Assembly (NCBI GenBank): GCA_951812805.1
Contig: CATOSZ010000001.1
Location: 1,116,001 to 1,180,000 of the forward strand
From: an uncultured Alphaproteobacteria bacterium
GTDB lineage: Bacteria; Pseudomonadota; Alphaproteobacteria; GCA-2731375
Direction of reading: 5' to 3'
Length of the DNA stretch: 64,000 nt
In this document: positions 1 through 64,000 of the stretch, one piece after another
How positions within the stretch are numbered: the stretch's first letter is position 1
Layout: every line of letters begins with the position of its first letter
The notes under the pieces: generated by a model
Seen by the model: the letters and a program-made list of their open reading frames with translations, nothing else
Told to the model about the DNA's origin: nothing
The model's database searches: none
Program-made: the position numbers and the translations under genes

Positions 1-584
1 ACACGATCGAAGCGGTCGATCCCTATCTCTCCGGCCATTCCCGCAAGCTCGAAGCGGTGGCCAGCGCCATGGGCCGGGGCCTCGGCCTTTCCGATGCCGA
101 GGTCGCCACGCTGGAGATCGCCGCCAACCTCTCGCAGATCGGCAAGCTCTCGGTGCCGGCGGAACTGCTGACCAAGTCCGGCCGCCTGAGCGAGGCCGAA
201 AAGCTGGAGATCCAGGCCCATATCCATCACGCGGACGCCATCCTCGGCGACCTCGACTTCGGCCTGCCGGTACGCGACGTGATGCTGCAGATGCACGAAC
301 GGCTCGACGGCAGCGGCTATCCGAACGGCCTCGCGGCGGAGCAGATCGACCTCTCGGGCCGCATCCTGGGCGTGGCCGACGTCTTCGTCGCCCGTACCAA
401 TCCCCGCAGCTACCGTGACGGCGCCCGGCCGGAGGACGTGCTCGACATCTTGCGCAAGAACCTCACGCGCTATGACGAGCGGGTCATCGACGCCCTGGAA
501 CAGCATCTTGCCCAGGCTGCCAGCCCCAGCCCCGCCCCCGCCGGGACCGACGACGGCGACAACAGCAACGACGGCGGCGGCTGA
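1..584 (+). CDS. HD-GYP domain protein, C-terminal part (5' end outside window)
   Basis: The gene enters from the left edge; 193 codons and the stop are visible, read from base 3. It is the C-terminal part of an HD-GYP domain, a fold that normally hydrolyses cyclic di-GMP. Visible landmarks are an early helix with GHSRKLE, an IGK motif, and an intact GYP stretch (HERLDGSGYPNG, about visible residues 98-109). Oddity: the metal-binding His-Asp of the usual LHDIGK is replaced, and the protein reads LSQIGK. It may therefore be a non-catalytic c-di-GMP or partner sensor (inference). The tail is a low-complexity Pro/Ala/Asp/Gly stretch. The MFS gene begins 3 bases after its stop, so the two are probably co-transcribed. 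Any N-terminal receiver or sensor domain would lie outside the window. Confidence 0.8.
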   Translation, partial: TIEAVDPYLSGHSRKLEAVASAMGRGLGLSDAEVATLEIAANLSQIGKLSVPAELLTKSGRLSEAEKLEIQAHIHHADAILGDLDFGLPVRDVMLQMHERLDGSGYPNGLAAEQIDLSGRILGVADVFVARTNPRSYRDGARPEDVLDILRKNLTRYDERVIDALEQHLAQAASPSPAPAGTDDGDNSNDGGG

Positions 585-587
585 CGC

Positions 588-1799
588 GTGTCCCTCATCG
601 CCAACATGACCGGCCTGCCGGCGCGGGCCCAGGCGCCCATGCTGCTGATCGGCATCGGCCATGGCGGTACGCACCTTGTGACCGCGACCTTTCTGATCCT
701 GCTCCCCTTCATCAAGGAGGAGCTGGGCCTGAGCTACTTCCAGGCCGGCCTGCTGGTCACGATCTTCCACGCGGCCTCCTTCCTCGCCAACCTGGTGAGC
801 GGCATGGTCGTCGACATGCTCGGCCGGCGCGTCCTCTTCCAGATCTCCGCCCTGATGGTGGGGGCGTTCGGCCTGGTCGGCTTCGGTCACGCGGGCGGCT
901 TCCTCTCCCTCGCCTTGCTGATCGCGCTGATCGGCGCGGCCAACAATCTCTGGCATCCGGCGGCGATTTCCTACATCTCGAACCGGTTTCCCGACAATCG
1001 GGGCTATGCGCTTTCGATCCATGCGCTCGGCGCCAACCTCGGCGATGCGATCGCACCGCTGCTGGCGGGCAGTCTGTTGCTGGCGTTGACCTGGCGCGCG
1101 ACGGCGGCCATTTCGGCGATGCCCTCGCTGCTGCTGGCGCTATTGCTGTTGGCGGTTCTGCGGCCGACCGGCGCCAAGAGCGAGGAGCGCCCGGGCCTCG
1201 CCGCCGGTGACTATCTCGCCGGCCTGAAGCGGGTCGTCACCACCCCCTCGGTTCTGCTGCTCTGCTGCATGGCCGGCGTGCGGAGCCTCGGACAAAGCGG
1301 CATCCGCACCTTCCTGCCGCTTTATCTGGTGCAGGTCATGGCGATGGGCCCTGCGCTCTATGGTGCAACGCTGTTCGCCATGCAGATGGGCGGTGTCGTG
1401 GCCGCGCCGATCGCCGGCATCTGGTCGGACCGCATCGGCCGCCGTCCCGTGGTGCTGGCCGGTCTCGGGCTCTCGACGGTCGCACTGCTGCTGCTGACCC
1501 TGATCGGCGACCCCGTGCTGTTCATCGCCGGTGTCTCCCTGCTCGGCTTCGCCCTCTTCGCCGTGCGGCCGGTCATGCAGGGCTGGATGATGGACCTGAC
1601 GCCGCCGGCGCTTGGCGGTTCGGCCACCAGCCTGATGTTCGGCGTACAGACCCTGTTCTCCGTCACCGTACCGGCGGTGGGCGGGCTGATTGCCGACGCC
1701 TGGGGCCTGATCGTCGTGTTCTACTGTCTGGGCGCCACCATGTGCCTCGCCAATCTGCTCGGCTACTTCCTGCCCAAGGACGAGCCGCGCGCGGCCTGA
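588..1799 (+). CDS. MFS transporter, Fsr (fosmidomycin-resistance)-like
   Basis: A 403-residue major facilitator with about 12 hydrophobic segments, expected in the inner membrane as a proton-coupled exporter. Early GHGGTHL, then LWHPAAISYIS and RGYALSIHALGANLGD, resemble the Fsr branch, where an H-P motif in helix 4 and an S-x-H-x-x-G motif in helix 5 are typical. The intracellular loop motif DRIGRRPV appears in the second half. The start is GTG at 588, only 3 bases after the upstream stop, which suggests coupling with the HD-GYP gene. An in-frame ATG at 606 is an alternative. The gene ends 4 bases from the convergent enolase-superfamily gene. The substrate cannot be read from the sequence. 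Confidence 0.85.
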   Translation: MSLIANMTGLPARAQAPMLLIGIGHGGTHLVTATFLILLPFIKEELGLSYFQAGLLVTIFHAASFLANLVSGMVVDMLGRRVLFQISALMVGAFGLVGFGHAGGFLSLALLIALIGAANNLWHPAAISYISNRFPDNRGYALSIHALGANLGDAIAPLLAGSLLLALTWRATAAISAMPSLLLALLLLAVLRPTGAKSEERPGLAAGDYLAGLKRVVTTPSVLLLCCMAGVRSLGQSGIRTFLPLYLVQVMAMGPALYGATLFAMQMGGVVAAPIAGIWSDRIGRRPVVLAGLGLSTVALLLLTLIGDPVLFIAGVSLLGFALFAVRPVMQGWMMDLTPPALGGSATSLMFGVQTLFSVTVPAVGGLIADAWGLIVVFYCLGATMCLANLLGYFLPKDEPRAA

Positions 1800-1803
1800 G
1801 CCT

Positions 1804-3219
1804 TCAGAACGGGCGCCGCATTTCCCGCATGGTCGACCAGTCCGGCATGGTGGAACCGCCATAGCCCCGCTGCGCGAGCGAGGCGGTGCGAATTTCGCCC
1901 GCCTCGATGCGAAGCCGCGCGCCCGTCCCCGCCGACCGGTAGAGATCGGGGTGCGCGGCGAGAAAAGCGCCCGCCTCGGCCTCGGAGGCATCGGCGAAAC
2001 CGTCGACATAGTGATGCCCGTTCCGCTCGACATGTTCGATTCCAAGCAACGCGACCAGCGCCAGATCCTGCTGGACACCGAGGCCGGCCTGGGTGGAGAG
2101 GTCTTCGCCCGACATCAGATAGCGCGGCCCACCGGCCTCCCGGTTCCAGAGCGCCGTGCGCGCCGCATTGATCAGCGACTTGTAGAGCCCCTTGCAGGAT
2201 TTCGACGAGACGCCGCGGTAGCCGAGATCGCGGGCCCGTGGATAGGCGTCGAGGGAGTCGTCCGCTTCGTCGAGAATGATCGGGACCGGCAGGCCCAGGG
2301 CGGAGACATCGGTTTTCAGGGTCGTGCGGCGGTCGAAGGGCTGCTCGACAAAGCGAATGGCGCGGACGAAGCGCGCCAGGGCCGCCTCGTCCTCCAGCCC
2401 TCGCCACAACGCCGACAGCGTCGAGGCATCGCCATACTGCTCGTTGCCGTCGAGGGTAACGGCATAATCGTCGGCCTCGGCATCCAGCACGGCCGCGATA
2501 TCACGCAGCCTGTGCAGGTCGGCCGCCGGGTCGCCACCGATCTTCACCTTGAACCAGCGATGGCCATAGGTCCGGATCACCTGGACAAGGGTCTCGGGCA
2601 GGCCGTCATGGAGGCCCCCTTCCCCCGTCAAGGGGTCCACTAGACCCACCGTGTGGCGCGCAGCGACACGGTCGCGCGGCTCGAGGCCGGCCAGGAAGGC
2701 ATCGAAGTCGAAGCCGTCGAGATCGGGCAGGATGCTGCCCCCGATCAGACCGATCCCGTTCAAGCGGATCAGGGTGAAGACATCGTGGCCGGTCAGCCGG
2801 CAAAGCGCGTCGAGCACGGCGCGATCCAGCAGCGCCAGACCGAAACCCGCGACCAGCGGCGGCAGGCCATAGAGCGTGCAGGCGTTCCGCTGCGCCTTGT
2901 ACTGCCGGGCGAAATGGCCGTAGGCGGACTCTTGCGTCAACCGCAGATAGCCGGTCGCCGCGATCGCGACGGCATAGCGCAACTGCTCGAAATTGTCCTC
3001 GTTGGAGAGCGTGGCCGTCTTGTCGAACCATTTGGGCGCCAGCAACTCCGCACCGGCGCCGCTCGCCCGGCGACCGGCGCCATCCTCGATCGTCACCCGG
3101 GCGAAGGCTTGCGGGCAGCCGTGCAACGTGGCGCCGCCGAAGCGGAAAGGCATGCGGTAGTGAACGTCGCGTTCGAAAAGATCGATCTCACGAATAAGAA
3201 ATACCGGTGGCCGATGCAC
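1804..3219 (-). CDS. Enolase-superfamily enzyme (mandelate racemase/muconate lactonizing type)
   Basis: A 471-residue protein with the two-domain MR/MLE fold. In the barrel the expected catalytic set can be read: Lys224 and Lys226 (KVKIGGD), metal ligands at Asp257 (LDGNEQY), Glu292 (VEQPF) and the 317-318 Asp-Glu (ILDEADDS), and a Lys on the opposite face (SSKSCKG, near 340-343). Lysines on both faces are more like the muconate-lactonizing/epimerase branch than the Lys-His branch. Such enzymes abstract a proton alpha to a carboxylate using Mg2+. The start is GTG at 3219, overlapping by one base the stop of the upstream Gfo/Idh/MocA gene, so the two are probably translationally coupled and act on one acid-sugar or related pathway (inference). 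Substrate unknown. Confidence 0.85.
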   Translation of the reverse strand: MHRPPVFLIREIDLFERDVHYRMPFRFGGATLHGCPQAFARVTIEDGAGRRASGAGAELLAPKWFDKTATLSNEDNFEQLRYAVAIAATGYLRLTQESAYGHFARQYKAQRNACTLYGLPPLVAGFGLALLDRAVLDALCRLTGHDVFTLIRLNGIGLIGGSILPDLDGFDFDAFLAGLEPRDRVAARHTVGLVDPLTGEGGLHDGLPETLVQVIRTYGHRWFKVKIGGDPAADLHRLRDIAAVLDAEADDYAVTLDGNEQYGDASTLSALWRGLEDEAALARFVRAIRFVEQPFDRRTTLKTDVSALGLPVPIILDEADDSLDAYPRARDLGYRGVSSKSCKGLYKSLINAARTALWNREAGGPRYLMSGEDLSTQAGLGVQQDLALVALLGIEHVERNGHHYVDGFADASEAEAGAFLAAHPDLYRSAGTGARLRIEAGEIRTASLAQRGYGGSTMPDWSTMREMRRPF

Positions 3220-4256
3220 TATTCCGCCCCCTCCAGTTCCACGGCCCGGCCCGTCGCGGCGCTTCGTTGAGCCGCATCGAGGATCCGCGCGATTTCGACC
3301 CCGGCGCTGATCGCATCCGCTTCGGGCCGGCGGCCGGTGGCGCGGGCCTCGAGAAAGGCGCCGAGGCTGGTCGTCACGACGTCGGTCGGATCGGCCGTCG
3401 GCAGGTGCGGGCGCCGGGTTTCGCCGAAGCTCGGTCGCCACAGCCCGTCCCGCCAGTCGTGGCGTACCTCGTGATGCAACAGCCTCCCGCGTACGAAATC
3501 GACTTCGAGGGCGCCCTCGCTGCCGATGACTTCGATGGTCTTGCTGGCGGTGGCCCCGGCGACGATGTCGTCCATCCAACGCCCGGGGAGCGTGCAACCA
3601 GCCTCGATCCGCGCAACGGCGCCGGAGGCGTACGACATCTCGAGAAAGGCCATGTCGTCGAAGCCGCGCTGAAAGTGATCGCGGAGGGTCGCGTGAACCG
3701 TTTCCGGCGATTCACCGAGCAGCCAGCGCTGCAGATCAATGAAATGCACGACGTCGTTCAACAAGACGCCGCTGTCGCCCCGTGCCCGCTTGAAGCCCGA
3801 AAACCGGGCACCGAGATAGCGAATGTCGCCCAGCGCACCGGACGCCAAGCGTCGCTTCATCTCGAGGCCCAAGGGGTGAAAACGAAAGTAGAACCCAACC
3901 TGAAGGCAGCGACCCGATTGCGCCACCGCGCCGGCCATCCGGCGCGCCTCGTCCAGGTCGACCGACATGGGCTTCTCGATCGCCACATCCTTGTCCGCGG
4001 CGAGCGCACGAAGACAAACGTCGAGATGGGTATCCGTGGCACTGACGATATCGACGATATCGGCAAGATCCAGAAACTCGTCGAGGTCACGACCGACCCG
4101 CGATTCCGGCAGGCCGGCCGCCCGGGCCGCCTTTCGCGCGGCGGGATCGGGGTCGACGAGGTGCAGTTCCGCCGCCAAACCGAGGCGGGTCCAGGCGGCG
4201 AGATGCGTCCGCCCGAAATTCCCGAAACCGACCTGCAAGACGACTGGCCGCGCCAT
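3219..4256 (-). CDS. Gfo/Idh/MocA-family NAD(P)-dependent oxidoreductase
   Basis: A 345-residue cytosolic dehydrogenase. The N-terminal Rossmann domain carries GFGNFG (residues 10-15). The family signature EKPMS is near residue 95, and the C-terminal domain has a DVVHFIDLQRWL helix holding the usual Asp-x3-His catalytic pair. The family oxidises or reduces sugars, inositols and related polyols. A Shine-Dalgarno GGAGGG lies just before the ATG. The gene follows the histidine kinase by 41 bases on the same strand and overlaps the enolase-superfamily gene by one base, so a kinase-dehydrogenase-enolase operon is likely. Substrate unknown. Confidence 0.85.
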   Translation of the reverse strand: MARPVVLQVGFGNFGRTHLAAWTRLGLAAELHLVDPDPAARKAARAAGLPESRVGRDLDEFLDLADIVDIVSATDTHLDVCLRALAADKDVAIEKPMSVDLDEARRMAGAVAQSGRCLQVGFYFRFHPLGLEMKRRLASGALGDIRYLGARFSGFKRARGDSGVLLNDVVHFIDLQRWLLGESPETVHATLRDHFQRGFDDMAFLEMSYASGAVARIEAGCTLPGRWMDDIVAGATASKTIEVIGSEGALEVDFVRGRLLHHEVRHDWRDGLWRPSFGETRRPHLPTADPTDVVTTSLGAFLEARATGRRPEADAISAGVEIARILDAAQRSAATGRAVELEGAE

Positions 4257-4297
4257 TCCAACGCCCTCCGGCGGACAATCTAGGCGGAACGGACGCG

Positions 4298-7120
4298 TTA
4301 CGCCATCAAGGCCGCGCGGACCTCGTTCGCCAGATCCTCCAATGCGAAGGGCTTCGAGATCAGCCGGACGCCCGGATCGAGCTGACCCTTGCGAAGTATG
4401 GCGCCTTCGGCATGGCCGGACATGAACAAAACCCGGGCGTCGGGGAAGCGCTCGATCACGGCGTCGGCCAGGACCTTGCCGCCGAGCCCCCCCGGCAGAA
4501 CCACGTCCGTCAGGAGGAGGTCGATCCGGACCGCTCTCGCTAGATGCTCCAGCGCCTCCTGCCCGCTTCCGGCCTCCAGGACCCGGTAACCCAGGCTCGA
4601 CAGCGACGCCACCACCACCCGGCGAAGATCGCTCTCGTCCTCGATGACCAGGACCGTCTCTCCCGTCGCTATCCTGGGCGAGGCGACCGGATGGGCGCGC
4701 TCGGCCGAAGCATCGAAGACGGCGCGCCGGAGATGGAGCTTGAAGATGGTCCCGCGACCAACCTCACTGTCGACAGTGATGTGGCCGCCCGCCTGACCGA
4801 TATAACCGTAGACCATGGAGAGGCCGAGACCCGTCCCGCGGCCGACTTCCTTCGTGGTGAAGAACGGCTCGAAGATCTTGGCCTTGACCGCTTCGGACAT
4901 GCCCTCGCCATTGTCGCCCACGGCAATAACGACATAATCACCGCCGGCGGCCTCACCGTGCGACACCGAAAGGGTTGCATTCGAGACTGAAATGTCGAGA
5001 CGACCACCAAGAGGCATGGCATCGCGGGCATTGTTCGCAAGATTGACGATGGCCTGCTCCAGCTGACCCTGGTCCGCGTTGCAGGCCCAGATGCCGTCTG
5101 CGATCGACGTTGCAATCTCGATATCCTCACTCAGGGAGGAGCGCAGCATCGGCACGAGACCGGTGACCATCGCGCCGGCATCAACCACCCGATTGAAGAT
5201 CGGTTGCCGCCCGGCAAAGGCCAGAAGGCGGGCCGTTACCGCGGCGCCGCGCCGGCTCGCGCGCAGAACCGGCTCGATCAACGCCGCAAGCTGGTCGTCG
5301 GACGGGATTTGCCGCGCCAGCAGTTCGACATTGCCCTGGATGACGGCCAGGAGATTGTTGAAGTCATGCGCGACACCGCCGGTAAGTTGACCCAGCGCCT
5401 CCATCTTCTGGGCTTGGCGCAGCTGTTCTTCGGACTGCCTGAGCTCGGTGATATCGAGGATCGTCCCATGGGTCTGGGTACCGCGTCCCGCCTCGTCGCG
5501 GACGAGCTTCGCGATCTCACGAACGTGCTTGACGACATCGCCGGGCAACAGCAAGCGATATTCGAGTTCCAGTTCGTGACCGTCCCTGAGCGCCTGATAG
5601 CGCCGCTGTACCTTCGCGCGATCTTCGGGGTGGATCAGGGCAAGCACGCCACTGCTGGAGGTCGCCTTCGACATGTAGATCTCAGGCGTCAGGGCATGGA
5701 TCCGGGCGCATTCCTCTGAACAGAACAGGCACCTGTCCGCGACCAGGTCCCAGGTCCAATAGCCGAGCTTTACCAGTGCCGCCGCCTGCTGCAGGCGATG
5801 CTCGCTCTGCCGCGCCATCTGGTTCGCAGCCTCGAGATCCGCCGTCCGCTCGCGCACCCGTTCCTCGAGTTGCTCCCGGGCCTGGCGGAGTGCCTCCTCC
5901 GTCCGCTTCCGCTCCTTGATGTCGGTAGCGATGGTAACGATGCCGCCATCGGGCATCCGCTGCTCGCTGGTCAGTAGACATTGTCCGTCCGAACGCTCCA
6001 CCTCGAAGGGCAGTCCCGGATTGTGATGGCGGTGCATGCGATCCTCGATCCACGCGTCTTCCCGCCCGACCGCATCCAGGTAGCCGCCCTGGGCGAGAAC
6101 CGCGCGGAGGTGATCTATGAACAGCGTCCCGGGCTCGGTGGTTTCGATGACCGCACGATTGACCTCGCGAAATTTTTCGTTGCACAGCACCAGCCGATCG
6201 TCGCGGTCCCACAACACGAAGACTTCCGAGAGATTGTGAACCGCCAGTCGCAAGAGATGCTGTGCCCGTTCGCTCTCGCGCGGCAGCACGACCTGATCGG
6301 TGATATCCGAACCGATCCCCTGGTAACCCTGGAAACGGCCGAGGGCGTCGAAAATGGGGATGCCGGAAATCAACGCGTGCCCAAACCCACCGGAGGAACG
6401 CCGAAAGGTGAAGGGGACGCGCCGAAACGGCCGGCGCGTCCGCAGGTCGTCCAAGTGCCGCCGCGTCTCCGGGCCCGAGCCGCCGGCGCCGAAATCGGCC
6501 CCGACTTTCGCCAGGAACTCCCCCTGGCGGAGCCCGAGCATCTCCGTGAGGGGATGGCCGAAAAGTCGGGTGACGGTGGACGACAGGTGAATAATCGTCT
6601 GCTCCCCGTCGGTCTCCCAGAGCCAATCCGAGCCGATTTCGGCAAACGTGCGAAGACGCGCCTCGGCTCGTGCGAGCTGATGGCGTATCCGCTGGGTTTC
6701 ATCCAGCCGGTCCTGGGGTTGGTCCGCCGCGTCGCCGCCCGGCACGAGGGCGATGACGTGAATCAGAATGGCGGGCTCGCCGGTACCGATGTCGACACCG
6801 TGACAGCGACAGCGCACGGTCAGAGCTTCGTCGCCGGGCGCGAAGGTCAGGTCGGCTTCGATCACCTCACCAACGCCAGGGCCGGCGCCCAGCGCCTCGG
6901 ACGACATCGGCAAGAACGCAGTTCTCGCGGTGGCACCTCGCGAACCACGCAGGCGGGCGAGCCCGTCTGACCGCCAGAACGCCAGACCCGTCTCGTTGGC
7001 CCATACCACCTGACGCCCTTCGAGAGCGAGTACCCAGACCGGGTCTTCAATCAGCGACCAGTCACCGAAACCAGGTCCCCGCGCCGGAGCCTCCCGATCT
7101 TGTCGAGGCGGGCTGTTCAT
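4298..7120 (-). CDS. PAS-domain hybrid sensor histidine kinase with C-terminal receiver
   Basis: A 940-residue hybrid kinase. Four PAS-like sensor segments can be followed, at roughly 20-110, 155-280, 295-405 and 445-560, with coiled-coil linkers at about 135-160 and 405-440. The histidine-containing dimerisation helix has GGVAHDFNNLLAVIQ near residue 585. The ATPase domain shows an N box (NLANNARDAM), DNGEGM, FFTTK and GRGTGLGL. The C-terminal receiver (about 815-930) has VLVIEDE, phospho-acceptor Asp in LLLTDVVLP, and the conserved Lys in ISKPF. There are no clear transmembrane segments, so it is probably a soluble, internal-signal kinase. A receiver but no output domain means it passes phosphate to another protein or is self-modulated. 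It is the first gene of a likely operon with the Gfo and enolase-superfamily genes; the promoter is listed separately. Confidence 0.9.
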   Translation of the reverse strand: MNSPPRQDREAPARGPGFGDWSLIEDPVWVLALEGRQVVWANETGLAFWRSDGLARLRGSRGATARTAFLPMSSEALGAGPGVGEVIEADLTFAPGDEALTVRCRCHGVDIGTGEPAILIHVIALVPGGDAADQPQDRLDETQRIRHQLARAEARLRTFAEIGSDWLWETDGEQTIIHLSSTVTRLFGHPLTEMLGLRQGEFLAKVGADFGAGGSGPETRRHLDDLRTRRPFRRVPFTFRRSSGGFGHALISGIPIFDALGRFQGYQGIGSDITDQVVLPRESERAQHLLRLAVHNLSEVFVLWDRDDRLVLCNEKFREVNRAVIETTEPGTLFIDHLRAVLAQGGYLDAVGREDAWIEDRMHRHHNPGLPFEVERSDGQCLLTSEQRMPDGGIVTIATDIKERKRTEEALRQAREQLEERVRERTADLEAANQMARQSEHRLQQAAALVKLGYWTWDLVADRCLFCSEECARIHALTPEIYMSKATSSSGVLALIHPEDRAKVQRRYQALRDGHELELEYRLLLPGDVVKHVREIAKLVRDEAGRGTQTHGTILDITELRQSEEQLRQAQKMEALGQLTGGVAHDFNNLLAVIQGNVELLARQIPSDDQLAALIEPVLRASRRGAAVTARLLAFAGRQPIFNRVVDAGAMVTGLVPMLRSSLSEDIEIATSIADGIWACNADQGQLEQAIVNLANNARDAMPLGGRLDISVSNATLSVSHGEAAGGDYVVIAVGDNGEGMSEAVKAKIFEPFFTTKEVGRGTGLGLSMVYGYIGQAGGHITVDSEVGRGTIFKLHLRRAVFDASAERAHPVASPRIATGETVLVIEDESDLRRVVVASLSSLGYRVLEAGSGQEALEHLARAVRIDLLLTDVVLPGGLGGKVLADAVIERFPDARVLFMSGHAEGAILRKGQLDPGVRLISKPFALEDLANEVRAALMA

Positions 7121-7160
7121 TGGAGCTGTCCTGCTTGGCGGCCCAGATACACTGTAGACT

Positions 7161-7189
7161 ATTACATATGTAGGTTACCGATGTCTCAA
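7161..7189 (-). promoter_or_regulatory. Putative sigma-70 promoter of the histidine kinase operon
   Basis: On the minus strand TTGAGA (7184-7189) and TGTAAT (7161-7166) are separated by exactly 17 bases, about 40 bases upstream of the kinase ATG at 7120. The site stands in a small AT-rich island in otherwise GC-rich DNA. A 10-bp palindrome, TACATATGTA (7163-7172), overlaps the -10 region and could be an operator (inference). Confidence 0.5.
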
Positions 7190-7273
7190 AAAAGCCGGTG
7201 GCAGCCCGGCAATACCGCGCCACACCGACTAGCCGTCATAATCAAGGACCGCATTCACGCGATGCGCCAGACC

Positions 7274-9589
7274 CTAATGTCGCCGTCGCTTCGGCGCATC
7301 TTCCAGCAGTTCCAGCAACCGCTCAGGCGTCAGCGGCAGAGCGTCGGCACGAACGCCGAGCGCATCGGCAACGGCGGCCGTGAGCGCCGGCAGGAAGCCC
7401 GAGAGCGAGCCCTCCCCCGCCTCCTTGGCACCGAAGGGGCCGTAAGGATCGCGCGCCTCGACGATGCCGACTTCGATGGGGGGCGAATCCAGGATCGTCG
7501 GCACCCGATAGTCCAGCATATTGGCGGTGATCGGCAGACCGTCGTGGAAGCGCGTCTCCTCGGTCATCGCCTGGCCGAGCCCCATCCAGACCGAGCCCTG
7601 CACCTGCCCTTCGACGGCGAGGGGGTTGAGCGCCCGCCCGCAATCGTGCGCGACCCAGACCTTCACCACCTCGATCTCACCGGTGTCCGCGTCGACCGCG
7701 ACCTCCACCACCTGGGCGGCATAGGAGAAGGCCATGGTGCCGCCGATCGCGGCGCCGCGATACTTCTTGCCGCCCCAGCTTTCCGGACGCGTCTCGAAAA
7801 CGCCTTTGACCGTGAGAGTACCCGTACCTTCCAAGGCCGCGGCGGTGGCCTGCTCGAAGCTCAATCCCTGGTCCTGGCTGCCCCGGCGGAAGCTTTCGCC
7901 GAGGCACTCGATCTCCTCCGGCGTCGCCTCCAGTTTCCGGGCCGCGGCTTCGATTAACACGGCCTTCAGGTTTTCCGCCGCGTCGATCGCGGCATTGCCG
8001 ACCATGTAGGTAACCCGCGACGAGTAGGAGCCGTTGTCCTTGGGGGTCAGTCGGGAATCCGAGGCGACGACCCGGATCCGGGACATGTCGACGCCGAGCG
8101 TCTCCGCCGCACACTGCGCCAAAACGGTGGAGGAGCCCTGGCCGATCTCCGCCGCGCCGGTCAACAGGGTGATCGAACCGTCGAAATCTAGCTTGAGGTT
8201 GACGGTCGCGTGCGGCTCCCCGGTCCAGTGCTTGGGCTTGGAGGCGCCCGAAACATAGTGGGAACAGGCCATGCCGAGGCCGCGTCCCGGGCCGAGCGTG
8301 CCCTTGCGTTCCCGCCAGCCGCTCGCCCGTTCCGCCCAATCCAGACACTCGTCCAGGCCATAGCTGTTCACCAGCAAGTCGTTCTCGGTCATCGTCGGCG
8401 CCGTCAGCAGGTTGGCCCGGCGCACGGCGAAGGGATCGAGGTCGAGGCCGGCCGCCAGTTCGTCCAGCAGGCTTTCGAAGGCGAAGCGGGTGTTCACCGT
8501 GCCATGGCCGCGGAAGGCCCCGCAGGGGGGCGTGTTGGTCAGCACGCGCTGTCCGAGATAACGCACCGCCGGCAACGTATAGAGGCCATAGAGCAGGGAG
8601 CCGGCATAGAGGATCGTGACGATGCCATAGCCGCTGTAGGCGCCGCCGCGCTGCAGGGTTTCGCAGACGACGGCGGTGATCCGCCCATCCTTCGCCAGCC
8701 CCATCTTCAGCTTCGTCGTCGTTTCCGGCCGACCGCGATGGGTGATGAAGGTCTCTTCCCGGTTGGAGATGAGGCGGACCGTCCCGCCGGCCTTGCGCGC
8801 CAGCAGCGCGGCGATCAGCTCGACGTTGAGCGTCTCCGTGCGGCAGCCGAAGCCGCCGCCGATATGCGGCTTGACCACGCGGATGCGAGATTTTTCCATC
8901 TCCAGCGTGCGGGCCAGCATCAGGTGCACGTAGAAGGGCACCTGGGTACAGGTGTGCACCGTGAGCTCCTCGCGCTCGCCGTCCCATTCGGCGAAGGTCG
9001 CGTGTGGTTCCATCTGCACCTGGCAGACCTCGGCGTTGAAGAACTCCCGCTCCAGCACCAAGTCGGCCTCGGCGAAGCCGGCGTCCACGTCGCCGAGTTC
9101 GAAATCGACTCGGCGCTCGACGTTGTCGGGCTTCTCCTCGTGCAGGACGGCCGCGCCGTCGCGAAGCGAGTCGGCGGCATGGAACTGTGCCGGCAGCACC
9201 TCATACTCGACCCGAATGGCCCGGAGCGCCGCCTCCGCGGTTTGCGCATCGCACGCCGCCACCGCCGCGACCGGCTCGCCGCGATAGCGGACCCGGTCGC
9301 GGGCAATGGCGTATTCGTTCATGGCGATCGGCAGCACGCCGTAGCTGGCCGCGACATCGGCGCCGGTCACCACGGCATCGACGCCGGCCATCGCTTCCGC
9401 GGCCGAGGTGTCGATCGATAGGATGCGCGCGTGGGCATGCGGGCTGCGCAGAACGCGGCCGAGGCACTGGTCGGCGGCCTGGAAATCGGCGGAGAATTTC
9501 GCCCGGCCCGTGACCTTTTCAGGGCCGTCGACGAGCGGCTGCGGCACGCCGATGGTGGCGCTGTTGGGCAGGCTTTCGGCGACGCTCAT
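7274..9589 (-). CDS. Molybdenum hydroxylase large subunit (xanthine dehydrogenase/aldehyde oxidase family)
   Basis: A 771-residue molybdopterin-cytosine-dinucleotide-binding subunit of the xanthine oxidase family. Family landmarks are present in order: a GRAKFSADF start of the N-terminal a/b hammerhead, [36 protein letters not shown], and near the C-terminus KEAGEGS, which carries the catalytic Glu that activates the Mo-bound water. Such enzymes hydroxylate purines, aromatic N-heterocycles or aldehydes. The ATG at 9589 overlaps the stop of the small subunit as ATGA. No FAD subunit gene adjoins the pair. Substrate unknown. Confidence 0.9.
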
Positions 9590-10056
9590 GTCCGGCTCTC
9601 CGTCGCGGCCTGGCGCACCGCCTCGATGATCTTCACATAGCCGGTGCAGCGGCAGATGTTGGCGGCAAGCCCGGCCTGGATCTCCGCGTCCGACGGGTCC
9701 GGGTTGGCGCGCAGCAGACCTTCGGCCGCCATGATCATGCCGGGCGTGCAGAACCCGCACTGCGCCCCGAGCTTCTCGTGAAAGCCACGCTGCAGCGCGC
9801 CCATCCGACCGTTCGCGCCCAGTCCTTCGACGGTTTCGACATGCGCGCCCTGGACCTGGGCGGCGAGCGTCAGGCAGGAATGGCGCGGCTGGCCATCGAC
9901 CAGGACGGTACAGGCGCCGCATTCCCCGCCATCGCAACCGATCTTGGTCCCGGTGAGACCGCAAGCCTCACGCAGATAGTCGACCAGCAACAGGTTGTCC
10001 GCGACGACGTCGTCGCGCGCCCGCTCGTTCAACCGCAAACTCAGAACGCTCTTCAT
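9586..10056 (-). CDS. Molybdenum hydroxylase [2Fe-2S] small subunit
   Basis: A 156-residue iron-sulfur subunit. The plant-ferredoxin-type cluster motif [16 protein letters not shown] gives three cysteines plus the later HSC. The second, helical cluster is bound by CGFCTPG and CRCTG. It passes electrons from the Mo site in the partner subunit. The ATG at 10056 (MKSVLSLRL) fits the family start better than an in-frame ATG at 10095. The downstream large subunit starts inside its stop codon (ATGA at 9586-9589), so the two are strictly coupled. Confidence 0.92.
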
Positions 10057-10149
10057 CGTTCGTTTCCCCTGCCCGCCCGCATGGCGCGGCGGCACCCACT
10101 TTGCCCCCGCCTGCGGGAGCGCACAAGGAAGAAACGAGGCGGCGGACAG

Positions 10150-11456
10150 CTAGAGAATGAACTTCGAGAGATCGCTGTCGCGGGCGAGGTCGCCGACATG
10201 GATTTCGACATAGGCGGCATCGACGGTGATGGTCTGTCCACCGCGATCGGGCGCTTCGAAGCTGATGTCCTCCAGCACGCGTTCGAGGATCGTGTGCAGG
10301 CGACGGGCGCCGATGTTCTCGACGTTGGCGTTGACCTCGGCCGCCAGCTTGGCGAGGGCGTCGACACCGTCGTCTGTGAACTCCAGCATCACCTCTTCCG
10401 CACCGATCAATGCCACATACTGGCGGGTCAGGCTGGCCTCCGGCTCGGTCAGGATCCGCTTCAGATCGTCGACCGTCAGCGCCTCAAGCTCGACGCGGAT
10501 CGGCAACCGGCCCTGCAGTTCCGGCAGCAGGTCGGCGGGCTTCGCCTGATGGAAGGCACCCGAGGCGATGAACAGGATATGGTCCGTCTTGATCGTGCCG
10601 TGCTTGGTCGACACCGAGGTGCCCTCGATCAGCGGCAGCAGGTCGCGCTGCACGCCTTCGCGGCTGACGTCGGCGCCCTGCCGATCGGAGCGCGCGGTGA
10701 TCTTGTCGATCTCGTCCAGGAAGACGATGCCGTTCTCTTCGACTGCGATCAGCGCCTCGCGTACCGCCTGTTCCTCGTCGATCAGCTTGTCGCTCTCCTC
10801 CGCCATCAGGATCTCGTAGGAATCGGAAACGTTCATCCGCTTGCGCTTGGTCCGCGCGCCGCCGAGCGCCTTGCCCAGCATATCGTTCAGATTGATCATG
10901 CCCATCTGCGCGCCGGGCATGCCGGGAATGTCGAAGGACGGCATGCCGCCGCCGCTGTCGGCCACCTCGAGCTCGATCTCCTTCTCGGAGAGCGAGCCGT
11001 CGCGCAGGCGTTGGCGGAACGCCTCCCGCGTGCTCTGGCTCGCGTTCGACCCGACCAGGGCATCGAGAACCCGTTCCTCGGCACCGATTTCGGCCTTGGC
11101 CTGAACCTCGGCCCGGCGCCGGTCGCGCACCATCGAGATCGCCACCTCGACGAGATCGCGGATGATCTGCTCGACATCGCGTCCGACATAGCCGACTTCG
11201 GTGAACTTCGTCGCCTCCACCTTGATGAAGGGGGCACCGGCGAGGCGGGCGAGCCGGCGGGAGATTTCCGTCTTGCCGACGCCGGTCGGGCCGATCATCA
11301 GGATATTCTTCGGCAGGACCTCTTCGCGCAGCCCTTCTTCCAGCTGCATGCGCCGCCAGCGGTTGCGCAGGGCGATGGCGACGGCGCGCTTGGCGTCGCC
11401 CTGGCCGACGATATAGCGGTCCAGCTCGGAGACGATTTCGCGGGGGCTGAAGTCCG

Positions 11457-11460
<4 letters not shown>
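10150..11460 (-). CDS. hslU: HslU, ATPase subunit of the HslUV protease
   Basis: A 436-residue AAA+ unfoldase, the usual length for HslU. The Walker A motif GPTGVGKTE lies near residue 57, followed by the family stretch [20 protein letters not shown] that includes the GYVG pore loop. Walker B is [10 protein letters not shown] near 245. The C-terminus DLSKFIL is the conserved tail that inserts into HslV to activate it. The ATG overlaps the hslV stop as ATGA (11457-11460), the standard hslVU coupling. It unfolds substrates for HslV in the cytosol and is commonly heat-shock induced. Confidence 0.98.
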
Positions 11461-12008
<548 letters not shown>

Positions 12009-12076
12009 CTGATCGCCACCATTCGTCCGTCGGGTTTCAGGGGGTGCGGGCACGGGCCCATGGCTGTCGCCCCCAC

Positions 12077-12104
12077 GATGTAAGGGAATTCCGCGCCGGG
12101 TCAA
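12077..12104 (-). promoter_or_regulatory. Putative hslVU promoter
   Basis: On the minus strand TTGACC (12099-12104) and TACATC (12077-12082) are 16 bases apart, about 70 bases before the hslV start. The string CTTGACC with CCTTACAT downstream also loosely resembles a sigma-32 promoter, which would suit this heat-shock operon. The ISAs1 target duplication begins at 12114, only 9 bases beyond the -35 box. The core promoter therefore survives but everything upstream is now IS DNA. Confidence 0.4.
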
Positions 12105-12123
12105 GTCGCCTGTGCATAGCCCC

Positions 12124-13332
12124 CAGGGGAATCGCATTTGGAATTGCCTTGACGTGCGTGTTTGATCTTGAGGTATTGGCGCGAATCGATTCTACCCGGT
12201 CTTTTCACGGGTGGAGGTTGCGATGGAAGGCTTTCTGGAGTGCTTTGAGGGTCTCGAGGATCCGCGGACTGGCAATGCCGGGCGTCACGATCTGCTGGAG
12301 ATCTTGACGATCGCCCTGTGCACGGTCCTCTCGGGCGGTCAGACGGCGGTCGACATGGCGATCTTCGCGCGTGAAAAGGAGGCGTTCCTGCGGGAATTTC
12401 TCGTACTCGAACATGGCGTGCCGAGCCACGACACCTTCAGCCGGGTGTTCCGGTTGCTGGATCCGGAGGCGTTCGGCGCCTGCTTCCAGCGCTTCATGGC
12501 GCGCTTTTCCGAGACCTGCCAAGGGGTCATTGCGATCGACGGCAAGGTGGTGCGGCGATCCTACGACAAGGCGAGCGGCACGTCGGCGCTGCATATGGTC
12601 TCGGCCTGGGGCTGTGATCAGCGGCTGGTGTTGGGGCAAGTCGCCACCGACGCCAAGTCCAACGAGATCACCGCCGTGCCGAAGCTGTTGAAACTATTGA
12701 GCCTCGAGGGGACGATCGTGACCGTGGACGCCCTCAATTGCCAGCGCGCCATCGCCAGCCAGATTATCGAGCAGGGGGGTGACTACGCCCTGGCGTTGAA
12801 GGGCAATCAAGGCACGCTGCATGACGACGTGAGAACCTTCCTCGACGATCCGAAAGCCGAAGCGACCACCACCGACACCACGGTCGATGGCGATCATGGC
12901 CGCATCGAGACCCGTGCCGCTCTCGTCTCCAGCCACGTCGAGTGGCTGCAAGAGCGCCATCATTGGCCGGGCCTGAAGGCGGTCGCCAAAGTCACCCGGA
13001 CCCGCGAGTGCGCGGAGAAGACGTCGAGCGAAACCGCCTACTACCTGCTCAGCCAGCCGCTCGACGCCGAGCGCTTCAATCCCGTTGCCCGGGCGCACTG
13101 GGGGGTCGAAAACCGCCTGCACTGGTGCCTCGATGTCCAAATGAACGAAGACCAAGACAGAACCCGCAAGGACAATGGACCGCACAATCTCGCCGTCCTG
13201 CGCCACATGGCGCTCAATGTCATGCGAAAGGATCCACGAAAAGACTCGCTGCGCGCCAAGTTCAAAATCGCCGCTTGGAACAACGACTATCTCCTGTCAC
13301 TCCTCGGCAAATTCTGAAATGCGATTGCCCTG
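12124..13332 (+). mobile_element. ISAs1-family insertion sequence, copy 1 (1,209 bp)
   Basis: A complete element with terminal inverted repeats: left CAGGGGAATCGCATTTGGAA, right (reverse complement) CAGGGCAATCGCATTTCAGA. It is flanked by a perfect 10-bp target duplication GCATAGCCCC at 12114-12123 and 13333-13342. Length, repeat style and 10-bp duplication all fit ISAs1. By eye it matches copy 2 at 27417-28625 throughout. It sits between the divergent hslV and aquaporin genes and breaks no reading frame. Confidence 0.95.
12223..13317 (+). CDS. ISAs1-family DDE transposase (copy 1)
   Basis: A 364-residue transposase. The N-terminal ISAs1-type helper domain (FEGLEDPRTGNAGRHDLLEI) precedes a DDE core: first Asp in AIDGKVVRRS, second Asp in TVDALNCQ, and Glu in the ENRLHWCLD region with a YREK-like context. 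The ATG at 12223 has GGAGG 5 bases upstream, so it is preferred to the in-frame GTG at 12211. The frame is intact, so the element is probably active. Confidence 0.93.
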   Translation: MEGFLECFEGLEDPRTGNAGRHDLLEILTIALCTVLSGGQTAVDMAIFAREKEAFLREFLVLEHGVPSHDTFSRVFRLLDPEAFGACFQRFMARFSETCQGVIAIDGKVVRRSYDKASGTSALHMVSAWGCDQRLVLGQVATDAKSNEITAVPKLLKLLSLEGTIVTVDALNCQRAIASQIIEQGGDYALALKGNQGTLHDDVRTFLDDPKAEATTTDTTVDGDHGRIETRAALVSSHVEWLQERHHWPGLKAVAKVTRTRECAEKTSSETAYYLLSQPLDAERFNPVARAHWGVENRLHWCLDVQMNEDQDRTRKDNGPHNLAVLRHMALNVMRKDPRKDSLRAKFKIAAWNNDYLLSLLGKF

Positions 13333-13414
13333 GCATAGCCCCGCCTGCCGGGGCCTTTCACCAAACTGTCACCTGCCTGCATTATACCGGGCGCCAAAGA
13401 CAGGGGGAGCGAGA

Positions 13415-14098
13415 ATGAGTGAGATCGGACTGCCACGACGCCTGGGTGCCGAAGCCCTCGGCACCGCGTTTTTGTTGGCGACGGTGGTCGGCTCCGGCAT
13501 CATGGGTGAGCGTCTGGCCGACGGTAACGTCGCCCTCGCGCTGCTCGGCAACACCATCGCCACCGGGGCGATCCTGGTCGTGTTGATCCTGGTCTTCGGG
13601 CCGCTCTCGGGGGCGCATTTCAATCCGGCCGTGACCCTCGCTTTCACGTTGCGCCGCGAGTTGCCGCCGGGCACGGCACTCGCCTATGTCGCGGCACAAC
13701 TTGCGGGCGGCATCGCCGGCGTCGTCGTCGCCCACGTCATGTTCGAGATGCCGGTGCTCTCGACCTCCGTCAATGTGCGTGCCGGCCCGGCGCAATGGGT
13801 CAGCGAATTTGTCGCCACCTTCGGCCTGCTGGCGACCATCCTCGGCTGTCTGAAGTATCGCGCCGAGGCGATCCCGTTCGCCGTCGGGCTCTATATCACG
13901 GCGGGCTATTGGTTTACCGCCTCGACCTCCTTCGCCAATCCCTCGGTGACGGTGGCGCGGACCTTGACCGACAGCTTTTCCGGCATCCGGCCGATTGACG
14001 CGCCGGGCTTCATCATCGCCCAGCTGATCGCCGCGGCCGCCTGCGTCGTGGTCTTCCGCTGGCTGCACGGTGGGGGCGAGGGTTCTCAGTCGAAGTAG
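13415..14098 (+). CDS. MIP/aquaporin family channel, AqpS-like
   Basis: A 227-residue membrane channel with six hydrophobic segments and two half-helix motifs. The first is the standard NPA (GAHFNPAVT), the second is NPS (SFANPSVTVARTL). The pattern VVGSGIMGERL and AVGLYITAGYWFTASTSFANP resembles AqpS-type channels of rhizobial arsenic operons, which let arsenite out; no ars gene is nearby, so this is family inference only. A GGGGGAG Shine-Dalgarno precedes the ATG. The upstream region beyond 13333 has been displaced by ISAs1 copy 1. Its 3' end overlaps the convergent unknown gene by 13 bases. Confidence 0.85.
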   Translation: MSEIGLPRRLGAEALGTAFLLATVVGSGIMGERLADGNVALALLGNTIATGAILVVLILVFGPLSGAHFNPAVTLAFTLRRELPPGTALAYVAAQLAGGIAGVVVAHVMFEMPVLSTSVNVRAGPAQWVSEFVATFGLLATILGCLKYRAEAIPFAVGLYITAGYWFTASTSFANPSVTVARTLTDSFSGIRPIDAPGFIIAQLIAAAACVVVFRWLHGGGEGSQSK

Positions 14099-14772
14099 AC
14101 GACGGCGCCGACCCGCATCGCCGCATGGCAGGCGGAGCGGAGTGCGACGAGGCAAAGCACCGCCTCCCGGTGGTCGAGCCAGACCGGCGGCTCGTCGGTC
14201 TTGCTTTCGGGCTTCCAGGGGATGTCCAGGTCTTCCGCCTCGAAGTCCGCCGGCACCTCCAGCCGTTCGGCCAACAGGCGGCATTCCGCCAGCAGGCGCG
14301 GGACGGAGCCGATGATGCCGCCCGGCACCGCCAGCTCGTCATCGGCGATGACCACGTTCTTGAAGTCGCGCGGCAGGTAGAATCCGGCGGTGTCGCCGTG
14401 GAACATCAGGTGCTGGAATACCGGCTCGCGGCGCCAGACGAAAGACGAGACAAAGCCTAGCACGCCCGGTGAGATCGGCGTGCCGCCGCGCTCGTAATAA
14501 AGGTCGACGACCTCGTCTTCGTCGGCGAGATCGGGATCGGTTATCGGCGTCACGCCCGCGCCCAGGGCCACCCGTGCGGCAATCCGGCGAAGCGCATGGA
14601 GGTGCGAGTGATCGGCGATCTCAGCCTCGAAACGACCCTGTTCGTCGAGCCGGTCGGGTTCCAGGTGCGGCTCCATGCCCGCGGCCTCCAGCGCCGCGGC
14701 GAGCCGTTCCAGGTCGCGCGCAACACCCCTATCCCCCGCGGCCAGCCGGCCCACACTGATCTTCAGTGCCAT
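14086..14772 (-). CDS. Conserved hypothetical protein
   Basis: A 228-residue soluble protein that I do not recognise. It starts MALKISVGRL, has no signal peptide or membrane segment, and is rich in acidic residues. Distinct blocks are HLHALRRIAARVALG, VVDLYYERGG, HLMFHGDTAGFYLPRDF and VGSVPRLL-like GIIGSVPRLLAECR. It follows the enolase-superfamily gene by 18 bases on the same strand, so it belongs to that operon. The AqpS-like gene runs into its 3' end from the other strand. Confidence 0.75.
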   Translation of the reverse strand: MALKISVGRLAAGDRGVARDLERLAAALEAAGMEPHLEPDRLDEQGRFEAEIADHSHLHALRRIAARVALGAGVTPITDPDLADEDEVVDLYYERGGTPISPGVLGFVSSFVWRREPVFQHLMFHGDTAGFYLPRDFKNVVIADDELAVPGGIIGSVPRLLAECRLLAERLEVPADFEAEDLDIPWKPESKTDEPPVWLDHREAVLCLVALRSACHAAMRVGAVVYFD

Positions 14773-14790
14773 AATCGCCGTCCCGTTCCT

Positions 14791-15876
14791 TCACACGCGC
14801 AGTCGTTCCAGGGCCGCCCAGTCGAACTCGATGCCGTGTCCCGCCCGCTCCGGCGCCGTGGCCAGCCCATCGACGATTTGCAGCGGTGCGGCGATAAACC
14901 GATCGAGGCCGAAGCCGTGTGCCTCCAGATAGTTGGCGTTGGGAATCGCCGCCAGCAAGTGCACCTGCACGTCGTGCAGGCCATGGGTGGTGAGCGGCAG
15001 ATTATGCGCCTCCGCCAGGTGCGCGATCTTCAGCCAGGGCGTGATGCCGCCGCAGTTGGACACGTCGGGCTCGGGGAAGTCGACGCCGTGCGCCGAGATC
15101 AGGGTCTGGAACTGGTGCAAGGTCCGCAGGTTTTCACCCGTCGCGATCGGGCAACCCCCTTCCGCGACGATACGCGTAAAACCGGCGTAATCGTCGGGAA
15201 TTGTCGGTTCCTCCAGCCAATAGAGATTGTGTTCCCCGAGCGCGCGGGAGGCCCGGATCGCCTCGTCGACGCGCCAGCGCATGTTGGCGTCGACCATCAA
15301 GGGAAAGTCGTCGCCGAGGAAGCGGCGCATTTCGGCCACCCGCTCGACGTCTTCGCGCAGGCGGTCGCGGCCGACCTTCATCTTGATGGCGCGAAAGCCG
15401 GCATCGAGATTGTCCTGGGTTTGCGCCAGCAATTGATCGATCGGGAACAGCAGGTCGATCCCGCCCGCGTAGACCCGGACCTCGGGGTCGTGTCCGCCGA
15501 GCAGACGCCAGAGCGGTGTGCCGAGCACGCGACCCTTCAGATCCCAGAGCGCGATGTCGAGGGCCGCGGCCGAATAAGCCCACACCCCCTCGCGCCCGAC
15601 GTAGTGCAAGCCCCACCAGAGCCGTTTCCACAGATGCTCGATCCGGTCCGCTTCCTCGCCGATCAGCAGCGGCGCCATGTCGTCCTGCATCAACGCGCGC
15701 ACCGCGCTGCCGCCCGCACCGACCGTTACCGTGTAGCCCATGCCCTCGGCCCCGTCGGAATCACGGATCCGGGCGGTTATCAGTTCGAAATGCGTGATCT
15801 CACCGTGGGTCGAGTCGGAAAGCGTTACCGGCAACGGGATCCGGTAATGATCACAGCGCACGTCTTCGATGGTCAT
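14791..15876 (-). CDS. Enolase-superfamily enzyme, mandelate racemase subgroup
   Basis: A 361-residue MR/MLE-family protein. Catalytic residues in order: Lys165 and Lys167 (KMKVG), metal ligands Asp196 (VDANM), Glu222 (LEEPT) and Glu248 (GENL), then His298 (THGLHD) as the opposite-face base. This Lys-His arrangement is that of the mandelate racemase or sugar-acid dehydratase subgroup, unlike the Lys-Lys paralogue at 1804-3219. The ATG at 15876 has GGAGG about 11 bases upstream; a TTG at 15885 is too close to it. The IS1182 element now separates this gene from the cupin gene that would have preceded it in the operon. Confidence 0.88.
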   Translation of the reverse strand: MTIEDVRCDHYRIPLPVTLSDSTHGEITHFELITARIRDSDGAEGMGYTVTVGAGGSAVRALMQDDMAPLLIGEEADRIEHLWKRLWWGLHYVGREGVWAYSAAALDIALWDLKGRVLGTPLWRLLGGHDPEVRVYAGGIDLLFPIDQLLAQTQDNLDAGFRAIKMKVGRDRLREDVERVAEMRRFLGDDFPLMVDANMRWRVDEAIRASRALGEHNLYWLEEPTIPDDYAGFTRIVAEGGCPIATGENLRTLHQFQTLISAHGVDFPEPDVSNCGGITPWLKIAHLAEAHNLPLTTHGLHDVQVHLLAAIPNANYLEAHGFGLDRFIAAPLQIVDGLATAPERAGHGIEFDWAALERLRV

Positions 15877-15910
15877 AGGCAACAATTCCTCCAGCTCAGG
15901 CTCGCCCTAG

Positions 15911-17454
15911 CAGCCTGTCGGACTCGGGCATGCAAGGATTGGTAAGATTGGCTTGGCGGGCGTCGATGTCATGGATTTACCCCCATGAAGTTGCGAACGC
16001 GGGTTGGCCCGCCCGTTCAGGCGTGGCTGAGGACGAACATCCGCTTGATGTTCCAGGAGAGCGTGGCCAAGGTCCATTCCCCCTTCGCCTTGTCGAGGCC
16101 GCGCAGGCTGAACTGACGCAAGCCCATCACCGATTTGATGATGCCGAACACCGGCTCCGGCGTCTGCTTGCGAAGCGCGTAGAGCGCCCGGCCCTCGGGT
16201 GTGGCCAGGCGATGGCACATCGCCTCGAGCGGCGTCGGATCCTCGGGCGCTGGCGGCGCCTCGGCGAAGCGGTCCCGCCAGGAAAGATGGTGGTGCTCCC
16301 GGCCGAGCGCGATCAGCGGCGCGATCTCCGCTTCCCCGCAGGCCTCGACGTTGGCCTGGCTGAAGTAGCCGCTGTCCGCCAACAGGGTCTCGACCTCGCC
16401 AAGCCCGTCCGGCAGGCCGGCGAGTGCTTCGAGCGTCGGTTCGATCTGCTGCTTGTCGTTCGCCGCCTGCACCACGTCGGCGCTGACCACCAGCAGGCTG
16501 CCGGCGGCCACCGCAGCCTGGGCGTTGTAGCACTGCTCGAAGCCGCCGCCGGCCACCGGCATGATGCGCGAGTCCGGGTCCGTCAGGTTGACCTGGTCCT
16601 TCGCCCGTGGCCCCGGCTCCGGCGGCTTCGGTGGCCGCCCGCCCGGCTTGCGGCCGGTCCGCGTTTCCTTCGCCTCGCGGGCTGCCAGCTTCTCTTCGTA
16701 CTCCGCCTGCTCCCGCGCATGACGCTCGGCCGCCCGCGCCTCGATCTCCGCCTTCGCCGCGGCGATCGCCGCCAGCCGGTCCTCGCGCCGTGCCAGCTCC
16801 TCCGGCACGCTCATGCCGTCGGGAACCTCGGACCGGTCCGCCGCTTCCGCCAACGCCATCAACTCCGCCACCTCGGCCCGCAGCCGGGCTTCGATCTCGC
16901 CCGCACGCTGCCACGACAGGGCGCTGTGCCGGCTCGCGTCGGCATGGATCTTCGTCCCGTCCAGCGCCACCGTGCCCAGTTGCAGCATGCCGGCCTGCCG
17001 CGCCAGCAGCAGAACCTGCACGAACAGCCCCTCGATCAGCGGCAGGAAGCGACGGCGGAACGTGGCGATCGTGTCGTGGTCGGGGTGGTCGTTTGCCGCG
17101 ATGAAGCGGAAGGCCACCGAATCATAGCTCGCCCGCTCCAGCTTCCGGCTGGAATGCACCCCCGTCGCGTAGCCGTAGATCAGCAGGCCCAGCAGGACGC
17201 TCGGGTGATGCGCCGCCGAGCCCGAACCACGATAGGCCTTCACGAACGCAGAGAGATCCAGCTGCTCCAGCACATCGACCACGAAGCGCGCCAGATGACG
17301 ATCAGGCAGCCATTCGTCCACCGAAGGCGGCAGAAGATAGCTGGTCTCCCGGTCAACCTGTCGAAAGTTGCTCATCACAAAATCACCGCGCAGGAGAGAA
17401 TCAGACCGTGACAGTGAATCTCATCTCGAAACTCGGCTCAAGTCCGACAGGCTG
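15911..17454 (-). mobile_element. IS1182-family insertion sequence (1,544 bp)
   Basis: The outer ends are inverted repeats, CAGCCTGTCGGACT at 15911 and its complement ending at 17454. They are flanked by a 4-bp CTAG at 15907-15910 and 17455-17458, the short palindromic target typical of IS1182-type elements. One transposase is encoded leftward. The right-hand CTAG contains the stop codon of the cupin gene, so that gene is intact, but its operon is cut from the downstream enolase-superfamily gene. Confidence 0.92.
16017..17375 (-). CDS. IS1182-family transposase
   Basis: A 452-residue DDE transposase. The N-terminal helper domain begins FRQVDRETSYLLPPSVDEWL. The catalytic core shows Asp in VALDGTKIHADAS, Asp in TLLADSGYFSQ and Glu in TPEPVFGIIKSVMG. 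A charged coiled-coil insert (about 175-255) separates the first two. The ATG at 17375 directly follows an in-frame GTG at 17378, so either may be used. The frame is intact. Confidence 0.92.
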   Translation of the reverse strand: MSNFRQVDRETSYLLPPSVDEWLPDRHLARFVVDVLEQLDLSAFVKAYRGSGSAAHHPSVLLGLLIYGYATGVHSSRKLERASYDSVAFRFIAANDHPDHDTIATFRRRFLPLIEGLFVQVLLLARQAGMLQLGTVALDGTKIHADASRHSALSWQRAGEIEARLRAEVAELMALAEAADRSEVPDGMSVPEELARREDRLAAIAAAKAEIEARAAERHAREQAEYEEKLAAREAKETRTGRKPGGRPPKPPEPGPRAKDQVNLTDPDSRIMPVAGGGFEQCYNAQAAVAAGSLLVVSADVVQAANDKQQIEPTLEALAGLPDGLGEVETLLADSGYFSQANVEACGEAEIAPLIALGREHHHLSWRDRFAEAPPAPEDPTPLEAMCHRLATPEGRALYALRKQTPEPVFGIIKSVMGLRQFSLRGLDKAKGEWTLATLSWNIKRMFVLSHA

Positions 17455-17808
17455 CTAGTCGCGATTCACGATACGGTGCGGCGAGGCGTGGACGCCATAG
17501 GTCTTGAGCGGCTTGTCGCCAGTCACCCGGAAGCCGTGGCGGACACCCGGCTGCATGACCAGGGTACTGCCGGGCCCGATCGGCGACTCGCCCGCCACCC
17601 CTTCGACCCAGGCCTCGCCCTCGCCCTCGATGACGGTGACCACCTCGAGGTAGGGGTGCGAGTGCGTCCCCGTCGAATAGCCGGGCTCCGACACCTGTAC
17701 GCCGATGCGCACTGGCGTCGAGCCGTCGGCGTCGCCGACCAGGGTCTGATAGGTCGCGCCGTTTGGAAATTCCTGCTTCGCGACGTCGTCCAGCTGAATG
17801 ATGGCCAT
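17455..17808 (-). CDS. Cupin-domain protein
   Basis: A 117-residue single-domain cupin. The first cupin motif is readable as GTHSHPYLEVVTVIEGEGE (two His and a Glu that bind a metal) and the second as PGVRHGFRVTG with its His. Such proteins are small metal enzymes or binding proteins, function unknown here. The stop codon lies in the CTAG target duplicated by the IS1182 element. It follows the lipoprotein gene by 52 bases and originally preceded the enolase-superfamily enzyme at 14791-15876 by about 30 bases, which suggests a shared pathway. Confidence 0.82.
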   Translation of the reverse strand: MAIIQLDDVAKQEFPNGATYQTLVGDADGSTPVRIGVQVSEPGYSTGTHSHPYLEVVTVIEGEGEAWVEGVAGESPIGPGSTLVMQPGVRHGFRVTGDKPLKTYGVHASPHRIVNRD

Positions 17809-17860
17809 GTGCCTATGCCTCCGCTTCGATGGATCCCGCAGCCAGTCTACATGAGCCGCC

Positions 17861-18520
17861 TCAAGGCGCGCACTGATAGATGACGAAGGTATCGCCGCTC
17901 ATCCGGGGCAACACGGCACGCCGCCCCTCCCCCTGGCAATGGCCAGCCGCCAGCTCGCGCGCCTCGTCATCGTCGATGTCGTCGACCGGGCCAATCGCAA
18001 CGCTGGTGGCACTGCCGGCGAGAATCCGGAGGCCGTCCTCGGAAACCGGAGGCACGGGTGCCGCCGGTGCCGGCGAGGATTGCGACACGACTGGAGGCGG
18101 CGCCGGCGCCACGGTCGGCACCGCGGCTGGTGCCGGGGCCGGCGGGAGGGTCGGCCGCACGGCGGCGGGTGCAGGCCTCTTGGGCGTCGGGCGCCGCACC
18201 TCCAACGCCGGGGTCACGGGCGGCGCGGGGGGGACGGCTGCAACCGGCGGCGGCGATGGTATCGCGGGCTGCGGTTTTGCCGTTTTCGCAACTGGCGCGG
18301 CCACTGGTGGAGATCTCACCGGCGCAGGCGCGGGAGGCCGAGCCGCGACCGGTGTGGTGGCCGCGGCGCGGGCGCCGTGCCCGGGGGCATGGGCAGGGCC
18401 GTTTCGTGGCGCCGTGCCCGACGATTCGACCCGTTGCACGCCTGGGCGATGATTGAGCCAGTCGACGTTGCCGCAGGCGGCCAGGGCGAGCAGCGGAACC
18501 ATCAGCCATGCCGCGCGCAT
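17861..18520 (-). CDS. Proline/alanine-rich putative lipoprotein
   Basis: A 219-residue protein with a lipoprotein signal (MRAAWLMVPLLALAACGN; Cys after LALAA is the lipid anchor). Residues about 30-150 are a low-complexity Pro/Ala/Val linker, as in periplasm-spanning proteins. The C-terminal 60 residues form a small domain with two cysteines (GHCQGEGRRAVL and VIYQCAP). The ATG at 18520 has GAGGTG just upstream and is preferred to a GTG at 18529. It begins 10 bases after the pyrE stop. Function unknown. Confidence 0.75.
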   Translation of the reverse strand: MRAAWLMVPLLALAACGNVDWLNHRPGVQRVESSGTAPRNGPAHAPGHGARAAATTPVAARPPAPAPVRSPPVAAPVAKTAKPQPAIPSPPPVAAVPPAPPVTPALEVRRPTPKRPAPAAVRPTLPPAPAPAAVPTVAPAPPPVVSQSSPAPAAPVPPVSEDGLRILAGSATSVAIGPVDDIDDDEARELAAGHCQGEGRRAVLPRMSGDTFVIYQCAP

Positions 18521-18530
18521 TGCCGCCACC

Positions 18531-19091
18531 TCAGCCCGCGGAGGTCGAAAAGTCGTCGGCGGTCAGGATGGCCCGGAGGCCCAGGCCCTCCGCCGCGAGG
18601 TTGGCCTCCGCCCCTTCCAGGCGATCGACGATGGTGACGACCAGCTCCACTTCGGCCCCCTCCCCGCGGGCCGCTTCGACCGCGCGCATCACCGATCCGG
18701 CGGTGGTCGTCACGTCCTCCAGCAGGACCACGCGCTTGCCGGCAAGCGCGCCTTCCGGCACGCCCTCCACCAGGCGTCGCGTGCCGTGGTCCTTGGCCTG
18801 CTTGCGCACGAAGAAGCCGCCGACGTCGGGGCCCGTGCCGGCATGGCTGGCGACACAAACGGCGGCGACGACGGGGACCGCCCCCATCTCCAAACCGCCC
18901 ACATAGTCGGGCGGGTCGTCGGCCAACGCTTCCAGCACCAGGCCGGCCATCAAGCTCGCGCCTTCCGGGTCGAACAATGTCGGCTTCATGTCGAAATAGA
19001 AGGTGCTGGTCCGCCCGGACACGAGCTTGGTTTCGCCTCCGACGCTCAAGGATTTTTGTGTGATGATTTCCGCCAGCCGTGCCTTCGCCAT
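18531..19091 (-). CDS. pyrE: Orotate phosphoribosyltransferase
   Basis: A 186-residue PyrE, which joins orotate to PRPP to make orotidine 5'-phosphate in pyrimidine synthesis. The PRPP-binding signature VVLLEDVTTTAGSVMRAV lies near residue 120. The catalytic flexible loop FVRKQAKDHGTRRLVEG and an N-terminal SGRTSTFYFDMKP match the long alpha-proteobacterial form. The start MAKARLAEII at 19091 gives normal length. It heads a likely operon with the lipoprotein and cupin genes. Confidence 0.95.
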   Translation of the reverse strand: MAKARLAEIITQKSLSVGGETKLVSGRTSTFYFDMKPTLFDPEGASLMAGLVLEALADDPPDYVGGLEMGAVPVVAAVCVASHAGTGPDVGGFFVRKQAKDHGTRRLVEGVPEGALAGKRVVLLEDVTTTAGSVMRAVEAARGEGAEVELVVTIVDRLEGAEANLAAEGLGLRAILTADDFSTSAG

Positions 19092-19180
19092 GTCGCCCGC
19101 CCTTCCCCTATCGTCGAAATCGCTGCCGCCCCATAGCACGCTTTGCCGGCCATTGCGCGCCGGCCCCCGCCGCGCGCATC

Positions 19181-19384
19181 ATGGGTGCCATGATCGAAGC
19201 CTATATCGAACGCTGGTCCGGCTTCCAGGGCACCACGGCCTTCGGCTGGTCGATCTGGCGGGAAGGCAAGCGCGTCCACCAGGGCGCCACGGCGCATGCC
19301 GATTCGGCCGGTGCCGAAAGCGCCGCACGGGCCTTCTGCGAACAGATCCTGGGCCAGCCTCCCGACCACGTCACCGCGCTTTAG
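19181..19384 (+). CDS. Small conserved hypothetical protein
   Basis: A 67-residue protein (64 if the second ATG at 19190 is used). It is soluble and rich in aromatic residues, with the core YIERWSGFQGTTAFGWSIW and a C-terminal helix AESAARAFCEQIL. It lies divergent from pyrE. Its stop overlaps the stop of the convergent sterol-desaturase gene by about 4 bases. I do not recognise a family. Calling it real rests on the compact spacing and plausible composition. Confidence 0.55.
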   Translation: MGAMIEAYIERWSGFQGTTAFGWSIWREGKRVHQGATAHADSAGAESAARAFCEQILGQPPDHVTAL

Positions 19385-20397
19385 GCAGCCCCCGCCTCGG
19401 TGCCGTGCGCCTGCTTGCGCCGCCCGCGCATGATCTCATGACTCTCCGGCGTGCCGTCGTGGAAGGTGCCGAACCACTTGTCGAGCGGCACGGTGCCGTC
19501 GCCACCGTAATTACACTCGAAAAACCGGTGGTGGAGATAATGGTAATAGCGCTTGCCGATCGGGAACTCGCCGCCGCCCTTGCCCTTGGCCCTATGGAAG
19601 CCGACATGGCCGAGCGCCGGCGACAGGCCGGTCTGCTGAACATGGAAAATGGCGTGCAGCGGGTGCGAGAGCATGACCCAGTGCAACAGAATGCCGGAGA
19701 AATACAGCACATGCTCGACCGGGTGCATCGACATGCCCGACCAGGGCCCGATGTCGACGTTCTTGTGATGCAGCGCGTGAAAGCGCTTGTAGAACATCGG
19801 ATGGTGCAGGAGCCGATGGACGAAGTAGAAATGCGCGTCGCGGATCATCGGGATCGCCAGGAACAGCACGACGAACCAGACCGGATGGGCTTCCCAGCTC
19901 AACATCGGGATATAGCCGTTGGCGAAGGCCCAAAGCGTGACCACCTCATAGGCCGACCAGATCGCGACCGCGCTGCCGGCGGTCCAGAACATGTTCTCCC
20001 GCACCTGGTTGCCGAACAGGAAGCGGCGATGGTTTCGCGTCGGCTCTCGCCGGTTCATCATGAAGCGCCGGCCCTGGGCCTTGGCGATGTAGAAGCGGAA
20101 GTGCAGGCCGCCGAAAACCAGGAAGGTCAGGCCCAGGTTGCGGCCCCAGATCACGGCGATCCAATCCCACTGGAAGGTCTTCATCGTCGCGAGATCCGGC
20201 GTCAGCCAGAACCAGGTCGCGATCGCCATCCCCATATAGAGGATGTTGAGCGGCCAGATGTAGCCCGGATAGCCGAACAGGAACTTCACCAGGCCCGCGG
20301 GTTGCGGCGGCCAGACGAAGACCGGCGGCGTGGCCAAAGGCACGGCCGGCGGTCCGTCGTCGTCCTCGTGCAGGCTCTCGAAGGTGGCATCGGCCAT
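19381..20397 (-). CDS. Sterol desaturase/fatty-acid hydroxylase family protein
   Basis: A 338-residue integral membrane di-iron oxygenase. The histidine clusters that bind the iron pair appear in order: HFYFVHRLLHH, HALHHKN, an intermediate GLSPALGHVGFH, and HYLHHRFFECNYG. About five to six hydrophobic segments surround them. The family hydroxylates or desaturates lipid chains, sterols or carotenoids at the membrane. The C-terminus ends with GTFHDGTPESHE, also seen in the family. The start MADATFESLH lies 70 bases after the methyltransferase stop. Substrate unknown. Confidence 0.88.
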   Translation of the reverse strand: MADATFESLHEDDDGPPAVPLATPPVFVWPPQPAGLVKFLFGYPGYIWPLNILYMGMAIATWFWLTPDLATMKTFQWDWIAVIWGRNLGLTFLVFGGLHFRFYIAKAQGRRFMMNRREPTRNHRRFLFGNQVRENMFWTAGSAVAIWSAYEVVTLWAFANGYIPMLSWEAHPVWFVVLFLAIPMIRDAHFYFVHRLLHHPMFYKRFHALHHKNVDIGPWSGMSMHPVEHVLYFSGILLHWVMLSHPLHAIFHVQQTGLSPALGHVGFHRAKGKGGGEFPIGKRYYHYLHHRFFECNYGGDGTVPLDKWFGTFHDGTPESHEIMRGRRKQAHGTEAGAA

Positions 20398-20469
20398 GAT
20401 CGGATCTCCGCAAGTCGGCGTTACGGTAAATCTAGCAGAGCCCGGGCGACAGATAAACGCCGTCTCGGT

Positions 20470-21288
20470 CTACGGCTTGCGGGCCGCGATTCCATAGGAA
20501 AGCGGTATTCGCGGCCAGTCGTCCGGCAGGCGCCAGAGCCGATCTGCGTCCTCCCACATGGCCGGCAGATGGTTCCAGGGCAGGAACTCGAACTCTTCCA
20601 ACCGCTCCAACGCGAGGCCGGCGCGGATCAGGGCGTCGCAGACCTCGAGCGGGCCGTGCATCCATTCATAGCTCTCGACATTGGTCATGGCATGGCCGGC
20701 GTCCCCGTAGGCCGTCGCCTCGTCGAAGCGGAGCGGCGCGGGCTTGTGAAAATAGGGATAGCGAACCCGGAGATTACCCGCCGTCGCGTTCTCGTCGTCG
20801 AGGGTCAGCAGGAAGGGGTGAGCGTCGGCGAAGAACAGGCGTCCGCCGGGCCGGAGCGCGGCGGCGACGATCCCGGCCCAGCCCTGGATATCGGGAAGCC
20901 AGCAGATCGTGCCCCAGGTGACGTAAACCAGGTCGAACGTTGCCGGGATCAGCTTGCCCGCGTCGTAGACGTCACCCTCGACGAAGCGGGCCTCGAGCTC
21001 GAGTTCCTCGGCAAGCGTGCGCGCCGCGTCGATGGCCCGGGCTGAAAAATCGAGGCCGGTCACCCGCGCGCCGGCCCGTGCCAGGGCCAGGCTGTCGAGG
21101 CCGAAGTGACACTGCAGATGCAACACGTCGAGGCCGGCGACATCGCCGAGCCAACACCATTCGAAGGGATGCAGGCCGCGCCGTTCGCCGCGCTTGAAGG
21201 CCGTCAGGTCATAGAGGTCGGAAGCCAGGTTGACCGCGACCATCTCCTCCCAGCGGCGGTGATTGGCGGCCTTGGCCTCGTCATGCAC
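20470..21288 (-). CDS. Class I SAM-dependent methyltransferase
   Basis: A 272-residue methyltransferase. Motif I is VLHLQCHFGLDSLALARAGA with motif II around VTGLDFSARAIDAA; motif post-II reads FDLVYVTWGTICWLPD. I chose the GTG at 21288, preceded by GGGAGG, which overlaps the AidB-like gene by 8 bases. The acceptor substrate is unknown. Confidence 0.83.
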   Translation of the reverse strand: MHDEAKAANHRRWEEMVAVNLASDLYDLTAFKRGERRGLHPFEWCWLGDVAGLDVLHLQCHFGLDSLALARAGARVTGLDFSARAIDAARTLAEELELEARFVEGDVYDAGKLIPATFDLVYVTWGTICWLPDIQGWAGIVAAALRPGGRLFFADAHPFLLTLDDENATAGNLRVRYPYFHKPAPLRFDEATAYGDAGHAMTNVESYEWMHGPLEVCDALIRAGLALERLEEFEFLPWNHLPAMWEDADRLWRLPDDWPRIPLSYGIAARKP

Positions 21289-22954
21289 GATCGCCTCCCG
21301 CCCGCGCGATAATGGCGTCGAAATCGGCGCCGGGCGACAGCGCACCATAGGCGCCGTGCCACTCGGCCCCGAGGCGCGAGGCGCAGAACGCGTCGGCCAC
21401 CGCCGCGGGCGCGTGGCGGACCAGCAACGCCCCCTGCAAGGTCACCGCCATCCGCTCGACCAGGCCGCGGGCGCGCAACTCCAGGTCCTCGGGCACGGCG
21501 AGTTCGTCGCGCAGTCGGTCCGCCGCCGCGTCGAGGCGCACGTCGCCGCCTCGCGCCGCGTCGAGCTCGGCCAACAGGGCCGGTATCGCCTCGCCCTCGC
21601 GCGCCATGGCGCGGAGGACGTCGAGGCACATGACGTTGCCCGAGCCTTCCCAAATGCTGTTGAGCGGCGCCTCCCGGTAGAGGCGCGGCAACAGCGAGTC
21701 CTCGATATAGCCGGGCCCGCCGAGGCATTCGAGCGCCTCGCCGACATGGGCCGGCGCCCGCTTGCAGACCCAATATTTGGCGATCGCCGTGCCGATCCGG
21801 GCGAGCGCCGCAGCCCCGGGGTTGTCCTGCGCCTCGTCCATCGCCCGCCCGATACGCAATGTCAGCGCGATGCCCGCCTCCGCCTCCAGCGCCAGGTCGG
21901 CGACGACGTTGCGCATCAAGGGCTGGTCGACCAGCTTGCGCTGGAAGGCGGCGCGGTGGCTGACGTGGTGCAGGCACTGGACGAGCGCCTGGCGCATCAG
22001 CCCGGCCGAGGTGGCGGCGCAGTAATATCGGTTGCCCTGCACCATATCGATGATGACGCGGATGCCGCGCCCTTCCTCGCCCAGCATGCAGCCCCAGGTA
22101 TCACGCAACTCGATCTCGGAGGAGGCGTTGGACCGGTTGCCGAGCTTGTCCTTCAGGCGCTGGATATAGAGGCCGTTCCGCTCCCCCTCCGGGCGCCAGC
22201 GCGGGACCAGGAAACAGCTTAGGCCGGCTTCGGTGTAGGCGAGCGTCAGAAAGGCGTCGCACATCGGCGCCGAGCAGAAAAACTTGTGACCGGTCAGCAG
22301 ATACTCGGCTCCCGGCCCCGTGGCGGCGCCGAGCGGCCGGGCCCGCGTGCTGTTCGACCGCACGTCGGAGCCACCCTGTTTTTCCGTCATGAACATGCCC
22401 ATGGTCGCGCCCGTCTTGTCCTCGACGGGGATGTCGCGGGCGTCATAGCTCGTCGACAGCAGGCGCGGCAGCCATTCCTCGGCGATGCTCTCTGTCCATT
22501 TCAGGGACGGGATCACCGAATAGGTCATCGCCATCGGGCAGAGCGCGCCGCCCTCCGGCTGGCCGAACATGTAGTTGAGCGCCGCGTGCCCGACATGCGC
22601 GCCCGGCCCCGGATGCCGCCAGGCGAAGTTGCCGACCTCGCCGGAAATCGCGATGTCCAGCAGCCGGTGGTAGGCCGGGTGAAAGGCCACCTGGTCGACC
22701 CGCATGCCGTGACGGTCGAAGGCCTTCAATTCCGGGGGGTTGGCGTTGGCCTGGTCGGCGAGTTCGAACACCTCGCCGGCCCCGGCGCGCTCACCGAAGG
22801 CCGCGAGGGCCGCCGTATGGCCCGCCGCGCCCTCGCGCGCGACCGCCTCACGGAGCGCGCGGTCGTCGACCCAGAGGTCCTGGTCGCCGATATAGGGCGG
22901 CATGTTGGTGACCTCGTGGGTCGGCAGATCTGCCCTGGGGCGAAACGGTGTCAT
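21281..22954 (-). CDS. AidB-like acyl-CoA dehydrogenase
   Basis: A 557-residue flavoprotein of the acyl-CoA dehydrogenase fold. AidB-type features are MTEKQGGSDVRSN for flavin contact, GHKFFCSAPMCDAF, and APLNSIWEGSGNVMCLDVLR late in the protein. In E. coli AidB is part of the alkylation response; many homologues have unknown substrates. The ATG at 22954 has GGAGGAC upstream, which is better placed than for the TTG at 22969. The gene overlaps the methyltransferase by 8 bases and is divergent from the TauE-like permease gene, with 91 bases between the starts. Confidence 0.87.
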   Translation of the reverse strand: MTPFRPRADLPTHEVTNMPPYIGDQDLWVDDRALREAVAREGAAGHTAALAAFGERAGAGEVFELADQANANPPELKAFDRHGMRVDQVAFHPAYHRLLDIAISGEVGNFAWRHPGPGAHVGHAALNYMFGQPEGGALCPMAMTYSVIPSLKWTESIAEEWLPRLLSTSYDARDIPVEDKTGATMGMFMTEKQGGSDVRSNSTRARPLGAATGPGAEYLLTGHKFFCSAPMCDAFLTLAYTEAGLSCFLVPRWRPEGERNGLYIQRLKDKLGNRSNASSEIELRDTWGCMLGEEGRGIRVIIDMVQGNRYYCAATSAGLMRQALVQCLHHVSHRAAFQRKLVDQPLMRNVVADLALEAEAGIALTLRIGRAMDEAQDNPGAAALARIGTAIAKYWVCKRAPAHVGEALECLGGPGYIEDSLLPRLYREAPLNSIWEGSGNVMCLDVLRAMAREGEAIPALLAELDAARGGDVRLDAAADRLRDELAVPEDLELRARGLVERMAVTLQGALLVRHAPAAVADAFCASRLGAEWHGAYGALSPGADFDAIIARAGGDRA

Positions 22955-23045
22955 GGGGCTGTCCTCCAACGTTCGATCGGCGGACTATACTCGCCCGCGC
23001 GGAATCGCGCGCCCGGGAATTTCCGAGACCCGGGCCGGAGGGGGA

Positions 23046-23837
23046 GTGCATCGGCGCATGCCGGACTGGGTGGTGGCGTTTCTCGCGGAGGCGGGCTGGG
23101 GCGGCGTGGCGCTGGTCGTCGGCGCGGTGCTGGTCGGCGGTTTCGTGCGGGGCTTCATCGGCTTCGGCGCGGCGATGATCACGGTACCGATCTTCACGCT
23201 GGCGCTCGGCCCCCTGGTGGCCCTGCCGGCCGCGGCCCTCATCGGCCTGCCGACCACCGTGCAGCTGCTGCCGACCGCCGTCCGCTTCGCCGAGCGGCCG
23301 CTGGTGGTGCCGATGGCGCTCGGCTGTTTCGTCGCCGCGCCGGTCGGCACCTGGGTTCTGGTCTCCGTGCCGGCCGAGTACATGAAGATCGCCATCGCCC
23401 TCATCGTGCTGCTCATGGTTGCCCTGATGTCGCGGGGCTGGCAGCCGAAGCGGCCGCTCGGCATTCCCGCCTGCTTCACCGCCGGTATCGTCTCCGGCCT
23501 GGTACAAGGCACCGCCGGCGTCGGCGGCCCGCCGGTCGTCGCCACCGCACTCTCCCGCCCCGGCTCGCCCGAACGCCAGCGCGCCAACGTCATCGGCGCG
23601 ATGAGCGCGATGCCGCTCTGCTCGATCCCGCCGCTGCTCTGGTATGGCCTGATCACCAAGGAAGTCCTGGTCATCGCGCTCACCATCATCCCGCTGCAGG
23701 TCGCCACCACCTGGCTCGGCGCCAAGTTCTTCAGCGATCGCGGACGCGACCATTTCCGAAAAGCCGCCCTCATCGCGCTCGCCATCATCGGCGTCGCGAC
23801 GCTCGGCTTCGCCGTTCGCGACGCGCTTGCCGGGTGA
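23046..23837 (+). CDS. TauE/SafE-family permease
   Basis: A 263-residue membrane protein with about eight hydrophobic helices in two related halves. The signatures GGFVRGFIGFGAAMITVP and SGLVQGTAGVGGPPVV are the paired TauE/SafE motifs. The family exports or imports sulfite, sulfoacetate and other organic acids. I chose GTG at 23046 because GGAGG at 23037-23041 is ideally spaced for it, while the ATG at 23058 is too far away. It is first in an operon with an SDR and a TauD-type dioxygenase, which hints at a sulfonate or similar substrate (inference). Confidence 0.85.
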   Translation: MHRRMPDWVVAFLAEAGWGGVALVVGAVLVGGFVRGFIGFGAAMITVPIFTLALGPLVALPAAALIGLPTTVQLLPTAVRFAERPLVVPMALGCFVAAPVGTWVLVSVPAEYMKIAIALIVLLMVALMSRGWQPKRPLGIPACFTAGIVSGLVQGTAGVGGPPVVATALSRPGSPERQRANVIGAMSAMPLCSIPPLLWYGLITKEVLVIALTIIPLQVATTWLGAKFFSDRGRDHFRKAALIALAIIGVATLGFAVRDALAG

Positions 23838-23891
23838 ACTGGACAGGAAGCGCCCCGCGCCCGAAGATCGCCGGAACAGGGAGGACAGCAC

Positions 23892-24656
23892 ATGACCGCA
23901 ACCGCCATCGTCACCGGGGCCGCGTCGGGCATCGGGCTTGGCACCAGCCGGGACCTGCTGGGGCGCGGCTGGACCGTGCACGGCCTGGACCTGACCGAGG
24001 CGGCGCTCGCCAAGGCCGCCGCCGGGCTCGCCGATGAGAACTTCCACACCCACGCCTGCGACATCCGTTCGGCCGAGGCGGTGGCGGCGACGATGGCCGA
24101 CATCGGCCGGGCCGCGGGCCGGGTCAACGCCCTCGTCGCCTGCGCGGGCGTGCTGAAGCTCGGCAAGCTCGCCGACATGTCGGTCGAGGATTACGACATG
24201 GTCTTCGACGTCAACACGCGGGGCCTTTGGCTCTCGGCGCGCGAAGCGCTGCCCCATCTCCGTGCCGCCGCAGGCGCCGGCGAGCTCGCCCGCATCGTCT
24301 TCCTCTCCTCCGTCTCCGCACTTCGCCCGAAGATCGAGAGCGGGGCCTATTCCGCTTCCAAGGCCGCGGTCAGCCAGCTTACCCGCATCCTCGCCGTCGA
24401 GGTCGCGGGCGAAGGCATCCTGGTCAACGCCATCGCGCCCGGCACCGTCGACACGCCGATGGTGAACGACCAGGGCGGGCCGAACGAGACCGGCGCCTGG
24501 CGGCCCTCCGGCCCCTCCCCCGTCGGGCGCATCGCGCAACCCGACGACATCGCCCGTGTCGTCCGCTTCCTGCTCTCGGAAGAATCCGCCTACATCACCG
24601 GCACGACGATCCCCGTCGACGGCGGCACCCAGGCCGCTTTCGTGCCGCCGCGGTAG
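23892..24656 (+). CDS. Short-chain dehydrogenase/reductase (SDR)
   Basis: A 254-residue NAD(P)-dependent oxidoreductase. The cofactor motif TGAASGIG is at residues 8-15. The catalytic set is complete: Asn in DVNTRG, Ser in FLSSVSAL, and YSASK with Tyr and Lys. IDGGTQ-like VDGGTQAAF marks the C-terminus. AGGGAGGACAG precedes the ATG. It follows the permease by 54 bases and precedes the TauD gene by 7. Substrate unknown. Confidence 0.92.
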   Translation: MTATAIVTGAASGIGLGTSRDLLGRGWTVHGLDLTEAALAKAAAGLADENFHTHACDIRSAEAVAATMADIGRAAGRVNALVACAGVLKLGKLADMSVEDYDMVFDVNTRGLWLSAREALPHLRAAAGAGELARIVFLSSVSALRPKIESGAYSASKAAVSQLTRILAVEVAGEGILVNAIAPGTVDTPMVNDQGGPNETGAWRPSGPSPVGRIAQPDDIARVVRFLLSEESAYITGTTIPVDGGTQAAFVPPR

Positions 24657-24663
24657 GCCGGCC

Positions 24664-25557
24664 ATGGCGCCCACCCTCACGCGTCGCCATCCCCTGTTCT
24701 TCGCCGAGGTGGCGGGCGTCGACCTCAGCGGTCCGATGACGCGGGCGGAATTCGCCTGGATCCAGGCCGCCTTCGACGAGCACGCCGTGCTGCTGTTCCG
24801 CGACCAGAACATCGACGATGGGGACCAGGTCGCCTTCTCCGCCCACTTCGGACCGGTCCAGCAGACGACCAACTACGCCTGGCGGGACGAGACGAGGCGC
24901 CTGCGCCCCGACGTCACCGATATCTCCAACATCGACCACCAGGGCCGCATCCAGGGACCGGACGACCAGCGGCGGCAGAACTATCGCGGCAACCTGCTCT
25001 GGCATACCGACAACAGCTTCAAGCACGTACCGGCGCGCTGCTCGCTGCTGTCGGCCCGGCGGCTGCCGGCGACGGGCGGCGACACGGAATTCGCCGACAT
25101 GCGCGCCGCCTGGGACGCCCTGCCCGAGGCGCGCCGGGCGGAACTTTCGGACCTCGTCGTCGAACATTCGATCTTCCACTCCCGGGCCCTGCTCGGCTTC
25201 ACCGATTTTTCCGAGACCGCGCGGGCCGAGCTGCCGCCGGTGCGCCAGGTCCTGGTTCGCGAGCATCCGGGCAGTGGCCGCAAGGCCCTCTATCTCGCCT
25301 CCCACGCCGCCCGTATCGTCGGCTGGCCGGCGAGCGAAGGCCGGGCCCTGCTGAACGAGCTGACCGCCTTCGCGACGCGGGAGCAATTCGTCCACCGCCA
25401 CGTCTGGCGCGAAGGCGATCTCGTGGTCTGGGACAATCGCTGCACCATGCACCGCGCCCGGCCTTTCGACGACATGAACGAGGCCCGCGTCCTCCACCGC
25501 ACCACCGTGTCCGACGAAATCAACACCGTCGAACGGCGCCGGGCTCAGGGGGCATGA
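24664..25557 (+). CDS. TauD/TfdA-family 2-oxoglutarate-dependent dioxygenase
   Basis: A 297-residue Fe(II)/2-oxoglutarate dioxygenase. The iron ligands are His and Asp of LLWHTDNSF and the His of CTMHRARPF. The 2-oxoglutarate-binding Arg is in RVLHRTTVSD. Family members hydroxylate taurine, 2,4-D, alkylsulfates or similar, releasing CO2 and succinate. It is the last gene of the TauE-SDR-TauD operon. It ends 9 bases from the convergent end of the interrupted large gene. Confidence 0.9.
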   Translation: MAPTLTRRHPLFFAEVAGVDLSGPMTRAEFAWIQAAFDEHAVLLFRDQNIDDGDQVAFSAHFGPVQQTTNYAWRDETRRLRPDVTDISNIDHQGRIQGPDDQRRQNYRGNLLWHTDNSFKHVPARCSLLSARRLPATGGDTEFADMRAAWDALPEARRAELSDLVVEHSIFHSRALLGFTDFSETARAELPPVRQVLVREHPGSGRKALYLASHAARIVGWPASEGRALLNELTAFATREQFVHRHVWREGDLVVWDNRCTMHRARPFDDMNEARVLHRTTVSDEINTVERRRAQGA

Positions 25558-25566
25558 CAGCGCCCT

Positions 25567-27416
25567 CTACTTCGCGCACTCGGCCTGGAAGCGTCGTGAC
25601 AATTGCTGCATGGCGGTGGCCGACCGGCGGATCCCCGCCTGGGTGGCCTGAACGCAGGAGAGGTCCTGGCCGCATTGCAGAACGTCACTCTGGTAGCGTT
25701 TGAATTCGGCCTCTCGGGTATAAATCTCCTGCAACATAGCCCGACAGCCCGGGGTGTTCCGTGTGACCGCGAGGTCGCAGCGCAGGCGGCGGAACTCCGC
25801 GTTCAGCGATTGACCCTTCGCCGCGATGGCCATGAGACGGCTCTGGGCGGCCTGGATCGCGTGTCGGTCACCGGAATGGTTTTGCAACCCGGCGGCGGCC
25901 CGACGGGATTGACCTTCGAGTTTCGACAACTCGTTCTGGATCGCCAGACAACGCGCCGGCACGCCGTCCTCCGCCGCCGGCGTCGGCTGCGCCGTCACCG
26001 TTGGTGGCGGGGGAGTCGGCGTTGGCGTCGGAGTCGGCGTTGGCGTCGGAGTCGGTGTTGGTGCCGGCGGTGTCGACGTCCGCTCTCCGCCAGGATCTTC
26101 CTTCGGCGGGTCGGCCGGCTTCTCCGCCTCGCGGGCCGCGGCCGCTTCGCGCTCGCGTTCGCGCGTCCTGGCCTGGTCGATGGCATCGGCGATCGTCGCC
26201 ACCCCGCGTTCGAGGACATCGCGCGTCCGCTCGCAAACCGCGCGGTCCCGCAGGCGCGACAAGCGCGACTGGAGATCGACCAGGACATCCACCTCGCCCG
26301 CCTGCTTCGCCGCGCGCCATTGCGAGCGGATCGAGGCGAATTCGGCGCGAACCTCGCGCTCCGTGCGGTATGTCTCGGCGAACTCGCGATGCAGCGGATG
26401 ATCCTTCGGCAGGTCCTGCAAAGCCGCCCGGGCGGACTTCAGACGACACGCGGCCAGTTCCGCCCGCGCGACGTCGGCCTGGACCTGCACGATCCGCGCG
26501 CCCAAATGAGCGATCGCATTCTCGACGACCTGCCGCGTCCTCTCGCATTGTTCGAGGTCCAGAGCCCGCTCCAGCAGGGCGCGGGCGCGGCGCAGCCGTT
26601 CGGCCCGCCCCGCGGCGTCCTCCCCCTCGCGCAGGGTCGCCTTGGCCTCGGCATAAAGCGCGCGGGTCCGAGCTTCGCCGCGGCGAAGCTGCGCAATTTC
26701 CGCCCGCACCGGGTGGTCCTCGGGGACCCAGCGGCCGAGCGCGGCCTCCGCTGCCTTGAAACGGCACGCCGCCAGCTGTTCGCGCGCGCTGGCCACGAGG
26801 ACCGGCACGGCGGGGCGCCTCGAAGCCGCGAGCTTGCCCTCGATCGCTTGTAGGGCGCTGGCGAGCGCCTTCCGCGTGTCGGAACAGGGCGCCGGCGGCT
26901 CCTGCGCCCGTTTCAGAATATCGAAGGCCGCCTGGTATTCCCGGTAGGGATACTCGCTGGCGGTTTCGGCCCGTTGCCAATGGTGCTGGGCGGCCGCGAG
27001 CTGCCGACGGGAGGCCTGCTCGATGCGCACCATTCCCGACGCGCGCGCATGCCCGCGGGTCGAGGGGTCCATCTCCGACAGGGCCTGCTCGGCACCGGCC
27101 AGATCGCATTTCCGCAGCAGCTCCGCGACCTTGTGCCGGTCGAAGTTGGCGAGACACGCTTCCGCACCGGCGGCGGCGGCGCCTGCCCGGGCGACATGGC
27201 CCGGCAGGCCGGCGACAATCCCGCGCATGGCCTCGACGGGATAGAGCGTGGCCACACAGGCGAGAGCGCTTCGCCGGGTCTCCTCGATGGTCTGCAATCG
27301 CTCCGAAAGTGTCGCGAGGCCACGATCGAGGGCCGAGAGGCTTTCCCGCAGATTGACATACTTGGCGAGGCGGTTGTCGCGCACGGAGAACTGTCCATGC
27401 AAGCCGCCCGCTTCCC
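25567..27416 (-). pseudogene. Interrupted large exported coiled-coil protein, C-terminal segment
   Basis: This is the 3' part of one gene that also includes 28626-29815 and 32790-33742. Removing both ISs and one copy of each target duplication gives 3,975 bases, 1,325 codons with no stop, for a 1,324-residue protein. This segment is helical and rich in Ala, Arg and Glu. It contains at least two related repeats built on AACRFKAAEAAL...DHPVRAEI and AACRLKSARAAL...DHPLHREF, then a Thr-Pro dipeptide tract followed by polyproline, and a C-terminal domain with several Cys ending FQAECAK. It has no known family that I can name. Here translation would have to start inside the IS, so the fragment is probably not made. 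Confidence 0.8.
26004..26066 (-). repeat. Tandem DNA repeat encoding a Thr-Pro tract
   Basis: An 18-bp unit (GGAGTCGGCGTTGGCGTC on the plus strand, with variants) recurs about three times and encodes alternating Thr-Pro, followed by four Pro. Such tracts are flexible linkers through cell wall or periplasm and are prone to length change. Confidence 0.7.
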
Positions 27417-28625
27417 CAGGGGAATCGCATTTGGAATTGCCTTGACGTGCGTGTTTGATCTTGAGGTATTGGCGCGAATCGATTCTACCCGGTCTTTTCA
27501 CGGGTGGAGGTTGCGATGGAAGGCTTTCTGGAGTGCTTTGAGGGTCTCGAGGATCCGCGGACTGGCAATGCCGGGCGTCACGATCTGCTGGAGATCTTGA
27601 CGATCGCCCTGTGCACGGTCCTCTCGGGCGGTCAGACGGCGGTCGACATGGCGATCTTCGCGCGTGAAAAGGAGGCGTTCCTGCGGGAATTTCTCGTACT
27701 CGAACATGGCGTGCCGAGCCACGACACCTTCAGCCGGGTGTTCCGGTTGCTGGATCCGGAGGCGTTCGGCGCCTGCTTCCAGCGCTTCATGGCGCGCTTT
27801 TCCGAGACCTGCCAAGGGGTCATTGCGATCGACGGCAAGGTGGTGCGGCGATCCTACGACAAGGCGAGCGGCACGTCGGCGCTGCATATGGTCTCGGCCT
27901 GGGGCTGTGATCAGCGGCTGGTGTTGGGGCAAGTCGCCACCGACGCCAAGTCCAACGAGATCACCGCCGTGCCGAAGCTGTTGAAACTATTGAGCCTCGA
28001 GGGGACGATCGTGACCGTGGACGCCCTCAATTGCCAGCGCGCCATCGCCAGCCAGATTATCGAGCAGGGGGGTGACTACGCCCTGGCGTTGAAGGGCAAT
28101 CAAGGCACGCTGCATGACGACGTGAGAACCTTCCTCGACGATCCGAAAGCCGAAGCGACCACCACCGACACCACGGTCGATGGCGATCATGGCCGCATCG
28201 AGACCCGTGCCGCTCTCGTCTCCAGCCACGTCGAGTGGCTGCAAGAGCGCCATCATTGGCCGGGCCTGAAGGCGGTCGCCAAAGTCACCCGGACCCGCGA
28301 GTGCGCGGAGAAGACGTCGAGCGAAACCGCCTACTACCTGCTCAGCCAGCCGCTCGACGCCGAGCGCTTCAATCCCGTTGCCCGGGCGCACTGGGGGGTC
28401 GAAAACCGCCTGCACTGGTGCCTCGATGTCCAAATGAACGAAGACCAAGACAGAACCCGCAAGGACAATGGACCGCACAATCTCGCCGTCCTGCGCCACA
28501 TGGCGCTCAATGTCATGCGAAAGGATCCACGAAAAGACTCGCTGCGCGCCAAGTTCAAAATCGCCGCTTGGAACAACGACTATCTCCTGTCACTCCTCGG
28601 CAAATTCTGAAATGCGATTGCCCTG
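27417..28625 (+). mobile_element. ISAs1-family insertion sequence, copy 2 (1,209 bp)
   Basis: A complete element that reads the same as copy 1 (12124-13332). It is flanked by a perfect 10-bp duplication CCCGCTTCCC at 27407-27416 and 28626-28635. It is inserted in the coding region of the large exported protein, transposase running opposite to the host gene. Joining the flanks with one duplication gives the in-frame reading WRDREAGGLHGQFSV, proof that this was one gene. Confidence 0.96.
27516..28610 (+). CDS. ISAs1-family DDE transposase (copy 2)
   Basis: A 364-residue transposase identical in translation to the copy at 12223-13317, with the same GGAGG-spaced ATG and intact DDE motifs (AIDGKVVRRS, TVDALNCQ, ENRLHWCLD). 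Confidence 0.93.
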   Translation: MEGFLECFEGLEDPRTGNAGRHDLLEILTIALCTVLSGGQTAVDMAIFAREKEAFLREFLVLEHGVPSHDTFSRVFRLLDPEAFGACFQRFMARFSETCQGVIAIDGKVVRRSYDKASGTSALHMVSAWGCDQRLVLGQVATDAKSNEITAVPKLLKLLSLEGTIVTVDALNCQRAIASQIIEQGGDYALALKGNQGTLHDDVRTFLDDPKAEATTTDTTVDGDHGRIETRAALVSSHVEWLQERHHWPGLKAVAKVTRTRECAEKTSSETAYYLLSQPLDAERFNPVARAHWGVENRLHWCLDVQMNEDQDRTRKDNGPHNLAVLRHMALNVMRKDPRKDSLRAKFKIAAWNNDYLLSLLGKF

Positions 28626-29815
28626 CCCGCTTCCCTATCGCGCCAGCGACCGGAGAGCCATTTGCCCTTGTCGATCTTGGCGCGGGCGTCGGCTTCGATG
28701 TCGCTCACCACGGCGAATTGCGGCCGCTTCTCGGCAACGCCGGCGCCGAGACGCTCGAGCCCCCGGCGGACGGCATCGAAATTGAAGGCTTCCAACACCG
28801 CTTGCGGGCGATTGCCTTCGCCCTCACGCACGAGATCCGTAAGCGTACCGGTCACCCCCGGTGCCAGGGATTCGGCTTCGCCGGCGAGGCTTCGAGCCTG
28901 GCGCGCCGCGTCGTCGACCTCGGCCCGGACCAGGCTCTCGCACGCGCGGGTCCGATGCGCCGCCGCCGCGTCTGCCCGCGCAGCGAGGCCGCCGCCCTCG
29001 GCAATGGCCGTTTGCGCCCGCGCGCGGAATGCCGCGGCCGCCTTGCTCGGCGGCTCGCAGCGCACGCTCGGATCCTCCAGCAGCGCGGTCAGCCGGGCTT
29101 CGCGACGCTCCAGACGGAGGCCGAGCGCCTCGCCGTCGTCCTCGAGGTCGATCAGGTAAAGGTCGAGATGCTGGGGCAGGACCGACATCAGCTCGTCGAC
29201 CTCGGCGAGCAGGTTGACGGCCTCCAGCAATTCCCGCGCGCGGACGTCGTCCGCGGTCTCGTCGCCCTCGCCGGTTTTGCGACATTGACGGATGAAGCCG
29301 CGATAGGCGTCGTCGGCGAGGCGCAGATAGGCGATGACGGCCACGCTTTCGAGCTTTTCCTTCTTCTCCTTCATGCAGCTGACGATGTCGCGAAAGCGTG
29401 CGACCTGGTTGGCACCGTAGCCCGACCATTCGGAATTGTTGGCCCAGTAGATCGACAGCTTCTCGCCGTAGACCTTCCAAATCAGCTCGGCGCTGTTCGC
29501 GGTTTGCAGGATCTTGCCCATCCCCGAGGCCACCAAGGCGCCGTCGGTCGCCTCCACCTCGACGCGCATCTGCCGGCGGAACGCGTCGACGTCGTCCGGC
29601 GAGAGCCGGTTTCTCGCCATGCGCAGGACTTCCGGGTTGGTGCGATGGCGGGCCTGGACCGATTGCAGGAAGCGCTGGCCGGCCGCCCGCACCCGCTCCT
29701 GGACCTTCGCGTCGACGGCGATTTCTGCGTATTCGCGGGCCAGCTGCCGGTTCAGGTGCCCGGTGTATTGGCTGATCGCTTCCTGCGGCAGGGAACTCGG
29801 TCGCGACGTCATGAT
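28626..29815 (-). pseudogene. Interrupted large exported coiled-coil protein, middle segment
   Basis: The central part of the 1,324-residue reconstructed protein, bounded on the right by IS21 copy A (target duplication GTCATGAT) and on the left by ISAs1 copy 2. It is long-helical, with Arg/Glu/Ala-rich heptads (for example LNRQLAREYAEIAVDAKVQE), and no cysteine-rich or catalytic motif I can identify. With IS21 excised the junction reads WWHHFIMTSRPSSLPQEA in frame. A start codon exists near 29813 from the duplication and IS edge, so a truncated product is possible but would lack the signal peptide. Confidence 0.8.
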
Positions 29816-29883
29816 TGTCAATCAGCATTTAATTCTGACCCCCTATCGGCGTGCAAAATTGACCCCCCCCTTGCTTCGACGGA

Positions 29884-29990
29884 GGTTGTCCCGGTAGTCC
29901 ACGGGAGGGCCCCGCGCGGCTTCGTGTAGCGCTTTGCGTTACGCGGAGCGAAGCCGCGTGGGAGGGGCCTGTGGGCCCACCGGGACAACC
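29884..29990. repeat. Long imperfect hairpin inside IS21 copy A
   Basis: Outer arms GGTTGTCCCGGT (29884-29895) and ACCGGGACAACC (29979-29990) are perfect complements. Inner arms GCGGCTTCG and CGAAGCCGC also pair, with an unpaired GC-rich section between. It is noncoding and repeated in copy B at 44545-44651. It may be an older palindromic repeat carried by the IS, or a transcription-blocking structure (inference). Confidence 0.7.
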
Positions 29991-30101
29991 GGGCCGGCGG
30001 CGGAACGTGGGGATCAGGTGGGGTTCTTGAAGTGGCAATGAGCTTTTGAAGTAGTGTCCAGACTGTTCTGCAAGTTTGTCATGGCTGCCGATGAGGGCCA
30101 C

Positions 30102-30151
30102 CGGCATGCCTGGCGCGGAGATTTCGATTGCTCGGAGCGCCAGGCATGCCG
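30102..30151. repeat. Perfect 15-bp inverted repeat inside IS21 copy A
   Basis: CGGCATGCCTGGCGC (30102-30116) pairs with GCGCCAGGCATGCCG (30137-30151) around a 20-base loop. A second short hairpin AGCCGCC-GTCA-GGCGGCT followed by TT comes immediately after. Both lie in the noncoding left part of the IS, and the same structures occur in copy B. Confidence 0.75.
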
Positions 30152-30383
30152 AGCCGCCGTCAGGCGGCTTTCTGGATGCGTTCGCTTTTGCTCTCCTTGA
30201 GATGGATCATGTTGAGCTAGCGGTTGGCATCCAGCCAGTCCTCATGGATTTCGATCGCGAGAGCCCGGACCAGCCGGAGGCAGCTCATCCACCCCATCGG
30301 CCCGGACTTGTGCCCCAGCTACGAAACCCCTTTTGCAGAACAATCTGTACAGGACCCGTTTTGATTTGCCCGCCTTTGCGATG

Positions 30384-30432
30384 AAAGCCCCCAGGCTGAT
30401 TGGCTCCATATAGCGGATCAGCCTGGGGCTTT
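30384..30432 (-). terminator. Terminator hairpin downstream of istB (IS21 copy A)
   Basis: AAAGCCCCCAGGCTGAT (30384-30400) pairs with ATCAGCCTGGGGCTTT (30417-30432), with a single bulged C and a 16-base loop. It begins 13 bases after the istB stop on the leftward strand. A-tract and T-tract edges make it potentially bidirectional, stopping both IS transcripts and outside reads. Confidence 0.75.
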
Positions 30433-30445
30433 GCTTACAGGGCGG

Positions 30446-31177
30446 CTACTTTTGTCGTCGCTGTTTGCTTTGTGCGAAGCGGTAAGACATGTTGCCTGTT
30501 TCGATGATTGCGCAGTGATGCGTTACACGATCCAGCAACGCGGTTGTCATTTTTGCATCTCCGAAGACGGAGACCCATTCCCCGAACTCCAGATTGGTGG
30601 TGATGATGACGCTGGTCTTCTCATAGAGTTTGCTGATCAGGTGGAACAAGAGCGCACCGCCGGATTTGGGGAATGGGATATAGCCCAGTTCGTCGATGAT
30701 GACGCAATCCATGGCCGTCAGTTGCCGGATGATCTTGCCGGCGTTGCCTTCGGCCTGTTCCTTGATCAGCGCATTGATCAGATCGACGGCGTTGAAGAAA
30801 CGGACCTTCTTTCCCTGATTGATCAACAGCGTCCCCAGAGCAATGGCGATGTGGGTTTTGCCCGTACCGGTTCCGCCCACCAGAATGAGGTTGTGGGCCT
30901 CCTGGGTGAACTGCCCTGAGCAGAAGGGGTCGATTTGCGCTTGGGTGACGGCGGCTAGGCCGTAATCGAAAGTGGCGAAGTCCTTATGGTGGGGGAACTT
31001 CGAGGCCCGCATTTGGTGCTGGATAGAGCGCACCCGGCGCTCTACAGTCTCGGCGTCGATCAGTTGCTTTATCGCAGTGGTCAGACTTGGCGGCTTGCGC
31101 GCGGCCAGCAAAGCTTCGGCGCAAGCCGCCATTCCATACAGCCTCAGGGCGATCAGTTGGTCTATCAAAGCTTTCAT
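30446..31177 (-). CDS. istB: IstB, IS21 helper ATPase (copy A)
   Basis: A 243-residue AAA+ ATPase that stimulates and targets IstA. Walker A is GGTGTGKTH near residue 103, Walker B is CVIIDELGY, and sensor I is [10 protein letters not shown]. The ATG at 31177 overlaps the istA stop as ATGA (31174-31177), the usual IS21 coupling. The frame is intact. Confidence 0.95.
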
Positions 31178-32673
31178 GCGACGGCCTCCCCGGCAACGCA
31201 CAGCGTCTCATAGCGCTTGCAGTCCGCTTCGGGCCGCAAGGTCAGTTGCGGATAGGCGTGGCTCTCGCCCCATGGCGCGATGACCGGCTCCACCAGTTGG
31301 TTGATCAGATTGATGATGGCCGGAAGGCGCAGCGTGTTCTGCTCCACGGCCAGTTCACAGGCTATCTCGACCACCTCGATCCCGTGATCCTGGGCCAGCA
31401 GGAGCAGATCGACAAACTCCCGGTCCCCGCCTTTGCCGGCCATGTAATGCGCCCTGACCCGGTGCATCGCCTCAGGCAATTGCCAACCCACAAAGGGCGC
31501 GCCATCTCTCAGCGCGCCGGGCTTGCGGTCGAGTAGGGGCAGGTAATGCCAGGGCTCGAAATAGCTGGCGTTGCGGGTAAAGCGGCGCTTGTGCTCGGCA
31601 ATCACATTCTGCCCTGACACAACCACGATCCGGTCCGCATAGGCGCGCAGAGAGACAAGCTCCCCGGCGAACCGGGAGGGGACGCTATAGCGATTGGTGG
31701 CATATTGGACCAGACAGGTAGAGCGGACACGAGCGGCCTTCTCAACATAGCCGTCAAAAGCCCGGCCCAGGGGACGCAGTTCGGCGCACTCGTCTGCGAA
31801 CACGTCCGAGATCTTGCGATCCGATTGTTCGGGGTGGGCGCGATTCGCCAATTCCTCGCAGCGCAGACGCAACCAGCCGTTCAGCGCATCCAGATCGTCA
31901 AAGGCGGGCTTGGGCGCAAACAGCTGTCCCCGCAGGAACCCAACCTGGTTCTCAATCTGACCCTTCTCCCACCCCGCCGCGGGTGTGCAAGCAACCGGTT
32001 CCATCACATAGTGGTTCATCAACGCCAGAAAGCGCGGATGGAACACACGGTCCTTAGAGCGCGAAACATAGGTTACCATCGTCTTGGGGTTGTCGATGAT
32101 CACCCGGCGCGGTACGCCGCCATAGAAAGACATCGCCCGTGCAAAGGCGTCCAGCACCATCTCCTGAGATTCGCTGGGATAGGCAACAACAAAGGGCTTG
32201 CGGCTATGACATAGGCGGAAGTGGGCAACCTTTACCTTCTGCTCGACACCGCCCAGGACAGCGTATTCCGTGCTCCAGTCAAACTGGAGCGCGTCACCTG
32301 CCGTAAAGTGCAACGGAATGAACGCATCCCCCGATCCGGCGCCAGAACGCTTCAGGTCGCGGACAAACCTCTGAACCGTCGAGTAGGATCCGCTATAGCC
32401 TTCCGACACAAGCTGCTCATAAAGCTTCTTGGCCGTCCGGCGCTCACGGCGCGGGCGCCCCAGGTCCTGCTCAAAGAGCGCCCGAAGCCGGCTGGCGAAG
32501 CCATCGCTAAGCTTACGCCGGACGGGTGAAACGCGCCGCTGATAGCTCGGTGGATCGCCGTCCTTCAGATACTTCTTAATCGTGTTCCGCGACAAACCAG
32601 TCTGACGAGATACAGATCGGATACTCCGACCCTCCCGTAATATCCAACGTCGGATCTTCAATACGCTTTCCAT
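31174..32673 (-). CDS. istA: IstA, IS21-family transposase (copy A)
   Basis: A 499-residue transposase. The N-terminal helix-turn-helix ([20 protein letters not shown]) binds the terminal repeats. The DDE core has Asp in LQFDWST, Asp in [10 protein letters not shown] and Glu in KGQIENQVG. The ATG at 32673 gives [10 protein letters not shown]; an in-frame GTG at 32700 would add nine residues. It ends within the istB start. Confidence 0.95.
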
Positions 32674-32789
32674 CAATACCACCTGCTCTTTCCTCCGCAC
32701 TGTTCCGTGCGGATGCTAGCGTTCCAGGTGGGTCAATTCTTACCGCTCATAACCCACCAAAGTGGGTCAGTTTTGCATGCCGATTCACA

Positions 32790-33742
32790 GTCATGATGAA
32801 GTGGTGCCACCAGTATTCCGCCACCTCGCGGTAGACACCCTCTTCGATGCGCTGGTTGACCCAATACCGCTTGGCCAGCGCCTCGATGGTCGCGGCCGCG
32901 AGATCGACCAAAACGTCCTTGCCGCACTCGACGAGGTAGTTGGCCGAGGTCCCATAGCGTGACCCGCCGAGGCCCGGCGTGGCCGAGGCGGCCCCACCGC
33001 GCGGCCCGAAGCGGCTGCCGTATCGACCGCGCGCGCCGTCGGCCAGGCCCTCGAAGCTGATTCGCGCCAGCAGCTCGTAGACGCACTTCTTCATGATCGT
33101 CGGCAGCACCTGCGCGTGAACCTCGCTGCCGACCCGGGAGAGGTCGTCGAGCATGAGACGGCCCCATTCGCTCACCTCGAAGCCGATATAGGCGCCGTAT
33201 TGCGCGACATACTCTTCGAACTCCTGGGCGGAGGCGGCGAGCGCCCGGTTGTCCAACCGCCTGAAGGTCAGTTCCGCCTGCCAATGGATAAAGAGGCGGG
33301 CCGTCTCGTCGGCATCGGAAGGTGGCTCCTCGGCCCGCTCGGTGCGCTCGTAGCGGCGCCGCGCCTGGACTGCCAGTTCGCGCCGTTTGGCCGCGTTGAT
33401 GTGGATGGTGGATCCGGTCTCCGTCGCAAACCAGGTCTTGAACGCCGCCAGGTCCGCGTCGCTCCAATAGAGCGTCAGATCACGGTACGCGCGGCGCGCC
33501 CGGTCGAGCCGTATGCGATACTTCTGCTCTTCCGTACCGTAGGCCTCGCGGCGAAATTCGATGCGCGCGCGGGCCTCCAGATAATCTTCCTTGGGATCGA
33601 AGACGTCCGTCGGCGGCGGCGGACCGCCCACCTCGGCGGCGGGATCGAACGTCGCGGCGAAGGCGCCGCCGGCGCAGGCCAGCAGCAGGCCGAGAGCCAT
33701 GGTGATCGAGGGGAACCAACGCGAACGGCATGACGCGCGCAT
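32790..33742 (-). pseudogene. Interrupted large exported coiled-coil protein, N-terminal segment
   Basis: The 5' part of the 1,324-residue reconstructed gene. The ATG at 33742 lies 4 bases after the stop of the PDZ-Sel1 gene, so the two were coupled. The first 34 residues are a Sec signal peptide (basic MRASCRSRW, hydrophobic SITMALGLLLACAGG, cleavage near AFAA-TFDP), so the protein is exported. The mature part starts with a Pro-rich stretch then long helices. After residue 317 the frame runs into IS21 copy A and ends after about 17 foreign residues, so a secreted 330-odd-residue N-terminal fragment could still be made. No catalytic motif was recognised. Confidence 0.82.
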
Positions 33743-33746
33743 CGGG

Positions 33747-34934
33747 CTATTCCGAGAGCGGCGGCAACGCCGGCAGAAGCGAAGCATCCGATTCCGCCGG
33801 CGGCGGACCGGCTTGGGACGACGTCGGGGACGGCGTCGCTTGCGGCGATGTTGTACCGGCGAGCGCCGCGCGCAGCCGTTTCTCCAGCTCGGCCGACGGC
33901 TGTCCGGTCACGGGCAAGCCAGAATCGCGCTGATAGGCCGTGATCGCCGCGCCGGTTCGCCGGCCCATCAGGCCATCGGCGACGCCCGGCTCGTAGCCGA
34001 GACGCAGCAATGCCTCCTGCACACGCCGGACCTGCCGTCGATCCGCCCGCCCGGTGGCGGGTTTAGCCGTCTGGCTACGGGACGCCGTTTGCGACGTGCT
34101 GGATGCGCTCGGCCTCGCGCCGGCACTCGTTCCGCCTTCGAGGCGTTTCAGTCGCTGAGCGGCGCGCGGGTCGCCGAGATTGCGCGCCACCGCGAGCCAA
34201 TGGCGCGCCAGGGCGTCGTCCCTGGGGACGCCGGACCCCTCGGAGTAGGCATTGGCGAGCGAGACGCCGGCGGGCGCATGTCCGCTGAGCGCGGACAGCA
34301 TGAAATAGAGGTTCGCCGCGCTCGGGTTGGCGTCGACGTTGACGCCGTCCCGGTAGAATTCGGCCAGCAGGAACTGCGCCCGGGCGTTGCCGACCTGGGC
34401 GGCGATGGAGATCTGTTCGAAAGCCTTGGCATCGTCGCCGGCCGACAGCGCCGCCTCCCCCGCCGTCACCAATTTTTCCGCTTCACGAAGATAGCGCCGT
34501 CGAAGCCGGCGGGGGTCGTCGACCCGTTGCGGGGTCGCGGGCACGTAGATCTGCTCGCCGCCGCGGAAGATCGTCAGCTCGAGCGCCCTCCCCGCCGCGT
34601 TTGCCACCAGGCGATCGGCCAGCTCGCGCGTGCCGGAGATCGCGGTGCTGTCGATCTCGAGGATGATGTCGAAGGGCCAGAGGCCGGCCCGTGCCGCCGG
34701 CGAATCCGGAAGGACGCCGCGAATGAGAATACCGCGCCGCTCCGACGCGTCGAGCAGCGTGGCCGCGGCTGCATTCAGGTCGATCCCGCCGATCCCGAGC
34801 CAGGGCCGGCCTTGCGCCAGGGCCATGCCGGCGGTGAGGTGCAGGCACAACAGCAGAAGGCCGACGATACCGTGCCGGCACCACCATCGGTGATTGCGGC
34901 ACCCACGTGGCGGGGCGGTGCTGTTTCGCCGCAT
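33747..34934 (-). CDS. Exported PDZ - Sel1 - peptidoglycan-binding protein
   Basis: A 395-residue protein. An N-terminal hydrophobic segment (IVGLLLLCLHLTAGMALAQ) is a signal peptide or anchor. A PDZ-like domain follows (GILIRGVLPDSPAARAGLWPFDIILEID, about residues 60-140). Sel1/TPR-like repeats come next (AKAFEQISIAAQVGNARAQFLLAEFY and two more, about 160-265). A peptidoglycan-binding type-1 domain (VRRVQEALLRLGYEPGVADGLMGRRT, about 310-365) and a Pro/Ser tail close it. The ATG at 34934 has GGAGGG 8 bases upstream. It lies between a secreted unknown and the large interrupted exported gene on one strand. The domain mix suggests a periplasmic, wall-associated adaptor (inference). Confidence 0.85.
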   Translation of the reverse strand: MRRNSTAPPRGCRNHRWWCRHGIVGLLLLCLHLTAGMALAQGRPWLGIGGIDLNAAAATLLDASERRGILIRGVLPDSPAARAGLWPFDIILEIDSTAISGTRELADRLVANAAGRALELTIFRGGEQIYVPATPQRVDDPRRLRRRYLREAEKLVTAGEAALSAGDDAKAFEQISIAAQVGNARAQFLLAEFYRDGVNVDANPSAANLYFMLSALSGHAPAGVSLANAYSEGSGVPRDDALARHWLAVARNLGDPRAAQRLKRLEGGTSAGARPSASSTSQTASRSQTAKPATGRADRRQVRRVQEALLRLGYEPGVADGLMGRRTGAAITAYQRDSGLPVTGQPSAELEKRLRAALAGTTSPQATPSPTSSQAGPPPAESDASLLPALPPLSE

Positions 34935-34973
34935 CGCTTCGCCCTCCGATCCCCTATCCACCAGCCGCTCGGA

Positions 34974-36140
34974 TCACGAGCCCAGCTCCCGACACAACGC
35001 CGCGAACTCGGAGGTCCGACGTTTCTTGTCGTAGCGCCAATTCAGGGCGCCCCCCTCGCTTTGATTGAGCGCCTGCGGATCGCCCGAAACAGCCAGTGCC
35101 GCCGCCGTCGTGGCGAACGGGCCTTGCACGACCCGGTAATCCGGGCCTCGCGACCAGATGTCGGGCTGGATGTTGCACGGACAGCGCGGCGGCCTGGCCT
35201 CGCAGGCCCGCGCGCCTGCCCGACGCGTGTCTTCCCGCCAACGCTCGAAGAGCGCGTCGAGATCGTCCACGGACGGCACGGTCCAGTGGTCGCGTCCCTC
35301 CCTCGCCGTCGCGACATCGCTCGAAACCTCGACGATGAAACGCTGGCTTCCGTGAATGCGGTGCGCGCGCTCCCGTTTCCGCTTGCGCCATCCCTCGCCC
35401 GAAAGCTCCACGACGTAAAACCCGACATCGGGCGCGGGGCCGGTTTCGACCGGCTTGGCGGTCGTCTGTGCGACCGCGGCCGGCGCGCTGGCGACCCGTT
35501 TGCCCCAGCTCCGTTGCTTGCGCAGGGGATCCGCATCGGCCCAACCGAAGCCCCGCAGGCGCCGCCCCTCGTCGGACAGTTCCAGCTGGTCGGTGAAGCC
35601 ATGGCTCCACACCATGCGGATGGCCCGGCCATAGCAGCTCCATCGGCCATGACGAGATTGCGAGGGAAGGGTGAACGACCCGTCGGCCTCTATCCGCAGC
35701 CGTCTCTCGGGATCGCCGGACCAGTTCCACAGCCCCACCGCCGCTGCACAGGGACCGCCGCCACCCAAGGTGCCGTCCGACCGTCTGGCTTCGCTCGTCC
35801 GCGCAGGCGGGTCTTTGGCGCCCGCGCTCGACGTGACCGCGCCGCCGGCCATGGGGGCGCTGCAGGCGAGGCAGGTCCCCGTCGTCGCGCTCAGCTCGTT
35901 CCGGGTCGTCAAGGCCGATTCCCAACTTCCGTGGCGCGACACGGCGACATTGTCCGGCAAGGACGCATGGGGCGAAAGGGCATAGCAGAAACAGGTGCCG
36001 GGGCTCCGCTCCGTCGTGTGGCTTTGTTTGTGGACCCAGTAGTTCTGTCCCGACCCCTGTGCCGCGACGCCATGGGACCACCCGGACATCGATGCGATCA
36101 CCACCCAGAAGATCCATCGCCTCGCCGCGTAGAAGACCAT
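34974..36140 (-). CDS. Secreted hypothetical protein
   Basis: A 388-residue protein with a signal peptide (MVFYAARRWIFWVVIASMSG, cleavage likely after HGVAA). The mature part has ten or more cysteines, including CFCYAL, CLAC and CPCN, suggesting disulfides in the periplasm. A central piece (VGLWNWSGDPERRLRIEADGSF) resembles a small beta domain. The C-terminus (PDYRVVQGPFATTAAAL) recalls SPOR-like or cysteine-paired folds but is not a clear match. It is the first gene of the three-gene exported-protein operon and is followed by the PDZ-Sel1 gene after 39 bases. Family not recognised. Confidence 0.75.
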   Translation of the reverse strand: MVFYAARRWIFWVVIASMSGWSHGVAAQGSGQNYWVHKQSHTTERSPGTCFCYALSPHASLPDNVAVSRHGSWESALTTRNELSATTGTCLACSAPMAGGAVTSSAGAKDPPARTSEARRSDGTLGGGGPCAAAVGLWNWSGDPERRLRIEADGSFTLPSQSRHGRWSCYGRAIRMVWSHGFTDQLELSDEGRRLRGFGWADADPLRKQRSWGKRVASAPAAVAQTTAKPVETGPAPDVGFYVVELSGEGWRKRKRERAHRIHGSQRFIVEVSSDVATAREGRDHWTVPSVDDLDALFERWREDTRRAGARACEARPPRCPCNIQPDIWSRGPDYRVVQGPFATTAAALAVSGDPQALNQSEGGALNWRYDKKRRTSEFAALCRELGS

Positions 36141-36206
36141 GAAAGCAAAACTCCCCGCCTCGAATCCGACGCCCCCTCATGGGGTGACGGGCCGACACAC
36201 ATCCGC

Positions 36207-36235
36207 ATTATCGACCCCTCGCGGGCGGCGATCCA
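36207..36235 (-). promoter_or_regulatory. Possible promoter of the exported-protein operon
   Basis: On the minus strand a good -10, GATAAT (36207-36212), is 17 bases from a weak -35, TGGATC (36230-36235), about 66 bases upstream of the start at 36140. Only the -10 box is convincing. Confidence 0.35.
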
Positions 36236-36268
36236 GCACTTCGGAGATAGGGGTGGTCGCCCGGGATT

Positions 36269-36538
36269 TAGCCCGTATTTCTCACACCCTCCATGGCCTC
36301 AGTCGACCTGGGCCGAGTCGGCTCGGCGAGGTGCGGGCCCGAAAGCTTAGCGGGGCTACGTCGAGGGACCGCGCCTCGCCGAACGGCCGGCCCAGGTCGA
36401 CCCTCCGGGCGGCGCTGTTGGCCCGACAGGGGGCGTCGCACTGCTTGTACGATGAACCACATCGAACGGCGCAGTGCTCCTACCCTGTCGGGCCGACAGC
36501 GCCGCTGAGGCCGTGGAGGGTGTGAGAAATGCGGGCTA
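36269..36538. repeat. 270-bp three-way-junction (cloverleaf) inverted-repeat element
   Basis: Three nested stems make one structure. The outer arms are 34 bases each (36269-36302 and 36505-36538) and differ at two positions, both of which leave G-T/G-U pairs when read on the plus strand. Arm 1 pairs 36303-36331 with 36374-36400 around a 42-base loop. Arm 2 pairs 36411-36443 with 36472-36503 around a 28-base loop. The element begins TAGCCCG and ends CGGGCTA, so TA could be a target duplication. It encodes no convincing protein. It lies between the exported-protein operon and DUF2182 and supplies the DUF2182 stop codon. It could be a non-autonomous mobile element or a structured RNA; I cannot tell which. 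Confidence 0.8.
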
Positions 36539-37369
36539 CGCGAGCGCGCCGAACAGCAACAGCGCGCCCCAGGCCATCAGGCCGACGCCGGCGGCCGAGC
36601 CGAGCCAGTGGCCGCGCGGGATGGTTTTCTCCGCCAGGACGAAGAGGGCGAGGCCGGCGATCCAATAGAGGTTCATCACCCCGCCGTAGAACAGCAACGC
36701 CATCAGCACCCAGCAGCAGCCGAGGCAGAAGGCGCCGTGCTCGAGGCCCATGGTGAAAGCACCGAGGCGGCCCTTGCGCCACCGGTGCGAGAGAAAGTCG
36801 AGCGGGGAGCGACAATGGCGCAGGCAGGCCTGCTTCAGCGGCGTCAACTGCCAAATCCCGGCCGCCAGCAGAAGCCCGCCGCCGAGCGCGGCGCTGGTGC
36901 TCGCCATCATCGAGGACAGCAGTTCCGCCCGCTCCAGCCCCCATTGCAAGGCGGTCGCCAGCAGACTGAACGCCCCCCAGACCGCGAGATAGCCGGCGGC
37001 GAATATGCCCGTCGGTACGATCGGCGCATCGCGTTCGCGCTGGCGCCGGTCGATGCGGGCATAGAGCAGGATCATCGGCGCCGCGCTCGGCAGCATCATC
37101 GCGACCATCATGACCCACCACATGACCAGCATGAGCAACGCATAGCGGGGCGTCCAGGCGGCGGGCTGCATCGCCATCGCCGCCATCTTCGCCATGCCCC
37201 CCATGGCCGATCCGTCCTTGCCGGCCATCGACGTCATCTCGAAGGCGCTCATCCCCATGCCGGCGCCGGTCAGGATATAGAGCCAGGAGAGCGCGGCGAC
37301 CGCGATGAGGCCACCGATGACGATGATCCGGTCGCGGCGCAGCACGGCTTCCAACGGGCTTGTCGACAT
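36536..37369 (-). CDS. DUF2182 family membrane protein
   Basis: A 277-residue integral membrane protein with about seven hydrophobic segments and many methionines (GMAKMAAMAMQP, WWVMMVAMMLPSAAP). Signature stretches are LKQACLRHCRSP and GLEHGAFCLGCCWVLM, whose His and Cys suggest metal binding, as is proposed for the family. It follows the DUF1326 gene by 9 bases; the two families are often neighbours, so a joint role is likely, but the function is unknown. Its TAG stop is made of the last three bases of the cloverleaf repeat. Confidence 0.87.
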   Translation of the reverse strand: MSTSPLEAVLRRDRIIVIGGLIAVAALSWLYILTGAGMGMSAFEMTSMAGKDGSAMGGMAKMAAMAMQPAAWTPRYALLMLVMWWVMMVAMMLPSAAPMILLYARIDRRQRERDAPIVPTGIFAAGYLAVWGAFSLLATALQWGLERAELLSSMMASTSAALGGGLLLAAGIWQLTPLKQACLRHCRSPLDFLSHRWRKGRLGAFTMGLEHGAFCLGCCWVLMALLFYGGVMNLYWIAGLALFVLAEKTIPRGHWLGSAAGVGLMAWGALLLFGALA

Positions 37370-37378
37370 GGCCTCGGC

Positions 37379-38011
37379 CTACTCGATGATGCCGTAGGGC
37401 CCGTAAGCGACGTCGATCAGGAAACCGTAGGTATCCTTGCTTTCGAAGCGGATCTGGCCATCGCCCTTGAAGCTGCTCGAGGCCATCTCCGCCTCGCGAA
37501 ACTCGAAGCCTTCCGGCAGGCGGATCTGCGCGCGATGCGGCTTGCCCGTCACCGGATTGCGGATCGGCTGCAGCGACAACTCCAGATGTCCGGGAATGGC
37601 GAAACGGCCGACCCGGTTCGCGATGTCGCACTCGAAGTCGATCGCCGTGAAGACGGGGTCGTATTCGGTTTCGATGGTCGAGCCGTAGATGGAAAAGACC
37701 GTCGTCGGTTCCTGTTCCTCGCCGCCGAGGATCTTGAACAGGGCGTCCACCTGGGCCTCGGTGGCGCGATCATCGACGAAGCCCTGGACGATGCCGCCGC
37801 CCTCGTGCACCGGGCCCGGCCAGCGGAAGGCCGCAGCAAAACGCAACCCGTCGAGGCGCACGTCGCCGAACCAGCCTTCGGTGATCTCCGTCGCCTCCAG
37901 GCCTTCGCAGATGTCGTTGCTCGGCGGCGCGTTGAACTCGCACGGGCAGCCATAGGCGCAGTTGCAGGCGGAAATCTTCGGACCGCGGATCATCCAATCG
38001 ACATAAGCCAT
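37379..38011 (-). CDS. DUF1326 domain protein
   Basis: A 210-residue soluble protein. The N-terminal cysteine-rich block SACNCAYGCPCEFNA is the DUF1326 hallmark and may bind a metal. Later GFVDDRATEAQVDALFKILGG and FECDIANRVGRFAIPG also fit the family. GAGGGGCGAG precedes the ATG. It is coupled with DUF2182 downstream. Function unknown. Confidence 0.88.
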   Translation of the reverse strand: MAYVDWMIRGPKISACNCAYGCPCEFNAPPSNDICEGLEATEITEGWFGDVRLDGLRFAAAFRWPGPVHEGGGIVQGFVDDRATEAQVDALFKILGGEEQEPTTVFSIYGSTIETEYDPVFTAIDFECDIANRVGRFAIPGHLELSLQPIRNPVTGKPHRAQIRLPEGFEFREAEMASSSFKGDGQIRFESKDTYGFLIDVAYGPYGIIE

Positions 38012-38119
38012 GTCTCGCCCCTCTATCGAACGGTTTAGTGTCGTTAAGATATGGGGGCAGGCCGGCGATGAAAAGTCGAAGTTTGTTTCGGTTCCCGGCC
38101 AAATTGTTTCCGAACGGTT

Positions 38120-38410
38120 TCAGGCGATCTCCTCGAAAATCGCATCCAGTCGCGTGCGCGCGCGTGCCAGGGTTCGCCGTCGCATGGTCTCGTAGGCCGG
38201 ATCGTCGGGCAACGGCGCCTGTTCGAGGGCGCGGTGCGCACCTTCGCGGATGCCTTCGAGAAGCTCGTCCCGCCAGCGGCTGGAGCGGACGACCGCCTTC
38301 AGGGCCTGGCTCGCCAGAATGTTTGCCACCAGGATATCGGCGTTGAGGTCGGAGAACGTCCGCAGGACCTCGTCGGAAAAATCACGGGGAAAATCGTTGG
38401 CATCGGTCAT
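38120..38410 (-). CDS. Conserved hypothetical protein, 96 residues
   Basis: A small all-helical soluble protein (FSDEVLRTFSDLNADILVANILASQAL, then an Arg-rich C-terminus). AGAGGAG lies upstream of the ATG. It is divergent from the nitronate monooxygenase gene and 108 bases upstream of DUF1326 on the same strand. No family recognised. Confidence 0.65.
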   Translation of the reverse strand: MTDANDFPRDFSDEVLRTFSDLNADILVANILASQALKAVVRSSRWRDELLEGIREGAHRALEQAPLPDDPAYETMRRRTLARARTRLDAIFEEIA

Positions 38411-38553
38411 GACGTGAACACTCCTCTGCTCGCCACCCCGTTAGTGTGGCGGAACATCGCTAGACATGCAGTGATGGCCGTCATGCCGCGCATTGCCCCC
38501 TTCCCGGATGTTGGTCAAAGTGCGGGCCGCCGCGCCGCCGAAAGGACGACCAG

Positions 38554-39624
38554 ATGACCACTCCGCTCACCCGGGCACAGGCCTTCATCGCCGAGTATGA
38601 CCTGCAACTTCCGATCCTGATGGCACCGATGGCCGGCGCCTCGCCGCCGGCACTGGCGATCGCGGTCGCGAATGCCGGCGGGATGGGCGCTTGCGGCACG
38701 CTTCTGCTGCCGCCAGACGCCATTGCCGGTTGGGCCGGCGAGGTGCGCGCGGCGACAAATGGCGGCTTTCAACTGAACCTGTGGATTCCCGACCCGGCGC
38801 CGGTCCGCGACGAGGCCGCGGAGGCCGCAGTCCGCGACGCCCTCGCCGCCTGGGGACCGCCGGCGCCGGCAAGTGCGGCGGACACGCCCTTGCAGGACTT
38901 CGACGCGCAATGCCGGGCGATGCTGGATGCCGGGCCCGCGGTGATCTCTTCGGTCATGGGCCTCTACGATCCCGCCTTCGTCGCGGAAATGAAAGCGCGC
39001 GGCATCCGCTGGTGGGCCAACGTCACCACCGTCGGCGAAGCCGAAGCGGCCGAAGCCGCAGGCGCCGATGCCATCGTCGCGCAGGGCGCCGAGGCGGGCG
39101 GGCACCGGGGCGCGTTCGACGCCGCCGGGGCCGAGGCCCGGGCGGTCGGCCTGTTCTCCCTGCTGCCGCAGGTCGTCGACGCGGTAGCTCTGCCGGTGAT
39201 CGCCACCGGCGGCATCGCCGACGCGCGCGGCATCGCCGCGGCGCTGGTCCTCGGCGCCTCGGCCGCACAGATCGGCACTGGCCTGTTGCGCACACCCGAG
39301 GCGGCCATCGCGCCGGCCTGGGCCGACGGCCTGGCCCGCGCCCGGCCCGAGGACACCATGCTGACCCGCGCCTTTTCCGGTCGGCCCGGCCGTTCGCTGG
39401 CCACCGACTACGCGCGGGCCTGGGCGGGGCCCGACATGCCGGACCCGGCCCCCTACCCGATCCAGCGCGCCCTCACCCAGACGATGCGGAACGAGGGCAC
39501 GAAAGCCGACGACCTCGCCCGCATCCAGGCCTGGAGCGGTCAGTCCGCCGGCCTCGCCCAGGCCCGGCCGGCCGGCGACCTCGTGGCTGAGCTGTGGGAC
39601 GGCGCCCGCGCGCTCCTCGCGTGA
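38554..39624 (+). CDS. Nitronate monooxygenase family protein
   Basis: A 356-residue FMN-dependent TIM-barrel enzyme (NMO/2-nitropropane dioxygenase family). LMAPMAGASPP near the start, QGAEAGGHRG (with the active-site His) near residue 170, and VIATGGIADARGIAAALVLGASAAQIGT for the FMN phosphate are all present. It oxidises alkyl nitronates such as propionate 3-nitronate with O2. AAAGGAC precedes the ATG. Confidence 0.93.
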   Translation: MTTPLTRAQAFIAEYDLQLPILMAPMAGASPPALAIAVANAGGMGACGTLLLPPDAIAGWAGEVRAATNGGFQLNLWIPDPAPVRDEAAEAAVRDALAAWGPPAPASAADTPLQDFDAQCRAMLDAGPAVISSVMGLYDPAFVAEMKARGIRWWANVTTVGEAEAAEAAGADAIVAQGAEAGGHRGAFDAAGAEARAVGLFSLLPQVVDAVALPVIATGGIADARGIAAALVLGASAAQIGTGLLRTPEAAIAPAWADGLARARPEDTMLTRAFSGRPGRSLATDYARAWAGPDMPDPAPYPIQRALTQTMRNEGTKADDLARIQAWSGQSAGLAQARPAGDLVAELWDGARALLA

Positions 39625-39692
39625 CGCGATCCTCCTGGCCGAAACGACGGCGGCGGCCTATATAGATACCGAGGTCGCAACCCGGGGTCGGC

Positions 39693-40013
39693 ATGATCAT
39701 TCCGCGCATGCTCGGACGTATTCTGTTCGCCCTCGCCTTCATGGCGATGGGGGCGGAGATCGTGCGTTCCCTGCAGGCGGGTGAGTGGACGCCGATCGCG
39801 CTGGGCGAGCTGTGGTTCCGCATCGACGTCGGCAGCCTCAACCTGATCCAGGCCGGCATCCAGCGCAACGTCCATCCCGCACTTTGGGATCCGGTCATGG
39901 TCACCATGCTGCAATGGCCCGGCTGGGTCGTGCCAGGCGGCCTTGCGATCGTGCTGCTGGCCGTCTTCCGCCGTCGCGGCGAGCGCCGCCTCTTCGCGCG
40001 GCGCAAGGATTAG
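39693..40013 (+). CDS. Small membrane protein of unknown function
   Basis: A 106-residue protein with one N-terminal hydrophobic helix (LGRILFALAFMAMGAEIV) and another near the C-terminus (WVVPGGLAIVLLAVF) before a basic tail RRRGERRLFARRKD, suggesting both ends inside. The ribosome site is weak. It lies between the nitronate monooxygenase and cyclase genes. Function unknown. Confidence 0.7.
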   Translation: MIIPRMLGRILFALAFMAMGAEIVRSLQAGEWTPIALGELWFRIDVGSLNLIQAGIQRNVHPALWDPVMVTMLQWPGWVVPGGLAIVLLAVFRRRGERRLFARRKD

Positions 40014-40044
40014 ACATCCCCCGCCCGCCGATTAAAGTGCCGCC

Positions 40045-41805
40045 ATGTCCGGGACAAGCAACCGCAGGCTCGCAGCCATCGTCGCCGCCGACGTGGTCGG
40101 CTACTCGCGGCTGATCGGCCGCGACGAGACCGGCACGATCGCCGCACTGCGCGCGCACCGGAGCGAATTCCTCGATCCCCTCGTCGAGCGTCACGGCGGA
40201 CGGATCGTCAAGACCATGGGCGACGGCGTGCTGTTGGAGTTTCCCTCCATCGTCGATGCGACGCGCTGCGCCGCCGAGATCCAGGCGGGAATGGCGGAGC
40301 GCAACGAACCGATCGCGCCCGACACTCGGATCGAGCTTCGCATCGGCGTCAACCTCGGCGACATCGTCATCGACGGCGACGACATCCTCGGTGACGGCGT
40401 CAACGTCGCCGCCCGGCTCGAGGGCCTGGCGCCACCCGGCGGCATCTGCATCACCCGCGCCGTACACGAACAGATCCGCGACCGACTGGATCTCGCCTTC
40501 GAGGACCTCGGCGAGATCGAGGTCAAAAATATCGCGCGGCCCCTCGCGGTCTTTCGCTGGCCGCCCGATACGGGCACGACACGGGCCGCCGCAGCGTCCC
40601 CGGCAGCGCCGGGCGAAGCCCGCCTCTCCCTCGCCGTTCTTCCTTTCGAGAACATGTCGGCGGACCCGGAGCAGGACTATTTCACCGACGGCATCACCGA
40701 GGACGTCATCACGGAACTCGCCCGTTTCCGCGATCTCAAGGTCATCGATCGCAACTCCGTCTTTCCCTACCAGGGCCATCGGGTCGATCTCGCCCGCATC
40801 GCCGAGGAACTGGCGGTACGCTATGTCGTGCAGGGCAGCGTCCGCCGGGCCGGTGACCGCATCCGCCTGACCGTACGACTGACCGACACGACGAGCCGGG
40901 AAAGCCTGTGGTCGGAACGCTTCGATCGCGCCATCAGCGACATCTTCGCGTTGCAGGACGAATTGAGCGGCGCCATCGTCCGCGCCGTCGCCCCGCGCTC
41001 GATCGAGGCGGAGACCCAGCGGATGGCCCATGTCGCGGCCGGCGACAGCGACGTTTGGGATACGGTGGCCCGCGCCCGACATCTTTCCAAGGCGCTCGAT
41101 CAGGATAGCGCCGAGCGGTTTTACGCCTTCGTCGAAGAAGCCCTGGCGCGCCATCGCGAGGTTGCCGCCCTGCACTCGCTGAAGGCACGCCAGCTGATCA
41201 TACGGGTGCCCGTAATCACCGGCGTCGCCCGCGAAGAGGTCATCCAGCAAGCCGAGAGCGCGGCGCTGGCCGCCATGCGCCTGGACCCCCAGGACGGGCA
41301 CCCGCTCGCCAGCCTGGCCGGCGTCCGAATGTTCCAGCGCCGTTTCGACGAGGCGCGCGACCTGGTGGCCCGGAGCATCGCCTTGAACCCGAACGCGGCC
41401 TTCGGCCACGGCACGCTTGCCTGCATCAACGGGATCTTTGGTAATTTCGACGTGGCGCGCGCGGCGCTCGATGCCGCCCTCGAGCTTTCGCCCAACGACC
41501 CCGACAAGTCCTTCTGGTACGCGGGCGCGATGATCGGCGCCTTCACCGCCGGCGACTACGCGGCGGCTGTCGCCATCGCCAGCGATAGCATCGCCTTCAA
41601 CCCGACCTTCGCAACGCCGTTCCGACAGCGCGCGGCGGCGCTGGCCATGCTCGGCCGGCTGGAGGAAGCGCGCGCCGACGTCGCCCGGCTTCTCGAATTA
41701 CAGCCTCTGGCGACACTGGCCGATACCCGTCGCCTGGTGCCGATCGACGGCGAGCCGATGGAACGCTTCGTCGATGCCTTGCGCGCCGCGGGGCTGCCGG
41801 ATTAG
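40045..41805 (+). CDS. Class III adenylate/guanylate cyclase with TolB-like and TPR regions
   Basis: A 586-residue soluble protein. The N-terminal class III cyclase domain has AAIVAADVVGYSRL and KTMGDGVLLEFPS (the two metal-binding Asp) and GVNLGDIVIDGDDILGDGVNVAARLE. A TolB-N-like segment follows (LAVLPFENMSADPEQDYFTDGITEDVITELARF, about residues 195-330). The last half is TPR-like helices (about 350-560). This architecture is common in alphaproteobacteria, and such proteins are thought to be signal-responsive cyclases. The gene ends 3 bases from the convergent DUF3179 gene. Confidence 0.92.
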   Translation: MSGTSNRRLAAIVAADVVGYSRLIGRDETGTIAALRAHRSEFLDPLVERHGGRIVKTMGDGVLLEFPSIVDATRCAAEIQAGMAERNEPIAPDTRIELRIGVNLGDIVIDGDDILGDGVNVAARLEGLAPPGGICITRAVHEQIRDRLDLAFEDLGEIEVKNIARPLAVFRWPPDTGTTRAAAASPAAPGEARLSLAVLPFENMSADPEQDYFTDGITEDVITELARFRDLKVIDRNSVFPYQGHRVDLARIAEELAVRYVVQGSVRRAGDRIRLTVRLTDTTSRESLWSERFDRAISDIFALQDELSGAIVRAVAPRSIEAETQRMAHVAAGDSDVWDTVARARHLSKALDQDSAERFYAFVEEALARHREVAALHSLKARQLIIRVPVITGVAREEVIQQAESAALAAMRLDPQDGHPLASLAGVRMFQRRFDEARDLVARSIALNPNAAFGHGTLACINGIFGNFDVARAALDAALELSPNDPDKSFWYAGAMIGAFTAGDYAAAVAIASDSIAFNPTFATPFRQRAAALAMLGRLEEARADVARLLELQPLATLADTRRLVPIDGEPMERFVDALRAAGLPD

Positions 41806-41808
41806 CGC

Positions 41809-42798
41809 CTATTTCGCGACGATCGGGTTTTCGGGATGGAAGGCGTGATAGGCGAAGGCGAAGTCGACCCGGTAGACCACATCCTCCAGCTTGTCGCCCG
41901 TCTTGCGCTGCACCAGGACATTGCCGACGTCCGCGCCGCGCGCGATGACGCCGGTGTCGAGGGCCGAGTTCTGCCCCGGCTCCCAGGTGATGACCAGGCC
42001 GCCCTCGAGCTCCACCCGCTTCTTGTTGCGCAGATAGTCGAGCGCCCAGGCCCGGCTTTCCCCTTCGATCGCCACGACGCGGGAGAGCGGGGCGACGTTG
42101 GCTGGCATGGCGCCGCGATAGAGGAAGGGGCGTGAAGAGGAATCGTAGCCCTCGTAAGGATTGGCGCCGTAGCGGCGAAGTCCCTTGTGGGTCGGGATCT
42201 GTACCTGGCCGTCGGGCGCGCGTTTCTTGAAGTTGGCGAAGGATTCGAGGCGGGCCGGCACGAAGGTCAGTTTCTGGCCGAGCAACTCGCCGACGATCGC
42301 GGTCCCGGTGAACTGCTGCCACCAGCTTTCCGTCTGCCGGTCGTACATCACCAGGTCCGAATTCCTGAGCTTGCCGGTCGTGCCGAAGTCCAGGACCCTG
42401 TCGCCGAGCCGGCCGTCGAACACCACGGCCGCATTGCAGAGCGGGCAGAAGGTGACGGCGACCGGAATGCCGCCGACCCGGTCGTTGACGATCTCGTGCC
42501 ACATCAGGATGCGCAGCGGATAGGCCTTGGTCTCGCCGCCGAGCGTGATACCGACCACGGGCTCGGTATCGGGAATATCGTCGATCTCGGCGACGGGGGC
42601 GAACTTGGGGTCGTTGATCGCCGGGATGCCGTCCTTGGGCGGGCCGCCCGAAAAGATCTCCTTGAAGTCGACGGAAGTCTTCTTGAAGTCGGTCTTCGGC
42701 CATTCGCGCTTCCAGTGTTCGGGCGAGGCCTGGACAAGCGTCGCGCCGAGGCAGACGAGGCCCAAGGCCGCCAGGCAGGCCGCCAATCGCATCTTCAT
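41809..42798 (-). CDS. DUF3179 exported protein
   Basis: A 329-residue protein with a signal peptide (MRLAACLAALGLVCLGATLVQAS). DUF3179 blocks are DGIPAINDPKF, YPLRILMWHEIVNDRVGG, VTFCPLCNAAVVFD and SWWQQFTGTAIVG. The two Cys of CPLC and the His of WHE could bind a metal or haem (inference). The ATG at 42798 is preferred to the adjacent GTG at 42801. Function unknown. It is divergent from the LhgO-type gene. Confidence 0.88.
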   Translation of the reverse strand: MKMRLAACLAALGLVCLGATLVQASPEHWKREWPKTDFKKTSVDFKEIFSGGPPKDGIPAINDPKFAPVAEIDDIPDTEPVVGITLGGETKAYPLRILMWHEIVNDRVGGIPVAVTFCPLCNAAVVFDGRLGDRVLDFGTTGKLRNSDLVMYDRQTESWWQQFTGTAIVGELLGQKLTFVPARLESFANFKKRAPDGQVQIPTHKGLRRYGANPYEGYDSSSRPFLYRGAMPANVAPLSRVVAIEGESRAWALDYLRNKKRVELEGGLVITWEPGQNSALDTGVIARGADVGNVLVQRKTGDKLEDVVYRVDFAFAYHAFHPENPIVAK

Positions 42799-42900
42799 CA
42801 CCGTCTCCTCCCCATCGTTGCCCCATGTTCACCGCTGGATCGCGGGGGCACAAATCACAGCTGCTTGACCGCCGGGGCGGATCCGGCGAGAAATCCGGCC

Positions 42901-44013
42901 ATGGAACAGGTTGAATGCATTGTCGTCGGGGCCGGCGTCGTCGGCCTCGCCGTCGCCCGGCGCCTGGCGTTGCTGGGCGTCGAGGTCGTGGTCGTCGAGC
43001 GGGCCGACATGATCGGCACCGAAACCTCCTCGCGCAACAGCGAGGTGATCCACGCCGGCATCTACTATGCTAAGGACAGCCTGAAGGCGGAGCTGTGCGT
43101 CGAGGGCAAGCACCGGCTCTATGAGTATTGCGAGAGCCGGCGTGTGCCGCATGCCAACTGCGGCAAGCTGATCGTCGCCACCGACGACGAAGAGGCGGAA
43201 ACGCTCGCCGGCATCATCGCGCGTGGTCAGGCCAACGGGGTCGACGACCTGCACATGATCGACGGCCCGGCCGTCAAGGCGATGGAGCCGGAGATCCATG
43301 CGGTCGCGGCAATTGTCTCGCCCTCGACCGGCATCATCGACAGCCACGGCCTGATGCTCGCCTACCAGGGCGAGGCGGAGGACCACGGCGCCATGATCGC
43401 CTTCAACACGGCCTTTCTTTCGGGCGAAGTGCGGCCTGACGGCTTCGACATCGCGGTCGGCGACGGCGACGACGGCGAATACCGCATCGGCGCCCGCATG
43501 CTGGTGAACTCCGCCGGCCTGCACGCGCCGAGCGTCGGCCGCGCGCTCGCGGGCCTGGCGCCGGAGACGGTCGCCGGACAGTTCTATTGCAAGGGCAGCT
43601 ACTTCTCCCTGCTCGGCCGCCAGCCCTTCCACCGGCTGATCTATCCGGTGCCCAAGAGCGCCAGCCTCGGCGTGCACGTCTCCGTCGACCTCGCCGGGCG
43701 CAACCGTTTCGGGCCGGACCAGGAATGGATCGACGAGATCGACTACGACGTCGATGTCCGCCGCGCCGACGAGTTCTACGCCGCCGTGCGCAGCTATTGG
43801 CCGAGCCTGCCCGACGGCGCGCTGCAGCCGGCCTATTCGGGCATCCGGCCCAAGGTGCAGCCCCAGGGCGGGCACAGCGACGACTACCAGATCCAGGGCC
43901 CCGAAAGCCACGGCACCCCGGGCCTGGTCAACCTCTACGGCATCGAGAGCCCGGGGCTGACCTCATCCCTGGCGATTGCTGATAGGGTGGCCCGCGCACT
44001 CGGCTATCAATAG
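42901..44013 (+). CDS. FAD-dependent oxidoreductase, L-2-hydroxyglutarate oxidase (LhgO) family
   Basis: A 370-residue flavoprotein. The dinucleotide fold motif is VVGAGVVGLAVARRLA (residues 8-23), followed by VVVERADMIGTETSSRNSEVIHAGIYY, where the SRNSEVIHAGIYY stretch is the LhgO hallmark. NLYGIESPGLTSSLAIA closes it. Family members oxidise L-2-hydroxyglutarate or related 2-hydroxy acids. It precedes the glutamine-synthetase-like gene by 13 bases on the same strand, so they formed an operon. Confidence 0.88.
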   Translation: MEQVECIVVGAGVVGLAVARRLALLGVEVVVVERADMIGTETSSRNSEVIHAGIYYAKDSLKAELCVEGKHRLYEYCESRRVPHANCGKLIVATDDEEAETLAGIIARGQANGVDDLHMIDGPAVKAMEPEIHAVAAIVSPSTGIIDSHGLMLAYQGEAEDHGAMIAFNTAFLSGEVRPDGFDIAVGDGDDGEYRIGARMLVNSAGLHAPSVGRALAGLAPETVAGQFYCKGSYFSLLGRQPFHRLIYPVPKSASLGVHVSVDLAGRNRFGPDQEWIDEIDYDVDVRRADEFYAAVRSYWPSLPDGALQPAYSGIRPKVQPQGGHSDDYQIQGPESHGTPGLVNLYGIESPGLTSSLAIADRVARALGYQ

Positions 44014-44026
44014 GGAGACGACGGGC

Positions 44027-44475
44027 ATGGCGGTGGTTCGGTTCGAAAGCGCGGCGGAGGCCGCGGCCGAGGTCGAGGCCCGCGGGCTCGATTATGTGCA
44101 GGTCGCCATCGTCGACCTCGACGGCGTGTTGCGCGGTAAGTTCATGTCGCGGGCCAAGTTCCTGGGCGCGTTGAAAAAGGGCTTCGGCTTCTGCGACGTC
44201 GTGCTGGGCTGGGACAGCAACGACGAGCCGTTGGACGGCCTGGCGCTCACCGGCTGGCATACCGGTTTTCCCGACGCCGAGGTCGCGCTGCTGCCGGAAA
44301 CCGCACGCAACCTGCCGGACGCCTTCGGCGGCGATGGGCTATTCATGCTCGGCCAGTTCACCGGCGAGGCCGCGGCGATCTGTCCGCGCAACCTGCTCGG
44401 CCGCATCGTCGAGCGCGCCGCCGGCATGGGCTTCGACGGCCTGGCCGCGCTGGAGTACGAATTCTTCCTCTTCGA
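44027..44475 (+). pseudogene. Glutamine-synthetase-like gene, N-terminal segment
   Basis: Bases 44027-44475 and 47459-48380 join into one 1,371-base frame (456 residues) when IS21 copy B and one 8-bp duplication are removed; the junction reads EYEFFLFEEDPNGV. This part has the N-terminal beta-grasp domain (DYVQVAIVDLDGVLRGKFM) and the ALEYEFF stretch with two metal-binding Glu. Such ligases couple glutamate to ammonia or an amine (glutamine, gamma-glutamylmethylamide or gamma-glutamylputrescine). Position after an LhgO-type oxidase and near amine enzymes suggests an amine substrate (inference). As it stands the frame runs into the IS and ends about 38 residues later. Confidence 0.88.
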
Positions 44476-44544
44476 TGTCAATCAGCATTTAATTCTGACC
44501 CCCTATCGGCGTGCAAAATTGACCCCCCCCCTTGCTTCGACGGA

Positions 44545-44651
44545 GGTTGTCCCGGTAGTCCACGGGAGGGCCCCGCGCGGCTTCGTGTAGCGCTTTGCGT
44601 TACGCGGAGCGAAGCCGCGTGGGAGGGGCCTGTGGGCCCACCGGGACAACC
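44545..44651. repeat. Long imperfect hairpin inside IS21 copy B
   Basis: The same GGTTGTCCCGGT / ACCGGGACAACC-bounded hairpin as in copy A, in the noncoding left part of the IS. Confidence 0.7.
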
Positions 44652-45044
44652 GGGCCGGCGGCGGAACGTGGGGATCAGGTGGGGTTCTTGAAGTGGCAAT
44701 GAGCTTTTGAAGTAGTGTCCAGACTGTTCTGCAAGTTTGTCATGGCTGCCGATGAGGGCCACCGGCATGCCTGGCGCGGAGATTTCGATTGCTCGGAGCG
44801 CCAGGCATGCCGAGCCGCCGTCAGGCGGCTTTCTGGATGCGTTCGCTTTTGCTCTCCTTGAGATGGATCATGTTGAGCTAGCGGTTGGCATCCAGCCAGT
44901 CCTCATGGATTTCGATCGCGAGAGCCCGGACCAGCCGGAGGCAGCTCATCCACCCCATCGGCCCGGACTTGTGCCCCAGCTACGAAACCCCTTTTGCAGA
45001 ACAATCTGTACAGGACCCGTTTTGATTTGCCCGCCTTTGCGATG

Positions 45045-45093
45045 AAAGCCCCCAGGCTGATTGGCTCCATATAGCGGATCAGCCTGGGGCTTT
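45045..45093 (-). terminator. Terminator hairpin downstream of istB (IS21 copy B)
   Basis: The same AAAGCCCCCAGGCTGAT / ATCAGCCTGGGGCTTT stem as at 30384-30432, lying just after the istB stop. Confidence 0.75.
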
Positions 45094-45106
45094 GCTTACA
45101 GGGCGG

Positions 45107-45838
45107 CTACTTTTGTCGTCGCTGTTTGCTTTGTGCGAAGCGGTAAGACATGTTGCCTGTTTCGATGATTGCGCAGTGATGCGTTACACGATCCAGCAAC
45201 GCGGTTGTCATTTTTGCATCTCCGAAGACGGAGACCCATTCCCCGAACTCCAGATTGGTGGTGATGATGACGCTGGTCTTCTCATAGAGTTTGCTGATCA
45301 GGTGGAACAAGAGCGCACCGCCGGATTTGGGGAATGGGATATAGCCCAGTTCGTCGATGATGACGCAATCCATGGCCGTCAGTTGCCGGATGATCTTGCC
45401 GGCGTTGCCTTCGGCCTGTTCCTTGATCAGCGCATTGATCAGATCGACGGCGTTGAAGAAACGGACCTTCTTTCCCTGATTGATCAACAGCGTCCCCAGA
45501 GCAATGGCGATGTGGGTTTTGCCCGTACCGGTTCCGCCCACCAGAATGAGGTTGTGGGCCTCCTGGGTGAACTGCCCTGAGCAGAAGGGGTCGATTTGCG
45601 CTTGGGTGACGGCGGCTAGGCCGTAATCGAAAGTGGCGAAGTCCTTATGGTGGGGGAACTTCGAGGCCCGCATTTGGTGCTGGATAGAGCGCACCCGGCG
45701 CTCTACAGTCTCGGCGTCGATCAGTTGCTTTATCGCAGTGGTCAGACTTGGCGGCTTGCGCGCGGCCAGCAAAGCTTCGGCGCAAGCCGCCATTCCATAC
45801 AGCCTCAGGGCGATCAGTTGGTCTATCAAAGCTTTCAT
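45107..45838 (-). CDS. istB: IstB, IS21 helper ATPase (copy B)
   Basis: A 243-residue AAA+ protein with the same translation as the copy at 30446-31177: Walker [10 protein letters not shown], Walker [10 protein letters not shown]. Its ATG overlaps the istA stop as ATGA. Confidence 0.95.
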
Positions 45839-47334
45839 GCGACGGCCTCCCCGGCAACGCACAGCGTCTCATAGCGCTTGCAGTCCGCTTCGGGCCGCAA
45901 GGTCAGTTGCGGATAGGCGTGGCTCTCGCCCCATGGCGCGATGACCGGCTCCACCAGTTGGTTGATCAGATTGATGATGGCCGGAAGGCGCAGCGTGTTC
46001 TGCTCCACGGCCAGTTCACAGGCTATCTCGACCACCTCGATCCCGTGATCCTGGGCCAGCAGGAGCAGATCGACAAACTCCCGGTCCCCGCCTTTGCCGG
46101 CCATGTAATGCGCCCTGACCCGGTGCATCGCCTCAGGCAATTGCCAACCCACAAAGGGCGCGCCATCTCTCAGCGCGCCGGGCTTGCGGTCGAGTAGGGG
46201 CAGGTAATGCCAGGGCTCGAAATAGCTGGCGTTGCGGGTAAAGCGGCGCTTGTGCTCGGCAATCACATTCTGCCCTGACACAACCACGATCCGGTCCGCA
46301 TAGGCGCGCAGAGAGACAAGCTCCCCGGCGAACCGGGAGGGGACGCTATAGCGATTGGTGGCATATTGGACCAGACAGGTAGAGCGGACACGAGCGGCCT
46401 TCTCAACATAGCCGTCAAAAGCCCGGCCCAGGGGACGCAGTTCGGCGCACTCGTCTGCGAACACGTCCGAGATCTTGCGATCCGATTGTTCGGGGTGGGC
46501 GCGATTCGCCAATTCCTCGCAGCGCAGACGCAACCAGCCGTTCAGCGCATCCAGATCGTCAAAGGCGGGCTTGGGCGCAAACAGCTGTCCCCGCAGGAAC
46601 CCAACCTGGTTCTCAATCTGACCCTTCTCCCACCCCGCCGCGGGTGTGCAAGCAACCGGTTCCATCACATAGTGGTTCATCAACGCCAGAAAGCGCGGAT
46701 GGAACACACGGTCCTTAGAGCGCGAAACATAGGTTACCATCGTCTTGGGGTTGTCGATGATCACCCGGCGCGGTACGCCGCCATAGAAAGACATCGCCCG
46801 TGCAAAGGCGTCCAGCACCATCTCCTGAGATTCGCTGGGATAGGCAACAACAAAGGGCTTGCGGCTATGACATAGGCGGAAGTGGGCAACCTTTACCTTC
46901 TGCTCGACACCGCCCAGGACAGCGTATTCCGTGCTCCAGTCAAACTGGAGCGCGTCACCTGCCGTAAAGTGCAACGGAATGAACGCATCCCCCGATCCGG
47001 CGCCAGAACGCTTCAGGTCGCGGACAAACCTCTGAACCGTCGAGTAGGATCCGCTATAGCCTTCCGACACAAGCTGCTCATAAAGCTTCTTGGCCGTCCG
47101 GCGCTCACGGCGCGGGCGCCCCAGGTCCTGCTCAAAGAGCGCCCGAAGCCGGCTGGCGAAGCCATCGCTAAGCTTACGCCGGACGGGTGAAACGCGCCGC
47201 TGATAGCTCGGTGGATCGCCGTCCTTCAGATACTTCTTAATCGTGTTCCGCGACAAACCAGTCTGACGAGATACAGATCGGATACTCCGACCCTCCCGTA
47301 ATATCCAACGTCGGATCTTCAATACGCTTTCCAT
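45835..47334 (-). CDS. istA: IstA, IS21-family transposase (copy B)
   Basis: A 499-residue transposase with the same translation as the copy at 31174-32673, with helix-turn-helix and intact DDE residues (FDWST, IIDNPK, KGQIENQ). Confidence 0.95.
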
Positions 47335-47450
47335 CAATACCACCTGCTCTTTCCTCCGCACTGTTCCGTGCGGATGCTAGCGTTCCAGGTGGGTCAATTC
47401 TTACCGCTCATAACCCACCAAAGTGGGTCAGTTTTGCATGCCGATTCACA

Positions 47451-48380
47451 CTCTTCGAGGAGGATCCGAACGGCGTGCGCGACAAGGGTTACCGCGACCT
47501 CCAACCGATCACGCCCGACAACTTCGGCTACTCGGTGCTGCGCAGCGCCGTCTGGCAGGACTTCCACGAGGATTTCCTCGCGACCATGGCGGCGATGGAC
47601 ATCCCGCTCGAAGGCCTGCACTCGGAATCCGGCGCGGGCGTCATGGAGGCGGCGATCGACAAGTCCGGCTTCCTCGCCGCCGCCGACCGCGCCGCCCTCT
47701 TCAAGACCTTCGCCAAGGCGCAGGCACAGAAGAGCGGCCTGATGGCGACGTTCATGGCCAAATGGTCGCCGGACTATCCGGGCCAGTCGGGCCATATCCA
47801 CATCTCGCTCAGCCGCGACGGCACGCCCGCCTTCCACGACGCGGGCGCCGATGACGGCATGTCGGCCACGCTGCGCCATTTCATCGGCGGCCAGCAGGCC
47901 CTGCTGCCGGAGCTGATGGCGCTGATCGGGCCGACGGTGAACAGCTATACCCGGCTGGTGCCGGGCTTCTGGGCGCCGACCAACGCGACCTGGGGGATCG
48001 AGAACCGGACCTGCGCGCTGCGCGTGGTGCGCGGCGGGCCGGAGGCGCAACGGGTCGAATTCCGCGTCGCCGGCGCCGACGCCAACCCGCATCTGGCGTT
48101 GGCCGCCGCGTTGGGCGCGGGCCTGTGGGGCGTCGAGCACCAAATCGAGCCGACCGCGCCCAGCGTCGGCAATGCCTACGAGGCCCGGGTGCCGGCCCGC
48201 CTGCGCCTGCCCGCCAGCCTGGGCGAGGCGGCCGCCCGCCTGCGCCGCTCGAAAGCCGCCCGCGACCTCTTCGGCGACGCCTTCGTCGACCACTTCGCCA
48301 CCACCCGCGAGGCCGAAGAGGCAACCTTCCGCAAGGCGATCACGGACTGGGAATTGAAGCGCTATTTCGAGATTATTTGA
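47451..48380 (+). pseudogene. Glutamine-synthetase-like gene, C-terminal segment
   Basis: The 3' two-thirds of the interrupted ligase. Catalytic-domain motifs remain intact: GLHSESGAGVMEA (metal Glu), GQSGHIHISLSRDG (substrate His), NSYTRLVPGFWAPTNATWGIENR (ATP and glutamate loop) and RVEFRVAGADANPHLALAA. The C-terminus KRYFEII is as in full-length family members. No other lesion is visible, so precise loss of the IS would restore the enzyme. The gene ends 28 bases from the convergent flavoenzyme gene. Confidence 0.88.
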
Positions 48381-48408
48381 GGGGATAGAGGGCGCAACGT
48401 AGCCGGCC

Positions 48409-48723
48409 TCAAACGTCCTTCAGTAAGCGAAGCGCGTCGTAGATCGCCGCGTGGACGTTGCGCGAGCTGACGGCGTCACCGATGCGGTAGAGCTGAAAGC
48501 CGGCCCCTGCCGCCGGCTGCGGACGGCCGGCCACCAGCGCATCGTAGTCGACCCGGCCCTGGTTGGCGCTCAGCGGCTTCAACGCGAAGTAAAGCTCGTC
48601 GAGCGGCCGGGTTCCGTTGTTGACCACCACCTGGTCGACCTGGCGGGTGAGCGGGACCCCGGTGTAGTCGGAGCCGAGCCGGCACTCCAGCCGGTTCCCC
48701 TGCCCCGACACCGCTTCCAGGAT
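48409..48723 (-). pseudogene. TMADH-like flavin oxidoreductase, C-terminal segment
   Basis: The 3' end of the gene continued at 51348-53065. Removing the IS and one 8-bp duplication gives a 2,025-base frame (674 residues); the junction reads ARILEAVSGQGNRLE. This part is the end of the NAD(P)/FAD-like domain, with FQLYRIGDAVSSRNVHAAIYDALRL, the usual C-terminal GDA motif of the family. It has no start of its own likely to be used. Confidence 0.85.
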
Positions 48724-48728
48724 GCGCG

Positions 48729-48824
48729 TTTCGGAAAGTCCCGGACACCGATTACGGAAAGTCCTGGCCAGAGATTTCAGTAAGTCGCGGCCAGTGATTC
48801 CGGAAAGTCCCGGACAGCATCACG
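48729..48824 (+). repeat. Left-end multiple terminal repeats of the second IS21 element
   Basis: Four near-repeats of about 20 bases, spaced 22-27 bases apart, with the shared core (T/G)AAGTC(C)(C/T)GG. They match inverted copies at about 51280-51347. These are the presumed IstA binding array. Confidence 0.75.
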
Positions 48825-48894
48825 GGGCGATCTGAGTTCAGCTTTCGGGTGCGCCGTCTCGGCGTCTACCTCTTGGCTTTTGCCGGGAGGGGAC

Positions 48895-50448
48895 ATGCCC
48901 AGACGGAAGCAGACGAGACGAACGACGGTGAGAGATGCACGAACGATCCTGCGGCTGACGCATGACCAAGGCCTCTCGGCGCGAGAGGTGGCGGAACGGC
49001 TGAAGGTCTCCAAGACGACAGTGTCGACCTATTTGCTGCGGGCCCGCGAGGTCGGCCTTACCGCCTGGCCGCTGCCGGCGGAATACGAGGACGACGCGGT
49101 CCTGCAAGAGACGCTGTTCCGCCGCATGGGCCGGCCCCCGCGCGACAGGTGCGAGCCGCACTGGCCGACGGTCGCGGCCGAGCTGAAGCGCAAGGGGGTG
49201 ACGCTGACCCTGCTCTGGCAGGAATACCGCGCCTCACATCCCGATGGCTACGGCTACACCTGGTTCTGCGAAGCCTTCACGGCGTTCAAGCGGCGCACCG
49301 GCGCCACCTGGCGCAACCGCCACGAGGCCGGTGCGGTCATGCAGACCGATTATGCCGGCCAGACGGTGGACATCGTCGACCCCGAGACCGGCGAGGTGCA
49401 CGACGCGCAGATCTTCGTCGCCGTGCTGGGCGCTTCCTCGCTCACCTTCGCCACCGCCAGCCTGACCCAGCGCCTGCCCGACTGGGTCGCCGGACAATGC
49501 CGGGCGCTCGCCTACTTCGGCGGCGTGCCCAAGAGCATCGTCTGCGATAACCTCAAGGCCGGCGTCGCCAAGCCGCTCTGGTTCGAGCCGACCCTCAACC
49601 CGACCTTCGCCGCGCTCGCCGAGCACTACGACACCACCGTCCTGCCGACCCGGGTCCGCAAGCCGCGCGACAAGGCCAAGGTCGAAGTCGCCGTCCAGGT
49701 CGTCGAGCGCTGGATCCTGGCAAGACTGCGCAATACGCGCTTCTTCTCCCTCGACCAGCTCAACCGGGCGATCCGCGACCTCCTCGAGGAGCTCAACGAG
49801 CGGCCCATGCGCAACCTTGGAAAGAGCCGGCGCCAGATGTTCGAGGCCATCGAGCGCGAGGCCCTGGCACCCCTGCCGACGACGCCCTTCGAATATGCCG
49901 AATGGAAGACCGCCAAGGTCCATTCCGACTATCACGTCGACGTCGAGCGCAGCTTCTACTCCGTGCCGCACGGCCTGATCGGCCGCAAGGTCCAAGTCCG
50001 GCTCACTCACCGCACGGTCGAGATCTTCCACAACCACAAGCGCGTCGCCAGCCATCTCCGCCGCTCACCGCATGGCGGCCATGCCACGATCCCGGCCCAC
50101 ATGCCCAAGGCGCACCAGCGCTATGCCGAGCGAACGCCACAAAGCCTGATCGACCAGGCCAGCCGCATCGGCCCCAACGCCGCCCTCCTGGTCGAGCGGA
50201 TGATCCGCGATCGGCCCCATCCCGAGCAAGGCTATCGCAGCGCCATGGGCGTCTTGTCGCTCGCCCGCCGATACGAACCGGAACGCGTCGAGGCCGCCTG
50301 CGCACGCGCGCTCACCATCAACACGACCAGCTACTCATCGCTCGCCGCCATCCTCAAGTCCGGCCTCGATCGCACACGCCCCGAGCGCGAACCGCTTCTG
50401 CCGCTGCCGCCACACACCAACATCCGCGGCCCCGGCTACTACCGATAA
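48895..50448 (+). CDS. istA: IstA, IS21-family transposase (second element)
   Basis: A 517-residue transposase. The N-terminal helix-turn-helix is [21 protein letters not shown]. The DDE core has Asp in MQTDYAGQT, Asp in [10 protein letters not shown] and Glu in [23 protein letters not shown] lies just before the ATG at 48895. It is followed by istB after 17 bases. The frame is intact. Confidence 0.95.
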
Positions 50449-50465
50449 CCAGGAGAAGACACCTC

Positions 50466-51242
50466 ATGCTGACACACCCGACCCTCGACCAGATGCAGGC
50501 CCTCGGCTTCAAGGGCATGGCAGAGGCTTACCGCGACATGGCCGAGCGAGGCCAATCATCGGAATTGAACCGCGAGGACTGGCTCGCCCTCATGCTCGAC
50601 CGCGAGGCCGCCACCCGCGCCGACAAGCGCCTCGCCAACCGCCTCAGACAGGCCAGGCTACGCTTCCCCGAGGCCTGCATCGAGGACATCGACTTCGCCG
50701 CCGAACGAGGCCTCGACCGCCGCGCCGTCCTCTCTCTCGCCCAGGGCGTCTGGCTCAAGGCACACGAGAACCTCATCGTCACCGGCCAGACCGGAACCGG
50801 CAAGACATGGCTCGCCTGTGCCATCGCCCATCAGGCCGCCAGGCTCGATCATTCCGTCCTCTACGTCCGCATGCCCAGGCTCTTCGAGGACCTCGCCATG
50901 GCCCGCCTCGACGGCCGGCTGCCCCGCCTGATCGACCGCCTCGCCCGGGTCCAGCTGCTCGTCCTCGACGACTGGGGAACCCATGGCCTGACCGACCGCC
51001 AGCGCCTCGATCTCCTGGAAATCTGCGAGGAACGATACCACCGACGCTCAACCCTCATCACCGCGCAGATCCCCGTGACCGCCTGGCACGACCTGATCGG
51101 CGAGGCCACCATCGCCGACGCCATCCTCGACCGCGTCATCCACAACGCCCACCGCATCGGCTTGAAAGGCGACAGCATGCGAAAGAAGAAATCGACGACC
51201 GACTTGACCCAGCCAACCACAACGGAAAACAATCCCGACTGA
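50466..51242 (+). CDS. istB: IstB, IS21 helper ATPase (second element)
   Basis: A 258-residue AAA+ helper. Walker A is GQTGTGKTW near residue 105, and Walker B is LLVLDDWGT. The N-terminal IstB domain is [19 protein letters not shown]. The ATG at 50466 follows AGGAGAAG. The frame is intact. Confidence 0.95.
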
Positions 51243-51347
51243 CGGCAACAAGGCACCCGAAGCCAAACTCCCGGAACCGGCCGGGACTTTATGAAATCGG
51301 TGGCCAGGACTTACTGAAACCGCCGTCCGGAACTACCGAAATCCGCA

Positions 51348-53065
51348 TCCAGGATCCGGGCCGGCGTGAACAGCGTGCCGCGCGGCTGGAGGACCTGGAG
51401 ATAGGGCGTGAGGTTCATGCCCATGACCTCGGAGGCGATGGCCCGCTCACGGTTGACGAATTCGAGGCGGGCGCCGGCCCCGGCCAGCACCTCCGCCGCC
51501 TGTAGTCCGGCATGATCGCCCGCCGCGTCCCAAAGCAACACGTTCTCGCCGGGTGCGACATCGCCGCTCAAGATGTCCCAGCTGTCGACGGTCAGCTCAC
51601 CACCCGGAAATGGTGCCGGACCGGGCATCCCGCCGGTGGCGATGATGACGACGTCGGGGTCGAGTTGCAGCACGTCCGCCGCCTCGGCCACCGTGTTGAA
51701 GCGGAATTCGACGCCGGCCTTGCCGCTTTGCGCCATGCGCCAGTCGATCGCCGATGCCATCTCGCGGCGCCGAGGATTGCGGACGGCGAGGCGCAACTGG
51801 CCGCCCGGCTGGTCGGCCGCCTCGAGCACAGTGACCTCGTGGCCGCGGTCGCCGGCGACCCGCGCCGCCTCCAGCCCGCCGGGACCCGCTCCGACGACGA
51901 CGACGCGGCGCCTGGTCTCGGCGGCCTCGATCTGCTGCGGCATCTCCAGCTCCCGCCCCGTTGCCGCGTTGTGGAAGCAGTGCGCGGCGCCGCCCTCGTA
52001 GATCCTATCGAGGCAGTAGGTCGCGCCGACGCAGGGCCGGATGTCGTCCTCCCGCCCGGCGACGATCTTGGCGACGACGTGCGGATCGGCGAGATGCGCC
52101 CGGGTCATGCCGACGATGTCGAGCTTGCCGGAGGCGATGGCATGGCGCGCCGTCGCGACGTCGGGGATGCGGGCAGCGTGGAATACCGGCATGGCGATCG
52201 CCTCGCGCACCTCGCCCGCGAAGTCGAGATGCGGGGAGGCCGCCATACCGGTCATCGGAATCACCCGGGTCATGCGCGCGTCGGTGAAGACCTGGCCGCG
52301 GATGACATTCAGGAAATCGACCCGGCCGCCGTCACGGAAATGGCGGGCGATGCGCAGGCCTTCCGCCTTGTCGATGCCGCCCGCCTCCTGCTCGTCGACG
52401 ACCAGGCGCAGGCCGACGATGAAGTCCGCCCCGACGCGGTCCCGGATGGCGGCCAGCACCTCGTCGGTAAACCGGAGCCGGTTTTCCAGACTGCCGTTGT
52501 AGTCGTCGCCGAGTTCGTTCAGGAGCGGCGTCCAGAAGCTGTCGAGCAGGTGGCCGTAGCACTGAAGCTCGAAACCATCGAGGCCGGCCGCCTGCATCCG
52601 CTCCGCCGCGTCGGCGTAATCCTTGGTGATCCGCTCGATGTCCCAGTCTTCGATCAGCTTCGGGAAGGCGCGATGCGCCGGCTCCCGTTCTCGCCCCGAG
52701 GAGACGACGGGCAGCCAGTCACCAGCGTTCCAGAACGTGCGCCGGCCCATGTGGGTCAGCTGGATCATCACCGCGCAGCCGTGTTCGTGGCACTCGTCGG
52801 CGAGCTCGCGCAGCCAGGGCACGACCTCGTCCTTGTAGGCGGTGATGTTGCCAAAGGAAGGGGGACTGTCGCGCGAGACCACGGCCGAGCCCGCCGTCAT
52901 GGTCAGCGCCACGCCCGCCCGGGCTCGCTCTGCGTGATAGGCCCGGTAGCGTTCCTTCGGTAGGCCGTCTTCGGTGTAGTAGGGCTCGTGGCTGGAAATC
53001 ATGATCCGGTTGCGCAAGGTCAGATGCTTCAACCGGTAGGGCTTGAGCAAGGGATCCGTGGCCAT
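51348..53065 (-). pseudogene. TMADH-like NADH:flavin oxidoreductase, N-terminal segment
   Basis: The 5' 85% of an interrupted 674-residue flavoenzyme. The N-terminal TIM barrel of the old-yellow-enzyme type binds FMN (RNRIMISSHEPYYTEDG; MIQLTHMGRRTFW; GFELQCYGHLLDSF). A Rossmann domain then has VVVVGAGPGGLEAARVAGDRGHEVTV-like motifs. The iron-sulfur loop reads CVGATYCLDRIYEGGAAHC: three of the usual four cysteines, with Ala replacing the second. Family members demethylate or deaminate small amines. It follows the class III aminotransferase by 48 bases on the same strand. The IS cuts the last sixth of the gene, so the present product would be truncated. Confidence 0.88.
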
Positions 53066-53113
53066 GGCGTCGAGTTCCCCGATCTCCTCAGAACGTCGGC
53101 GGCTGACGCGCGA

Positions 53114-54487
53114 TCACCCCGAAACCTCCGCCGCGACCTCGTCGACGACCCGGCGCACGCGGGAGAGCATCTCGTCGATCTCCGCCTCTTGGATGATCAG
53201 CGGCGGGGCAAGCGCGATGCGGTCGCCGATGTTGCGCAGGATCAAGCCATTCCGGTAGGCGGCCTGCTCGATTTTGTCGCCGAGGCCGGCGTCGGTGGGG
53301 AACGGGGCCTTGGTGGCGCGGTCGGCGACCAGCTCGAAGCTCGCCAGCAGGCCGACGCCGTGGATATCGTCGACATGGGCGTGATCGCCGAGCGAGCGGA
53401 CCGCGGCCTGGAAGTGCGGCGCGATGCGCTGGACATGGCCGATGACATCGTCTTCCTCATAGATCCGCAGGGTTTCGCGCGCGACCGCGGCGGCGACGGG
53501 ATGGCCGGCGAAGGTGAAGCCGTGCGCGAAGACGCCGACCTTGCGGCTTTCCTCCAGCATGGCCTGGTAGATCTTCTCGCCGATCAGGATCGCGGATATT
53601 GGTTGAAAAGCCCCCGATAACGCCTTGGCGCAAGTGATGATATCGGGTTTCAGATCGAAGGTCTGGGAGCCCCACCAGTTGCCCGTGCGCCCGAAGCCGC
53701 AGATCACCTCGTCGGCGACGAAGAGGACGTCGTGGCGGGCCAGCACCGCCTGCACCTTCTCGAAATAGGTCGCCGGCGGGACCAGGCCGCCGCCGGCACC
53801 CATAACCGGCTCGGCGAAGAAGGCGGCGACGGTCTCCGGCCCCTCCTCCAGGATCTTGGCCTCCAGTTCGTCGGCCATGCGGGTGGCGAAGGCGTCCTCG
53901 CTCTCGCCGTCGTGGGCGAAGCGGTAGTGGTGCGGCGGGTCGACATGCAAGAAGCGGGGGCTGACGGGCAGGTCGAACTCGGCATGCATGTCCGGCTTGC
54001 CGGAGAGGCTGACGGCGCCGATGGTCGAACCGTGATAGCCCTTGCGCCGGCCGATGATCTTCTTCTTCTCCGTCCGGCCGAGGGCGTTCTGGTAGTACCA
54101 GACGAGCTTGATCGCCGTATCGTTGGCCTCCGACCCGGAACACTGGAACACCGCCTTCGACATCGGCACCGGGGCCAGCGCCAGCAGCGCCTCGGCAAGA
54201 TCGATCGACGGCGCGTTCGCCTTGTTGCGGAACGAGTGATAGAAGCCGAGCGAGCGCATCTGCTCGTAGGCGACCTTGGCGAGCCGCTCGTTGGCGAAGC
54301 CGAGGCTGGCGCACCAGAGGCCGGAGATCGTCTCCATATAGGCCTTGCCGTCGTCGTCCTTGATATAGATCCCCTCCCCGCTTTCGACGATGAGGGCGCC
54401 GTCCTGGCTGTGCTTCAGCAGGTTGGTCTGGGGGTGGACCTGGGACGCGATATCGCGCGCGCGGTTCGAATTCAGGGGAATGTTCAT
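53114..54487 (-). CDS. Class III PLP-dependent aminotransferase
   Basis: A 457-residue omega-aminotransferase-type enzyme. Motifs in order are GLWCASLGFAN, FQCSGSEANDTAIKL, GRRKGYHGSTIG, FVADEVICGFGRTG (Asp contacts PLP N1) and ITCAKALSG (Lys forms the Schiff base). This branch moves an amino group from beta-alanine, putrescine, taurine or similar to pyruvate or 2-oxoglutarate. It starts ATG MNIPLNSN. It heads the operon with the interrupted TMADH-like gene and is divergent from the shikimate-dehydrogenase-like gene. Confidence 0.92.
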   Translation of the reverse strand: MNIPLNSNRARDIASQVHPQTNLLKHSQDGALIVESGEGIYIKDDDGKAYMETISGLWCASLGFANERLAKVAYEQMRSLGFYHSFRNKANAPSIDLAEALLALAPVPMSKAVFQCSGSEANDTAIKLVWYYQNALGRTEKKKIIGRRKGYHGSTIGAVSLSGKPDMHAEFDLPVSPRFLHVDPPHHYRFAHDGESEDAFATRMADELEAKILEEGPETVAAFFAEPVMGAGGGLVPPATYFEKVQAVLARHDVLFVADEVICGFGRTGNWWGSQTFDLKPDIITCAKALSGAFQPISAILIGEKIYQAMLEESRKVGVFAHGFTFAGHPVAAAVARETLRIYEEDDVIGHVQRIAPHFQAAVRSLGDHAHVDDIHGVGLLASFELVADRATKAPFPTDAGLGDKIEQAAYRNGLILRNIGDRIALAPPLIIQEAEIDEMLSRVRRVVDEVAAEVSG

Positions 54488-54561
54488 CGGCCTGGCTCCT
54501 TGCTCGGATGGGGCGATGATCGGCATAAAGGGCGACGCGCGCAACCGGGAGGGTGAAAACC

Positions 54562-55380
54562 ATGAGCGACAACGAACTGGGCCTGCCGCTGGCCTTGAGC
54601 GGTGAGACGCGGCTCTTTGCCGTGGTCGGCGATCCGATTGTCCAGGTCGGCTCCCCCGGCGTGTTCAACCAGCTGCTCCGCAAGGCCGGCATTCCGGCCG
54701 TCCTCGTGCCCATGCAAGTGGCGGCCGAGGACTTCGCGACCTGGTTCGAGGCGGTGAAGATCACCGGCAATTTCGACGGCTACGTCGCCACCATGCCGCA
54801 CAAGCTGGAGGCCGCCCGGCTCGCCGACGGCCTGAGCGATAACGCGCGCCGCGTCGGTGCCGCCAACGTCTTCCGCCGCGATCCCGATGGCCGTTGGATC
54901 GGCCACCACACCGACGGTCTCGGCTGTGTCGGCGGCCTGCGGGAACGAGGTGCCCGGCTGGCGGGCGGCCGCGCCGCGCAGCTCGGCGCCGGCGGCGTCG
55001 GCCGGGCGATCGCCTTCGCGCTCGCCGATGCGGGCGTCGCCAGCCTCCGCCTGCACGATGCCGACGAAGGCCGGGTCGATGCCCTGCTCGCCGATCTCGG
55101 GGCCGAGTTCCCCGCCCTTGCCCTGGAACGCGGGCCCGCGGGCGCCGGCGGGCACGACGTCCTGGTCAACGCCACCCCGCTCGGCATGGCGGCGGGCGAT
55201 CCGTTGCCCTTCGACCTCTCCGACCTCGGCGCCGATACCGCACTCGCCGACGTCATCCTGCGCCCCGAAGTCTCACCGATGCTGGAGATCGGCCGCGAGC
55301 GCGGCTGCATCACGCAGACCGGTCACGACATGGTCCGCGCGCAGGCGGGCCTGATCATGGCCCACCTCGGGCTAGCCTGA
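54562..55380 (+). CDS. Shikimate dehydrogenase-like protein
   Basis: A 272-residue AroE-family enzyme. Catalytic Lys is in TMPHKLEA and Asp in HHTDGLG. NADP fold motif is LGAGGVGRAIA, near residue 135. LVNATPLGM and the late GHDMVRAQAGLIM match the family. The N-terminal substrate motif reads VQVGSPGVFNQ instead of SxSPxxHN, typical of AroE-like paralogues acting on quinate or other substrates rather than the core biosynthetic enzyme. GGGAGGG precedes the ATG at 54562. Confidence 0.88.
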   Translation: MSDNELGLPLALSGETRLFAVVGDPIVQVGSPGVFNQLLRKAGIPAVLVPMQVAAEDFATWFEAVKITGNFDGYVATMPHKLEAARLADGLSDNARRVGAANVFRRDPDGRWIGHHTDGLGCVGGLRERGARLAGGRAAQLGAGGVGRAIAFALADAGVASLRLHDADEGRVDALLADLGAEFPALALERGPAGAGGHDVLVNATPLGMAAGDPLPFDLSDLGADTALADVILRPEVSPMLEIGRERGCITQTGHDMVRAQAGLIMAHLGLA

Positions 55381-55623
55381 AGCCACCCAGGGGGCGACGG
55401 CCGCCGCCGCGCTGCGCGCCGCCGCCACGCTGTCGAAGCGGCGTTCGCCATGGTGCCCCGTCGGATACCAGCCCCGGGGATCTTCGCCGTCGCGCCGATA
55501 GACCTCGAAGCCATGGCTGCCGTCCGGCCGCACGAAGATATCCACGCAGCGCGCGCCGCCCTCCTCCTCCAGCGAGGCGAGGACGCGATTGCGACCCACT
55601 GCCACCTCGTCCCCGTGCGTCAT
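55372..55623 (-). CDS. Conserved hypothetical protein, 83 residues
   Basis: A small soluble protein (DIFVRPDGSHGFEVYRRDGEDPRGWYPTG) with an Ala-rich C-terminal helix. GGAGGTCG lies directly before the ATG, so it is very likely translated. Its 3' end overlaps the shikimate-dehydrogenase-like gene by 9 bases on the other strand. No family recognised. Confidence 0.7.
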   Translation of the reverse strand: MTHGDEVAVGRNRVLASLEEEGGARCVDIFVRPDGSHGFEVYRRDGEDPRGWYPTGHHGERRFDSVAAARSAAAAVAPWVASG

Positions 55624-55706
55624 CGCGACCTCCAGCCCGCCCCCGTATAGCCCGCGGCATGATATAGACTCCCCGGACGAAAACGACGGTACTTGGAGGC
55701 ATGTCG

Positions 55707-56201
55707 ATGGCCGAAGACGTAAACGCCACGGCGATATTCCACGTCAATCTGAATTGCACCGATCTCGACCGCTCGACCGCCTTCTACGAAGCGATCGGCT
55801 TCCGCGTGGTGATGGACTTCGACGACGTGCCCGCCGCGGCCAAACGCAGCTTCGACGAAATCGGCCTCGGCCCCATCCTGGACCTGCCGGCCGGCGCCGA
55901 CGCCAAGGCACGCCTGCTGCAACTGGGCGACGACGACCGGGCGACCCGCCTCGACCTCATTCAATGGACCAGCCCGCCGACGACGGGCCGCCTGCACCGG
56001 GACCTCACCGCGCTCGGTATCCAGCGCCTCTGCCTGAAGGTCCGCGACGCCGCCGCCCTGCATGCCCGGTTGACGGCGGCCGGTCACGACTGCTTCGCCC
56101 CACCGCTGGAAATCGACATGGGCGGCACTCGCCAGCTGGTGTTCTGCTGCGCCGATCCCGACGGTTTCACCGTCGAGTTCATGCAGTTCCTGAAGGGCTG
56201 A
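55707..56201 (+). CDS. VOC (glyoxalase/dioxygenase) family protein
   Basis: A 164-residue protein with two beta-alpha-beta3 modules: FHVNLNCTDLDRSTAFYEAIGF and LCLKVRDAAALHARLTAAGH, ending in CADPDGFTVEFMQF. The conserved His and Glu likely bind a divalent metal. The ATG at 55707 is 7 bases from GGAGG, and the ATG at 55701 is too close. Its end overlaps the convergent LysR gene by 23 bases. Function unknown. Confidence 0.87.
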   Translation: MAEDVNATAIFHVNLNCTDLDRSTAFYEAIGFRVVMDFDDVPAAAKRSFDEIGLGPILDLPAGADAKARLLQLGDDDRATRLDLIQWTSPPTTGRLHRDLTALGIQRLCLKVRDAAALHARLTAAGHDCFAPPLEIDMGGTRQLVFCCADPDGFTVEFMQFLKG

Positions 56202-57096
56202 GCCGCCCATCGCCTCCGGGGCTTGCCGCTTCGGCCTTCGACACGAACCATTGGAACACGATTTCTACAGTCGGCCGACGCTTCTTTCGCCGGTCGGCCA
56301 GGAGATAGAAGTCCTGTTCTCCGCGAAGCGACGCCGAGGTGACCTGAAGCAACTGCCCCGCCTCGATCTCGCGGGCGGCGAGAAACCGATCGGCGAGGGC
56401 AACCCCCTGACCGGCGACGGCGGCGTCTATAGTAAGCGCGGCCTGGCTCAATCGTAGGCCGCGGCCACTGCGGTCCTCGAGGCCGACGCGCTTCAGGAAT
56501 TCCGGCCAAAGATTGTGCGCGTCATGGAGTTTCGGCAACCGCTCCAGAACCGCAGGGTCCTGTGGCGTTTCCGAGGCCGCGAGGAGGCGGGGCGCGGCCA
56601 CGGCGATCACGTCCTGGCGGAACATGCGGAAGACCTCCAACGACGCGCCGAACGGCGGCTGTGCCTGACGGATGGCCAGGTCGATGCCATCACCCTGAAA
56701 ATTCGACAGTTTCTCCGTCGCCAGGATGCGGAGGTCGACGTCCGGGTGCGCCTCGGAAAATGCCGGCAGATTGGGAATGAGCCACTTCGCGGCGAAGGTC
56801 GGCGTGACGCTGACGAGAACATTGCCCGGGTCCGGCCGCAACGTGGCGGTCCCCGTGCGCAGCTCCCCGAACGCAGACGCCACATGCGCGTGGCAGCCCC
56901 GCCCGGTCGCGGTGAACGCCAGGCCTTTCGGCAGCCGCTCGAAGAGTTGAACCCCGAGGTGCGCTTCCAGCAAACGGACCTGTTGGGCAACGGCGCCCTG
57001 CGTGACGCCCATTTCATCGGCGGCCAGCCGAAAGTTCAGGCATCGGCCTGCAACCTCGAAGGCCCGGAGCGCATTCAGGGGCGGGAGCTGCGTCAT
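56179..57096 (-). CDS. LysR-family transcriptional regulator (GcvA-like)
   Basis: A 305-residue regulator. The N-terminal helix-turn-helix (LNALRAFEVAGRCLNFRLAADEMGVTQGAVAQQVRLLE) is of the GcvA type, followed by the substrate-binding domain (VSVTPTFAAKWLIPNLPAF, DGIDLAIRQAQPP). It is divergent from an SDR gene with 99 bases between the starts, a standard arrangement for LysR control of its neighbour. Confidence 0.93.
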   Translation of the reverse strand: MTQLPPLNALRAFEVAGRCLNFRLAADEMGVTQGAVAQQVRLLEAHLGVQLFERLPKGLAFTATGRGCHAHVASAFGELRTGTATLRPDPGNVLVSVTPTFAAKWLIPNLPAFSEAHPDVDLRILATEKLSNFQGDGIDLAIRQAQPPFGASLEVFRMFRQDVIAVAAPRLLAASETPQDPAVLERLPKLHDAHNLWPEFLKRVGLEDRSGRGLRLSQAALTIDAAVAGQGVALADRFLAAREIEAGQLLQVTSASLRGEQDFYLLADRRKKRRPTVEIVFQWFVSKAEAASPGGDGRLSPSGTA

Positions 57097-57116
57097 TTGG
57101 CAATAGTATATCTACT

Positions 57117-57138
57117 GTCAGATTTCAGCAATTCTGAC
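57117..57138. promoter_or_regulatory. Putative LysR operator
   Basis: GTCAGA-N10-TCTGAC forms a perfect 6-bp inverted repeat in the LysR/SDR divergent region, 21-42 bases upstream of the lysR start. Nearby CAATAG (57101) and CTATTG (57169) form another longer-spaced pair. Function is inferred from position. Confidence 0.45.
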
Positions 57139-57195
57139 GTGAATCTGCCCTCTCTCGCCTCTACATCTATTGTCTCAGCAAACAGGGAGGTCACC

Positions 57196-57900
57196 ATGCA
57201 GGATAAGAAAGTCGCACTCGTCACCGCCGGCGGCAGCGGTATGGGGGCCGATGCGGCCCGTCGTCTCGCGGCGGACGGCTTCCAGGTCGGAATTCTGTCG
57301 TCTTCCGGCAAGGGCGAGGCCCTCAGCACTGAACTGGGCGGTTTTGGCGTGACGGGCTCGAACCTCTCGGCCGCGGATCTCGCCACGCTGGTCGAGACCG
57401 CGAACAATCGCTGGGGCCGGATCGACGTGCTGGTGAATTCCGCCGGGCATGGGCCGAAGGGTCCCGTTCTGGACATCACCGACGACGATTGGCACACGGG
57501 CTTGGACGTCTACCTCATGAACGTCATTCGCCCGACCCGTCTGGTCGTGCCGATCATGCAGGCACAAGGCGGCGGCGCAATCGTCAACATCTCGACCTTC
57601 GCCGCCTTCGAACCGGATCCGTTGTTTCCGACCTCGGGCGTTTTCCGCGCCGGACTGGCCGCCTTCACGAAGCTGTTCGCGGATCGCTACGCCGCCGACA
57701 ACATCCGCATGAACAATGTCCTGCCGGGCTTCATCGACAGCCTGCCGGAGGCCGAGGACCGAAAGGCGCGAATTCCCATGGGCCGCTACGGCCACGCTGC
57801 GGAGGTATCCTCCCTGATCGCCTGGCTCGCTTCCGATGGCGGGACCTACATGACCGGCCAGAATCTGCGCATCGACGGCGGGTTGACGCGCGCGGTCTGA
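57196..57900 (+). CDS. Atypical SDR-family oxidoreductase
   Basis: A 234-residue Rossmann protein. The cofactor motif is ALVTAGGSGMGAD (residues 8-20), with VLVNSAGHGPKG. The C-terminal IDGGLTRAV is normal. The catalytic YxxxK is missing: the aligned stretch is FPTSGVFRAGLAAFTKL, with Ser/Arg in place of Tyr/Lys. It may be a divergent SDR with a different mechanism, or a binding protein. AGGGAGG lies before the ATG. Probably controlled by the divergent LysR. Confidence 0.83.
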   Translation: MQDKKVALVTAGGSGMGADAARRLAADGFQVGILSSSGKGEALSTELGGFGVTGSNLSAADLATLVETANNRWGRIDVLVNSAGHGPKGPVLDITDDDWHTGLDVYLMNVIRPTRLVVPIMQAQGGGAIVNISTFAAFEPDPLFPTSGVFRAGLAAFTKLFADRYAADNIRMNNVLPGFIDSLPEAEDRKARIPMGRYGHAAEVSSLIAWLASDGGTYMTGQNLRIDGGLTRAV

Positions 57901-57925
57901 TACGGGGCCAATCCGCAGGCAAGCC

Positions 57926-58561
57926 TCAATCGAGCCCGAGCAGCGGCGCGACGTCCGTCTCACGCCAACACTCGAGCGCTTCGATCCGGTCCATCCAGGC
58001 CCGCAGATTGGCATGCGCCGCCAGGGGCAGCTTCTGATGGCGGTGCAGGTGCATGGGCGAGGCCATGGCGATGTCGGCGATCGTTGGGCCGGGCGTGCCG
58101 CAGAGCCAGTCCTGGCCGGCGAGGCGCGCGTCGAGAATTTCCGCCAGGGCCTGGAAGGTCGGTGCCTGCGCCTCCAGGACGGCGGCGTCCGGCTCGGCCC
58201 CCAGGATCGGCTTCACGACGTTCTCGACCAGATAGACGTAGCAGGCCGGGAACCAGGCGCTTGCCTCCCACAGCAGCCAGCGGTTGACGTCGGCGCGGAC
58301 CGCTAAATCGCCGGGATAGGCGGCATCCGCCCCCGTCTTGTCGGCGACGTATTGCAGGATCGCGTTGGATTCCCAAAGCTTCAACTCACCGTCCGTCAAG
58401 GCGGGCAACGCGCCGTTCGGATTGATCGCGAGGAAGGCCGGCGCCTTGTGACCCTGGGTGAAGTAGTCGATGTTTTCGCTTTCGAAATCGGCGCCCATCA
58501 ACTTCATGCCGGCGAGCACCTTTCGGCAGTTCACCGTGCGCGGATCGTAGTGGATCTTCAA
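57926..58561 (-). CDS. Glutathione S-transferase family protein
   Basis: A 211-residue GST. The N-terminal thioredoxin-like domain has NCRKVLAGMKLMG, NPNGALPALTDG and WESNAILQY (glutathione contact). The helical C-terminal domain has PTIADIAMASP, the conserved N-cap motif. It follows the frameshifted methyltransferase by 45 bases. Substrate unknown. Confidence 0.92.
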   Translation of the reverse strand: MKIHYDPRTVNCRKVLAGMKLMGADFESENIDYFTQGHKAPAFLAINPNGALPALTDGELKLWESNAILQYVADKTGADAAYPGDLAVRADVNRWLLWEASAWFPACYVYLVENVVKPILGAEPDAAVLEAQAPTFQALAEILDARLAGQDWLCGTPGPTIADIAMASPMHLHRHQKLPLAAHANLRAWMDRIEALECWRETDVAPLLGLD

Positions 58562-58606
58562 GGGTCTCTCCTTCGCGTTTTTTCCAGTGTCTCCCCGGCC
58601 CGGCGG

Positions 58607-59627
58607 CTATGCCGGCTTGCGCGCGTGGATCAGCCTGGTCAGGCCCGGGATCATCTCGTCCTCGACGATGTCCACGAAACCGACGTTGCGCATATGCTCC
58701 TTCAGCCAGCCGGGCGTGACGGAGCGCGCGTCGGGCGTGAAGGCCATGTGCTGGAGCTGCCAGAGCGCGGCCATCGCCGGTCCGGTGCGGTCGTCCTCGA
58801 CCATGAAGTCGTGCACCATGAAGGCACCGCCCGCCGACAGCGTCTCGAAGGCATACTCGACCAGGCCCGGAACCCGCGTGCCCGGCACGCCGCTGAACAG
58901 ATAGGACATCAGAATCGCGTCCTGCTCCGTCGGCCATTCGGCCTCGAGCGCGTTGGAGGGGATGTAGCGGATCCGGTCGACCATCCCGGCCTCCGAGACG
59001 AAGCGCCAGCCGATTTCCGCCACATTGGGGAAATCGATGATCGTTGCCTCCAGCTCGGGGTTCGCCTCCAGCAGGCGGATGCTCATCGCGCCGGTACCGC
59101 CGCCGACGTCGAGCAGCGAGCGGGCGTTCGACAGGTCCACCTTCCGCGCCAGCGTGCGCCCTGGGCCGAGGGAACCGGCATGCTGGGCTTCGGAATATTT
59201 GACCGCCTGTTCGGTATCCGACATCCAGTTCTGGTAGCTGTCGACGGCGTCGGGATCGAGCGAGCCGTCGAGCACCTCGTTTCAGCTGGCCGAGAAAGGG
59301 ATACATCTGCTGATCGATCTGGTAGCGCAGGTAGTCGCCGAACTCGTAGGGCTGCCCCTTGGACAGGAACGACTCCGCCCCCGGTGAGTTCGAATAACGA
59401 TCTTCCTCCCGGTCCAGCAGGCCGACGCTGGTGAGCGCCGTCAGCAACGTCGTCGCGCGATTGATCGGCACCTTCGCGCCCGTTGCCACCTCGGCCGCCG
59501 TCTTGGGACCTTCCGAGAGCTGAGTGAATACGTCCAAATGCAATCCGGCGAACAACGCCTTCGAAGCCATGAAACCAAAAGCGATACGCGAAACGTCTTC
59601 GGCCGACTCGGTCAGCTGAACAACCAT
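58607..59627 (-). pseudogene. Frameshifted O-methyltransferase-like gene
   Basis: Two frames join into one 339-residue methyltransferase: length 1,021 bases, one base more than a multiple of three. The N-terminal winged-helix/dimerisation domain (MVVQLTESAEDVSRIAFGFM, to YPFLGQL) is in one frame; the SAM domain (SLLDVGGGTGAMSIRLLEANPELEATIIDFP) is in another. The shift falls at 59280-59282, where a TTT (AAA on the coding strand) has one base too many; with two the sequence reads GQLNEVLDGSLDPD. This is either a real recent frameshift or a sequencing error. A class I acetylserotonin/hydroxyneurosporene-type O-methyltransferase is likely. It sits upstream of the GST gene. Confidence 0.82.
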
Positions 59628-59690
59628 AGGATAAGATCCTCCTCCCTTGGTGAATGGGGTCGTGCCGGCCCCTTGGCCCGGAACGGGAGG

Positions 59691-59699
59691 ACTATAACA
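59691..59699 (-). promoter_or_regulatory. Possible extended -10 promoter (methyltransferase-GST)
   Basis: On the minus strand TG-T-TATAGT matches an extended -10 box, 64 bases before the methyltransferase ATG at 59627. I see no good -35. Confidence 0.35.
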
Positions 59700-59750
59700 G
59701 ATCGCCACGGCGCTCGCCGGACTGCGCGACCTTTCGCCGCTCGAAGCCGT

Positions 59751-61022
59751 TCAGGCGCCGGCGGGACGGGCTTCGATGCCGTGGCTGCCCCCGCGGTAGG
59801 TCAGGTAGAGCACGGTGACAATCCCGAGGTTGGCGACGTTGAAGGCGAAGCCGAAGAGGAAGGCGTACATGTAGCCGCCATAGGCATCGAACGCGGCACC
59901 GCCGACCCAGGCGCCGAGCGCCATGCCCAGCGCGCCGAATAGGGTCACCATGCCGGTGCGACGGCCGACTTCCTTCACCGGCATGAACTGCCGGATGATC
60001 ACCGGATAGCACATGTTGATGCCGCCGTAGCCGAGACCGAAGAGCAATGAGGTCAGGTAGAGCGCCGGCAGTCCATCGACAAAGGCATAGAACAGCATGC
60101 CGAGGGCCTGCAAGCCGGAGAACACCAGGAGTGAGACCAGGCCACCCAACCGGTCGACCACGAGGTAACCGCCGAAGACGCGGCTGATGAAGCTGCCGGC
60201 CAGGACGATCGACAACATCTCGGCGCCGCGCGCCATCGAATGGCCAACGTCATTGGTGTGCGCCACGACATGGCCGAGCGGCAGGGACATCGCCACGCAG
60301 CAGCCGACGATGGCGGCGCCGAGCGCGATTTGCAGGGTCCGGCTCGACATGCCACCCAGTGCCGGAATCGGAAACGGCGCGCCGATGCCCTTCAGCTTGC
60401 CCGGCGCCGCGGGCTTGGTGGCGGGGCCCGCCTCTTCATCGAGGTTCGGCCGGCGGCGCAACAGGGCGGTCAGGGGCAGCATCGTGACCAGGGCTAGAAC
60501 GCCGTACCAGAAGAAGGTGTCGCGCCATCCCACCGTGTCGTTGAAATAGCGAAAGACCGGCGGCCAGATGACACCGGCGAGGCTCTGCCCGCTCGCCACC
60601 ACGCCGATCGCCATGCCGCGGTTGTGACGGAACCAGAGCATCGCGTTGGTCATCAACGGCGTGTACATGGTGCTCTGTCCAAAGAGGCCGAGCATCACGC
60701 CGTAAATCATATAGAGCTGCCACTCGCTGGTTACCCAGCTGCTGAGGATAGCGCCGGAGCCGATCATTACCGCCCCCAGCATCACCGGCTCCAACACGCC
60801 GCGCCGGTCCATCCAGTAGCCCATGATGATGCCGCCGACGCCCGAGCCGACGAACTGCAGGGAAAAGGCGAGCGAGGGCACCTCGCGCGGCCAGCCGAAG
60901 TCGGCCGCCATCGGCTTCAAGGCGACGACGAGCAGGAACATCCCGCCCATGCCGAAGAAGAAGATCAGCAGCGAGGCGGCGAGCGTCACGCTCGGGTAAT
61001 TGCGATTCACGAATGCCCGCAC
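59751..61022 (-). CDS. MFS transporter, OxlT/monocarboxylate-like
   Basis: A membrane carrier with 12 hydrophobic segments, about 423 residues from the GTG at 61022 (AGGAGAG lies 8 bases upstream). The frame is open further upstream, so the start is uncertain. Characteristic stretches are GMGGMFLLVVALKPMAADFGWPR, GYWMDRRGV and GGINMCYPVIIRQFM, resembling the oxalate/formate or monocarboxylate branch. It is divergent from the Sel1 gene. Substrate unknown. Confidence 0.85.
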   Translation of the reverse strand: MRAFVNRNYPSVTLAASLLIFFFGMGGMFLLVVALKPMAADFGWPREVPSLAFSLQFVGSGVGGIIMGYWMDRRGVLEPVMLGAVMIGSGAILSSWVTSEWQLYMIYGVMLGLFGQSTMYTPLMTNAMLWFRHNRGMAIGVVASGQSLAGVIWPPVFRYFNDTVGWRDTFFWYGVLALVTMLPLTALLRRRPNLDEEAGPATKPAAPGKLKGIGAPFPIPALGGMSSRTLQIALGAAIVGCCVAMSLPLGHVVAHTNDVGHSMARGAEMLSIVLAGSFISRVFGGYLVVDRLGGLVSLLVFSGLQALGMLFYAFVDGLPALYLTSLLFGLGYGGINMCYPVIIRQFMPVKEVGRRTGMVTLFGALGMALGAWVGGAAFDAYGGYMYAFLFGFAFNVANLGIVTVLYLTYRGGSHGIEARPAGA

Positions 61023-61161
61023 GGCGCGGCTCTCCTGGAAGCGGGGGATGAGGCGATGAAACCAAGGACGGGGCGAGACTAGTGCAAGCAACGCGGCGCG
61101 CAAGACAAATGTTGAGACTTCACGCTGGCGCCCGGATCGGTCCGCGGGCACTATCGCGGCC

Positions 61162-61842
61162 ATGAAACCCAGTGTCCTCACCCTCCTCTGCCTGCTGGCC
61201 ATCGCGCTGGCCGCCCCCGTGCACGCGCAGACCGGTTCCGCCGCCAAGGGAGCCCGGGCCTACAAGGCCGGCGACGACCAGGCCGCGGCCGAGGCGTTGC
61301 GCCCGCTGGCCAAAAAGGGCGATCCCGCCGCGCAGTTCCAGCTCGGCCATCTGCTGGCCCGCAAGACGGGCGCCGCGAAGGATGAAAAGGCAGCGGCGAC
61401 CTGGTTTCGCAAGGCAGCCGAACAGGGCCATGCCCTGGCGCAATACAATCTCGGCGTCCTCCTCGCCGTCGGACGCGGCGTGGCACGCGACCCGAAACGC
61501 GCGGTGCATTGGCTGACCAAGGCGGCGCGTCAGGGCATCGCCGCGGCGCAGAACAATCTCGGCTATCTGGCCGCGACCGGCGACGGCGTCGAAGGCGACC
61601 TGATCGAGGCGCACAAATGGTTCTCCCTCGCCGCCACTTCCGGTCACCCAAAGGCACGCGGCAACCGGGACGCCATCGCCAAACACCTGACCGACGGCGA
61701 CATCGCGGAGGCCCGCAAACGCGCACTCGCCTGGCTCGACGAACAACGCCGCGCCGCCCGACGGGCGAAAGCGCGGGAGAAGGCAAACGCGAACAGCACC
61801 GCCGTCGAAACGCCGGAAACGGCGAAGACGCCCGCGAAATAG
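61162..61842 (+). CDS. Exported Sel1-repeat protein
   Basis: A 226-residue protein with a signal peptide (MKPSVLTLLCLLAIALAAPVHAQ). Three Sel1 repeats follow (GDPAAQFQLGHLLARKTGAAKDEKAAATWF at about 52-87; GHALAQYNLGVLLAVG at 88-123; GIAAAQNNLGYLAATGDGV at 124-160). The C-terminus is a basic Ala-Arg-Lys helix (RRAARRAKAREKANAN). Such proteins serve as adaptors. It ends 12 bases from the convergent DUF1330 gene. Confidence 0.85.
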   Translation: MKPSVLTLLCLLAIALAAPVHAQTGSAAKGARAYKAGDDQAAAEALRPLAKKGDPAAQFQLGHLLARKTGAAKDEKAAATWFRKAAEQGHALAQYNLGVLLAVGRGVARDPKRAVHWLTKAARQGIAAAQNNLGYLAATGDGVEGDLIEAHKWFSLAATSGHPKARGNRDAIAKHLTDGDIAEARKRALAWLDEQRRAARRAKAREKANANSTAVETPETAKTPAK

Positions 61843-61854
61843 CGGCGCGAGAAT

Positions 61855-62157
61855 TCAGCCCGGCCGGACGAACGCCGGCGCCAACACCGCCTTGCCGTTG
61901 GTCGTCAGGTCGAAGCGTATCTGTTTTACCGGCTGGTATTCCGGGTCGTTTTCAAAATCGTGGATCGCCTGTTCCGAAGGAAAACGGATGACCACGACGC
62001 CTTTCGACGGCTCGCCTTCCAGGACCTCCGCGTCGAAAGAGGCGACCAGTACTTCCCCGCCGTACTTCTCCACAAAGGGACCAACCTTGGGAATATAGTC
62101 GCGTTTGAAGGCGTCGAGATCCGTGAAGTCCTGGGTCAAAATGAAATAGGCACTCAT
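61855..62157 (-). CDS. DUF1330 family protein
   Basis: A 100-residue protein of the dimeric alpha/beta-barrel type (MSAYFILTQDFTDLDAFKRDYIPKVGPFVEKYGGEVL, VVVIRFPSEQAIHDFENDPEYQPVK as the typical DUF1330 core). GGAGGGAGCG precedes the ATG. It is adjacent to the phosphatase gene on the same strand, 11 bases downstream of it. Function unknown. Confidence 0.87.
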   Translation of the reverse strand: MSAYFILTQDFTDLDAFKRDYIPKVGPFVEKYGGEVLVASFDAEVLEGEPSKGVVVIRFPSEQAIHDFENDPEYQPVKQIRFDLTTNGKAVLAPAFVRPG

Positions 62158-62168
62158 CGCTCCCTCCA

Positions 62169-62759
62169 TCATTGCTTGCCGGCCGGCAGTAGCGTCGCGT
62201 GCCAGGGCGCCGACCCACCGTTCGGTGGCTCGAGGCGCACGGGCACGCCGTTCGCGATCGTTCCGTCCATGTCGAGCGGGGCGTGGCGCTGCACCGACCA
62301 GAAAATACCGCCGTGGGCGACGACCAGAACCGGTCCCGGCCGGGTAAGCGCCTCGTTCACGCCGCGAAGCGCGCGGGCCATGAAGTCCTCCAAAGGCTCG
62401 ACCCCGCCCGGGACGGGCGCACCTGCCATCCAGGCGCCCCACCATTCGCCGACGGGCTCGCCCTCGAATTCACCGAAGCTCACTTCGCGCAAATCGTCGA
62501 TCACGACGAGCGGCGCCGACACCGCCTCGCGCACGATCTCCGCCGTCTCCAATGCCCGCGAGAGAGGGCTGGCGACGACGGTCCCGATCTCGACGCCGCG
62601 CAACGCCTCGCGCGCCAGGGCGGCCTGCGCCCGTCCGGTATCGTTCAAGGGAATGTCTGCTTCGCCCTGGCAGAGCCGCAGGCGGTTCCATTCCGTTTCG
62701 CCGTGCCTGAGGTAGTGAAAGCCGATCGGCCTGAGCGCCGGTGCGCGATCCACGCTCAA
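62169..62759 (-). CDS. Histidine phosphatase family protein
   Basis: About 196 residues. The catalytic phosphohistidine motif is LRHGETEWN, with SPLSRALETAEIV, the acid/base Glu region REVSFGEFEGE, and VLVVAHGGIF with the second His. It could be a sugar or cobalamin-pathway phosphatase. I chose TTG at 62759 because it overlaps the stop of the GGDEF-EAL gene as TTGA; GTG at 62753 is an alternative. Confidence 0.87.
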   Translation of the reverse strand: MSVDRAPALRPIGFHYLRHGETEWNRLRLCQGEADIPLNDTGRAQAALAREALRGVEIGTVVASPLSRALETAEIVREAVSAPLVVIDDLREVSFGEFEGEPVGEWWGAWMAGAPVPGGVEPLEDFMARALRGVNEALTRPGPVLVVAHGGIFWSVQRHAPLDMDGTIANGVPVRLEPPNGGSAPWHATLLPAGKQ

Positions 62760-64000
62760 TCCGCCGACGCCTGTTCGGATGCCGCCGCGCCCGGATCCTC
62801 TGGGATCTCCTCGTCGCTGTAATGCGCCATGACGAAGTCGCGATAAGCCGCCGCGTGCAGGGGACGGGAGATCCAATAGCCCTGCGCTTCGTCGCAATCG
62901 TTCTCACGCAGGAAGACATAGTGATCGGCGGTTTCCACGCCTTCCGCCACCACCTTCAGATTCAAGCCGTGCGCGAGGGAGATGATCGCCTTGGTGATCG
63001 ACGCGCTTTCGTTGTCGGCGGTGAGGTTGCGCACGAAAGCCTGGTCGATCTTCAAATTGTCGATCGGGAAACGCATCAGGTAGGCCATCGAAGAATAGCC
63101 GGTGCCAAAATCGTCGATCGCCAGGCTGATGCCCTCCTGGCGGAACTCGTCCAGCATTTCGTACACCCGGTCCGAAGAACTCATCACCATGCCTTCGGTG
63201 ATTTCCAACTCGATCTGTGAGTGCGGGATCTCGAATTCGGCGAGCGCGGACTTCACCAGGTCCGGCAGATTGTCACGGCGGAAGTCGGCGGGTGAGAGGT
63301 TGAAGGAAATTTTCAGCTTCGGCAGACCTGAATCGTTCCACTCCTTGAGCTGCTCGCAGACCATGCGCATCACCCGATTGGTGATCTGGATGATCAGCCC
63401 CGATTGTTCGGCGATCGGGATGAAGGCTGCGGGCGAAACCATGCCGCGTTCCTCGTGGTACCAGCGGACCAAGGCCTCGGCCCCGATCACCTTGCCCGAC
63501 TCGACGTCGATCTTCGGCTGGTAATTGAGGAACAGGTCGTTGTTGGCGAGCGCCTCGCGCAGGTCGACCTCCAGGGCCTTGCGGTCCTGGATCTCCGCAT
63601 TCATGTCGGCGTCATAGAGCGTGTAGGTGTTACGGCCTTCCTGCTTCGCGCGATAGAGCGCGAGGTCGGCGTTCTTGATCAGCGCATCGCCGTCCTGGCC
63701 ATCGTTGGGAAAGAGCGTGATGCCGATCGAGGTGCCGGTGAAGATCCGTTCCCCGTCGATATCGAAGGGCTGCGAGATCTCGTTGATGATCCGCCGGGCC
63801 AGCACCTCGACACCGTATTCGGAATTGAGGTTGGTCTGCACGATGGCGAACTCGTCACCGCCGAGGCGGCTGACGGTATCCGACTGGCGCACACAGCTCA
63901 TCAGCCGTTGGGAGACCTGTTTCAGCAACTCGTCGCCGACGGGGTGGCCGAGCGTATCGTTCACGTCCTTGAAATGGTCGAGGTCCAGCATCAACAGCGC
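62756..64000 (-). CDS. GGDEF-EAL cyclic-di-GMP protein, C-terminal part (5' end outside window)
   Basis: The gene runs off the right edge; about 415 codons are visible. The GGDEF domain carries an intact motif (SRLGGDEFAIVQ), so it could make c-di-GMP. The EAL domain carries the catalytic motif GAEALVRW, DDFGTGYSS and KIDQAFVR, so it could degrade c-di-GMP. The C-terminal tail is acidic. With the HD-GYP gene at the other edge, c-di-GMP signalling appears at both ends of the window. The N-terminal sensor part is not visible. Confidence 0.93.
   Translation of the reverse strand, partial: ALLMLDLDHFKDVNDTLGHPVGDELLKQVSQRLMSCVRQSDTVSRLGGDEFAIVQTNLNSEYGVEVLARRIINEISQPFDIDGERIFTGTSIGITLFPNDGQDGDALIKNADLALYRAKQEGRNTYTLYDADMNAEIQDRKALEVDLREALANNDLFLNYQPKIDVESGKVIGAEALVRWYHEERGMVSPAAFIPIAEQSGLIIQITNRVMRMVCEQLKEWNDSGLPKLKISFNLSPADFRRDNLPDLVKSALAEFEIPHSQIELEITEGMVMSSSDRVYEMLDEFRQEGISLAIDDFGTGYSSMAYLMRFPIDNLKIDQAFVRNLTADNESASITKAIISLAHGLNLKVVAEGVETADHYVFLRENDCDEAQGYWISRPLHAAAYRDFVMAHYSDEEIPEDPGAAASEQASAD

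Follow-up and report, generated by a model that had tools for sequence, protein, structure and literature searches.

An element of 270 bp in the window, the whole 64,000-nucleotide stretch of DNA analysed here, folds into a cloverleaf, and its interior belongs with a conserved structure found well beyond its own genome. Dispersed copies, IS1380-type ends, a conserved fold with conserved loops, a strand bias and an exchange of ends were all computed directly from the sequences. We give an even chance to the reading that the element is a MITE with IS1380-type ends that would be moved in trans, and that its conserved cloverleaf is selected as a folded single strand, most likely RNA.

The first-pass annotation had described a 270-bp cloverleaf at 36269–36538, and this was confirmed, the 94% complementary outer stem of 34 bp enclosing two long arms (Table 1). 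The three-way junction it reported holds if a mini-hairpin at 36402–36408 is ignored, but the junction becomes four-way once that hairpin is counted. Both mismatches in the outer stem are T·G and would be G-U pairs on the plus strand, as had been stated. RNA folding of both strands, proposed in the same annotation, gave −225.4 kcal/mol for the plus strand compared to −125.1 ± 5.1 for shuffled sequences (z = −19.6) and −206 kcal/mol for the minus strand (z = −16.9). Both strands are far more stable than chance, and the 270-bp structure is real. With Rfam at gathering thresholds, no family was matched in the window or in 15 loci with related elements, and sub-threshold matches were weak and of microRNA type only. 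A search of plasmid and phage databases with the window's own element gave no match. The end of the element provides the TAG stop codon of a PpoB2-like gene on the minus strand. Gene context assigned by a codon-composition heuristic, which is unreliable, was of mixed orientations. Near this neighborhood, positions 33747–34961 of the minus strand encode a protein with PDZ, Sel1 and peptidoglycan-binding domains.

Table 1 Parts of the element and the adjoining gene, in window positions
Feature	Position	Strand	Remarks
Outer stem P1, 5′ side	36269..36302	+	34 nt, 94% complementary; pairs with 36505..36538
Arm 1 (P2), long hairpin	36302..36401 (about)	+	Probable inverted counterpart of H, diverged in own genome
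Mini-hairpin CCTCCGG between arms (CCCTTCGGG in relatives)	36402..36408	+	RNA fold; comparable hairpin in spacers of paired loci
Arm 2 (P3), contains 79-nt hairpin H	36409..36505 (about)	+	Fold, stem search
Hairpin H	36418..36496	+	Model R1, 89.2 bits, E = 1.7e-21
Outer stem P1, 3′ side, also second terminal inverted repeat	36505..36538	+	
Gene, PF09948 PpoB2	36536..37369	-	Neighbor; stop codon from element end

The 79-nt hairpin H in arm 2 has a conserved apical loop and two conserved internal loops, and nearly all of its stem pairs vary with compensation. The loops, GCGTYG/KCCTA, TTG/CNGC and the apical NNCCR, are nearly fixed. In alignment A2, an essentially gapless set of 24 arms over 79 columns taken across genera, the layered stem of 14 + 7 + 7 bp was paired in 87.8% of cells compared to 61.8% in shuffles, and every one of the 21 pairs in helices 1 and 2 had changed on both sides. 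Double changes occupied 178 cells (56 in shuffles), and covariation was 0.61 compared to 0.15, a level reached by none of 500 shuffles; when the partner was slid by 1–3 columns as a control, 31–48% of cells were paired. A covariance model of H (R1), which recovered arm 2 of the window, matched 44 of 385 alphaproteobacterial genomes or species, covering 30 families, and at least 11 genomes of 7 families outside the Alphaproteobacteria. In the large R1 searches, 11–12 matches per genome were scored, so copy numbers are lower bounds. A sequence pattern drawn from the arm-2 tip was found in 15 of 289 genomes, with up to 47 matches in one, and its reversed control gave 0; a few of these matches stood alone and lacked the fold (L178, L179), and the rest had the same plan with different stems. 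With the G006 element as query, plasmid matches numbered two only, in Agrobacterium sp. MA01 and Thalassospira marina, and in both plasmids the H site lay between annotated genes. A contig classed as viral (IMG/VR 2648501770_000001, L166) carries three H hairpins within 660 bp at 10781–11439, the first two of which form an inverted pair.

H and an inverted copy of it occurred together in 40 loci, separated by a gap of 23–39 bp (median 25; two gaps at 38–39 and the rest at 23–29) that holds a mini-hairpin. An outer stem usually surrounds the pair, giving about 265–275 bp overall, and in the loci examined the inverted partner was usually on the 5′ side of H. Clean elements located through the arm-2 tip pattern were about 261–282 bp long. 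In the window, arm 1 scored only 10.7 bits with R1 and is barely like H; in relatives, arm 1 scored 37–43 bits on the opposite strand (L043 and L046 of G001, L032 of G004), and it is through these two genomes that the window's own arm 1 can be read as a diverged, inverted version of H. Palindromy by itself gives the complement of an arm about 20–27 bits with R1, and weak opposite-strand matches were not counted as arm 1. The element is quasi-palindromic, in that either strand, read 5′ to 3′, runs through outer stem, complement of H, mini-hairpin, H and outer stem. Since the two hairpins are inverted copies, either strand offers the complement of H as its 5′ arm.

The arms are kept at 73–82% identity in relatives of the same family (G001, G004), and G009, G289 and others have only short hairpin-tip motifs in common with the element. 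Most related elements start with TAGAGC and finish with GCTCTA, unlike the IS1380-type ends, and the genome of the window holds both end types. The interior of the element is more widely spread than its ends. The window's genome also contains another cloverleaf subfamily, with three copies (L100, L098 and L099, on contig C3 of G000 at ~103580, 691660 and 1194230), which has the ends CTAGAGC...GCTCTAG, a different arm 1 and an arm 2 closely similar to that of the element.

On a selected folded strand, G·U pairs are tolerated and A·C mismatches are not. In helix 2, the middle helix of H, mismatches read on the H strand were A·C in 35 cases and G·U in 3 (p = 7e-8) when each combination of genome, column and type was counted once, and 11:3 when each combination of column and type was. 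This excess of A·C makes the complement of H the favored folded strand, and the bias is conservative because R1 favors G·U and its training sequences came from the H strand. Helix 1 was without bias (36:44), hinting that it is the upper part of the hairpin that is recognized. An unbiased outer stem is expected, since that stem has no direction, and its mismatches over all elements were without bias (21 G-U, 18 A-C). The two G-U pairs of the outer stem had been taken as a hint that the RNA form matters. That hint is weak for the outer stem by itself (21:18). Copies in the same genome, taken over the whole structure, do lean toward G-U on the plus strand (21 compared to 7 distinct pair types). 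Covariation and the helix-2 bias both support a role for the single-strand fold, and selection seems to act on this fold and not only on mobility.

Our preference for RNA as the folded strand rests on the extreme stability of the RNA fold and on the position of several elements directly at gene ends. Since the stop codon of the PpoB2-like gene lies inside the element, a read-through transcript would carry the element as its 3′ UTR. In the mechanism we propose, an IS1380-family DDE transposase would recognize, or would once have recognized, the termini in trans and insert the element at CTAG-like sites. The cloverleaf module would be a member of a superfamily across Pseudomonadota, composed of an outer stem of ~35 bp, an inverted hairpin, a mini-hairpin and H, and selection would act on it in its folded, single-stranded form. 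That strand would most likely be RNA arising by read-through from neighboring genes, and a host protein or nuclease may bind the conserved loops, for example so that insertions in 3′ UTRs are processed or tolerated. Both the choice of RNA over single-stranded DNA and the existence of such a binding partner are unproven, and we infer them.

G·T wobbles are tolerated in DNA hairpins too, so the strand bias is no proof of RNA and is equally compatible with a folded DNA strand. It is possible, if unlikely, that the single-stranded DNA form is what matters, with hairpin pairs serving as recognition sites for a hairpin-binding recombinase (REPIN/RAYT-like or other) at work in replication or transfer, and with the ends secondary. 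The inverted hairpin pairs are similar to REP dimers, which have also been described within longer palindromes (PMC3733652). Y1 transposase genes were somewhat commoner in H-positive genomes (15 of 44 compared to 58 of 341; p = 0.013, with genome size uncontrolled). Against this reading, 10 of 19 genomes with at least 9 H matches had no match to Y1_Tnp (PF01797), no tag of the GTAG kind recurs at a fixed place in the elements, and no dedicated gene lies beside them in the loci read. Dependence on RAYT was rejected as a requirement, and the Y1 association is weak.

Within its own genome (7.42 Mb, 19 contigs, 98.5% complete), the 270-bp element has 11 full-length copies at 88–100% identity. The genome search that the first-pass annotation had called for thus yielded 11 full copies, 3 shorter derivatives and ~12 solo ends. 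Ten of the 11 full copies have distinct flanks, and L010 and L011, whose flanks are common, represent one duplicated site; homology between copies ends abruptly at CTA-GCCCG...CGGGC-TAG. Dispersed copies with such sharp common ends substantiate the earlier view of a non-autonomous mobile-type repeat, and a short length (270 bp, within a limit of 500 bp), no coding capacity and many dispersed copies place the element among MITEs. The derivatives, of 196, 177 and 162 bp, have lost arm 2 wholly or partly and kept a paired outer stem, and the solo ends, about a dozen, retain 30–60 bp of one terminus. In L103, L104 and L105 the deletions take arm 2 or its tip as if cut at the hairpin base, and the stems stay paired. 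Solo ends L088–L097, L101 and L102 adjoin genes without a partner end. At L091 (1700–2007), half an element is followed by another long palindrome with CTGGATTGCCACGC and GCGAGCGAAGCGTGACGACCC, which resembles a common alphaproteobacterial repeat.

Among the 11 full copies, 97.7% of cells are still paired, and the proposed covariation analysis found compensated changes above shuffles, with changes on both sides in 21 of 115 pairs compared to 9.1; in the outer stem, 10 of 33 pairs covary. Dispersed copies, IS1380-type ends and deletion derivatives at palindromes would also be expected of a plain IS1380-derived MITE, with a functionless fold whose palindromes are kept by hairpin-templated correction (template switching or gene conversion), a process that can yield compensated palindrome changes without selection. 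We regard this explanation as improbable, and it is already disfavored by three observations. Correction perfects palindromes, yet H retains non-complementary, fixed internal loops over 30 families. Hairpin-templated correction cannot yield the 35:3 strand bias, and the occurrence of the same core with unrelated ends at constant size also speaks against it.

The ends of the element, CTAGCCCGNATTTCTCACAC, are those of intact insertion sequences of ~1.65 kb in other Alphaproteobacteria that belong to the IS1380 family. A search of 289 alphaproteobacterial genomes with the end-sequence pattern recovered end pairs 1646–1648 bp apart that enclose a PF13701 transposase (E = 1e-155), which we take to be the transposase of the IS1380 family. 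These insertion sequences end in CTAGCCCGGATTTCTCA(C/A)AC compared to CTAGCCCG(C/T)ATTTCTCACAC for the element, and 19 of the terminal 20 bp are identical between the element consensus and the G070 insertion sequence. The 5′ terminal inverted repeat of IS1380 type consists of the first 20 bp and the preceding base, TTAGCCCGTATTTCTCACAC. Eight insertion sequence copies in G080 were flanked by CTAG on both sides in six cases, by CTAA...CTAA in one and by TTAG...TTAG in one. The direct repeats CTAA and TTAG, in L202 and L224, identify these four bases as the duplicated target. The CTAG, CTAA and TTAG flanks of the IS1380-family copies L202–L225 in G080 may be useful in defining the target-site rule of that family.

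Given the match to the insertion sequence ends and the 4-bp repeats, the ends of the element are, on the evidence of sequence, of IS1380 type, and TA appears to be part of a CTAG target. Most MITE copies are flanked by CTAG at either end, a sequence that is at once a direct repeat and a palindrome; the flanks of the other copies are not direct repeats, and exact direct repeats are CTAG alone. The target site of the window copy has decayed to TTAG (36268–36271) and CTAC (36536–36539). The annotation had proposed a mariner-like TA duplication, which these data do not support, and had named a match to the ends of a known insertion sequence as the finding that would make the element a known derivative; such a match was found, to the IS1380 family. 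A mariner/IS630-type MITE with TA duplication, suggested by the TA at both ends of most copies, is highly improbable and was rejected, since the terminal 20 bp match IS1380-family elements, intact IS1380 copies repeat the four bases CTAG, CTAA or TTAG, and TA is missing at the ends of L003, L005, L010 and L011. PF13701, the IS1380 transposase domain, had no match in the 98.5% complete genome of the window, and an old MITE does not strictly need a resident transposase. As its ends are best read, the element would have been mobilized in trans by an IS1380-type transposase.

Bacterial MITEs and REPs are usually seen as passive palindromes. Loops and geometry that are kept across orders, with stems and ends free to vary, are typical of a folded nucleic acid that has a function. 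We see evenly balanced prospects for a broader proposal, that of a phylum-wide class of mobile elements whose transposon ends have been repeatedly exchanged and whose defining feature is a conserved folded strand made up of two inverted 79-nt hairpins with fixed loops and a mini-hairpin. If this is true, one structured RNA or single-stranded DNA module rides different transposases. H is a defined motif that lends itself to testing, for which a covariance model and hundreds of copies exist, and it can be used to ask which host factor or enzyme recognizes such repeats; the H model offers a route to annotating many unlabelled intergenic repeats.

Several known repeat systems bear comparison. The dimers of CGTC/GTAG-tagged REPs are like the element in their inverted hairpin pairs, structured spacers, alphaproteobacterial spread and location at gene ends (PMC3733652). 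CGTC REPs have stems of 8–9 bp starting with AT, loops of 4–5 nt and a CCA tail (PMC3733652), whereas H has a layered stem of 14 + 7 + 7 bp with conserved internal loops and none of the CGTC-REP marks; the A2 consensus and structure differ from the definition in that paper, and H is not a member. Br-REP1 of Bradyrhizobium has three stem-loops, lies in 3′ UTRs and has been seen as RNA (PMC5082802), and its consensus, CCGGAATCTCGAGATTCCGG, is unrelated to H. REPINs with RAYT transposases reportedly join two inverted hairpins into a single mobile unit (PMC3116915), an arrangement that the element shares. Unlike REPINs, the element has the terminal inverted repeats of a DDE-type insertion sequence, and many H-rich genomes are without a Y1 transposase. 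No account of an H-bearing cloverleaf was found in the part of the literature searched. The Caulobacter CIR repeats are reportedly long intergenic inverted repeats in alphaproteobacteria, a description that also fits the element. GAGTC, a site of CcrM type, is present in arm 1 of nearly all copies in the window's genome. The closest likeness in the termini is to IS1380 insertion sequences and their MITEs, with which the element has in common the terminal 20 bp, the 4-bp CTAG-like flanks and dispersed copies; their interior is unrelated, and the cloverleaf of the element is also found with other ends.
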